Of a DNA stretch of 40,775 nucleotides, positions 1 through 40,775 are shown piece by piece. The stretch comes from Caldifarciminota bacterium. GTDB taxonomy: Bacteria > Hydrothermota > Hydrothermia > B15-G9. The translations under genes were made by a program, and so were the position numbers. Numbering within the stretch: position 1 is the stretch's first letter; each line of letters opens with the position of its first letter. Below the pieces are notes generated by a model. That model did not search any database. It saw only the letters and a program-made list of their open reading frames with translations, and had not been told where the DNA came from. The stretch is from contig WGAI01000071.1 in the NCBI GenBank assembly GCA_015489175.1, forward strand, positions 1 to 40,775, written 5' to 3'.

Positions 1-1860
1 ACCGACCTTGCGATCATAAGGTTAAAAGCCTATACCCCCCGAGATGCTGCTATGCTAACAAATGCAGTGGCCGAGGAATATGTAAATTTCACGCTCTACG
101 ACCTACGAAAAGAGGCGAGAAGCGTAAGAGATTTCATCCAAAATCAGCTCGACAAGGTCGAAAAGGAATTGGAACAGGCCCAGGACTCCCTCAAAAAATT
201 CAAAGAGCAGACAGGCATATTCATGTTAGATGAGGATGCACGGAATTTGATAAATCGCCTCTCAAGCCTTCAGGCGGAATTAACGGCTGCCACTACCGAG
301 AAAGTTGCTACAAAAGCCAGAATTAACAATTTGAGAGCACAGCTGCAGCAACAAAGTGCCCAGCAGAGAGAGAGACTTATCACTTCTCCAGAGATAAGCG
401 GCAACCCCGTGGTCCAGTCGTTGAAAGATAAGCTTACGGAACTGGAGATTAGAAAAGCCAAACTTATGGAGGAATACACAGAGCAACATCCTGAAGTTCA
501 GGCCATCAACAGAGAGATCGACAAAACGAAGGAGGAACTCAGGAAGGCTGTTGGAAGTGCGATGAAAGCAGGTCCGCTTGCCAGCGACCCGATAATCCAA
601 TCGATCCTGCAAGACCTCATAAGAAGCGAAGCCGATCTGAACGCCCTTGAGGGACAGATCGAAGCCCTCAAAAAAGTCATAAGTTACTATGAAAGCAGAA
701 TTAAACAGTTACCTACTACCGAAGTTCGCCTTGCCGAGCTGACAAGAGAGGTGGAATCAAAAAAGGCCACATACAACATGTTGCTGTCCAAACTTGAGGA
801 TGTAAAGATCACGGAGGCGAGAACCGTAAGCGACGCCAAAGTGGTTGATCCAGCAGTCCCACCAACTCAGCCAATTAAGCCAAGGAAAAAACTAAACCTC
901 ATCCTTGGATTCATACTCGGCTTGATGTTAGGTGTAGGTGGAGCCTTTGTCTCAGAGTATCTTGACACATCGATCAAAGTCCCTGAAGAGATTGAAAACA
1001 CGATAGGCGTTCCTGTAATAGGCACCATTCCCAAAATCGGCATTGGTGTTTCAAAAGGCAAAGCGGAAGAGCTCATACAGAAAAGGCTGATAACTGTGGG
1101 TGAGCTTGCTTCTTCACCGGTGGCTGAAGCTTACAGGGCACTCAGGACAAACCTGAAATTTTCGAGCATAAGCAAACCGCTAAGAAGCATTGTCATAACG
1201 AGTAGTCTGGCACAGGAAGGTAAAAGCACAGTCACAGCTAACCTTGCAATAACCTTTGCACAGTTGAACCACAAGGTGTTGCTTGTGGATGCCGATTTAA
1301 GAAAGCCTATGCTTCACAGAATTTTCGGATATAACCGCGTCCCTGGACTGACGGATGTGCTTGTCGGAAGTCACAAGATCGATGATGTAATCCACGACTT
1401 ACATAGATTTTCGCCAAATCTTATGCTTATCACAAGCGGGCAAATACCACCAAACCCTGCTGAACTGCTTGGCTCTCAACAAATGGAGGAATTCCTCGAC
1501 GAAACTTTGCAGAGATTTGAGTATATTTTCTTTGACACGCCTCCTGTTTTGCCTGCCACAGACGCATCTGAGCTGTCATCTAAAACAGACGGCGTAATTC
1601 TTGTCATAAAAGCACTTGAAACCGAACGAGAGGTCGTCGAACAGGCAAAGAAGATGCTGGATAGGGCCGGAGCCAACATCGTAGGTGCCGTGCTTAATGC
1701 CATGGATATTGAACGGCAATTCTACTACTACAAATACCGCTACAAACGCTATTACTATTACTACTCCTACACCCACAAAGATCAGTTAAAAGAGTATGAA
1801 GCTCATCGCAGCAATCCATTCAAAAAGATTTTAAGAAAATTCAAGAGAGGTAGAAGATGA
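1..1860 (+). CDS. Polysaccharide co-polymerase with C-terminal BY-kinase domain (Wzc/GumC type), 5' truncated
   Basis: The reading frame is open to the left edge, so the N-terminus, including the first membrane segment and Wzz region, lies outside. What remains is a long coiled coil (about 100-780), a membrane segment (about 892-950), and a cytoplasmic ATPase domain. That domain has the bacterial tyrosine-kinase signature: Walker A with EGKST near 1216, Walker A' LLVDADLRKP at 1279-1308, and Walker B IFFDTPP near 1525. The C-terminus is a tyrosine cluster at 1720-1770 (11 Tyr in 17 residues), the usual autophosphorylation tail. In this family the protein controls chain length and export of capsule or exopolysaccharide at the inner membrane, through cycles of tyrosine phosphorylation. 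The next gene overlaps by ATGA and is a sugar-modifying enzyme, which supports a polysaccharide locus. Family call firm; the exported polymer is unknown. Confidence 0.9.
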   Translation, partial: TDLAIIRLKAYTPRDAAMLTNAVAEEYVNFTLYDLRKEARSVRDFIQNQLDKVEKELEQAQDSLKKFKEQTGIFMLDEDARNLINRLSSLQAELTAATTEKVATKARINNLRAQLQQQSAQQRERLITSPEISGNPVVQSLKDKLTELEIRKAKLMEEYTEQHPEVQAINREIDKTKEELRKAVGSAMKAGPLASDPIIQSILQDLIRSEADLNALEGQIEALKKVISYYESRIKQLPTTEVRLAELTREVESKKATYNMLLSKLEDVKITEARTVSDAKVVDPAVPPTQPIKPRKKLNLILGFILGLMLGVGGAFVSEYLDTSIKVPEEIENTIGVPVIGTIPKIGIGVSKGKAEELIQKRLITVGELASSPVAEAYRALRTNLKFSSISKPLRSIVITSSLAQEGKSTVTANLAITFAQLNHKVLLVDADLRKPMLHRIFGYNRVPGLTDVLVGSHKIDDVIHDLHRFSPNLMLITSGQIPPNPAELLGSQQMEEFLDETLQRFEYIFFDTPPVLPATDASELSSKTDGVILVIKALETEREVVEQAKKMLDRAGANIVGAVLNAMDIERQFYYYKYRYKRYYYYYSYTHKDQLKEYEAHRSNPFKKILRKFKRGRR

Positions 1861-2876
1861 AAGTATCGCTCATAGGTGTTGGGAACTGGGGGAGAAACCA
1901 TCTCAGAGTTCTGTATTCCATGTCAAACATTGAACTTGTTTGGGTATGCGACCTCAGCGAAAAATTGCTTGAGAAGGCCAAAAGCCAATACCCAAACATC
2001 AAAACCACGCGAGACAGTGACCTTGCGATAAGGGATGCTGACGCGGTTGTAATCGCCAGCTCAGCTGTAACGCACTACGAGCTGGCCAGAAAAGCGCTCG
2101 AAGCCGGGAAACATGTCTTTGTCGAAAAGCCCATGGCACTTAATGTCGAACACGCCGAGGAACTCGTAAATCTCGCTAATCAAAAAGGGCTGAAGTTGAT
2201 GGTTGGTCACCTGTTGCTCTACCATCCCGTCGTCACAAAACTCAAGCAAATGATAGACGGCGGTGAGATCGGAGATGTGCTTTATCTCTACTCGCGCAGG
2301 GTAAATCTCGGCAGAATTAGGTCTGACGAAAATGTGATGTGGAGCCTGGCGCCGCATGACATCTCTGTGGCCAATTACCTGATAACCGAAAAACCCATCA
2401 TCGTGCGGGCAAAAGGCAAGGACTATGTTCAACCCGGAATACAGGACATGGTGTTCATGGATGTGGAATATGAGAGCGGCAAAATAGCCCACTTTCATGT
2501 CAGCTGGCTTGATCCTCACAAAGTGCGCACCCTCGTTGTGGTCGGAACAGACAAGATGGTGGTATTCGACGATATGAATCAGGACGAAAAACTCAAGATT
2601 TACGATAAAGGTGTCGATTGGGAGGCTTTGAAACAGCCGCACGATATACCTCCGGGGACTATCTCTGTCAGATATGGCGACATCTACTCGCCAAGGATAA
2701 ATATGTCGCAGCAGCCTTTAAACATTGAGCTGAACCATTTTATAAAGTCAATAGTTGAGGATTTTAAACCATTGACTGATGGTCAAAACGGGCTCGAGGT
2801 GCTCAAAGTGTTGAGTGCCGGCCAGCAATCGCTCGATAACGGCGGAGAGCCTGTTAAAATCCAATGGGAGGATTAA
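1857..2876 (+). CDS. Gfo/Idh/MocA-family NAD-dependent sugar dehydrogenase
   Basis: 339 residues. The N-terminal Rossmann fold shows GVGNWGRNH at residues 7-15, and the family's EKP motif is at residues 90-92, followed by the alpha/beta substrate-binding domain. Members oxidise or reduce nucleotide sugars; the closest functional analogy by context is WlbA/WbpB, the UDP-N-acetylglucosaminuronate 3-dehydrogenase. Translation is coupled to the upstream kinase by a 4-base ATGA overlap. A hexapeptide acetyltransferase starts 2 bases after its stop. A dehydrogenase plus acetyltransferase pair is typical of routes to acetamido sugars in O-antigen or capsule, but the aminotransferase that would complete such a route is not in the window. 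The substrate is therefore inferred only. Confidence 0.85.
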
Positions 2877-2878
2877 AC

Positions 2879-3628
2879 ATGATTCATGAAACGGCGAAAA
2901 TTGGGGAGGGAACTGGCATAGGCCAGAATGTTTATATCGGCAAAAATGTGATTATAGGCAAAAACTGTCAAATAGGGCATAATGTTGTCATCCATGACGG
3001 AACAATCATCGGCGACAATGTCAGGATAGACGACAACACCGTCATAGGCAAGCTGCCGATGAAGGCCAAGATGTCAGCCATTACCAAGGAGAAAGAACTC
3101 CCACCGGCTGAGATCGGCAGCGGCGTCCTGATCGGAGCGCTCGTCGTGATTTATCGGGGCGCCAAAATTGGCAAAAATGTATTGATAGCGGACCTCGCCT
3201 CTGTGCGCGAAGATGTGGAGATCGGCGATTACACGATAATCGGTCGGGGCGTTACAGTCGAAAACAAGGTCAAAATAGGCAAAAAAGTCAAGATAGAGAC
3301 AGAGGCCTACATCACCGCCCTTTCCGAGATCGGAGACTACTGCTTCATAGCTCCAGAGGTCACATTCACAAACGACAACTTCATGGGCAGGACAAAGGAG
3401 AGATTTAAATACCACAAGGGCGTTACACTGAAGAAAGGTGCGCGGGTTGGAGCCAACTCGACATTCCTTCCGGGCATAACTGTCGGGGAAGACGCCGTTG
3501 TGGCCGCGGGTTCCGTTGTGACCAAAGATGTCCCGCCAAGAAAGATAGTGCTTGGCGCGCCTGCACGTGTCTGGCGCGATGTCCCGGAAGAACAGCTGTT
3601 GGAAAATCAGGATTATTACGAAGGATAA
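2879..3628 (+). CDS. Hexapeptide-repeat (left-handed beta-helix) acyltransferase, probably sugar N-acetyltransferase
   Basis: 249 residues built almost entirely from hexapeptide repeats of the [IV]G-x4 type, the left-handed beta-helix fold of trimeric acetyl-CoA-dependent transferases. The C-terminal part has the typical [10 protein letters not shown] segment. An ATG in the same frame at 2864 lies inside the preceding gene. I prefer ATG 2879 because GGGAGG lies just upstream and the start falls 2 bases after the preceding stop. By context it probably acetylates the amino sugar made with the neighbouring dehydrogenase (WlbB/WbpD-like role), though it is longer than those enzymes. It is the last gene of the polysaccharide unit and is followed by a strong terminator. 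Confidence 0.85.
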
Positions 3629-3652
3629 ATCATTCCCCGAAGTAAGAGATTG

Positions 3653-3683
3653 AAGCGGCTCCAGTAACTGGAGCCGCTTTTTT
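3653..3683 (+). terminator. Rho-independent terminator of the polysaccharide unit
   Basis: A perfect 12-base-pair stem (AAGCGGCTCCAG at 3653-3664, CTGGAGCCGCTT at 3668-3679) with a 3-base loop TAA, followed by a T run to 3683. The left flank has no A run, so it should act only on + strand transcripts. The stop codon of the convergent Memo-AMMECR1 gene (3682-3684) overlaps the T run. Confidence 0.92.
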
Positions 3684-5079
3684 ATTCCTCATCGCCGAAA
3701 ACGATAGCCTCGAACCTGTATATCTCAGTTGCTGGGTCGTGCCAGCATCCGAGCCGCAATCCCGCTTTCAGACATGTGTGGTCAAGAAATGTCTTCCTGT
3801 CCCATCCCTCTTCGGTTGCCACTTGAGGCAGCAACAGTCCCTGATACGGGCCTCTCTTTATGAGCAAACCGTCACGGCCAACCTGAATCTCGTTCACATC
3901 TGAGACCTTTTGGAGAGGAGTAAGCACTGAGACTTCATAGGACAGGTGAGGCAATTCGTCAGGTGTCACCGGTGGAAAGCGAGGATCGTTAAGTGCGGCG
4001 GATATAGCCACATCCTTAACAGTCTGATAGAGCGGCTTAAGACCAACGATGTAACCTATGCATCCCCGCAACTGACCATGCTTTTTGAGCGTTACAAACG
4101 CTCCCCACGGCTCCTGTAATCTCTGGCTCTTAGGGGAAAATTCCGGAATAGGCTCGCCACGAACAGCCGCCTCAACGCTCTTTTTGGCTATGTCCAAAAG
4201 CTCGTCCTTCTCATCCTCCGTCAGGGAAGGCCTCTCATCAACGCCCATGCGCGAAAACGATATGCTGGCATATCCGACAACATATCCGACATAATTGCCA
4301 GTGATCTCAGCAGAATTGGCGTAAAAGTTAAGCATCGCTGAGTTTACGCCCAACTTTTTGAGTGTTTTCATCCCAATAGTTATGCCGCCATAACCGCACG
4401 CCTCGCATTCGCCCTGCTTGATGCACATGTAAAATTCATTCTCGTTGAGGTCAAGTATATGAGCTATGGTCTTGCTGTCTGTAATCCTGCACTCCTCGTA
4501 AGAGTAGCCGTGATAAAGGTCAGAGCTCATTATCAAAATCCAATCGTCAAGCCCTTCCAGCGTCTCGGCAAGCGTATCGGCAGCTTCTTCGACCAGCTCC
4601 ATAGTTACGGCTCCAACAAGGAGAGGTGCTATCCGAAATTCCTCATCCAGTATGTATTGCAAGAACGGAAGTTGCACCTCTATCGAGTGTTCAGCAGTAT
4701 GGAAGATGGTATTCGGGAAGATGGTCTTCGATCTGGATGTGAGTTCAGCCACAAACTCGGAATTCACTTCGATCTCGCCAAATGGAGTAACCCATTTGCC
4801 CGACGGATAGGCAGCCACACCTGAAAAAACTGCCTGATGGGATGGGCCGAGCAACACAACATTCTTTATGGGTAGTCCTTTCACGAGTTTATAGCCAGCA
4901 GCTGCAACTGTCCCCGAGTAGGCATATCCCGCATGTGGCGAGATCAACCCCATAAGCTCCCCTGTCACCGCCTCAGGAGTGGGCGCATAGCTGAACAAGG
5001 CATCGAGCACGCCGAGCAACTCCTCTCTGTCGCCAGGATAAAACTGCCCGGCAACAGCCGGCTTCCTTATCTCACTCAT
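3682..5079 (-). CDS. Memo-AMMECR1 fusion (AmmeMemoRadiSam proteins B and A in one chain)
   Basis: 465 residues. The N-terminal two thirds are a Memo domain: RKPAVAGQFYPGD at the start, then SPHAGYAYSG, LGPSHQ and AEHSIEVQLPFLQ, the conserved His-rich segments of the family. The last ~175 residues are an AMMECR1 domain with the hallmark LRGCIG and a DPRFPPV segment. The two are normally separate genes encoded with a radical-SAM partner (the AmmeMemoRadiSam set); no radical-SAM gene is in this window. In-frame ATGs also exist at 5094 and 5085, but GGAGG at 5092-5088 has the right 8-base spacing only for ATG 5079. The gene lies 32 bases downstream of ahcY on the same strand, so the two are probably co-transcribed. 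The biochemical role remains unsettled as far as I know. Confidence 0.9.
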   Translation of the reverse strand: MSEIRKPAVAGQFYPGDREELLGVLDALFSYAPTPEAVTGELMGLISPHAGYAYSGTVAAAGYKLVKGLPIKNVVLLGPSHQAVFSGVAAYPSGKWVTPFGEIEVNSEFVAELTSRSKTIFPNTIFHTAEHSIEVQLPFLQYILDEEFRIAPLLVGAVTMELVEEAADTLAETLEGLDDWILIMSSDLYHGYSYEECRITDSKTIAHILDLNENEFYMCIKQGECEACGYGGITIGMKTLKKLGVNSAMLNFYANSAEITGNYVGYVVGYASISFSRMGVDERPSLTEDEKDELLDIAKKSVEAAVRGEPIPEFSPKSQRLQEPWGAFVTLKKHGQLRGCIGYIVGLKPLYQTVKDVAISAALNDPRFPPVTPDELPHLSYEVSVLTPLQKVSDVNEIQVGRDGLLIKRGPYQGLLLPQVATEEGWDRKTFLDHTCLKAGLRLGCWHDPATEIYRFEAIVFGDEE

Positions 5080-5111
5080 GGCCATTACCTCCATCCTTAT
5101 AAAACGCTAAC

Positions 5112-6362
5112 TTATGTGCCTTCACGCCAGCTCGACAGGTATCTTTTTTGCTCCTCCGTCAACTCATCTATCTCAATTCCCATAGATTTGAGCTTAAGCT
5201 TTGCAATTTCATCATCTATCTCATGCGGTAATGTGTAAACCTTTGGTTTCAGCTCATTATGATGTTCCAAAATGTATCTGGTTGCAAGTGCCTGATTGGC
5301 AAAGGACATGTCCATCACGGTCGGCGGATGCCCTTCTGCCGCCGCAAGGTTGACGAGACGACCATCCGCAAGAAGGTATATCCTGCGGCCATCCTTCAGA
5401 ATGTAGCGCGTGACATTTGGCCTGACATTCTCAACTTTCACGGCAAGCTCTCTCAAATACTCCTTATCGATCTCCACATCGAAATGGCCTGAATTTGCAA
5501 GCACCGCACCATCCTTGAGGTTATCAATTGCGCTGCGCCCTATGACATTTTTGTCCCCTGTGACCGTCACGAAGAAGTCCCCAATAGCCGCGGCCTTCGC
5601 TATCGGCATCACATTGAACCCATCCATGACCGCCTCCAATGCACGCACAGGATCGACTTCGGTGACGATAACCCTTGCGCCCATGCCTTTCGCCCTCATG
5701 GCCACTCCCCTGCCACACCAACCGTAGCCGCAAACCACAAACACGGAGCCAGCGATGAGCAGGTTTGTTGCCCTCAAAATGCCATCTATCGTCGATTGTC
5801 CCGTCCCATACCTGTTGTCAAACAGGTATTTAGTGAGAGAGTCGTTGACGGCGATCAGTGGATACTTCAGAACGCCCTCTTTCTCCATCGCCCTGAACCG
5901 AATTACACCCGTGGTGGTCTCCTCCGTGCCACCGAGCACGCCGTTGGTCAGCCCCTTCTCGTGCAGATACGATGTCAGGTCACCGCCATCATCGATGGTT
6001 ATCTGAGGCTTGAATTGAGCTACAGCTTCTATGTTTTCGTAATAAGAATCCCTATCCTCACCGTGAACGGCAAAAACCGGTATCTCATAATCACGGACAA
6101 GCGAAGCAGCAACATCATCCTTGGTCGAAAGCGGGTTGGATGCCGCAAGGCGCACATCCGCGCCTCCAGCTTTGAGCGTTATCATAAGATTTGCTGTCTC
6201 AGATGTGACATGCAAACATGCCCCAATTCTCACGCCTTTCAGAGGCTTCTCTTTCTCAAACCGCTCCATCAAATTCCTCAAAACCGGCATGTGTTCACCC
6301 GCCCACTCTATCTTTTTCTTTCCCTCGTCAGCAAGAGATAGATCCCTGACTTTGGATTCCAT
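5112..6362 (-). CDS. ahcY: Adenosylhomocysteinase (S-adenosyl-L-homocysteine hydrolase)
   Basis: 416 residues, near the usual length for the family without the insertion found in many proteobacterial enzymes. It hydrolyses S-adenosylhomocysteine to homocysteine and adenosine in the cytosol, using tightly bound NAD, and so relieves product inhibition of methyltransferases. Recognisable segments are HVTSETANL, the NAD-binding [18 protein letters not shown], and the conserved C-terminal tail with [14 protein letters not shown]. Start ATG 6362 has AGGAGG upstream at a good distance. A TATAAT box on this strand at 6399-6394 probably drives it, leaving a leader of only about 25 bases. The Memo-AMMECR1 gene follows. 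Confidence 0.97.
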
Positions 6363-6393
6363 ATCATCCTCCTATTGAGTTAAGTTGTGGGTA

Positions 6394-6399
6394 ATTATA
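6394..6399 (-). promoter_or_regulatory. Candidate -10 box for ahcY
   Basis: A perfect TATAAT on the minus strand, 32 bases before the ahcY ATG. The -35 is weak: TTAACA lies 19 bases upstream. The leader is too short for a SAM or SAH riboswitch. Confidence 0.4.
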
Positions 6400-6424
6400 C
6401 CGTAATCGGAATGCCTCATGTTAA

Positions 6425-6453
6425 TTGCACCCAACCGATTTAAACAGCATAAT
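6425..6453 (+). promoter_or_regulatory. Candidate promoter for the mscS-thrC unit
   Basis: TTGCAC at 6425-6430 and CATAAT at 6448-6453 with 17 bases between. The -10 is good and the -35 partial. It is divergent to the ahcY -10 box in the same 117-base gap. TGGAGGG at 6468-6474 is the ribosome binding site of the gene it would drive. Confidence 0.35.
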
Positions 6454-6479
6454 CATCCAGCAAAATCTGGAGGGAAAAT

Positions 6480-7313
6480 ATGAAGGGTGTGCTTGGCTTT
6501 CTGAACAGACTGCTCCTGCCCCATGCTGACAAATTTCTCCTTCTGGCCATAAAGTTAGCGGAAATTGTAGTCATAATTTTGATTGCGGTGCTCCTTAAAA
6601 AACACTTTGGGTTCAGATACATAAAGAAAATAGTCCGAAACCTCGATGAGGACACGGAGGCCATCCTTAGATCGGCAGTGGCGTATATCATCTGGTTAAC
6701 TGCAATCGTCATAGTTCTTAACATAATGGGTATAAAAATCGAGAGCCTGATAACCAGTCTTGGCCTCATGAGCGTTGCAATAGGATTCGCGGCACAGGCA
6801 ACCATATCAAATTTCATATCAGGACTTATGATCATGTTTGACAGGTCCGTCAGGATAGGCGATGTCATTGAGGTCAACGGCAACATAGGCGCGATTCACA
6901 GCATCGGTATCCTATCAACTCGGCTTAAAACCTTCGACAATCTGCTGATCAGGGTGCCCAATCGGGAGCTTCTGGACAGCGATGTGAAAAATTACACATT
7001 TTTCAACATCAGACGGTTTGAAATTCTGGTAGGGGTCTCCTACTCAACAGACCTTAAAAAAGCGAGAGAGGTCATCCTGAAGGCCCTTTCAGAGATCGAG
7101 GACATTCTTGACGATCCCGCACCTATAGTATGGGTGACCGAATTCGCAGATTCATCGATCAACTTATCGGTAAAGGCGTGGTGCAGCCGTGAGAAAGTGT
7201 TCGATGTGCGCGACATTGCGGCTCAGAGGATAAAAGAAGCGCTTGACGAGGCGGGCATCGAGATACCGTTTCCTCAGGTTGTGGTCCACATGGCAGAGGA
7301 GGAGCAGAAATGA
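6480..7313 (+). CDS. Small-conductance mechanosensitive channel (MscS family)
   Basis: 277 residues, similar in length to E. coli MscS. Hydrophobic segments cover about residues 20-42 and 62-84. The pore helix region follows with small residues (LGLMSVAIGFAAQATISNF), and then the beta domain with RIGDVIEVNGNIGAI and LIRVPN, both family hallmarks. MscS channels open under membrane tension and release solutes on hypo-osmotic shock. The start has TGGAGGG in good position. The stop overlaps the next start as ATGA, so it is coupled to thrC, an association without obvious functional logic. Confidence 0.93.
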   Translation: MKGVLGFLNRLLLPHADKFLLLAIKLAEIVVIILIAVLLKKHFGFRYIKKIVRNLDEDTEAILRSAVAYIIWLTAIVIVLNIMGIKIESLITSLGLMSVAIGFAAQATISNFISGLMIMFDRSVRIGDVIEVNGNIGAIHSIGILSTRLKTFDNLLIRVPNRELLDSDVKNYTFFNIRRFEILVGVSYSTDLKKAREVILKALSEIEDILDDPAPIVWVTEFADSSINLSVKAWCSREKVFDVRDIAAQRIKEALDEAGIEIPFPQVVVHMAEEEQK

Positions 7314-8494
7314 GGTTCCGTTATGTGTGCTCGGAATGCAGGCGAGAGTTTGAGATAACTCCTGAGCTCATGGTGTGTCCTCACCATGAGCAGCGCCCCG
7401 ACAGACCTCTCAGGGGCGTCCTCGAGGTCAGATTTGACGACGAAGTCGCCCAAAAATTCCGCCGATCACTCGACATCTTCGACATTCTGCCTGTCCCGAG
7501 AGAGTTTTTTCCGCCAATTCCGGTAGGCAACACGCCGATGTGGAGCCCATCAAACCTCAGGAAGAAACTGGAGCTTCCCAACCTCTATCTCAAAGACGAT
7601 ACGGCCAATCCCACTGGTTCGCTGAAAGACAGGGCATCGTTCCTTGTCTCAGCATTTGCCAGAATGCACGGCATTAAGGACATCGTCGTCGCATCAACTG
7701 GCAACGCTGGCTCGTCCATGGCCGGCATCGGAGCCGCAGCGGGACAAAAAGTTACCCTTTTTATACCAGCAGCTGCTCCAAAAGCCAAACTCATACAGGC
7801 ACTTCAGTATGGTGCACATGTGGTAAGGGTGGACGGCAATTACGATCTCGCCTACGACCTGTCGCTTGAATACAGCCGCCGATTTGGAGGGATGAGCCGA
7901 AACACCGGCTACAATCCGATGACGATAGAAGGCAAGAAAACGGCGGCGATAGAGATCTTCCTTCAGCTTGGCCGCAGGGCTCCGAACTTCGTTTTCGTGC
8001 CAGTTGGGGACGGCGTGATCATAGCCGGCGTCTATAAGGGATTTGCAGATCTCATGGGGGCTGGGCTGATCGAGACCATGCCGACCGTGTTCGCTGTTCA
8101 GGCCAGAGGCAGCAACGCCCTGTGTCAAGCAATGGAAAAGGGTGACTTTGAACCCGTCAGTGCGCAGACAGTAGCCGACTCCATCTCGGTGGATGTCCCT
8201 CGAAACGGTTATCACGCACTCGCCAACCTGAAGCGATACGGCGGCAGATGCATTGAAGTCACTGACGATGAGATCCTTGAGGCACAGCTCATGCTCTCAT
8301 CGACAACCGGGCTCTTTGCGGAACCAGCGGCCTCTGCCTCGCTCGCGGGGCTCCTGAAAGTCCGCAATTCCATAGACCAAAAAGGAACAATCGTCCTTCT
8401 GATAACCGGAAACGGACTCAAGGACATAGCTGCCGCTCAAAAACTTGTAGAACTCCCGCAAAAACTCATAAAATCGATCGATGAGCTCGAATAA
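7310..8494 (+). CDS. thrC: Threonine synthase
   Basis: 394 residues. It is a PLP enzyme converting O-phospho-L-homoserine to threonine. The PLP lysine is Lys106 in NPTGSLKDRA, and the phosphate-binding segment STGNAGSS follows. The N-terminus carries a small cysteine-rich head (Cys7, Cys10, Cys23, His25/26) like the zinc-ribbon-type extension of many threonine synthases. Cysteate synthase and other fold-type II PLP enzymes share this fold, but the N-terminal head and overall pattern favour threonine synthase. Its start overlaps the mscS stop by 4 bases, and its end overlaps the next gene by 14 bases. No other threonine-pathway gene is nearby. Confidence 0.9.
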   Translation: MRFRYVCSECRREFEITPELMVCPHHEQRPDRPLRGVLEVRFDDEVAQKFRRSLDIFDILPVPREFFPPIPVGNTPMWSPSNLRKKLELPNLYLKDDTANPTGSLKDRASFLVSAFARMHGIKDIVVASTGNAGSSMAGIGAAAGQKVTLFIPAAAPKAKLIQALQYGAHVVRVDGNYDLAYDLSLEYSRRFGGMSRNTGYNPMTIEGKKTAAIEIFLQLGRRAPNFVFVPVGDGVIIAGVYKGFADLMGAGLIETMPTVFAVQARGSNALCQAMEKGDFEPVSAQTVADSISVDVPRNGYHALANLKRYGGRCIEVTDDEILEAQLMLSSTTGLFAEPAASASLAGLLKVRNSIDQKGTIVLLITGNGLKDIAAAQKLVELPQKLIKSIDELE

Positions 8495-9071
8495 TGCGAA
8501 AATCGAAGCCGTGATCGTCGCCGCAGGCCTGTCCAGAAGGGTCGGCAAATGGAAACCCGCCCTGCCGTTTGGAGAGAAAACGGTGATCGAAAGCGCCATA
8601 TCACCGTTTTTGGCCGTCTGCGAACGAATTATCGTCGTTGGAGGCTACAAATTCGATCAGCTCAAGTCCATTCTGGGAAGGTATGACAGGGTGGAGTTAG
8701 TTTACAACCCGAATTTCGAGAGCGAGATGTTCGTCTCCGTCAAAGTAGGCGTCGCCCATGTCCACGCAGACCGATTTTTCTTCACTCCCGGCGATTACCC
8801 TCTCATCACCGTCGCCACACTAAAAAAGATGCTTGAATCCAACTCAAAAATCGTGATACCGTCTTACAAAGGCAGGAAAGGACACCCCGTGCTGATAAAA
8901 GCCGAGCTCGTGTCCGAACTCATGAGAGAACCCGATGACTCCTCACTCAAAAAATTCCTCACGAGATATCAAGTTGAAATCATTGAGGTCGATGATGAGG
9001 GCATCCGCCTCGACATCGACACATGGGACGACTACCTGAAGCTTCTGGAACGCCTGAAATCGCGAGGATAG
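8481..9071 (+). CDS. MobA/MocA-like nucleotidyltransferase
   Basis: 196 residues. The N-terminus AVIVAAGLSRRVGKWKP is the nucleotide-binding G-x-S-x-R-[MV]G-x-x-K pattern of the MobA-like NTP transferase family, and FTPGDYPLIT carries the metal-binding aspartate. The length and motifs resemble MocA, the CTP:molybdopterin cytidylyltransferase, but this fold also covers other small nucleotidyltransferases. No molybdenum-cofactor or molybdoenzyme gene is in the window, so the substrate is open. ATG 8481 lies inside thrC (14-base overlap), which implies translational coupling; no strong ribosome binding site is visible. Its stop is 1 base from the stop of the convergent EnvC-like gene. Confidence 0.8.
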   Translation: MSSNNAKIEAVIVAAGLSRRVGKWKPALPFGEKTVIESAISPFLAVCERIIVVGGYKFDQLKSILGRYDRVELVYNPNFESEMFVSVKVGVAHVHADRFFFTPGDYPLITVATLKKMLESNSKIVIPSYKGRKGHPVLIKAELVSELMREPDDSSLKKFLTRYQVEIIEVDDEGIRLDIDTWDDYLKLLERLKSRG

Positions 9072-9072
9072 C

Positions 9073-10173
9073 TCACTTCAGATAGATGAGCGGATCGACA
9101 GCCTTTTTGTTAATTCTCAGCTCAAAGTGGAGTATTGGATCCTTTCGCGGTAGCTTTCCAATGACCTGTCCCTGATTGACCTGGGTGCCGACCCTCGTCG
9201 AAATGGTCGATAGGTTCGCATAGACAGTCATAAACTTTCCATGGTCTATGATCACCATCTTACCGTAGCCCAAAAACTTATCCGCATAGACGACTTCGCC
9301 TCTTGCAGCCGCTTTGACGCTCGCTCCGGGACTCGCTTTTATGTCAATCCCGTTGCTCTTGGTCTTTGTTTCGTATTTCTGGTTGAGGAGAAGCCCGAAT
9401 TTCTGGACAACTGTGCCACGAACAGGCCATATAAGCGAGAGCTTAACTGACGGTTTCTTGCGCCTCCTGCCGCCAATCGCTATGCGTCGGCTCTTGTTTG
9501 TAAGGTCTGCTATCAACCTTTCTAACTTCTTCCGCTCCTCTTCTTTGCGGCTGAGCTCGATCTTTCTGGTGATCTCCTCGCGCTTTATGTTTGCGAGAAG
9601 CTGCTTTTTCCGTTCCCTGAGGTTGCGTAGCTCCACATATCGCAGCTCGATCTCGTTGTGCAACTGCTTGAGCTCCTCAAGATCCTGTTCCCGACGCTGT
9701 TTTATCGCCTCAAGTGTATCCTTTTGAGCCTTAACCTGTTCGTAGAATGCCTTTTCGCGCTCAATTATCCGTTCTGCGACCTTTTCCCCATGCGAAGTTT
9801 CGCCGCCAACGAACAGGAACTCCCAGAAATCCTGATTTCCCTGACGATAGAGGAAATCAAGCCCTGTGCCAATCCTGTCCAGAGAGGCATCGATGCTGTC
9901 CTGAAGCACGGATATGCGTCTGTCGTAGATGGCGATGTCGAGCTCTATCTCTCCGATCCTTGAACGATACAGATCGATGAGCTCCTGCAAGGCGGCTTCT
10001 TCTTTCTCGATGGCCCGAATTTCCTCGCGCAGGTTTTTCTCCTGCTTCCTGAGCTTAGTGATCTTGCGCCTTATCCGGCTGAGCTCATTTTTCAATCTGG
10101 CAAGCCGTTGAGTATAAGTCTCTCCTCTTAATGAGACTGCGACCAACAGGATAATTCCAGCTATCCGCTTCAT
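9073..10173 (-). CDS. EnvC-like murein hydrolase activator (degenerate LytM/M23 domain)
   Basis: 366 residues: an N-terminal signal peptide (residues 1-17), a long coiled coil (about 20-230), a basic linker, and a C-terminal LytM domain (about 247-366). The zinc ligands are mostly lost. The first His position is Ser273 (only Asp277 of the H-x3-D motif remains), the YAHL His is Asn320, and the first His of H-x-H is Ile347 (His349 remains). Such domains do not cut peptidoglycan; in EnvC they activate amidases during septum splitting. The gene directly upstream, overlapping by 4 bases, encodes FtsX, the membrane partner that controls EnvC (Gram-negatives) or PcsB/CwlO-type proteins (Gram-positives). 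That context supports the activator role. Confidence 0.88.
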   Translation of the reverse strand: MKRIAGIILLVAVSLRGETYTQRLARLKNELSRIRRKITKLRKQEKNLREEIRAIEKEEAALQELIDLYRSRIGEIELDIAIYDRRISVLQDSIDASLDRIGTGLDFLYRQGNQDFWEFLFVGGETSHGEKVAERIIEREKAFYEQVKAQKDTLEAIKQRREQDLEELKQLHNEIELRYVELRNLRERKKQLLANIKREEITRKIELSRKEEERKKLERLIADLTNKSRRIAIGGRRRKKPSVKLSLIWPVRGTVVQKFGLLLNQKYETKTKSNGIDIKASPGASVKAAARGEVVYADKFLGYGKMVIIDHGKFMTVYANLSTISTRVGTQVNQGQVIGKLPRKDPILHFELRINKKAVDPLIYLK

Positions 10174-10934
10174 CTTTCACCCAGATAGGCCTTAAGGCAC
10201 ACCCTCAAAACGATTTCGGAAGCGATACCCGAAACTATCGCAACGGTTAGCGCAAAGCTCCAGATGTCACGGGAGGCGAACTTTCCGAGTATCAACCGCT
10301 CAACTATCCAGAACAGCCCTGTGGAGGAAAGGACACCAGCGAATATCGCACCGGAGGGCTGCCCGACCATCGGAATTTCGATGGTCTTCCATGTCAATGT
10401 GTGTCCAACCACAACCGGGAAGATGAGAAGGCTTCCAAGAATTATAAGAAGGCCGAAAAGAGCGGCGGAAAAGTTCATGATATCCGCCATTCTAACCAGT
10501 TTGTGAGCCCATGCCCTTTTGAATGCAACCTCTTCGACCCCGTTGATCATGCCTATCTCCTTGAGCAGGTGATCGATGTATGGTGATCTCAGGAAAGTGG
10601 CTGCGACCGAAATCCGATAGCCTTCGGGCAATGGGATTTTCTGAAACAGATCCATGATTTTCTCGTATTCGGGATAAGCGCGGATAAACTGCAATTTTGC
10701 CTCTTCGCCGGCTATGTATTCGACCCTCTCTACACCCGCAAGCCTGACAATCACTTTGCCTATGTCCAGTTTTTCCTGTTCAGAGAGTCCTTTTTTAAGG
10801 TAAACCTGTATGAATAGCCTCTTCTGTGCCAAACGGATGTATTCGAATGTTATGCGCCCGAATTCAAAAAGGACAAGGATGAAGATGAAAGTAAATGCGA
10901 CATAAGCACTTGCCCAGAAAAATCTCCTAACCAT
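10170..10934 (-). CDS. ftsX: FtsX-like cell-division ABC permease
   Basis: 254 residues from ATG 10934. A TTG 3 codons earlier is possible but has no better ribosome binding site. The layout is that of FtsX: one N-terminal membrane helix (about residues 8-30), an extracytoplasmic domain of about 120 residues with a VEYI-x-x-EEAKLQF segment and a PLPEGYRISV segment (compare the NPLP motif), then three more membrane helices. FtsX, with the ATPase FtsE, transmits a cytoplasmic division signal to a periplasmic hydrolase activator; the next gene is exactly such an activator. FtsE is not encoded beside it and must be elsewhere. The start overlaps the transketolase stop by 8 bases. Confidence 0.88.
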   Translation of the reverse strand: MVRRFFWASAYVAFTFIFILVLFEFGRITFEYIRLAQKRLFIQVYLKKGLSEQEKLDIGKVIVRLAGVERVEYIAGEEAKLQFIRAYPEYEKIMDLFQKIPLPEGYRISVAATFLRSPYIDHLLKEIGMINGVEEVAFKRAWAHKLVRMADIMNFSAALFGLLIILGSLLIFPVVVGHTLTWKTIEIPMVGQPSGAIFAGVLSSTGLFWIVERLILGKFASRDIWSFALTVAIVSGIASEIVLRVCLKAYLGER

Positions 10935-11868
10935 TTTTGACAAGTTCGAGGGCCTTTTCGGCTATGTGTTTGCCCGTAAGGCCGTAATGTTCGTAAAGGG
11001 CTTCGGTCGAGCCGGATCTCCCGAACACATCGCGCAGGCCGACGAACCGCATCGGTCTGCTCAATCCGAGCTCGGAGAGACGAGCAGCCACATTCGCACC
11101 AAGCCCGCCCCAGACAACATGATCCTCGCATGTGACAATCCCGTATCTGGTCGAAGCCGCATCCCTGAGAGCCTCATTGTTCAATGGCTTGACGGTTATG
11201 AAATCGTAAAGTTTGACGGAAATCCCCTGCTTTTCGAGTAAATCGGCAGCTTTCAGAGCCTCATGGACGAGCAAGCCCGTGGCAATCAGCGTAACATCAT
11301 CTCCATCTTTGATTTTCCTGACATCCCCTATCTCCATCTCGAAAGGCTCAGAATAGAGGATCGGCGCTTTAGGCCGAACGAGCCTGACATAAACCGGCCC
11401 GTGATACCTGTAAGCCGCATAGATCGCAGCCCTTGTCGATGTGGCGTCTGACGGTGAAAGCACCACCATGCCGGGGATGGCCCCCATTGTGGCGATGTCT
11501 TCCGTCATCTGATGCGATGCGCCGTCCTCGCCTGTCGCTATGCCTGCATGAGTGGCCACTATCTTGACATTAAATCGAGCGTAAGCGATCGAAAGGCGCA
11601 CCTGCTCCCATGCACGGCCGGCTGCAAAAATCGCAAATGTCGATGCGAACGGGATTTTACCCGTGGAGGCAAGCCCCGCTGCCGCCCCCATCATGTCCTG
11701 CTCCTGAATTCCCATCTCAAAAAATCTATCCGGGAACTTCTTTGCGAATTTCTCCGTCTTCGTGGACTTCGACAGGTCGGCATCAAGAACAACCACACGG
11801 GGATCTCGCTCGCCAAGCTCAACGAGCACTTCCCCATAAACATCGCGCAAAGCCTTTTTTTCTGCCAT
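10927..11868 (-). CDS. Transketolase C-terminal (pyrimidine/PYR plus C-terminal) subunit
   Basis: 313 residues, the usual size of the C-terminal half of a split transketolase. It has the PYR-domain glutamate segment FFEMGIQEQDM and the GEDGASHQMTEDIA stretch, which match transketolase rather than DXP synthase. Together with an N-terminal subunit that binds thiamine diphosphate, it moves two-carbon units in the non-oxidative pentose phosphate pathway. That N-terminal subunit is not next to it: upstream is a 320-base gap and a divergent gene. AGGAGG precedes ATG 11868. It is the first gene of a unit running into ftsX and the EnvC-like gene. Confidence 0.93.
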   Translation of the reverse strand: MAEKKALRDVYGEVLVELGERDPRVVVLDADLSKSTKTEKFAKKFPDRFFEMGIQEQDMMGAAAGLASTGKIPFASTFAIFAAGRAWEQVRLSIAYARFNVKIVATHAGIATGEDGASHQMTEDIATMGAIPGMVVLSPSDATSTRAAIYAAYRYHGPVYVRLVRPKAPILYSEPFEMEIGDVRKIKDGDDVTLIATGLLVHEALKAADLLEKQGISVKLYDFITVKPLNNEALRDAASTRYGIVTCEDHVVWGGLGANVAARLSELGLSRPMRFVGLRDVFGRSGSTEALYEHYGLTGKHIAEKALELVKNG

Positions 11869-11938
11869 TTCACGCCTCCTTGTAGTTCCTGCAATCCTCA
11901 GGATGCCTCTTTACCATGAATGACCGTTCAATAATACA

Positions 11939-11971
11939 ACATCAAAAGGATTTGATGTGCCTTTCATTATA
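11939..11971 (-). promoter_or_regulatory. Candidate -10 box and inverted repeat in front of the transketolase subunit
   Basis: TATAAT on the minus strand at 11971-11966, with no convincing -35. A perfect 8-base inverted repeat with a 4-base spacer (ACATCAAA at 11939-11946, TTTGATGT at 11951-11958) begins where transcription should start. It could be a repressor operator or a hairpin at the very 5' end of the mRNA. Confidence 0.4.
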
Positions 11972-12122
11972 ACTTCTACCACCCGATTAGAAAAAGGCAA
12001 ATTTCCGGAAGAAACTGGTATCCTCACACTTTGTCATCAAACAAGATGCGACCGCCGCAGACTGCAAGTCGTTGCGCCTGCCATCGCCCTCTTCAATATT
12101 GTTCAATTGTTAATATGCATAG

Positions 12123-12151
12123 TTGAAATATTGTGCTAAATTAGGTATCAT
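12123..12151 (+). promoter_or_regulatory. Sigma-70-like promoter of the flavoprotein gene
   Basis: TTGAAA at 12123-12128 and TATCAT at 12146-12151, spaced 17 bases. The ribosome binding site AAGGAGGT follows at 12175-12182, leaving a leader of about 30 bases. Confidence 0.55.
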
Positions 12152-12188
12152 TTTAACCCTCAAAAGCTCCATAAAAGGAGGTAACGCA

Positions 12189-13541
12189 ATGGAAAGAGTT
12201 GATGCCATCGTTGTTGGTGGAGGGCCAGCAGGGTTAATAACTGCCGTAACTGCAAAAAGGACTTACCCTGATAAAAAGGTCGTTCTTGTGAGAAGCGTTG
12301 AGAAAGGGGTTGTCCCGTGTGGCATCCCCTATGTATTCCGCAGAATGGAGAGTGTAGAGAAAGACATACTTCCAGACAAATCACTGGAGGCAAACAACAT
12401 TCCGATAGTCATCAACACGGTCACTGAGATTGACCGCCACAACAAGAAAATCGTCTTTCAGGATGGCACGAAGATGGGTTACGAGCGTCTGGTGCTCGCC
12501 ATAGGTTCAAAACCTGTCACGCCGCCAATCCCCGGTCTTGAGTTGGACAATGTCTTCTTCGTTAAGAAGGATCTGAACTACCTGAAAAAGATGCGTGAGG
12601 CCGTCTATAACTCCAAAAAGGTTGTGATAATAGGTGGCGGATTTATCGGAGTGGAATTCGCTGACGAGCTATCCGGCATAGAAGGACTTGAAGTGTCGAT
12701 AGTTGAGCTCATGCCTCACTGCCTCATGGCCGCTTTTGACGACGAGTTCGTCATCCCTGTGGAGGAGGAGCTCAAGCGGCTCGGAGTGAAACTTTACACT
12801 GGCGTCAAGGTGGAGAGGCTGGAAGGCGATGGGAAAGTCGAGCGTGTGGTTCTTTCGAGCGGCGAGATACTGGACGCCGATATGGTGATAGTAGCGATCG
12901 GTGCGAAACCGAACACAGACCTCGCCGTCCAAGCCGGACTTGCGCTCGGTCGAGGCGGAGGGATATGGGTCGATGAATATCTGAGAACGAGCGACCCATC
13001 GATTTTTGCGGTCGGAGATTGCGCAGAGAAGCGCGATTTCTTCACCAGAAAACACACGCCGGTGATGCTGGCATCGACGGCGGTAGCCGAGGCGAGAATT
13101 GCTGGCGCCAATCTGTGGGGACTGAAACTCATACGGGAAAACAGAGGCACAATAGCGACATTCTCCACGAAAGCGGGCAATATTGCACTTGGGGCCGCAG
13201 GTCTAACCGAACGGGTGGCCAAGAGGGAAGGATTTGAGATAATCACATCAATCGCTGAAGCGCCCAACAGGCATCCGGGTTGCCTTCCGGGAGCGGTAAA
13301 AACAAAGGTCAAACTTGTGTTCTCGAAGCACAGCGGCGTAATTCTCGGCGGTCAGGTGATGGGGGGTGAAAGTGCAGGCGAGATAGTTAACATCATAGCC
13401 CTTGCGGTTCAGATGGGCCTAACGGCGACACAGATCGACACACTTCAGGTGGCTACGCATCCGCTTCTTACCGCTGCACCAACGGTTTACCAATTCGTTA
13501 CAGCGGCTGGCAAAGCATTGCCCGGTATTTGCGGAATATAA
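12189..13541 (+). CDS. CoA-disulfide reductase / NADH oxidase-like flavoprotein
   Basis: 450 residues. FAD-binding GGGPAG is at residues 10-15, and a redox-active Cys44 sits in VVPCGIPY, matching the single active-site cysteine of coenzyme A-disulfide reductases and NADH peroxidases/oxidases. A second dinucleotide motif (VVIIGGGFIGVE) binds NAD(P)H, TSDPSIFAVGDC is the FAD ribose motif, and a C-terminal dimerisation domain follows. There is no fused rhodanese domain. Likely roles are reduction of CoA disulfide, persulfides or oxygen, as part of thiol homeostasis in an anaerobe. The frame is open for 22 codons before this ATG, but AAGGAGGT at 12175-12182 fixes the start at 12189 and the upstream codons overlap the promoter. 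A strong terminator follows. Confidence 0.88.
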   Translation: MERVDAIVVGGGPAGLITAVTAKRTYPDKKVVLVRSVEKGVVPCGIPYVFRRMESVEKDILPDKSLEANNIPIVINTVTEIDRHNKKIVFQDGTKMGYERLVLAIGSKPVTPPIPGLELDNVFFVKKDLNYLKKMREAVYNSKKVVIIGGGFIGVEFADELSGIEGLEVSIVELMPHCLMAAFDDEFVIPVEEELKRLGVKLYTGVKVERLEGDGKVERVVLSSGEILDADMVIVAIGAKPNTDLAVQAGLALGRGGGIWVDEYLRTSDPSIFAVGDCAEKRDFFTRKHTPVMLASTAVAEARIAGANLWGLKLIRENRGTIATFSTKAGNIALGAAGLTERVAKREGFEIITSIAEAPNRHPGCLPGAVKTKVKLVFSKHSGVILGGQVMGGESAGEIVNIIALAVQMGLTATQIDTLQVATHPLLTAAPTVYQFVTAAGKALPGICGI

Positions 13542-13577
13542 AGCCCTTCAGGCACCTTGCTCCTCACCAGCTTCCTT

Positions 13578-13605
13578 GGGGGCGAATGCTCGCCCCCTTC
13601 TTTTT
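13578..13605 (+). terminator. Rho-independent terminator after the flavoprotein gene
   Basis: An 8-base-pair GC-rich stem (GGGGGCGA at 13578-13585, TCGCCCCC at 13590-13597) with loop ATGC, then TTCTTTTT. It lies 36 bases after the stop codon. Confidence 0.85.
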
Positions 13606-13623
13606 GCCTTAAAATTATCGCCG

Positions 13624-14025
13624 ATGAGTGAGATCAAACTGCAAAATGGGCCAATTCAAAAGGTGTCATGGGGGAAATTTGTCATAAACGGAGTGGAACA
13701 CTACAAGGCCCCGGATGGGACAATCGTGGGAGCGGGGAAGGATATCAGGTTGATCGGCGACGAGGTGACGCCGTGGAAAGAACGGAATGGCCACAACCTA
13801 ACAAGGTCAATGATAACAGGCATATTCGGTAGAGACATCGATGTCCTCATCATAGGCAACGGGTTCTATGGCGCCCTGCATGTCCCTGATCATGTGATCG
13901 ATTACATAAAAAGCAAGGGCATCAAGAAAGTTATCGTCGAAAAGACACCTGAAGCATGCCGACTTTACAATGAGTTATACTCCAGGGGCGTGCGGGTAGC
14001 CCTCCTTGCGCATGGGACATGCTAA
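13624..14025 (+). CDS. Mth938-like (AAMDC/DUF498) domain protein
   Basis: 133 residues. The chain matches the small Mth938-like fold: an N-terminal strand segment (INGVEHYKAPDG), then DVLIIGNGFYGALHVPD, then KKVIVEKTPEACRLYNEL and a C-terminal VALLAHGTC. The family is widespread (human AAMDC, archaeal MTH938), with no agreed biochemical activity. An upstream in-frame TTG at 13576 is rejected because it would place the start inside the terminator hairpin. The preferred ATG 13624 has no clear ribosome binding site. The stop lies 3 bases from the stop of the convergent DAK2/DegV gene. Confidence 0.8.
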   Translation: MSEIKLQNGPIQKVSWGKFVINGVEHYKAPDGTIVGAGKDIRLIGDEVTPWKERNGHNLTRSMITGIFGRDIDVLIIGNGFYGALHVPDHVIDYIKSKGIKKVIVEKTPEACRLYNELYSRGVRVALLAHGTC

Positions 14026-14028
14026 TTC

Positions 14029-15807
14029 TCAGTCAAGATCAGCCGGCACAGCGAATATCGCAAGTGCACCAGGTCCGAGATGAAGGCTTAACCCCGGCGT
14101 GAGCTCCGAGATAAAAACGGTCCTTACATCAAATTCCTTGCGGATGAACTCTTCAATCTCAGCGACTTCTTTCTCAGACCTGAAATGACTTAGCCCAAAA
14201 TCGTATTTCCTGGATGGATCGAGATTTTGCTTCAGCATCTTTTTCATCTTCTTGATTGTGTTTTTCCGACCAAACGCAGTGGTTATCTTGTAAATCTCCT
14301 TTCCATCCCTGAACCCCATGATCGGCTTTATCTTGAGCGCTTCGGCAATCGTGCCCTGAAGCCTGCCAACCCGGCCGCTCCTGACAATGTATTTCATCGT
14401 ATCAAGGGTGAAGATGAAGTAAATCGAAGGGATAACCTTTTGCCTTGCGAACTGCACGGCTTCCTCAAAACTGGCGCCCTTCTCCATCTTTTTGATGGTC
14501 TCGTAGGCCACCAATGACTCGCCAACGCTGATGTATTTTGTATCGACGACCTCAACGGCGGCTTCCTTGCACATTTCGGCGGCCTTCAGGGCGCTGTTGT
14601 ATGTGCCTGAAATGCCGCTCGCTATGGTGAATACCATTATTTTGCCGTATTTTTCGGCTGCACGGCGATAAACCTCGAGAAAATCGTTTGGCGACGGCTG
14701 GGATGTTGTCAATCTCACGGAACCCTCGAGGAGCAACCTTTCCACCTCTTCCCTCGTTATGTCAACACCGTCCTTATATGACTTGTCGGCGACTATCACA
14801 TGAACAGGCACGATGTAAACATCCTTTTTCGCAAGGAGTTCAGCCGGCACATCGCCACCTGAGTCTATAACAAAAGCGACCCGTTTCTTCCTGAACATCC
14901 TGTTCATGGCCAGCATGTCATCGACCTTCTTTTTGAGGATTTTCCCTTTCTCTTTGAGCAGATCGAAGACCTGATGCGGCTTATTCGTGTGGATATGGAT
15001 GTGGAACAGCTTACCTGCCCCTACTATTATCAAAGAGCTTCCAAGCGCCATCAACAGCTTTTTGATTTCATGGCCAGATGTGTGTTCGGATTCGATGACA
15101 GCCTCCGTGCAGAACCTGTGTTCGAGATCATCAACCTGTTCGATTGCAGTCTCGGTGGCCTTCTCAGTACCAAACTCCAGCTTCTCTATGTGCCCCTCTT
15201 TGATGTAGTTAAGGATGCCTTCTAAAAACATCACAAACCCCATAGCGCCGGAATCAACGACACCGGCCTTTTTGAGCTCCGGCAACAGCTCTTTGGTCTT
15301 TTCAAGCGATCCCCTTGCCCTTTCAACCATCCTTTCGAGCAAAAACACCATGTCGTGATTCGTCTCAGACACACGCATCGCCTCTTCGGATGTCTCCCTT
15401 ATAACTGTGAGGATGGTCCCTTCCTTCGGGTTTTCGAGGGACTGATAAGTTTTCAGAGCTGCTGCGTTAAACGCCTCTGCGAGCTCTCTTGCCGAAAGCT
15501 TACTTTTATCACCGACTTCCTCAGCAAAAGCGGCAAGAAATTGAGAAAATATAACGCCTGAATTGCCTTTGGCTTCTACAACAGCGCCGAGTGCCAGCTC
15601 TTTGGCAACTTCTCCTATATGGCGTTGCCGCTTGAGATGTAAAATCTTCTCAACAGCACCTTTTAGTGTAAATGCGAGGTTTGTCCCTGTGTCGCCATCC
15701 GGGACAGGAAAAACATTGATCGCATTTAACTTATCGAGAGCTTTCATCACCTTGGCTGCGCCAGCCATAAATACCCTTCTGAATGTGGAGCCGTCGATAT
15801 GTTTCAT
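14029..15807 (-). CDS. DAK2-DegV fusion: fatty acid kinase FakA-like with fused FakB-like lipid-binding domain
   Basis: 592 residues. Residues 1 to about 190 are a DhaL/DAK2 ATP-binding domain with the metal-binding motif NVFPVPDGDTGTN (Asp38, Asp40, Asn43). Residues about 220-305 match the middle domain of FakA/YloV (RFCTEAVI, then HIHIHTNKP). From about 308 to the end is a DegV/EDD domain (FVIDSGGDVPAE, TSQPSPNDF, ASGISGTYNSA). In Firmicutes, FakA phosphorylates fatty acids presented by a separate DegV protein, FakB; here the DegV domain stands in place of the FakA C-terminal domain. This suggests kinase and lipid carrier in one chain. ATG 15807 has GGAGG with a 7-base spacer. Confidence 0.88.
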   Translation of the reverse strand: MKHIDGSTFRRVFMAGAAKVMKALDKLNAINVFPVPDGDTGTNLAFTLKGAVEKILHLKRQRHIGEVAKELALGAVVEAKGNSGVIFSQFLAAFAEEVGDKSKLSARELAEAFNAAALKTYQSLENPKEGTILTVIRETSEEAMRVSETNHDMVFLLERMVERARGSLEKTKELLPELKKAGVVDSGAMGFVMFLEGILNYIKEGHIEKLEFGTEKATETAIEQVDDLEHRFCTEAVIESEHTSGHEIKKLLMALGSSLIIVGAGKLFHIHIHTNKPHQVFDLLKEKGKILKKKVDDMLAMNRMFRKKRVAFVIDSGGDVPAELLAKKDVYIVPVHVIVADKSYKDGVDITREEVERLLLEGSVRLTTSQPSPNDFLEVYRRAAEKYGKIMVFTIASGISGTYNSALKAAEMCKEAAVEVVDTKYISVGESLVAYETIKKMEKGASFEEAVQFARQKVIPSIYFIFTLDTMKYIVRSGRVGRLQGTIAEALKIKPIMGFRDGKEIYKITTAFGRKNTIKKMKKMLKQNLDPSRKYDFGLSHFRSEKEVAEIEEFIRKEFDVRTVFISELTPGLSLHLGPGALAIFAVPADLD

Positions 15808-15919
15808 GAAATCACCTCCATGACACAATTTGCAAGGTATGGCGCGTCAACATTACCCTACATCAAGCCAAAGCAGCACATGCCTGTTCGTGACTAAAAA
15901 GGTAACGGTTCGGGATGTA

Positions 15920-18900
15920 TCAGAAATTGCGTTTTTTGCCCTTGTTCTCCTTGAATGTGTTCTCTTTTAATTTCACGCTCGTGCCAAAGAACCGATCCGT
16001 TATCTTCGCCCCTTCAAGGAATATAACATAAGGCGTTGAGTTACGAGCAAATGTGTTCTTCAAGATTTTAACTTCGGATTTTATTATGTAAACGCAATAA
16101 GCAGCGTTGTTTCTGAACACATTGTTTTCTATCAATGCCTTTGCTCTATTGATCCATATCACATGCCTATCAGCCTTGTGGCCCCAAAAATCGTTGCCCC
16201 TGATCTCCACCTCGCTTTTCTGATGCACGGATATGCCATCACCTTCATTATCATGGACTTTATTGCCCTCAATAATCGCTCTGGATTCCTGAACCATTAT
16301 TGCGGAGAACTTATCGGGATGTTTCCACAGGTCATTGCCTTTGATTTTGGCCTCGCTGTTCTTGTTTATCCATATCCCGACATCACGGTTATTGTGTAAC
16401 CTGTTGCTCTCTATAGAGGCCTTTGAATCTTCAATGACGATCGACGGATAATCGTTGTCCCATATCTCGTTCGATCGGATCTCGGCATCGGCTTTCTGCT
16501 TGATGTAGATACTTATGTCCTTGTTTCCGGTTATCTTGTTTAGATCAAGTCTCGCGGAACCTCCAAACACGACGATTACGGGATATTTCTCAGGATTACC
16601 TCTGAATTCGTTGCCCCGCGCCTTCAGGGTGGAGTTTTCTGATACGATCGCGGAGCTTGTGTTATCGTGGAACCTGCATTTTTCGACCGAAATACGGGCA
16701 TGCTGAACCTTTATCGGTGGGTTTTTAATGTAGCTTGAGAATTCAACACCTTTGATTGTCACATCGCTGTTGGAATATACGAAGAAACCCACGCCGTGGT
16801 TGTCATAGACTTTGCCAAGCTCGACGGTGACATGTGCGCCCTTGATCTCGACAGCTGGACTTTCTTCAAAATGGCGCCAGATCTCGTTCCCTTTCATAAC
16901 CACATCGCTTGATGGCATTATCTCGATGCCTGCTCCCTTGTTGTCGTGGATTTTGTTGCCCTCGAGGAGAGCGCGCGCTTCCTGAATCGCGATCGCTGGA
17001 TGCTTTTCCAGATGACGCCAAATCTCGTTCTCCTTCATAGCAAGCTCGCTGCCCTTGTAAACTATGATGCCTGTTCCACGGTTGTCATGCACCTTGTTGC
17101 CCTCAAGGTAAATCTTCGAGCTATGAATCCATATAGGTGGCGCTTTGTGCCCCCAGAAATCGTTTTCCTTCAGGACGGCCTGTGTGTTTTGCTTCAGCAT
17201 AAGCCCGGATGCGACATTGTCATAAATCTTGTTGGCTTCCATAGTAACTTTTGAACCAATCACCTGAATCGCAGCTACCTCATTGACCTGCTCGCTTCTG
17301 TGGCTCCAGATCTCGCTGTTCCTGATCGTAAGCTCGCTATTTGTGTGAACCAAAATCCCGTTTTGCTCGTTGTTGTAAACTTTTGAACCTTCAAGCGTCA
17401 ATTTTGACTCTTCCACAACAATGGCATCCTCTGAGCACCCCCAGATCTCGACATTAGACAGAGTAACATCGCTGTTGCTCCTTATGCGATAAGCGCCACC
17501 GTGATTGTCCCTTATTCGATCGCCGTTTGCGATAAGCTTGGATTCCTGAACGACAACAGCGGGCACAGTGGGTGGCTGCTCATAGAATTCGTTTGACGAT
17601 GTGGTTACCTCACTATTTGTAAAAATGGAAAGTGCACCTTGCTGGTTCTGAAAAATCCTGTTGTTCTCGATGTAAGCCTTTGATCCAGTTACCGATATTG
17701 CGGAGCCTTCATGCGCCCAGATGGAGTTATTTGCTATGTGGACATCGCTGTTCCCCAGAACTACAATGCCGTTGCCGTTGCTATCATGAAAACTGTTTTC
17801 CTCGATCTTAACCTCGCTTTTTATCACCTTGATGCCTACGGCGCAGTTGAGGAAAGAGTTCTGTTCAATAGATATATCCGAACAGTTCTCAAGGTCTATT
17901 GCGCCGATATCGCCCGGTGCATCGAGCATGCCACCAGCTATTTTTAGGTTTTTGATCAATACAGAATTCACGCCCCTGCCGACAAACACAGGGCCATCGT
18001 AGTTTTTAACGAAAACTTTACCGTCACCAATGATGTTGATGCCACTTTTAAGGTTTATCTGCTCGACATAGATACCACCTTTGACCCAGATCGTGTATCC
18101 GTCGCCCGCCCGTCTCACAGCGTCGCTGATCGTGTCGAAATCCCCGTTGCCGTCCTGAGACACCACAAATTCCTTCTTCTGCATCCTTGTAACACGACGA
18201 AGTCCTTCAACAGCGGCGTCATTGTGGGGATCGATGCGAAGTATCTCCTTGTATAACTCTTTGGCTTCCTGGAAGTTACCATCTTCTTCAAGGAGCTGCG
18301 CTTTATCAAGTCTCTCTTTAATCTCTATTCTCTTAATCGCTTCTATCGCATACTTGTTGGTCGGATCCTTGTTGAGAACAGCCTGATACTCCTTCTTGGC
18401 ATCCTCGATCTCGCCCATCTCCTCGAAGATCGCAGCTGCACGAAGATGCCCCGCTATCTCCGGATCCTTCACATCCTCTGGCACTCCCTCATCGGCGGAA
18501 GGAACGGCCTTTTTACGTTTTTCCTCTTGAAGGGCGGAAATTATGTAATCCTTGAACTCGTCAGCGCTCTGAAACCTGTTTGCTGGATTGGGATCGAGAC
18601 ATTTCCGAATGGCCTCAGAAAGCACATTTGGCAGGTCATCGAGTCCCCTCAGGATGGCGAGTGGCTGTAAACCAGTAGCCATCTCGTATAGCACAGCGCC
18701 AAGGTGCCAGATCTCCGTCCTCTCGTCTATCTTCCCGTTCTTCTCCTCAGGCGCCATAAGTCTATCGCTGTAAAGGAGGTCGCCAATGCCGTAATCCACC
18801 AGCTTGACAGAAAGATCACCTGCCACAACCACCGTGTCAGAGGTAAGCGCACCATGCAGAAGTCCAGCCGTATGCCCGTAGGAAAGCGCCTCAGCAATGG

Positions 18901-19378
18901 AAATACCGATCTTGATTATCATCGGTGGATCAAACTCGCCGCCCTTACCCAAAATCTGCTTAACAGGCTCGCCTTCGGTGTATTCATACACGATGAAAGC
19001 AATATCGCCATCCTGATCAATGTCTATCATCTTCAGGATGTTGGGATGGCTCAAAGTAAAAGCCGTGCGCAACCGAGCCTTCAGAAGATCCGGCGTGTCA
19101 GGCGGTATTACCCTCAGGATCAGCTCCCTATCAAGTTTCCTATCCTGCGCTTCGAAAAATAGACCTTTCCACGGCAATGGCGATTTCACCTTGAAACGAC
19201 CAGATAAGATTTTGCCAACCAGCTTTTCAACAAGAATGTCTTCGATCATGGTGAGTTTATGATACCGTCCCTCAATCGCTTCAGTCAAGCATACAGGGGA
19301 CACTATAAAAAGTGCGTAAAATAGCAGAAAGAGCCATAAATTAAGGAATTCAAAAAACGGAAAAATGTTAGATGGCAC
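15920..19378 (-). CDS. Protein-kinase-like (probable pseudokinase) / TPR / right-handed beta-helix repeat protein
   Basis: 1152 residues from GTG 19378. Residues 7-31 form a hydrophobic segment. Residues ~56-285 align with a Ser/Thr kinase fold, but key positions are lost: there is no glycine-rich loop, the usual ATP lysine is Arg89, and HRD is HGA at 185-187. DYG (195-197) and APE (209-211) remain. A TPR region follows (~315-400). From ~415 there is a pectate-lyase-like beta-helix with about 13 two-rung units of ~44 residues, each repeating a pattern like HDN-x-G-x-GI then NEIW-x-H. The role is unknown; a membrane-linked scaffold or carbohydrate-binding surface protein is plausible. The start is uncertain: GTG 19378 has no ribosome binding site, and ATG 19249 (residue 44) would remove the hydrophobic segment. 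Confidence 0.85.
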   Translation of the reverse strand: MPSNIFPFFEFLNLWLFLLFYALFIVSPVCLTEAIEGRYHKLTMIEDILVEKLVGKILSGRFKVKSPLPWKGLFFEAQDRKLDRELILRVIPPDTPDLLKARLRTAFTLSHPNILKMIDIDQDGDIAFIVYEYTEGEPVKQILGKGGEFDPPMIIKIGISIAEALSYGHTAGLLHGALTSDTVVVAGDLSVKLVDYGIGDLLYSDRLMAPEEKNGKIDERTEIWHLGAVLYEMATGLQPLAILRGLDDLPNVLSEAIRKCLDPNPANRFQSADEFKDYIISALQEEKRKKAVPSADEGVPEDVKDPEIAGHLRAAAIFEEMGEIEDAKKEYQAVLNKDPTNKYAIEAIKRIEIKERLDKAQLLEEDGNFQEAKELYKEILRIDPHNDAAVEGLRRVTRMQKKEFVVSQDGNGDFDTISDAVRRAGDGYTIWVKGGIYVEQINLKSGINIIGDGKVFVKNYDGPVFVGRGVNSVLIKNLKIAGGMLDAPGDIGAIDLENCSDISIEQNSFLNCAVGIKVIKSEVKIEENSFHDSNGNGIVVLGNSDVHIANNSIWAHEGSAISVTGSKAYIENNRIFQNQQGALSIFTNSEVTTSSNEFYEQPPTVPAVVVQESKLIANGDRIRDNHGGAYRIRSNSDVTLSNVEIWGCSEDAIVVEESKLTLEGSKVYNNEQNGILVHTNSELTIRNSEIWSHRSEQVNEVAAIQVIGSKVTMEANKIYDNVASGLMLKQNTQAVLKENDFWGHKAPPIWIHSSKIYLEGNKVHDNRGTGIIVYKGSELAMKENEIWRHLEKHPAIAIQEARALLEGNKIHDNKGAGIEIMPSSDVVMKGNEIWRHFEESPAVEIKGAHVTVELGKVYDNHGVGFFVYSNSDVTIKGVEFSSYIKNPPIKVQHARISVEKCRFHDNTSSAIVSENSTLKARGNEFRGNPEKYPVIVVFGGSARLDLNKITGNKDISIYIKQKADAEIRSNEIWDNDYPSIVIEDSKASIESNRLHNNRDVGIWINKNSEAKIKGNDLWKHPDKFSAIMVQESRAIIEGNKVHDNEGDGISVHQKSEVEIRGNDFWGHKADRHVIWINRAKALIENNVFRNNAAYCVYIIKSEVKILKNTFARNSTPYVIFLEGAKITDRFFGTSVKLKENTFKENKGKKRNF

Positions 19379-19565
19379 ATCGGATCAAACAAAAGAGCTC
19401 CTGATTTAGGAGTATTTCTTGAGCCACAGCATTAAGGCAGTCATTGCCTATGTGTGAGCGGACAAGAAAGCGGTTTATCTGCTCCACAAGTCTATTGTCA
19501 TTTTGAGCCACACTTGCACCGTTTTTTCGTCGGAAAAATATGTTCGTGTCTTCTGATAAGCTCAT
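19368..19565 (-). CDS. Possible small protein upstream of and overlapping the pseudokinase gene
   Basis: 65 codons from ATG 19565, with AGGAAG 6 bases upstream. A GTG start at 19583 is also possible. It overlaps the proposed GTG start of the kinase-like gene by 11 bases in another frame, an arrangement that would allow coupled translation. The sequence resembles nothing I recognise. It may equally be chance, so confidence is low. Confidence 0.22.
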   Translation of the reverse strand: MSLSEDTNIFFRRKNGASVAQNDNRLVEQINRFLVRSHIGNDCLNAVAQEILLNQELFCLIRCAI

Positions 19566-19716
19566 AGGCAGCTTCCTGCTCACAGTTCACATCCATTTTG
19601 GTAGCATTATCATTTGGTGCAGGGTCTCATTTCAGTAGCATTTTAGATGAGACATGGTGATCACTTTGAATTCAAAATTGTTATTCGTTATATTTTTTAC
19701 GAACAGGAGGTTAAAA
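19379..19716. other. Divergent intergenic region upstream of the pseudokinase and small-protein genes
   Basis: 338 bases without a confident gene; the only candidate is the low-confidence 65-codon frame on the minus strand. It contains a perfect 7-base inverted repeat (GTCTCAT at 19624-19630, ATGAGAC at 19647-19653), two copies of GTAGCATT (19601 and 19635), a short CTCCT/AGGAG hairpin near 19400, and a rightward promoter at 19666-19694. No RNA gene was recognised. Confidence 0.5.
19666..19694 (+). promoter_or_regulatory. Sigma-70-like promoter for the 72-residue protein
   Basis: TTGAAT at 19666-19671 and TATATT at 19689-19694, spaced 17 bases. The ribosome binding site AGGAGG follows closely and the ATG is at 19717, giving a leader of about 16 bases. 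The 7-base inverted repeat at 19624-19653 ends just upstream of the -35. Confidence 0.5.
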
Positions 19717-19935
19717 ATGGATATTTTTAACAGGCACAGATACAAAAAGAAGAGTTGGTGGGAGGCCATTCTATTGAGCATGTTAGAAGACGATGCCAGA
19801 AATACCCGCCCTCCTGTGTATCAAAAACCGGCATTTTTCCAGAAGATAAATGATTCCATGAAGAAAACAGCGGAGACAATATCCAACATAATAACCGCGA
19901 TCCAGTTCATAGCCAAATTATTTGGAGGTAGCTGA
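19717..19935 (+). CDS. Small hypothetical protein (72 residues)
   Basis: Not recognised. The start is well supported: AGGAGG 6 bases before ATG 19717 and a promoter directly upstream. The N-terminus is basic and aromatic (FNRHRYKKKSWWE). A proline-containing middle leads into a C-terminal amphipathic or weakly hydrophobic helix (ISNIITAIQFIAKLFGG). That helix could lie on a membrane surface, but there is no full membrane span. It is transcribed towards rpsO, which has its own promoter 13 bases after this stop codon. The good signals make it likely to be real; its function is unknown. Confidence 0.6.
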   Translation: MDIFNRHRYKKKSWWEAILLSMLEDDARNTRPPVYQKPAFFQKINDSMKKTAETISNIITAIQFIAKLFGGS

Positions 19936-19947
19936 GCCCCATCTGCA

Positions 19948-19977
19948 TTGACTATAATGTTGCCTGCGTCTTATACT
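19948..19977 (+). promoter_or_regulatory. Promoter of rpsO-pnp
   Basis: TTGACT at 19948-19953 and TATACT at 19972-19977, spaced 18 bases. Both boxes are close to consensus. The predicted start is near 19984, leaving a leader of about 80 bases before rpsO. Confidence 0.65.
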
Positions 19978-19983
19978 CAAAGG

Positions 19984-20063
19984 CCTGCAATAAAGCTGGT
20001 TAAAATTTTTATTGGGCAAATTTTGCGGAATTCCGAAATTCCAAATGGAGGTGTAACATAGAG
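19984..20063 (+). promoter_or_regulatory. Structured 5' leader of rpsO (candidate S15 autoregulatory site)
   Basis: The leader contains a 10-base palindrome CGGAATTCCG (20026-20035) and an alternative pairing GGAATT (20027-20032) with AATTCC (20037-20042). The two are mutually exclusive and lie just ahead of GGAGGTG (20047-20053). Many bacterial rpsO leaders bind S15, but with unrelated structures, so this is inference from position and folding only. Confidence 0.3.
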
Positions 20064-20330
20064 ATGCTAAGCAAAGAGGATAAAAAGAAGATAATCGATG
20101 AGTGGGCAAGACATCCGGGAGATTCTGGATCACCTGAGGTTCAGATCGCGCTGCTCACTGCAAGGATAAAATATCTGACGGAGCACATGAAGAGGCACAA
20201 GAAGGATGTCCATTCCAGATACGGCTTGATAAAGCTCGTCGGGAAGCGGAGACGCCTTCTTAACTACCTGCGGCGTGAGGATTTCTCTCGCTACCGTGAG
20301 GTTGTCAAAAAACTTGGATTGAGAGGTTAA
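20064..20330 (+). CDS. rpsO: 30S ribosomal protein S15
   Basis: 88 residues, the standard length. The full S15 pattern is present: [17 protein letters not shown], then HxxxHKKDxHSRxGL, then [15 protein letters not shown]15 binds the central domain of 16S rRNA early in 30S assembly. GGAGGTG lies upstream with slightly long spacing. It is followed 10 bases later by pnp, the classic rpsO-pnp order. Confidence 0.98.
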
Positions 20331-20340
20331 ATGGCTGGAA

Positions 20341-22506
20341 ATGGTTAAAAAAGTGGAAACGGAGTTAGGTGGGCGAAAACTTATAATTGAGACGGGACGA
20401 GTTGCAAGGCAGGCTGATGCCCATACCATCGTTCAATATGGTGATACAGTGGTCCTTGTGACCGTTGTATCGAAGAAGGCCCGCGACAGGCTCGATTTCT
20501 TGCCTTTGCTCGTGGAATACAGAGAGCAATCCTACGCTGCTGGTAAGATCCCCGGTGGATATATCAAGCGCGAGGGCAAGCCGCGTGACAGGGAAATCCT
20601 TTACAGCAGAGCGATCGACAGGGCGATCAGGCCACGCTTCCCGAAGGATATGACGGACGAAGTCGAGGTCATCGCATACCTTCTGTCCTACGATATGGAG
20701 AACGAGGGCAACCTATTGGGCCTCATCGGCGCATCAGCCACGCTCATGATCTCTGACATACCATTCAACGGACCTCTTGGAGTTGTCAAAGTCGGCCGCA
20801 TAGATGGCCAGTTTGTGATAAATCCCACAAATTCACAGCTTTTGGAAAGCGATTTCGACCTGCTGTTAGCCGGTGCTAACGGCGAGGTGACCATGATCGA
20901 GTTTGGCGGTAAGGAAGTCCCTGAAAACATCGTGCTGGAAGCGATCGAATTCGGTCTCCCTTACATCGATCAGGTCATAAAGCTCCAGGAGGAGTTGATT
21001 TCCATTGCAGGCATCCCTGAAAAAAGGGATTACACGAAGATAGTCGTCCCGGAAGATTTAGAGAAGGCAATAAGAGAACTGGCAACCGACAAAATCAAAG
21101 AGGCGCTTCAAATCAAAGAAAAAAAGATGCGGACACATGCGCTACACGAGATAAGCGAATTCGTCAACGAGCAATTAGCGGAGCAATTCCCGGACAGCTC
21201 AGTCGAGATCAGTCACATGCTGTATGAGCTTGAGCGTGAGGTTATGCGTAAGATGGTCATCGAGGAGGGCCGCCGCATCGACGGACGAGCTTTTGACGAG
21301 GTGAGGCCCATCACGACAGAGGTCTCTCTGCTCCCGCGCACTCACGGCTCAGCCCTGTTCACGAGAGGCGAAACACAGGCGCTTGTGGTGACCACACTGG
21401 GCACATCTGAGGATGTCCAGCGCCTTTCGGAACTGGAACCGGAGGAAGCCAAGCGGTTCATGCTGCATTACAACTTCCATCCTTTCTCGACAGGCGAGAT
21501 CAAGCCGCTCAGAGGACCATCACGCCGCGAGATAGGGCACGGTAACCTCGCCGAGAAGTCGATCGAGCCGCTTATCCCCGATGAGGATACATTCCCATAC
21601 ACTATCAGGGTGGTCTCAGACATTCTCGAGTCAAACGGCTCATCGTCGATGGCGACGGTTTGCGGCGCTTCGCTCTCGCTGATGGACGCCGGCGTGCCTA
21701 TCAAAACGGCCGCTGCAGGTGTATCCATCGGGCTCGTCATGGAAAACGGTAAATACCAACTTCTTACGGACATACTTGGAGATGAAGACCATTACGGTGA
21801 CATGGATTTCAAGGTGGCAGGCACAAGGACAGGGATAACTGGCATCCAGCTTGACCTCAAGATACTCAGCCTCCCGACCAGCATCATTAAAGAGGTTTTC
21901 GAGCGCGCCCGTGCGGCAAGGGAACAGATTTTAGACATCATGGAGAAGACCATCTCTCAACCGAGAGATTCCCTTTCCCAGTATGCTCCCAAGGTGGTCG
22001 CAATGTGGATTCCGAAAGAGAAGATCGGCGAGGTCATCGGCCCCGGCGGCAGAACCATCAGGAAAATCATAGAATCCACTTCAACGAAGATCGACATCAG
22101 CGATGATGGTAAGGTCGTCATTTCGGGCGTGTCACAGGATTCGGTCAATGAGGCGCGCTCAATGGTCGAGGAACTCGTCCAGGATGTTGAAATCGGACAG
22201 GTCTATATGGGCAAAGTCGTGAGAGTTGCGCCGTTCGGCGCTTTCATCGAAATCCTGCCCGGAAAGGAGGGCCTTGTCCATATATCCGAACTTGATACCA
22301 AACGGGTCAAAAATGTCGAGGACATCGTCCATGTCGGCGACAAGCTGCTGGTCAAGGTCATCGACATAGACGACCTCGGCAGGATAAAACTATCGAGGAA
22401 AGCTGTGCTTGAGGGCACAGTCTCAAAGGTCGTGAAAAAGGAACCAAGGTCCGGTCACACCGGACATAAGGGGAATCATGGAAACAGGAGGAAGAGGCAT
22501 CATTAG
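20341..22506 (+). CDS. pnp: Polyribonucleotide nucleotidyltransferase (PNPase)
   Basis: 721 residues, a typical length. There are two RNase PH-like domains; the second carries [22 protein letters not shown] and the [17 protein letters not shown] segment with the catalytic aspartates. A KH domain ([15 protein letters not shown]) and an S1 domain ([19 protein letters not shown]) follow, then a short basic, His- and Gly-rich tail. It degrades RNA 3' to 5' with phosphate and forms a ring-shaped trimer. No strong ribosome binding site precedes ATG 20341, so translation may be coupled to rpsO. Two small hairpins lie at its 3' end (22449-22465 and 22497-22514). Confidence 0.98.
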
Positions 22507-22514
22507 CATGATGC
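22497..22514 (+). repeat. Inverted repeat over the pnp stop codon
   Basis: GCATCAT (22497-22503), loop TAGC, ATGATGC (22508-22514). The pnp stop codon TAG lies in the loop. No T run follows, so it is not a typical terminator; it may be an mRNA 3' or processing hairpin between pnp and the NYN gene. Confidence 0.4.
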
Positions 22515-22556
22515 TGCCTCACAGCAACTTAAAAAGTTTAAAGGAGGTGTGTTGCT

Positions 22557-23186
22557 GTGGATAGAGTTATGATTTTTGTCGACGGCTCCAATCTCTATAC
22601 CTCACTCAAAAACATCGGAGAGGAGTGGGGAGAAAAGCTCAGGCTTGACTATGTGAAGCTCTTCAAATTCATCACGAGAGGAAGACGGCTGATCAGGGTC
22701 TATTACTATCTGCCAGTTCCGCCGAAGGAATACGATCCTGCTGGATACGAGTCGCAGATGAACTTCGCAGACACGATAAAGAAAATCTGCCGCAAGCACA
22801 ACATCAACATCGAGCTGAAAATCACGCTGCTGAAGTGGAAGACCATCCACTGTCCTGACGGCCCGATGCGGAAACTGATCGAGAAAGGCGTCGATGTGCG
22901 GATAGCAACTGACATGCTGAGTTTGGCATTCCACAACGCTTACGATGTCTCCATACTTCTTTCGGGCGACAGCGATTTCGTCGAAGTCGTTGAGGAGATC
23001 AAGCATCAGGGCAAGATCGTGGAGAATGCGGTGTTCCGCGAAGCGAGCTCCAAAGAGCTGCGCGACGCATGCGACAACTACATCTACTTAGACGACTACC
23101 TTGACAGGTTCAGGATGGCGGTGGACGAAGCCGGTAGAAGCATTGAATACAATCCTGAAGCTTCAAAGCCTGAGGATACCGAGTGA
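22557..23186 (+). CDS. NYN domain (LabA/DUF88, PIN-like) protein, candidate ribonuclease
   Basis: 209 residues. The N-terminal MIFVDGSNLY has the first conserved aspartate, KGVDVRIATDML the second acidic site, and ILLSGDSDFVEVV the third, the standard acidic triad of NYN/PIN-like nucleases. Proteins of this family cut or process RNA, although many are uncharacterised. The start is GTG 22557, supported by AGGAGG 9-10 bases upstream. Position right after pnp and before trmB fits an RNA-processing role. The 3' end overlaps the likely start of trmB in another frame. Confidence 0.87.
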   Translation: MDRVMIFVDGSNLYTSLKNIGEEWGEKLRLDYVKLFKFITRGRRLIRVYYYLPVPPKEYDPAGYESQMNFADTIKKICRKHNINIELKITLLKWKTIHCPDGPMRKLIEKGVDVRIATDMLSLAFHNAYDVSILLSGDSDFVEVVEEIKHQGKIVENAVFREASSKELRDACDNYIYLDDYLDRFRMAVDEAGRSIEYNPEASKPEDTE

Positions 23187-24120
23187 TTGGAGTGCTGTAT
23201 TCGGCCGTCACGCTCCGATTCATCTCGAAATCGGGTTCGGTGACGGCCGATTTATTATCAATCTCGCCCAAAGGAATCCGGAAACAAATTTTGTAGGCGT
23301 AGAAGTCGCTTACGAGTTCGTCAAAAAGGCCTCCAGAAAAGCAGAACTGGCAAATCTGTGGAATGTCAAGTTCATCCCAATTGACGCTTACATAGCAATC
23401 GGATGCCTTTTCAAAAGGAACGACCTGCACACGCTTTACTCCAATTTCCCTGACCCGTGGCCGAGAAAACGACACGCCAAAAGGCGGTTGTTCACGCAGG
23501 AGTTCGCCTTTATCCTTGCGGACAGGATTCATCCCGATGGCAGAGCCATTCTTGCAACAGATAGCCCTGAATTTCGCGATTTCGCACTCGAAAACATGTT
23601 GAAAGATGGCTACTTCGCATCGGAATTCAAAAATGGATACCTCAAAGGGTTGCCCGACAACTATCCCCGAACAAAATACGCAGAAAAATGGCTGGCAGAA
23701 GGAAAAGAACTCTACTTCTTGAGTTTTAAGCTTGTTCAGAGGCCAGAGAGGCCTTTCATCTGCCCAATAAAAAGGAGCACTATCATGCCACATGTCATCC
23801 TGAAACCCATTGAAAACGGCAAAGACTTTGTGACCGCATTCCAGCCATTCGATTTGCGGTATGGTGAGATCTTCGTCAGGTATGTGAGAGCATTTCTATC
23901 GCAAGACATGAAGACGGCAATGGTTGAGGCCTATGTTGGCGACTGGCGGCTCGTCCAGAGGATATTGATTGCTATAAAGTTCCGCCGTGAGGAGACACTC
24001 GTGAAGCTCGACCACATCAACCATCCCGTTGTGACAGAAGGCGTCAAACTTGCCGTAAAACAAATCGCTATGTGGATCGCGGAAAAATTTGATGTGGAGC
24101 CGATAGCAGTCAAAGCCTGA
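23143..24120 (+). CDS. trmB: tRNA (guanine-N7)-methyltransferase TrmB with C-terminal extension
   Basis: About 325 residues. The SAM-binding motif is HLEIGFGDGRFI. The TrmB signature SNFPDPWPRKRHAKRRL follows, then LATDSPEF and the PRTKYAEKW segment. It makes m7G at position 46 of tRNA. Typical TrmB proteins end near residue 215; here about 110 more residues follow, as in some thermophile enzymes with a C-terminal domain. The frame has no ATG before position 23785, so a TTG start is needed. TTG 23143 gives an N-terminus of usual length, and TTG 23101 is the alternative. Both lie inside the NYN gene. The ATG at 23785 has its own ribosome binding site (see separate entry). Confidence 0.9.
   Translation: MNTILKLQSLRIPSDWSAVFGRHAPIHLEIGFGDGRFIINLAQRNPETNFVGVEVAYEFVKKASRKAELANLWNVKFIPIDAYIAIGCLFKRNDLHTLYSNFPDPWPRKRHAKRRLFTQEFAFILADRIHPDGRAILATDSPEFRDFALENMLKDGYFASEFKNGYLKGLPDNYPRTKYAEKWLAEGKELYFLSFKLVQRPERPFICPIKRSTIMPHVILKPIENGKDFVTAFQPFDLRYGEIFVRYVRAFLSQDMKTAMVEAYVGDWRLVQRILIAIKFRREETLVKLDHINHPVVTEGVKLAVKQIAMWIAEKFDVEPIAVKA
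23774..23787 (+). promoter_or_regulatory. Internal ribosome binding site and ATG inside trmB
   Basis: GGAG at 23774-23777, 7 bases, then ATG 23785 in the trmB frame, the first in-frame ATG. It coincides with the junction between the TrmB catalytic domain and the C-terminal extension. It could give a separate 111-residue product (23785-24120) besides the full-length protein. Confidence 0.4.
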
Positions 24121-24135
24121 CCACCCACGCAGTAT

Positions 24136-24164
24136 TTGATTAAGTGGCAATTAGTCAACATAAT
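24136..24164 (+). promoter_or_regulatory. Promoter of the ABC-DUF58 unit, placed for leaderless transcription
   Basis: TTGATT at 24136-24141 and CATAAT at 24159-24164, spaced exactly 17 bases. The expected start is 24171-24172, which is the A of the ATG. No ribosome binding site is present before this gene. Confidence 0.5.
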
Positions 24165-24171
24165 TTGACTG

Positions 24172-25896
24172 ATGAAATACGAACCGCTTGTTAGCCTCGA
24201 AAATGTTAGTTTTGAATATGTTGAGGGGAATCCCGTCCTCAGCAACATCAATCTGGAGCTCAAAGAGGGGGAGAGGATACTCATCGTCGGGCCTTCCGGA
24301 TGCGGGAAATCCACACTCGGCTTGATCATTGCGGCCCTTATCCCCGAACATGTTTACGGGAAATTTGCAGGCGGAGCTTACTATCGGCCGGACATCTCGC
24401 AAAAGGTCGGAATCGTGTTTCAGGACCCCGAATCGCAATTTGTGACATTTCGCGTTCTCGATGAAGTGGCGTTCGGCCCCGAAAACCTTGGGTTTAAGCC
24501 ATCGAAAATTATGAAGGTCGTAAAGAAGTCGCTCGAATTCGTCAACATGCTCCACAAAAAATACGACCTCATCTCGGAACTTTCGGGCGGGGAGAAACAG
24601 AGGATTGCACTTGCATCGGTCGTGGCGATGGAACCCGAGCTCGTTATTCTCGACGAACCCACTGCAATGTTAGACCCTGCCGCAACAGAGCATTTCCTTT
24701 CATACATTCCGAAACTTAACTCCAAGGGGCTTGTGATAATCGAACACAAGATTGACAGCCTCCTCGAAGCTATAGACCGGGTCATAGCAATGTCGCCGAA
24801 TGGCACAATCGCCTTTTCAGGCACCGTCTCCGAGGTATTTGTGGGGCACTTTGACGAGCTCATAGCCAATGGAACAAGCGTTCCACGGGTCATTTTGATA
24901 CTCAAAGAGTTTGAGAAGCGTGGACTTCTGGAACTGGCCTCGTCCCAATTCATACCGTCGCCGCGAAGCGTTATCAGAAAACTGGTAACAACTGGAATAG
25001 CCGACAAAATAGCTCGCCTTGAATGGAATTTCGAGGTTCAAAAGAGGAGTGGCGATAAGGAGATCATTCTCAGGGCAAAAGACCTCGTGTTTACATATCC
25101 CAACGGCATGCGCGCGGTCAACAACGCATCCATCGAGATCGAGGCGGGAGAGATCGTAGCTTTAGTCGGCAGGAACGGGTCAGGCAAAACCACACTCATG
25201 GATCTGATAGCTGGTATCAAAACCCCGGACCACGGTGAGATCGAGTTCCTCGGCAAAAGGATTGAGGAATACCCACCTGAGGAATTCTTCTCCTTGGTAG
25301 GTTATGTCTTTCAAAATCCCGAACATCAATTTGTGATGCCGACCGTTTTCGAGGAAATAGCCTTTGAGTTTAGAAAGCTCGGCTTCTCAGAAAGAGAGGT
25401 AAAGTATCGGACGATGGAGCTTCTGGAAAGGCTCTTACTTGCGGACAAAGCGCATAAAAACCCGTTCAGGCTAAGTCAGGGCGAAAAGAGACGGCTATCT
25501 CTTGGGACAGCGCTCGTGGGCAACCGCAAACTCCTGATATTGGATGAGCCCACATTCGGTCAGGACAGAAGGGCTGCCCTGAACCTGATTGAACTCGGCA
25601 AAGAGCTCAGCGCTCAGGGCACTGCGATGCTGATCGTTACGCACGATATGGATATCACATTCGAGGAATGCAACAGGATAGTCGTAATGTCTATGGGGGA
25701 AATCATCTGGGACGGCATGCCACACGAACTCGTAAACAAAGACGACATAATGAGTTTAAGTGGACTGAGGTTGCCAACCGTGGCAAAGGTATCGAAAGAG
25801 ATCTCCCAGATCGTCCATGATTTTCCTATGCTGATTAACCTGTCTCAGTGGAGGCAGGTTGCATCAAAACTTCAGGAGATGGAGGTGGGAAATTGA
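24172..25896 (+). CDS. Twin ABC ATPase of energy-coupling-factor (CbiO/EcfA) type
   Basis: 574 residues with two complete ABC domains in tandem. First: Walker A GPSGCGKST (residues 40-48), Q-loop FQDPESQF, signature LSGGEKQR, Walker B LVILDEP. Second (from about residue 295): Walker A GRNGSGKTT, Q-loop FQNPEHQF, signature LSQGEKRR, Walker B LLILDEP. The Q-loop form FQ(D/N)PE-x-QF is typical of ECF transporter ATPases, which energise vitamin or metal uptake. The usual transmembrane partners EcfT and an S component are not in the window, so the substrate is unknown. The next gene starts in the stop codon (TTGA). Confidence 0.9.
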   Translation: MKYEPLVSLENVSFEYVEGNPVLSNINLELKEGERILIVGPSGCGKSTLGLIIAALIPEHVYGKFAGGAYYRPDISQKVGIVFQDPESQFVTFRVLDEVAFGPENLGFKPSKIMKVVKKSLEFVNMLHKKYDLISELSGGEKQRIALASVVAMEPELVILDEPTAMLDPAATEHFLSYIPKLNSKGLVIIEHKIDSLLEAIDRVIAMSPNGTIAFSGTVSEVFVGHFDELIANGTSVPRVILILKEFEKRGLLELASSQFIPSPRSVIRKLVTTGIADKIARLEWNFEVQKRSGDKEIILRAKDLVFTYPNGMRAVNNASIEIEAGEIVALVGRNGSGKTTLMDLIAGIKTPDHGEIEFLGKRIEEYPPEEFFSLVGYVFQNPEHQFVMPTVFEEIAFEFRKLGFSEREVKYRTMELLERLLLADKAHKNPFRLSQGEKRRLSLGTALVGNRKLLILDEPTFGQDRRAALNLIELGKELSAQGTAMLIVTHDMDITFEECNRIVVMSMGEIIWDGMPHELVNKDDIMSLSGLRLPTVAKVSKEISQIVHDFPMLINLSQWRQVASKLQEMEVGN

Positions 25897-26129
25897 TTAA
25901 CATGGGAGATGGGAAAAAGAAAAAGGGCAGGGAAGAAAAACTTGTCGAAGATGAGCTTCTTTCCATTGACGCTGAGCTTGCAGGTATGCCTGAGGTCGGG
26001 GTGGTCACGCTCAAATGCCCTGTCGATGGCTGCGACTACACGGAGTTCGTTCCGGAATATGACCCGATGAATGTGCCCGTGTGCCCACATCACGGGGTAA
26101 AACTTAAACTGGTGAAGAGAAATGGGTGA
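25893..26129 (+). CDS. Small zinc-ribbon-like protein
   Basis: 78 residues from TTG 25893, which overlaps the ABC stop codon as TTGA and has GGAGGTGGG about 8 bases upstream. ATG 25902, three codons later, is the alternative but is too far from that site. The N-terminus is a lysine-rich charged stretch. The C-terminal half has CPVDGC then CPHHG, a plausible single zinc site of four Cys/His ligands. It does not match a family I can name. It is locked into the operon on both sides (the next gene overlaps by 8 bases), so its product is probably needed together with the membrane protein or ABC ATPase. Confidence 0.72.
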   Translation: MINMGDGKKKKGREEKLVEDELLSIDAELAGMPEVGVVTLKCPVDGCDYTEFVPEYDPMNVPVCPHHGVKLKLVKRNG

Positions 26130-27060
26130 TCTCTGGAAACAACTCACAAAATCACTAAGCCCTCAGTGGCTTCTGTTCTCATTTATGCCTGCCTTCGCCT
26201 TCTGGTTCCTCGCACTTGGCGGATGGGCTGTGCACGAACACAAACTTCGCCAGCTTATTCAGAATCCGGGAGTGTTTGAGAGTGTCATATTCCTTGTGCT
26301 TGTAATTCTATCAGCATGGATTTTGTCCATGCTGTCAAAAAACATCGTCATGTTTTTTGAAGGGTATCTTCTGCCGTCACGGCTGAGAAGAAAATTTCTT
26401 GCGCGTGAGATCAGGAGATGGGAGGCGATGAGAAGGAAATGGGCAACACTCGTCCGCGAATTGAAGAACAAAAGCCGACGGGACGCCGATTACATCGATA
26501 AGCTCAACCAGTTCAGGATGATAGACTCGATACTCGTTTACAACTTCCCGTCCAGAAGGGAAAACATCATGCCGACGGACATCGGGAACATCCTGAAGGC
26601 CTCTGAAGAATACCCTCGCCTCAGGTATGGCATTGATCCCATTGTGCTGTGGGAACATCTCTATTCACAATTGCCCCTTGAGATGAAGAGCTCGATAGAC
26701 ACGGCTTTCAACGAAATGGCACTCATGCTGACATCATCACTGCTGTCATTCCTGCTCGCCGTTGAATGGTTCGCACTCGCTGCGCTCAAGGCGGTTACGA
26801 CAGGCGACATGGTGAAATGGCTCCTCGCATTCCTGTTCCTGTTCATGTTCCTTCTGTTCAGCATAGACTTTTACAAAATTTCGGTAATCGCAGCGCTCAA
26901 GTTCTCAAAGCTCATAAGGGCATCTTTCGATCTCTATCGCGATAAGCTGGCAAGGGAGTTGGGCTACGACCTGCCGAAATCGTTGAGCGATGAGCTCAGG
27001 TTCTGGAGATCAATAACACTCTTCTTCTATCGAGGAATCCCACCTGAGGGCATAAAATAA
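26122..27060 (+). CDS. Membrane protein of unknown function
   Basis: 312 residues. Four hydrophobic segments are visible: two near the N-terminus (about 15-37 and 52-72) and two at about 205-230 and 234-256. Between the pairs is a basic cytoplasmic-looking domain of about 130 residues. It includes the stretch PTDIGNILKASEEYPRLRYG followed by an acidic and aromatic IDPIVLWEHLYSQLP segment, a pattern I associate with uncharacterised bacterial membrane proteins. No catalytic motif is seen. Its start overlaps the zinc-ribbon gene by 8 bases and its stop is 6 bases before the DUF58 gene. It may anchor one of these partners at the membrane; that is inference. Confidence 0.75.
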   Translation: MGDLWKQLTKSLSPQWLLFSFMPAFAFWFLALGGWAVHEHKLRQLIQNPGVFESVIFLVLVILSAWILSMLSKNIVMFFEGYLLPSRLRRKFLAREIRRWEAMRRKWATLVRELKNKSRRDADYIDKLNQFRMIDSILVYNFPSRRENIMPTDIGNILKASEEYPRLRYGIDPIVLWEHLYSQLPLEMKSSIDTAFNEMALMLTSSLLSFLLAVEWFALAALKAVTTGDMVKWLLAFLFLFMFLLFSIDFYKISVIAALKFSKLIRASFDLYRDKLARELGYDLPKSLSDELRFWRSITLFFYRGIPPEGIK

Positions 27061-27066
27061 GCTCCT

Positions 27067-27951
27067 ATGAAAAGGACAGGCGAAAAGAGCATCCTCGACC
27101 CGGAAATCGCATTGAGGATAAAACGGCTCGACCTCAGGGCTAAGCTCGTGGTGGAAGGCTTCATGGTGGGATACCACAGAAGTCCATATCACGGCTTTTC
27201 AGTGGAGTTTGCGGAGCATAGGGCATACACTCCGGGCGACGACATCCGATGGCTGGACTGGCGCGTCCTCGCCCGAACCGAAAGGCTTTATATCCGGAAG
27301 TTCGAGGAAGAGACCAACCTGAGGGCTTATATCGTAATCGATACATCCGGGTCGATGGGTTTTGAAAACAAATTGGACTATGCCGTTACGCTCGCATCCG
27401 CTTTCGCTTATATCCTGCATTTTCAGCGTGATGCGTTCGGGCTTATAACCTTTTCGGAAGGCATAAACCTGTTTTTGCCGCCGCACTCCACGACACTCCA
27501 CAGGCGGAGGTTTCTCTCAATGCTCCAGTCCGTTCAGGCAGGCGGCAAAACCGACACAAAATCCATCTTCAACACGCTTGCGGAGAACATGAAAAAGAAG
27601 GGGCTCATCCTGTTCCTGTCGGATTTCTACGGCGACACATCGGGGTTCATCAGAGGCCTGAAAATACTGCGGCGGATGGGTAACGAGGTCATAGCCTTTC
27701 AGATCATAGCGCCATCGGAGACCGACCTGAGGGGGAAATCGGCGATATTCGAGGACATGGAAACAGGCGAAAGGCTGCAATTCGACCCACAAACCATGAA
27801 AAAAACCTACCACGAGATACTTGACTCTTACATTCAGGAGGTTAAAACCTCTCTCAGAGCTGGACTTGTGGAATATGAACTAATGACGACGGACACACCA
27901 TTTGACATAGCGCTTATGAAATTCCTTAAAAAGCGGGAGAAGATCAGATGA
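27067..27951 (+). CDS. DUF58 protein with VWA-like domain
   Basis: 294 residues. The DUF58 core is clear: EFAEHRAYTPGDDIRWLDWRVLARTERLYIRKFEE is the family block (residues 48-81). It is followed by a von Willebrand factor A-like domain with an intact metal site DTSGSMG (Asp92). DUF58 proteins are usually encoded with a MoxR AAA+ ATPase and Bat membrane proteins and are thought to help assemble or stress-protect envelope or metal-dependent complexes. Here the Bat partner follows (4-base ATGA overlap), but no MoxR gene is in the window. No ribosome binding site precedes ATG 27067, so translation probably depends on the upstream gene 6 bases away. Confidence 0.92.
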   Translation: MKRTGEKSILDPEIALRIKRLDLRAKLVVEGFMVGYHRSPYHGFSVEFAEHRAYTPGDDIRWLDWRVLARTERLYIRKFEEETNLRAYIVIDTSGSMGFENKLDYAVTLASAFAYILHFQRDAFGLITFSEGINLFLPPHSTTLHRRRFLSMLQSVQAGGKTDTKSIFNTLAENMKKKGLILFLSDFYGDTSGFIRGLKILRRMGNEVIAFQIIAPSETDLRGKSAIFEDMETGERLQFDPQTMKKTYHEILDSYIQEVKTSLRAGLVEYELMTTDTPFDIALMKFLKKREKIR

Positions 27952-29678
27952 ACTTCTCGAACCCGACAGCCCTTTATTTCTTGCCTATGGCACTCATCCC
28001 GATTCTGATACACCTCCTCGGCAGAAGAACAAGGCGCAGGGTAAAATTTCCATGGATCGAGTTGCTCAGGAAGGCATCAACAGAAGGCAGAAGGCGAAGG
28101 ACACCTTTCGAGATCATACTGCTGATCATCAGGACGCTCCTAATCCTGCTTCTGATACTCGCATTCGCAAATCCCGTCCACATAGGGAACCTCAAAGGCA
28201 TAAAGACCCTGTGGGTGGACATATCGCACAGCATGAGCCCTTATATCTCCGATGAGGGTAAATTCATCAGAAATATCAGGGAGATGATCCCCAATGTCGA
28301 GGTCAAATTCTTCGCAGACCGCCAGATAGATGTGAATTCACCGGAAAAGACATATTTTGCCTCGTCGCTGAAGTCCCTGAGTGGAAACTCGGTGATTTTC
28401 ACGGATCTACAAAGGAATATGCTGGAGGGCTCTCACATAAAAGGTCACACCGTGATATTCGTCCCGCAAAAGAGGGTCGCCAACCGAGGGATTGTCGAAT
28501 TTGAGACGGATGTGCCGTTTGCCACAGCGGACATGCCTGTGCCATTCTCCATAAAAGTCGAGAATTACTCAGCCGAGCCTTGGAGCGGTAAGGTGGAACT
28601 CAAGAACAGCGGCGTTACTGTCAGGGGGTGGGAAACATATCTTAAGCCGTGGGAGAGCGTTACATACAGGGACACGATCACAATTCACGGAAGCGAACTT
28701 GAGGCCTCTCTGCTTCCCGGCGATGAACTTGACGGGGATGACAGGCGTTTTGCGTTCGTGCCACTGCTATCCAGTGTGAAAGTGGTGATGAATAGGCAGA
28801 ACAGGTATCTTTCGGCGGCGCTAAGACCCGTTGGAATAGAAGCGCCGTTTGAGATCTCGGTCGTCACAGGGAAGATAGATTATCCAACCGCCGCAGGTGC
28901 AGATGTCGTGTTTCTAACCTCGCCGCTTTCTGTAAGCGAGCTGAATCTCGCAAAAGTGGCCGCATCTTCGGGCAAAGGCGTGGTGTTGTTCGTGGGGGAT
29001 TCGTCGTCCGCCGAGCTCATCAGGAAACAATTGGGCATCAACATTCACAAAGTCGGCGTTTCAAGCATCGGGGACTATATGTTTTATCGGCTCTGGTCGA
29101 TAGCGGACGGAGTGCCGCTTTTGAAGGACGACAGGGGCAACCCCATCGCCGCATACGCAGACAATATCATCGTGTGCGGATTTTTGCCAGACCCTTCCAA
29201 CACCGACTTCATCTACTCGCCGTCTTTTCCTCCATTCGTAAATCGCATAGCCCTGACATCGCTGCACAGGACAACCGTTTATTATGTCCATCCCGATACC
29301 ATGCTGACAGTGCCGTCCTACACAACATCGCTACTTACCCTCAAACTGCCAAACGGCAAGGAGCTGCCCATCACGCCTTTCATGGGCAAAGGCGGGTATT
29401 TCGTCAGGATAGGGCCGTTTAAAACAGTCGGGATTTACAATCTGGTCAATCAGAAAGATGAAGTCCTTGCTGTTATAGTCGTGAACCTCGATCCGAAGGA
29501 ATCAGATGTGCGACCGGCTAACGCTCATGATCTCAAGGCGACTTTCGAGAATTATGAGATCATAAAATCTCTGGAAGGCAAAGGCGTTTCTATGAGAGGA
29601 AAGCTTCTGTGGGCTGCCCTGCTTATCTTCCTGATCGAGGTGTTAACCATACTCATCATGAGAATCAAAAATATTTGA
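27948..29678 (+). CDS. BatA-like membrane protein (aerotolerance N-terminal domain)
   Basis: 576 residues. The N-terminus is the BatA domain: FSNPTALYFLPMALIPILIHLLGRR, then VKFPWIELLRKA and a second hydrophobic helix ending AFANPV. A long extracytoplasmic-looking region follows, including CARDB/BatA-type beta strands and a Rossmann-like part (ADVVFLTSPLSVSEL). A final membrane helix lies at the C-terminus (LWAALLIFLIEVLTILI). It would sit in the inner membrane beside the DUF58 product. It is the last gene of the five-gene unit. Its last 14 bases overlap the convergent Mut7-C gene, and no terminator is seen. Confidence 0.87.
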   Translation: MNFSNPTALYFLPMALIPILIHLLGRRTRRRVKFPWIELLRKASTEGRRRRTPFEIILLIIRTLLILLLILAFANPVHIGNLKGIKTLWVDISHSMSPYISDEGKFIRNIREMIPNVEVKFFADRQIDVNSPEKTYFASSLKSLSGNSVIFTDLQRNMLEGSHIKGHTVIFVPQKRVANRGIVEFETDVPFATADMPVPFSIKVENYSAEPWSGKVELKNSGVTVRGWETYLKPWESVTYRDTITIHGSELEASLLPGDELDGDDRRFAFVPLLSSVKVVMNRQNRYLSAALRPVGIEAPFEISVVTGKIDYPTAAGADVVFLTSPLSVSELNLAKVAASSGKGVVLFVGDSSSAELIRKQLGINIHKVGVSSIGDYMFYRLWSIADGVPLLKDDRGNPIAAYADNIIVCGFLPDPSNTDFIYSPSFPPFVNRIALTSLHRTTVYYVHPDTMLTVPSYTTSLLTLKLPNGKELPITPFMGKGGYFVRIGPFKTVGIYNLVNQKDEVLAVIVVNLDPKESDVRPANAHDLKATFENYEIIKSLEGKGVSMRGKLLWAALLIFLIEVLTILIMRIKNI

Positions 29679-30165
29679 TCTTTTTAGCAAGCTCTTCGCC
29701 CAGAACGAGCTTAATCCTGTTAATCATAGCTTCTGTATGCGTTCCCTTCCAGTAAATCCTGTGGCATTTCGGACATATTGAGAATTCATCGTGGGTTATG
29801 TAAATGAAATAAGGCACTTTTAGCTTAACATCCTCCTTGTTTTTGACTCTTTCGAGCTCTGCATTGCACTCTATGCATCTCGTAAACGGCCTTATGTGAC
29901 GGAGAAGACCGAATTTTTCAACAACTTCTCTAACCTGAAGGTTTGTTTTCTCGCTGCTCAGGAAAAACACCTTCACATTACGGGGCACCCGTATCTTGCT
30001 GAACTTGAGGTTTCTTGTGAGGATCACCCTGTTTTCCAACAACGCCCTGCGAATCAAAAACTCAGGATTTCCACTCCTTTCATACTCAGCATCGAAGCCG
30101 AGCATCCTCAGCCAACGGGCGAGCTTTCCCGCCATAGAATCAACAAGAAATTTGACAGGCTTCAT
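29665..30165 (-). CDS. Mut7-C (PIN-like ribonuclease) domain protein
   Basis: 166 residues from ATG 30165, which begins 1 base after the stop of the caspase-like gene (TAATATG); a TTG at 30177 is the alternative. The N-terminal half has FLVDSMAGKLARWLRMLGFDAEY and ILTRN, the acidic PIN-like core of Mut7-C. The C-terminal half has CIEC and CPKCHRIYWKGTH, a four-cysteine zinc ribbon. The family, named from the C-terminal part of exonuclease Mut-7, is predicted to cleave RNA. Translation is coupled to the caspase-like gene. Its 3' end overlaps the convergent BatA-like gene by 14 bases. Confidence 0.9.
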   Translation of the reverse strand: MKPVKFLVDSMAGKLARWLRMLGFDAEYERSGNPEFLIRRALLENRVILTRNLKFSKIRVPRNVKVFFLSSEKTNLQVREVVEKFGLLRHIRPFTRCIECNAELERVKNKEDVKLKVPYFIYITHDEFSICPKCHRIYWKGTHTEAMINRIKLVLGEELAKKIKYF

Positions 30166-30166
30166 A

Positions 30167-32326
30167 TTACCTGACAATCAGGAAAATAGGCTGATTTGAA
30201 TTCACATTGCCAAGCGAAAATGGATGTTGCGGAATGCGGTAAGGCGTAACAAATTTCTCATCAAAATAATTCTTGACTTCATGAATAACATAATTCCATA
30301 GTTCCTTAACCGTAAGGACATTATCGCTGTTATAATCCGCATATCCTCGTAGTCCTTGAAGCATAAAATAAGTAAACACACCATGTCCAAGCTCTGCGTC
30401 CTCGACAGAGGGTTCATTTTTGTAAGATGAGAAGAGGAATATTCTGGAGTTAGGTTTCTTCACCGTTATCTTTTTGAACATAAGGCTACCACCACGAAAT
30501 ACAGTTGTAACCAGAGGCTCTGTATTGTCTTCCGTGCCTGCGTAGCACGCATCAATTACCACCAAAATGAGTCCGGCATTTGATTTATCTATCTCCTCAG
30601 CAAGCCAATGATACGAGATAGCTGTCCGAACAGTGGTATCCTTCACAGTGAGGATCTCGCGCTGCTGTTCTTCGTCCCAGTATAGACTATCCTCCCATAA
30701 AGTATTGTAACAAAGCAAATAATTCTCCCTACGTGCGATATCGAGATACCCGTGAGTTGCAAAATAGAGTAAGACAACATCGTTCGTATCAGCAGTGGAA
30801 AGAACTTGGTGCATAAGAGCCTTAGCACTATCGGAAATAAAATCAGTGCCCACAAGCGCATAAGGATAGAACTCTGCGTAGCTGTTAGGAGCTAATTCGT
30901 TAAGCAACATAGATAAGGATATGGCATCCTTCTCGGCAAAGTTGAGAGGCGGATATCCGTTGCTTATGCTGTTCGTGTTTGTTCCCATGACTATGTAGTG
31001 AAATCGCTTTTCCCTAAGGAAATTACGGGGATCAGGTTGCTTATCAACTGCAATCTTATCCAAATCTTTTGGCGTTTCGTATTCAGGGGAGAGAACGAGC
31101 TCATAGATTGTGGAACTTTCTACCCCTTCATGTGGATCTTCGGCTGGGGTCTTCGAATAGAAAAACACCAAATATTTTTCGTCATCGGAGGCTGAAGATA
31201 TCGACAGATCGTAATATAGCAGCGCCTCGCTGTTCTCGGGGCGATATTGTGCTATTTCCTTTGGCCTGCCATCAGGCAAATTTATCGAGAAAAATCTTAT
31301 CGAGCCGGTAGATTTGTCCATCACTCCCATAACCGTGGTGTCTCCGGAAAAGGCAATATCGATTTCGTGCGGTCCCGGAGAATCAAACAGCGGATTCGTG
31401 ATAAGCACCCATTTCATGTCGGTGAGGTCGAAGATACTTAGCCGGGTCAAAGTATCACCCAAAACGAGGTAATAGTGCCCCTTACTGATAATCTCAAGAT
31501 CCTGAACACCTTCCAAAATGGGATCAGGATTAAGTGGACCTTCGTTTATATCAAACACCATGACTCTGCCTTGCTGATCCAAGGCATAGAAATGGATATC
31601 ATCATTGAGGAACCTGATAAGGGAAACGGGGCCACTCATTTTGAAAGAACTTTTGAGTATCAATGTATCTCCCCTGTCAGGACCGGGTATCCTCTGATAT
31701 ACCATTATAGTATTATCGGAATACCCAACACCTACGTAATTCGCGTGTGGAGATATGGCAAGTGCAGTAACCTCAGGGGCATATTTGTTGTTAACAAAAT
31801 ACTGAAAAAAGCCAGACGGAGTTTCCCAACCCCATCCACCCAATTTGTCTTTGAGAATCTTGTTGGCATAAAGGCTTGACCACATACCACCTGCCACAAC
31901 AAGATATCTTCTATCGTCAATTTTACCCATAGAAATTATGTCATACCCACGACCTATGTTGATTTTCAGCATGGACGCCATCAAATCAACAGAATCAAGA
32001 GCCGATGTTTCAATCGGAGCCAAAAAGATGTCACCTTCGAATTTCAAAAAACCCACGACATCCCCGTCAGGTGTCATGGCAAGAGATTTGATTTCGCCTT
32101 CCACATAGTATTCTTTATTTTTTTCAACCACGAATTCAACAGGCTTAATAGGCCTTTCGGGTTCGGCGGGTTTTTGAGGTTCCTCTTTTTCAGTTTCCCG
32201 GGCAACATCATTAGCAATATCAAGGCTAACAGGGTCAGTGCCAATATAGCTGGTCGCCCAGGGCCCCCTATACCCTCCCCCATCCATCGTGATTGCAGCT
32301 GTCAATATCAATACAACGATTGACAT
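30167..32326 (-). CDS. Caspase-family (C14) protein with N-terminal beta-propeller
   Basis: 719 residues. A short hydrophobic N-terminus (residues 2-13) may be a weak signal peptide. A Pro/Glu-rich linker and a WD40-like or YVTN-like beta-propeller follow (about residues 70-420). The C-terminal region is a caspase-fold peptidase with an intact dyad: His525 in YFATHGYLD and Cys594 in IDACYAGT. Near the end, DYNSDNVLTVKELW resembles a Ca-binding EF-hand loop, as in many bacterial caspase homologues that need calcium. GGGGGG precedes ATG 32326. The function and substrate are unknown; roles in regulated proteolysis, cell death or signalling are possible. Confidence 0.88.
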   Translation of the reverse strand: MSIVVLILTAAITMDGGGYRGPWATSYIGTDPVSLDIANDVARETEKEEPQKPAEPERPIKPVEFVVEKNKEYYVEGEIKSLAMTPDGDVVGFLKFEGDIFLAPIETSALDSVDLMASMLKINIGRGYDIISMGKIDDRRYLVVAGGMWSSLYANKILKDKLGGWGWETPSGFFQYFVNNKYAPEVTALAISPHANYVGVGYSDNTIMVYQRIPGPDRGDTLILKSSFKMSGPVSLIRFLNDDIHFYALDQQGRVMVFDINEGPLNPDPILEGVQDLEIISKGHYYLVLGDTLTRLSIFDLTDMKWVLITNPLFDSPGPHEIDIAFSGDTTVMGVMDKSTGSIRFFSINLPDGRPKEIAQYRPENSEALLYYDLSISSASDDEKYLVFFYSKTPAEDPHEGVESSTIYELVLSPEYETPKDLDKIAVDKQPDPRNFLREKRFHYIVMGTNTNSISNGYPPLNFAEKDAISLSMLLNELAPNSYAEFYPYALVGTDFISDSAKALMHQVLSTADTNDVVLLYFATHGYLDIARRENYLLCYNTLWEDSLYWDEEQQREILTVKDTTVRTAISYHWLAEEIDKSNAGLILVVIDACYAGTEDNTEPLVTTVFRGGSLMFKKITVKKPNSRIFLFSSYKNEPSVEDAELGHGVFTYFMLQGLRGYADYNSDNVLTVKELWNYVIHEVKNYFDEKFVTPYRIPQHPFSLGNVNSNQPIFLIVR

Positions 32327-32506
32327 TTTATCCCCCCTTTCTAAGCGTCCATCCTTTGCTTAAAATGTGTTGAAACATAATGACATTGATATTTTAAACT
32401 CCATGTATTAACAGCGCAATCTCCAAGCACCAGAAATTATGCATCAACAAAGATATCAATGGTTCCATAAAGCGTCAAGAGGCCTTACTTTCAGCGAATA
32501 TGAAGT

Positions 32507-33346
32507 TTAGGCACCGATCTCTTTGATTTTTTTAACCACAGCCTCAATCAGCCATGGAGGGGTTGAGGCGCCGGCAGCTACCCCGACATTTTCTACTCCG
32601 TCAAACCACTCCTTTTTCAGTTCATCTGGATGTTCTATGTGATATGAACGAGTATATTTGCTGGCTATCTCATGCAATCTCTTAGTGTTGGAGCTGTTTC
32701 TGCCACCTATAACCACCATGACATCAACTTTCTGAGCCACTTCCATAGTCGCCTTTTGCCGCCTTTCCGTCGTGGCGCAGCGCGTGTTTATAACATGAAC
32801 TTCCTTCGCATACTTCATGGCTGCCCTCACACATGACGCAAACAGGTCGAATGTCATGGTCGTCTGGGACAAAATTCCCACCCGCCTGTTGGCGATGTTC
32901 AGCTTCTCGACTTCCTCAGGTGAGCCAACAACAACAGGTTTGTTCCACGCATGACCGAGTATGCCTATCACCTCAGGATGCTCCTTTTTCCCGACAATTA
33001 TAACCGGGTCATAGCCTTCCTCAACAAGCCTGCGTGCCGCCGATTGAGCATTAAAAACAAAAGGACATGTAGTATCTAAGAGTTTTATACCCTTTTTCTC
33101 AGCTTCCTCATATACCTGCGGTGGCACACCGTGTGTCCTGACCACCACGATTTTTTTGTCGGTCTGGTCAAGGCTATCGACTGCCCTGATGCCTTTGCTC
33201 TCAAGATCTTTGACAACAAATGGGTTATGTATTATCGGGCCAAGGGTGTCAAATCTCAGGCCATCCTCGTAAGCCTTCTCAATCATGTCCATCGCCCTTT
33301 GCACACCAAAGCAAAACCCTGACCCTTCGACTATCGTTATTTTCAT
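32507..33346 (-). CDS. ispH: 4-hydroxy-3-methylbut-2-enyl diphosphate reductase
   Basis: 279 residues. All three iron-sulfur cysteines are present: Cys12 in SGFCFGV, Cys94 in DTTCPFV and Cys190 in NTRCATTERRQ. The substrate-binding histidines His40, His72 and His123 are also seen. It catalyses the last step of the MEP isoprenoid pathway, giving IPP and DMAPP. AGGAACC precedes ATG 33346, and the start overlaps the plsC stop by ATGA. In many bacteria ispH follows cmk and plsC and is fused to or followed by S1 protein; here no S1 gene follows. Confidence 0.97.
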   Translation of the reverse strand: MKITIVEGSGFCFGVQRAMDMIEKAYEDGLRFDTLGPIIHNPFVVKDLESKGIRAVDSLDQTDKKIVVVRTHGVPPQVYEEAEKKGIKLLDTTCPFVFNAQSAARRLVEEGYDPVIIVGKKEHPEVIGILGHAWNKPVVVGSPEEVEKLNIANRRVGILSQTTMTFDLFASCVRAAMKYAKEVHVINTRCATTERRQKATMEVAQKVDVMVVIGGRNSSNTKRLHEIASKYTRSYHIEHPDELKKEWFDGVENVGVAAGASTPPWLIEAVVKKIKEIGA

Positions 33347-34017
33347 GGTTCCTCCGCCAGTTTAAGCATTTCAACCTCAAGGCGTCTTGTAAAATCACGC
33401 CAGCCCTTACGGGAATCCGTATATTTTCGGGTATCTATTGGCCTGCCGAATCTTACTTTTAATGGTTTCTCCCGCAAAACCCAGTGAACCCATCTTGATG
33501 GGACACCGACTATCCATGCCGGGACAACCGGGACCCGCATCCTTATCGCTATCAAAGCCGTTCCAAGCTTCAACGGGAGGAGCCTCCTCTTCCACGGTTC
33601 TCTGTTCCTTGTGCCCTCAGGAAAAATGACAAGCGGATAATCCCCCTCTTTAAGGATGCTCAAGGCCCTCTTTATCGCATCCTTGCCACCTGATTGCCGC
33701 CTTATAGGTATAGCGTTCAAATGCGAAATAAACACGCCGAACCATGGTGTTTCAGTCCAGACCTCCTCTTTTGCGAGGAAATATGGCTCATGTGGATACA
33801 TGGCTGCCGCAATTATCGGTGGATCCCAATATGTTCTGTGGTTCGGGGCAACGATGTAAACACCTTCGTTCGGAAGATGTTCCCTCCCCTCGACCTTAAG
33901 GCCAAACGCCCATTTAAAAACAGGCTCAGCTATCAGCCTCGCCAGTTTCCATACCTTCCCGGGTTCCTTTCTCCGAGGCAATTTCCAATACCTCCGGATA
34001 ACGCTTGGCAATCTCAT
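33343..34017 (-). CDS. plsC: 1-acyl-sn-glycerol-3-phosphate acyltransferase (PlsC family)
   Basis: 224 residues. The catalytic H-x4-D motif is His60-Asp65 (NHRTYWDPP), and the glycerol-phosphate-binding FPEGTR is at 132-137. It acylates lysophosphatidate to phosphatidate at the inner face of the membrane. The assigned ATG 34017 gives a 92-base overlap with cmk, unusually long; no better in-frame start with a ribosome binding site is visible downstream, though a CTG near the cmk stop cannot be excluded. It lies between cmk and ispH, a common arrangement. Confidence 0.9.
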   Translation of the reverse strand: MRLPSVIRRYWKLPRRKEPGKVWKLARLIAEPVFKWAFGLKVEGREHLPNEGVYIVAPNHRTYWDPPIIAAAMYPHEPYFLAKEEVWTETPWFGVFISHLNAIPIRRQSGGKDAIKRALSILKEGDYPLVIFPEGTRNREPWKRRLLPLKLGTALIAIRMRVPVVPAWIVGVPSRWVHWVLREKPLKVRFGRPIDTRKYTDSRKGWRDFTRRLEVEMLKLAEEP

Positions 34018-34669
34018 TGATTATAAGTCTAACCTGATCATCTATCGTCAGATTGGAGGTGTCTATCAGTATGGCATCAGGTGCTTTCCTGAGCGGACTG
34101 TCTTTACGAGAGGAATCGAGCGTGTCCCTCATTTTTAGCTCATTCAGCACATCTTCGAATTCAACATGGATGCCCTTCTCCCGCAGCTCGTTAACCCTTC
34201 GGCGTGCGCGCTCCTCCAGAGAAGCCACCATGAAGAACTTGAAATCGGCATCGGGCAGCACCACCGTGCCGATATCGCGCCCTTCTAAAACAACTCCTCC
34301 TCGTTCAGCTATCTTGCGTTGCAATTCAACCAGCCTCCGCCTTACACCGGGATAAGCCGAAACAACGGACACCCATTTTGAAACCTCCGGGGTCCGAATT
34401 TCAGACGATACATCCTCACCATCAAGGTAGGTGTGAATAACCCCGTCAATAACCCGCTGGTCGATTTCAGTCTCCTCTGCCATCCGAACGACAGCCGCTT
34501 CGTCGTGCACTGATACTCCGCTTCGGAGCACCTTCAGCGTTATGGCCCTATACATAGCACCTGTGTCCACAGGTATGAGCCCAAGTTTCTTTGCCACAAG
34601 TTTTGCGGTTGTGCTTTTACCTGATCCGGATGTGCCATCGATGGCAACTTTAATGTTCAGTTTTCTCAT
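33926..34669 (-). CDS. cmk: Cytidylate kinase
   Basis: 247 residues. The P-loop is DGTSGSGKST near residue 11, followed by GLIPVDTGAMYRAIT, and then LEGRDIGTVVLPDADFKFF, all cmk signatures. It phosphorylates CMP and dCMP. The C-terminus is about 20 residues longer than usual and its coding end overlaps plsC. No ribosome binding site is present, and a TATACT box lies only 10 bases before the ATG (see separate entry), so the mRNA may have almost no leader. Confidence 0.95.
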   Translation of the reverse strand: MRKLNIKVAIDGTSGSGKSTTAKLVAKKLGLIPVDTGAMYRAITLKVLRSGVSVHDEAAVVRMAEETEIDQRVIDGVIHTYLDGEDVSSEIRTPEVSKWVSVVSAYPGVRRRLVELQRKIAERGGVVLEGRDIGTVVLPDADFKFFMVASLEERARRRVNELREKGIHVEFEDVLNELKMRDTLDSSRKDSPLRKAPDAILIDTSNLTIDDQVRLIINEIAKRYPEVLEIASEKGTREGMETGEADS

Positions 34670-34679
34670 TGCGACTTTT

Positions 34680-34685
34680 AGTATA
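34680..34685 (-). promoter_or_regulatory. Candidate -10 box for cmk-plsC-ispH
   Basis: TATACT on the minus strand, 10 bases before the cmk ATG; the -35 region is weak and overlaps the T run of the rplS terminator. If used, transcription would begin 3-4 bases before the start codon. Confidence 0.3.
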
Positions 34686-34702
34686 ATGCCCTGAGAGGCT
34701 CA

Positions 34703-34736
34703 CAAAATAAAAAGCCCCACTTAATCGTGGGGCTTT
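34703..34736 (-). terminator. Rho-independent terminator of the rpsP-rplS operon
   Basis: A 10-base-pair stem (AAAGCCCCAC at 34736-34727 and GTGGGGCTTT at 34720-34711, minus-strand reading) with a 6-base loop, followed on the minus strand by TTTTTATTTT. It lies 26 bases after the rplS stop. Confidence 0.9.
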
Positions 34737-34761
34737 CGTATTAACTTGATTTAGCGGGAAG

Positions 34762-35148
34762 TTAGTCCCTTCTCTCCTTAATCCTTGCTGCTTTACCCTG
34801 TCTATTTCTGAGGTAATAGAGTTTGGCCCTGCGGACCTTACCCCTGCGGATCACCTCAATCTTCTGGACAACATCGGAATGCAGTGGAAAGGTTCTCTCA
34901 ATGCCGATGCCATACGAGACTTTCCTGACGGTGAAGGTCTCATTGAGCCCGCTGCCCCGCCTCCTTATAACCACTCCCTGAAACCTCTGAGTCCTCTCTT
35001 TGCGCAAGAGCTTCTTGGTCTTTGGATCCTCTTTGACATCCACGACTTTTATGTGAACCGCCACGGTATCACCTGGTCTGAATTCAGGGAGCTCATCCTT
35101 CCTGAAGAAATCTTTCTCAATCTCCTGAACTACTGAGAACTTGTTCAT
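34762..35148 (-). CDS. rplS: 50S ribosomal protein L19
   Basis: 128 residues, slightly longer than E. coli L19. Family pattern: [42 protein letters not shown], and [19 protein letters not shown]. It sits at the 30S-50S interface. It is the last gene of the rpsP-khpA-rimM-trmD-rplS operon and is followed by an intrinsic terminator. Confidence 0.98.
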
Positions 35149-35195
35149 GGCATTCCCCCTTTTCTTTTTCCGCGCAAGCGGCTCCCGATGGAGCT

Positions 35196-35966
35196 TTACG
35201 CGGATTCCTCACTTCCATTTTTCTCCGCCTCAATTTCCTCAAGGAAATCGAGGTCTTTTTTGCTTAAAAACAACTTCCTTAAGAGCTCAGGTCTTCTCCT
35301 GAGCGTTTTTTTCAATGCCTCTCTGCGTTTCCAATCCCTGATACTCCCGTGATCTCCCGAAAGGAGCACATCAGGGACTTTAAGTCCTTCAAACTCTCTC
35401 GGCCGGGTATAATAAGGGCCATCCAGTAACCCTGACTCGAACGAGTCCGAGATAGCCGAGTCCATATCGTTCATAACGCCGGGTATCAGCCTCACCAGCA
35501 CATCTAACAACACCAGCCCTGCAACATCTCCACCTGACAGGACATAGTCGCCTACGGATAGTTCCATATCCACATATTTACGAACAATCCTTTCATCAAT
35601 CCCCTTATACCGCCCGCATATTAAAATCAGATGTTGTTTTTTTAGTAGCTTATGCGCAAGCGCCTGCGTCAACAGCTCGCCCGCAGGCGAAAAGTTTATG
35701 ACAAAACCGCTTTTGTAACCGGCTGCCTCAAGTGCTCGCTTCAACGGCTCCGGCTTTAAAACCATGCCAGGGCCACCACCGAAAGGGTAATCGTCGATCT
35801 CCTTTGGAGAATCGGCAATCACCTTTAAATCATGAAACCTTATGGAAACCAGGTCACTTTCAATGGCCTTCTTCAAATTTCCAACCCTCAAAGCAGGTGC
35901 AAAGTATTCAGGGAATATGGTAATTATGTCAACGGTAAGCAACGGCTTATCATTCCCGCTCTTCAT
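35196..35966 (-). CDS. trmD: tRNA (guanine-N1)-methyltransferase TrmD
   Basis: 256 residues from ATG 35966, preferred over a TTG two codons earlier because AGAGG lies at a suitable distance. The knotted SPOUT fold is recognisable from [28 protein letters not shown] and [11 protein letters not shown], with the SAM-binding loops, and the C-terminal helical domain has [24 protein letters not shown]. It makes m1G37 in tRNA, which prevents frameshifting. Its start overlaps the rimM stop by 17 bases. Confidence 0.97.
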
Positions 35967-36480
35967 CGACAAGGCCTCTCGGCAACTCCACCGTTATCTC
36001 GCCTGCATCAAGGTCTATCTTTTTGACGAAAACTTTAATTGCAGGGATCAGGGTTTCCTTTCCGCTCTCGTCCACGACCTGGATAATCTCACTTGCCGGC
36101 ATCGGCATTATCTTGCTAACCTTACCGATAACTTCTCCCTGCGTGGTTTTCACAGTCAGCCCCTCAAGCTGATAAAAGTAAAACTCATCCTCCTCAAGCT
36201 CAATGAGTTCATCCTCAGATACAAACAACTCAAGGCCTCTCATAAGCTGAGCGTCGTCAACTGAATTTATCCCTTCAAATTTAAATATGAGGAAGGCGCC
36301 ATCTGAGCGAACATTTTCAACCTTAAGCCTTTTCTTGCCACCTTTTACAAAAACAACGAACTCTTCATATTGAACCAGATCATTAACAAGTCCGGGCTCC
36401 GGGCGAACCTTAACTTCACCCCGAAGCCCGAACGGTTTTGTTATCGTTCCTACTATTACGAATTCGGACTTTTTATGCAC
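35950..36480 (-). CDS. rimM: Ribosome maturation factor RimM
   Basis: 176 residues. The N-terminal domain has VGTITKPFGLRGEVKV, the family opening, and the C-terminal PRC-barrel-like domain has EFYFYQLEGLTVKTTQGEVIGKV and an AIKVFVKKID-type segment. RimM binds S19 and helps mature the 30S head. The start is GTG 36480, which shares one base with the khpA stop (TAGTG), so translation is coupled; no separate strong ribosome binding site is visible. Confidence 0.96.
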   Translation of the reverse strand: MHKKSEFVIVGTITKPFGLRGEVKVRPEPGLVNDLVQYEEFVVFVKGGKKRLKVENVRSDGAFLIFKFEGINSVDDAQLMRGLELFVSEDELIELEEDEFYFYQLEGLTVKTTQGEVIGKVSKIMPMPASEIIQVVDESGKETLIPAIKVFVKKIDLDAGEITVELPRGLVDEERE

Positions 36481-36719
36481 TACTCGAGGATCTCGAGGAC
36501 TGCCCTCTTACCTTTCTTCATCGCGGCAGCGGCTATGATAGTTCTGATAGCCTTAGCCGTCCTTCCTTCGCGACCAATTATCTTGCCGAGATCGCCCTCT
36601 CCAACCTTGAGCTCATAGATGACGGTCTTTTCACCAGGGATCTCCTTGACCGAAACGAGATCAGGATGATCCACCAGAGATTTAGCGATGTACTCGATGA
36701 GTTCTTTGAGGTCTCCCAT
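36480..36719 (-). CDS. khpA: KH-domain RNA-binding protein KhpA (YlqC family)
   Basis: 79 residues, the usual length. The KH motif is [18 protein letters not shown] with the GxxG loop GREG. It binds RNA, often as a partner of KhpB/Jag, and affects small-RNA regulation and cell elongation in Gram-positives. GGAGG precedes ATG 36719. Position between rpsP and rimM is conserved in many bacteria. Confidence 0.95.
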
Positions 36720-36733
36720 GGTTTACCTCCTTG

Positions 36734-37015
36734 TTAGGGTGTTGTTGCTTCAACTGATTCTGTTTCAGCACTGCTTTCAATCTGCGCTTTTCTTGCCAAT
36801 TTTACCAGACTTTTAGCCCTTGGGGTGAGCTGAGCGCCCTTTGAGAGCCACTCATCCACCCGCTCAAGCCTCACAGCATACTCATCTTTAATGGGGTCAT
36901 AATAACCCAGAATTTCAAGCACCGCACCATCACGAGGATTGCGCGAATCTGTCACCACCAGCCGATAATGCGGCCTATTCCTTTTGCCTGTCCTCTGCAA
37001 TCTGATTTTCACCAA
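36734..37015 (-). CDS. rpsP: 30S ribosomal protein S16
   Basis: 93 residues. The start is TTG 37015 followed by GTG, which reads MVKIRLQRTGKRNRPHYR, the standard S16 opening; GGAGG is 8 bases before the TTG. The rest (DGAVLEILGYYDP, RVDEWLSKGAQLT) is typical, with a Glu/Ser/Thr-rich tail. It is the first gene of the ribosome and tRNA-modification operon. A strong promoter lies at 37087-37059. Confidence 0.97.
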   Translation of the reverse strand: MVKIRLQRTGKRNRPHYRLVVTDSRNPRDGAVLEILGYYDPIKDEYAVRLERVDEWLSKGAQLTPRAKSLVKLARKAQIESSAETESVEATTP

Positions 37016-37058
37016 GGCAGTTACCTCCGATCGAACCTGGTTTTGTAAGCAGGGTCAA

Positions 37059-37087
37059 ATTATATAAGCGGCTCATAAGGATTTCAA
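37059..37087 (-). promoter_or_regulatory. Promoter of the rpsP operon
   Basis: Minus strand TTGAAA at 37087-37082 and TATAAT at 37064-37059, spaced 17 bases, the best sigma-70 match in the window. The -35 lies inside the last codons of rpe. Predicted start near 37052, about 37 bases before the rpsP TTG. Confidence 0.7.
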
Positions 37088-37717
37088 GCTTTGAATTGCT
37101 CTGCATCTATCCGATGAACCAAAGATGTAGCTCGCAGATACCATGACATCCACTCCAGCATCAGCCGCCAGAGGCGCGGTCTCGGCGTTTATCCCACCGT
37201 CTATCGAAATCAAGAAATCGTGTCCTTCTTTCTCCCTCTTCTCACGAAGCCAGCGCACCTTCGGAAGGACACTCGGCATGAATTTCTGTCCTGAAAAACC
37301 AGGATTAACGCTCATGACAAGCACCAGATCTATCATGGAAAGGAACGGTTCAAGCCGTTTCACCTCTGTTGGCGGGCTAATTGATATCCCCGCCCTGACA
37401 TTCTGGGCGTGGATGGCCTTTATTGTTTCTAACGGCCTATCTTCCGCTTCGATGTGGAATGTTATCCAGTCTGCGCCGGCGCGTGCGAACCGTTCGACAT
37501 ACTTAAGTGGCTCAACTATCATAAGATGGACATCAAGCGGGAGATCCGAAATCCTGTTTACTGCATCAACTATGACGGGGCCAAATGTCAGGTTGGGAAC
37601 AAACACGCCGTCCATAACATCGAGATGAAGCCAATCGGCTCCACACCGCTCCACATCCCTGATCTCATCCGCCAATTTCGAAAAGTCTGCGGACAATATT
37701 GAAGGGGAAACAATCAT
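37073..37717 (-). CDS. rpe: Ribulose-phosphate 3-epimerase
   Basis: 214 residues, a TIM barrel of normal length. It shows SPSILSADFSKL, HLDVMDGVFVPNLTFGP (metal-binding His and Asp), VHLMIVEP, and VNPGFSGQKF. The enzyme interconverts ribulose-5-phosphate and xylulose-5-phosphate in the pentose phosphate pathway, upstream of transketolase, one subunit of which is encoded 25 kb away in this window. GAGG precedes ATG 37717, which lies 6 bases after the SDR stop. Confidence 0.97.
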   Translation of the reverse strand: MIVSPSILSADFSKLADEIRDVERCGADWLHLDVMDGVFVPNLTFGPVIVDAVNRISDLPLDVHLMIVEPLKYVERFARAGADWITFHIEAEDRPLETIKAIHAQNVRAGISISPPTEVKRLEPFLSMIDLVLVMSVNPGFSGQKFMPSVLPKVRWLREKREKEGHDFLISIDGGINAETAPLAADAGVDVMVSASYIFGSSDRCRAIQSLKSL

Positions 37718-37723
37718 CTCGCC

Positions 37724-38422
37724 TCACCACGGTATAGGATTGCCCTGATAATCAAAAAATGTGCCGGTTTCGTGTATCGTCTTCTGAGCCACCGTTTCGA
37801 GAATCATACGCGCCGAATCGTAAGGCTCAAGGAATCCGGAAAAATCGGTCATCCTCGTCCGCATAACGCCGGGATGGACGATGTAAACGGCTATCCCCTG
37901 CGGCTTCAGGTCCTGAGCAAGCAACCTCATAATCATGTTCAGGGCGGCTTTTCCAACTCGGTAGCCAAACCATGATGTCCCAAGGGAATTGACCAGACTC
38001 AAAGAGCCAAGAATTGAGCTTATGTTGACTACTTTTGGGGAATAACCTTTTGAGAGCGCTCGCACGAGCGCCAGAGTCATCCTCAACTGGCCGTAAGCGT
38101 TGACTTCCACCACCTTTTTGACCGTTTCAATGTCGATGTTTGGGTAGCGATGGGACGACCTGTCGATTATAGCAGCGTTGTTGATGAGCATATCTACCGC
38201 CTCGACAGGCAGCCACCGAACGAACGCATTCACCGAGTCATCATCCGTTATGTCGAGCTGATGGACGAAGAGCTCGCCGTTGCCGTGTCTCCTTAGCTCC
38301 TCGACGACCTCGATGTTGCGGGAATCTCTAACGCCGGCAAGCACAGTGTGGCCGAGCTCAAGTAACCTCTTAACAAAACCGTAACCAAGCCCCCTATTGG
38401 AGCCTGTGACAACGACATTCAT
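37724..38422 (-). CDS. Short-chain dehydrogenase/reductase (SDR family)
   Basis: 232 residues. Classical SDR features: cofactor motif TGSNRGLGYG at residues 6-15, LDITDDD, NNAA at 81-84, catalytic Ser135/136, Tyr154 and Lys158 (YRVGK), then PGVMRTRM. The Ser-Arg after the second glycine and the lack of an acidic residue at the end of the second strand favour NADPH. It resembles the C-factor/sniffer-like carbonyl reductases, but the substrate is not predictable. The start overlaps the transcarbamylase stop by ATGA. Confidence 0.9.
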   Translation of the reverse strand: MNVVVTGSNRGLGYGFVKRLLELGHTVLAGVRDSRNIEVVEELRRHGNGELFVHQLDITDDDSVNAFVRWLPVEAVDMLINNAAIIDRSSHRYPNIDIETVKKVVEVNAYGQLRMTLALVRALSKGYSPKVVNISSILGSLSLVNSLGTSWFGYRVGKAALNMIMRLLAQDLKPQGIAVYIVHPGVMRTRMTDFSGFLEPYDSARMILETVAQKTIHETGTFFDYQGNPIPW

Positions 38423-39429
38423 GGCCTTCCACCCATCGTGAGGGCAAGGACGGCTTTCGCCGTGTGGAGCCTGTTTTCGGCCTCATCGTAGATAATGGAA
38501 TGCGGCCCGTCAAGGAGTTCATCCACAACCTCTTTCCCTCTATCCGCAGGGAGGGCATGCATGATTTTGGCGTCCTTTTTAGCAAGTGCGAATATCTCCT
38601 CGGTGAGTTTCCAGTCTTTGTGCCTCTCAAGGTTGGCCTTCATCTCGTTAAAATGCTCCTCGTCATCGACCCACTCGTCAAAGTAGGCAAAACCGCCCCA
38701 ATTTTTGGGTATCACGATATCGGCATCCTTAACGGCCTCAGCCATATCGCCAACGAACTCGATCTTTCCTCCGTTCTCTTCAGCGTTTTTACGCGCCTTT
38801 TCGACGATTTCTTTCTGGAGTGGAAACTCCGGTGGATGAGCGACCGCAACATGCATGCCGTAACGCGGGAACATCAAAATCTGGGACTGAGGCACGGAGA
38901 GAGGCTTTGCATGGCTAGTGGCATAAGCCCACACCACAGCGACTTTGAGACCGCGAAGATCCTTACCGTAGTATTCCTGAATGGTCATGAGGTCCGCTAT
39001 GACCTGCAACGGATGATAGACATCATCCTGCATGGAGATCACCGGGATATTTGCCCATCTGGCTATCTCGTTCAGATACTTATTTCCAATGTTGTAGAAA
39101 CAATTTCTTATGGCGATGCCTTCGCCCATTCTCGAGAGGACGATGGCGGTGTCTTTCGCCGATTCGCCATGTGAGAGCTGCATCTTGCTCGGCGTGAGGT
39201 CATGGGCATGGCCGCCCAGCTGCGTCATCGCCGCCTCCATCGAGTTTCTCGTGCGGGTGGACTGCTCGAAAAATATCATGAACAGCGTCTTATGTTTGAG
39301 AGGTTCAACTATCTGATGCGTGGCGCGCAGTATTTTGTAGTATTTAGATGTCTCAAGCACAGTCTCTATCTCACCCTTTGACCAATCATCAAAGGTTATC
39401 AGATCCTTGCCTCTGAGATCGATCTGCAT
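38419..39429 (-). CDS. Ornithine/acylornithine-type transcarbamylase, atypical
   Basis: 336 residues. It has the carbamoyl-phosphate motif STRTR (57-61), HPLQ (139-142), and an OTC-like N-terminus and C-terminal DEAENRLH. Two features are atypical. The segment VWAYATSHAKPLSVPQS (167-182) matches the knotted transcarbamylases (N-acetyl- and N-succinyl-ornithine enzymes and YgeW) rather than true OTC, which has a GDGNN-type loop there. The ornithine-binding HCLP motif is HALP (291-294), so the cysteine is Ala292. Arginine-pathway role possible, substrate uncertain. AAGGAGGA precedes ATG 39429. No other arginine gene is near. Confidence 0.85.
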   Translation of the reverse strand: MQIDLRGKDLITFDDWSKGEIETVLETSKYYKILRATHQIVEPLKHKTLFMIFFEQSTRTRNSMEAAMTQLGGHAHDLTPSKMQLSHGESAKDTAIVLSRMGEGIAIRNCFYNIGNKYLNEIARWANIPVISMQDDVYHPLQVIADLMTIQEYYGKDLRGLKVAVVWAYATSHAKPLSVPQSQILMFPRYGMHVAVAHPPEFPLQKEIVEKARKNAEENGGKIEFVGDMAEAVKDADIVIPKNWGGFAYFDEWVDDEEHFNEMKANLERHKDWKLTEEIFALAKKDAKIMHALPADRGKEVVDELLDGPHSIIYDEAENRLHTAKAVLALTMGGRP

Positions 39430-39492
39430 CTCGTTCCTCCTTGTTTCTCAGTGGTTGATTGTCAGGCAGAAACCGCTGGTTTTTCAAGTCAA

Positions 39493-40434
39493 CTACACAT
39501 CGATGGACTTCGGCCAATTATATTCGTCCACAAGTTGCTTAAGTTCAGGATAGTGTTCAACCAGATTTTTAACCCTCTTTGCCGGAGTGGGATGCTCATC
39601 GAAGAAAAAATAGAAAACTTTATCCATAAAATCTTCTTCCTCTTCGCATCTCTTGAAAAGGTCATAAGCGCCGCGTATGGGAAGCCCGGCCTCTTTGAGC
39701 AACCTCACACCCTCCACATCCGCCTCAAGTTCATGCTGGTAATAGACGGTCTTATTGAGGGCGAACCCCATCATTACCTCGGATAAGAGTGAAAACAGGA
39801 TATCCAGTGGAAAATTCAGAATCTTTTTCAAAAACGGAATTGATTTTATCAGCCTGATAATGGACAAAATTATCAAGGATGCTGTCATAGCCATTTTGGT
39901 CATCTCCAAATTCCGTTTTATATCTATGTGATTTTTGAGGTGATGTGCGATCTCGTGCGCGACTACAAAATACAGCTCCTCTTTAGACACCTCTTTCAGG
40001 AGCGGTCTGGTTACAAATATGTATTTTCTGCCTTTTATATCTTCAGCGGCCCACGCATTTACCACATCGACATCGTCCTTTATCCGGATATGGATGGTGA
40101 CATTTGGAGCAAGCTTCTTGACCAATTTCTTAAGGAGCCGTTCGTCACGAGTTTTGAACCAATTTAAAACCCACTCAATAGCGCTTGCAATCAAATACAT
40201 AATAAAACAACATAAGAGCAACATAATGACTCCAATCAACACAACCGCGATGCTGCCCCATAAGAGAACCTTGAGTATGTATCCGTCAATAATGCGCTTA
40301 TCACCAAAAAGTCCTAAAAGGGTCACCAGGATAACAATAACCTCAAAGACATCCAAAATAGTTGGAAGGTTACTCTCATACTCCTCATAGGATTCCCATG
40401 TAAATGGTTCTTTATCACGATCTTCGTCGCTCAT
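39493..40434 (-). CDS. M48-family membrane zinc peptidase
   Basis: 313 residues. Two N-terminal hydrophobic helices (about 28-44 and 55-90) precede the peptidase domain. The zinc site is HEIAH (160-164) with a downstream ELEAD glutamate, as in HtpX/Ste24-like M48 peptidases. A second hydrophobic stretch follows (about 178-195 and 205-225). Family members degrade misfolded membrane proteins or process lipidated peptides. GGAGG precedes ATG 40434. The gene starts 15 bases after the Cas4-like stop. Confidence 0.88.
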   Translation of the reverse strand: MSDEDRDKEPFTWESYEEYESNLPTILDVFEVIVILVTLLGLFGDKRIIDGYILKVLLWGSIAVVLIGVIMLLLCCFIMYLIASAIEWVLNWFKTRDERLLKKLVKKLAPNVTIHIRIKDDVDVVNAWAAEDIKGRKYIFVTRPLLKEVSKEELYFVVAHEIAHHLKNHIDIKRNLEMTKMAMTASLIILSIIRLIKSIPFLKKILNFPLDILFSLLSEVMMGFALNKTVYYQHELEADVEGVRLLKEAGLPIRGAYDLFKRCEEEEDFMDKVFYFFFDEHPTPAKRVKNLVEHYPELKQLVDEYNWPKSIDV

Positions 40435-40449
40435 GAAAACCTCCTCCTG

Positions 40450-40775
40450 TCATTCAAAATCTGACCAGCAGTAATCGCGGAACGAACACGAACGACAATA
40501 CTTTGTGCGCTTCGCCGTCGGCGGTTTGTCCGCCATAAGCAACGGACGCATTTCCTCCAAAAGCGATTCGAGCTTCGATTCCAGCTCAGGCGTAAGCTTC
40601 ACCTTCTCGGTTTTCCGCTCTTTCGGAAAGAGCAGAATTCCCTCAAATTCAAGGCCTTTCTCGTGTTTGAGATAATAGAGATAATAAGCAAGTTGTAGCC
40701 GTGCCGCCTCGATATGTCTTGATGACTTCTTTACCTCCGCCAAAAGCTCGCCCCTGAAAAGGTCAATCTTGAGCA
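40450..40775 (-). CDS. Cas4-type RecB-family exonuclease, C-terminal part (cut by window edge)
   Basis: The frame is open to the right edge; 107 residues are visible. The PD-(D/E)XK core is present as KIDLFRGELLAEVKKSSR (the Asp and the Glu-x-Lys), and the C-terminus has the iron-sulfur cysteines YCRSCSFRDYCW. The fourth, N-terminal cysteine lies outside. Cas4 trims CRISPR spacer precursors with Cas1-Cas2, but solo Cas4-like nucleases outside CRISPR loci are also common. No CRISPR repeat is in this window, so its membership of a cas operon is undecided. Confidence 0.85.
   Translation of the reverse strand, partial: LKIDLFRGELLAEVKKSSRHIEAARLQLAYYLYYLKHEKGLEFEGILLFPKERKTEKVKLTPELESKLESLLEEMRPLLMADKPPTAKRTKYCRSCSFRDYCWSDFE

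Follow-up and report, generated by a model that had tools for sequence, protein, structure and literature searches.

Bacterial pseudokinases are largely uncharacterized (PMC12599244). Among them, EssB/YukC of the type VIIb secretion system has a non-catalytic scaffolding role, and MviN is another bacterial pseudokinase scaffold (PMC12599244). None of the families in that paper, including DYD and CP1, is described with TPRs and a beta-helix. A fusion of a kinase to a pectinesterase, from Nostoc sp. PCC 7120 (gi 17229994), was listed in 2005 (PMC1262709). Since that survey set aside kinase-like sequences without the catalytic aspartate, the Nostoc fusion is presumably catalytic. As for beta-helices inside cells, there is a eukaryotic precedent in the adaptor FBXO11 (PMC8825234).

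We analyzed a stretch of 40,775 nucleotides (the window) from an uncultured bacterium of the Hydrothermota. The minus strand of the window encodes a protein with matches to Pkinase, TPR_2/TPR_14, and Beta_helix, in that order along the chain (Pfam). This agrees with a preliminary description of the DNA, which had placed TPRs after a kinase-like region in a single chain: the ORF at 15920-19378 is present without interruption. The features of this protein, which we will call the window protein, are listed in Table 1. The window protein is real, and one small group of uncultured bacteria has conserved it. Comparisons of sequences and predicted structures strongly support its fold, its catalytic death, its conservation, and its start site.

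Table 1. Features of the window protein and its gene. Residue numbers count from the ATG at 19249, here and in the text, unless the GTG frame is stated.
Feature	Residues	Position in window	Strand	Evidence or remark
Pseudokinase-TPR-beta-helix protein, 1109 aa		15920..19249	minus	Preferred start ATG at 19249; intact in 4 genomes
In-frame 5' extension from GTG, with hydrophobic stretch		19250..19378	minus	Non-conserved
Sigma-70-type promoter TTGACT-N18-TATCAT		19259..19288	minus	10/12 consensus positions; conserved in orthologs
Pseudokinase domain	10-247	18509..19222	minus	Pfam Pkinase, phmmer to Stk1/PknB, Foldseek, motif table
Degenerate glycine loop PLPWKGLFF	24-32	19154..19180	minus	Active kinases have 2 more residues here; alignments and motif table
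Arg replacing ATP-binding lysine (R46)	46	19112..19114	minus	Invariant in 4 orthologs
Arg replacing alphaC glutamate (R59)	59	19073..19075	minus	Two alignments
HGA replacing HRD	132-134	18848..18856	minus	Alignments and motif table
Thr replacing catalytic-loop Asn (T139)	139	18833..18835	minus	Alignment and motif table
DYG, DFG equivalent, kept	152-154	18788..18796	minus	Alignment and motif table
TPR region, five helices, ~2.5 repeats	262-357	18179..18466	minus	Pfam TPR_2/TPR_14; model helices 263-357
Right-handed beta-helix, ~30 coils, short basic tail	360-1109	15923..18172	minus	Pfam, DSSP of model, periodicity

Orthologs, start codon, and location in the cell

We found full-length orthologs in a single reading frame in three other genomes: G001 (98% identity), G002 (77%), and G003 (57%). 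All three have the same three-part order, and they were also recovered as separate public records. The nearest named records are metagenome-assembled genomes of candidate division WOR-3/Hydrothermota (the closest is JALVZN010000117.1). Between the window's own genome (G000) and G001, dN/dS is 0.023 overall, or 0.027 for the kinase domain, 0.012 for the TPRs, and 0.023 for the beta-helix. The low ratio in the kinase domain implies that this domain is held by selection even though it is dead.

These orthologs bear on whether the gene is degenerating, or is an artifact that fuses a fragment of a kinase to a beta-helix gene. The kinase motifs are indeed degraded, but the orthologs share one pattern of losses, dN/dS is about 0.02, and the same full-length frame is present in four genomes from separate assemblies. 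We give these explanations a negligible chance. In particular, the join recurs intact in three other assemblies, which rules out an assembly error.

The true start codon is most likely the ATG at 19249. In G001 and G002 the conserved sequence begins at this ATG, whereas in G003 it begins at residue 2. Starting at the GTG at 19378 instead would add 43 residues that include a hydrophobic stretch, but in G001 a stop codon interrupts the frame 28 codons before the ATG, and in G002 and G003 the sequence upstream of the ATG is unrelated to the extension in the window. Also, the -10 element of a promoter (TATCAT) ends 9 nt before the ATG. G001 and G002 have identical -35 and -10 elements at an identical distance to the ATG, and G003 has TTGACG-N18-TATCAT-N10-ATG. 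The simplest reading of the promoter's position is a leaderless or near-leaderless transcript from the ATG. We judge that the extension is not translated in the main product. As a separate observation, the conserved -35/-10 elements (19249-19288, minus strand) suggest that leaderless transcripts occur in this lineage.

The choice of start codon affects the predicted location of the protein. The preliminary description proposed a possible N-terminal membrane segment, which arises solely from the GTG start: the highest Kyte-Doolittle mean over 19 residues is 2.27 in the GTG extension versus 1.14 from the ATG. If the GTG were used, the window protein could be an exported or membrane-anchored receptor, with the beta-helix facing outward, and many beta-helix proteins are exported. 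However, the hydrophobic segment is missing from all three orthologs, and the conserved -35/-10 elements lie between the segment and the ATG, so a transcript from that promoter excludes the segment. Furthermore, no second hydrophobic stretch follows it, so the membrane would not separate the kinase domain, the TPRs, and the beta-helix from one another. Based on the start codon, the orthologs, and the promoter, we reject a membrane or receptor topology as very improbable.

Because the conserved promoter is directly before the ATG, and because the protein that starts there has no hydrophobic segment, the window protein is most likely cytosolic. The conflict that the preliminary description had pointed out, in which the beta-helix suggests export and the kinase suggests the cytosol, then disappears. 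Bacterial signaling-type proteins may thus include very long right-handed beta-helices in the cytosol, and it would be unsafe to annotate a protein as exported on the grounds that it has a beta-helix.

The kinase domain, the TPRs, and the rod

The kinase-like fold that was proposed initially is supported by Pfam, Foldseek, and AlphaFold2. The Pkinase family (PF00069) matches at 4.4e-15 (56.2 bits, versus a cutoff of 31.7), and this match, together with the two-lobed fold, identifies a Hanks-type protein kinase fold. The match begins only at position 54 of the profile, which implies that the N-lobe is degenerate. Stk1/PknB is the best NCBIfam kinase model for the domain. Similarly, the best matches are Stk1 from Staphylococcus aureus and PknA/PknB from Mycobacterium tuberculosis, both by phmmer against solved structures and by Foldseek with two AlphaFold2 models. 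The top PDB matches from Foldseek are bacterial Ser/Thr kinases (TM of 0.76 by target for S. aureus Stk1). The AlphaFold2 model of the whole chain has the kinase fold, the TPR helices, and the beta-helix, with a mean pLDDT of 88.5; for the kinase and TPR part alone, pLDDT is 89.4. The pTM of the whole chain is 0.62, so the placement of the domains relative to each other is not confidently predicted.

Judging from its sequence, the kinase domain is dead: of the usual criteria for activity, it retains only the DFG and APE motifs. The glycine loop, the VAIK lysine, the alphaC glutamate, the HRD aspartate, and the catalytic asparagine of an active Ser/Thr kinase are all replaced; the DFG aspartate and the APE motif are kept. 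The shortened P-loop carries the bulky residues W27, F31, and F32. Both the arginine and the aspartate of HRD are gone. From DYG to APE the chain has about 14 residues, with most of the activation segment missing, and the alphaG region, where substrates dock, is deleted (alignment). No other lysine or HRD aspartate was found that could take the place of those lost.

Several of these losses had been recognized in the preliminary description. It was right that the glycine-rich loop is lost, and that Arg89, which is R46 from the ATG, is at the position of the ATP-binding lysine in the GTG ORF. It also identified HGA in place of HRD, but the motif is at 175-177 of the GTG ORF, not 185-187.

The pattern is shared by the orthologs. 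All four proteins have lost the P-loop glycines, the lysine, the HRD aspartate, and the asparagine; all four have kept DYG/DFG and APE; and R46, D138, and D152 are invariant. In contrast, the other readable kinase domains that we sampled in the phylum keep the lysine, the HxD aspartate, the asparagine, and the DFG aspartate, and the ATP-binding lysine is present in every readable domain outside the window protein's family (motif table).

The invariant Asp152 (of DYG) and Asp138 may reflect binding of nucleotides or metals, or an unusual transferase activity. For instance, the domain might be a repurposed enzyme that binds a nucleotide and uses these residues for another kind of transfer, as in AMPylation by the pseudokinase SelO. 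HGALTSDT...DYG in the window protein resembles Hgvmntdn...DYG in SelO (motifs HG..(N/T).D(N/T) and DYG), as tabulated in PMC12599244, and invariant D138, D152, and R46 would suit such an enzyme. Also, the DYD pseudokinases, in which the lysine is replaced by arginine, are predicted to bind ATP (PMC12599244). But SelO keeps the lysine and the asparagine (PMC12599244), while the window protein has R46 and T139 and has lost the alphaC glutamate as well, and its short, bulky P-loop also counts against this explanation. SelO was not among the best sequence or fold matches, which were to PknB/Stk1. We consider a repurposed enzyme to be improbable.

The TPR assignment is based on matches above the cutoff for TPR_2 and TPR_14 and on five helices in the model. 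This is the most conserved part of the protein: 74% of the columns are invariant, versus 50% for the beta-helix and 44% for the kinase domain.

The rest of the protein is a rod. Beta_helix (PF13229) matches at 1.4e-95 (317.7 bits, versus a cutoff of 25.9), and this match and the regular coils indicate a right-handed parallel beta-helix. The preliminary description was correct about the beta-helix, but it counted about 13 units of about 44 residues, while we find about 14 pairs of coils. The repeating unit comprises two coils and 45-47 residues, with peaks in the autocorrelation at 47, 92, 45, and 23. There are about 28 clear coils in addition to N-terminal ones. A-type coils (IHDNxGxG) have 23 residues, with the pattern EGNKIHDNxGxGI, and they alternate with B-type coils (NEIWxH), which have 22-24 residues and the pattern xxNEIWxHxExxPAI. 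If each coil adds 4.8 angstrom, the rod has a calculated length of about 145 angstrom. Twelve of the 13 Trp positions in the rod are invariant, compared to 50% of all rod columns. The invariant Trp and His form a ladder on alternate coils.

This ladder could also be explained if the beta-helix were the business end of an intracellular protein that acts on carbohydrates or other polymers, with a kinase-TPR head that only recruits it. Besides Beta_helix, Pfam reports NosD and a weak match to Pectinesterase at the start of the rod. Furthermore, such repeats are named CASH, for carbohydrate binding or sugar hydrolysis (PMC8825234). On the other hand, no specific family of lyases, epimerases, or hydrolases matched the rod above the cutoff (Pfam and NCBIfam profiles), no beta-helix relative of the rod was found by sequence search of the PDB, and we saw no carbohydrate gene cluster beside the gene. 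We think that this role is unlikely.

Distribution and related proteins in the phylum

Across 147 genomes of the phylum, we found kinase-TPR-beta-helix proteins only in family f1, to which the window's own genome belongs; this survey covered an ORF sample and kinases that are similar enough to detect, and it might have overlooked a fully diverged case. In 20 regions with long kinase ORFs, and in the loci returned by searches, profiles built from the window protein's own family detected no beta-helix outside family f1. We found no relatives in viral contigs. The plasmid records that were listed had separate matches to the kinase or the beta-helix, and none of them covered most of the query.

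G003 also encodes another protein with these three parts in this order, which is split over two contigs (L020:1360-1884 contains the N-terminus and L018:1227-3227 contains the rest). The glycine loop and the lysine are missing from this protein too, but the aspartate of HGD is retained. Its beta-helix is of a different, GGG/PMP-like type. The kinase and TPR parts align to the window protein (33% identity, E = 5.7e-30), but the rods do not, and the two proteins group together in the kinase tree (support 100/97, with long branches). This fits with a single ancestral pseudokinase-TPR head whose rods have diverged or been exchanged since.

The window's own genome contains just three Pkinase domains: the window protein and two with intact motifs, of which one is fused to a UvrD helicase and the other is in a kinase-PEGA protein. 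As for a partner phosphatase, there is no match to PP2C_2 (PF13672) in this genome. The kinase-UvrD/Rep helicase fusion (L016, G000:C72) is a Ser/Thr kinase of about 900 amino acids (Pkinase, 1.3e-58; UvrD-helicase, 1.8e-61). Similar fusions are encoded at L012, L019, L022, and L024, and kinase ORFs of comparable length occur widely across the phylum. Elsewhere in the same class, in families f9 and f4, intact-motif kinases adjoin a gene for a PP2C-like phosphatase at six loci (L005, L006, L008, L009, L043, and L044).

We noticed a few other proteins. L030:580-3789 and L031:2017-5163 (family f6 of the same class) encode beta-helix proteins of about 1050 amino acids with no visible signal peptide; their N-terminal domain is helical and conserved, differs from the window protein's, and has no Pfam match. 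Within the window, 30167-32326 (minus strand) encodes a Caspase (Peptidase_C14) domain after a beta-propeller-like region, and the N-terminus resembles a signal peptide.

The gene's neighbors in the window are DAK2/DegV, rpsO, and pnp. The downstream gene is DAK2/DegV in G000 and G001 and an unrelated AIR-synthase-like gene in G003. Because the neighboring genes are not conserved, we rejected a function based on an operon. We found no structured RNAs or tRNAs in the window. We also rejected a defense system: the PADLOC matches are generic kinase matches, and those to PD-T4-6 type defense kinases cover only the kinase domain, whose active site is dead.

Proposed role and comparison with known systems

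The best explanation, and probably the correct one, is that the window protein is a cytosolic scaffold or adaptor derived from a kinase that is now catalytically dead. We infer this role from the anatomy of the protein, because the gene neighbors are not conserved. The preliminary description had suggested a scaffold or receptor; the scaffold is likely, but without a membrane segment, a receptor is not.

The pseudokinase domain and the TPRs would form a protein-docking head. Because the TPRs are the most conserved part, the TPRs and their junction to the rod may be the main interface. The long rod, with its alternating turns of invariant Trp-His and His-Asp-Asn-Gly, would bind an extended or repetitive partner, or would space the bound proteins. 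Candidate partners are the kinase-UvrD helicase fusion and the kinase-PEGA protein from the same genome. With three kinase domains in the genome, one of which is dead and under strong purifying selection, the role of the window protein could be tested against two candidate kinases.

A broader idea is possible, though on the speculative side: these proteins might be a lineage-specific class of intracellular scaffolds, in which a dead kinase-TPR head is combined with giant beta-helix rods that can be interchanged (of the NEIWxH/IHDN type in the window protein, and GGG/PMP-like in the paralog from G003). They would organize a repetitive cytoplasmic partner, and a remnant of a nucleotide-dependent switch might persist at Asp138/Asp152.

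Among the pseudokinases, EssB/YukC is similar to the window protein in that the catalytic motifs, the glycine loop, and the activation loop are all degraded (PMC12599244). But EssB/YukC spans the membrane as part of a secretion system and has no TPRs or beta-helix, while the window protein has no membrane segment from the ATG and, given its neighbors, is not in a T7SSb locus. DYD pseudokinases share the replacement of lysine by arginine, but they are membrane-associated proteins of actinobacteria and firmicutes with the DYD motif (PMC12599244), and the window protein is soluble and has DYG/DFG. CP1 pseudokinases are soluble, like the window protein, but are tied to COG3899 (PMC12599244), and no COG3899 ATPase domain was found in the window protein with Pfam and NCBIfam profiles.

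Other known proteins share the domain order in part. Proteins with a kinase domain followed by TPRs are well known, and one of them, PknG (PMC8546545), is among the PDB matches of the window protein; unlike the window protein, PknG is catalytically active and lacks a beta-helix. The Nostoc fusion joins a kinase domain to a pectinesterase domain, whose fold, like that of the rod, is of the right-handed beta-helix type; the fusion is cyanobacterial, and its published description does not mention TPRs. In FBXO11, an N-terminal domain that recruits is combined with beta-helix (CASH) repeats that recognize the substrate (PMC8825234), much as in the proposed adaptor, but FBXO11 is eukaryotic and has an F-box in place of the pseudokinase and TPRs, so this is only an analogy. 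Each pairwise element thus has a precedent, and the new point is the three-part combination with a dead kinase.
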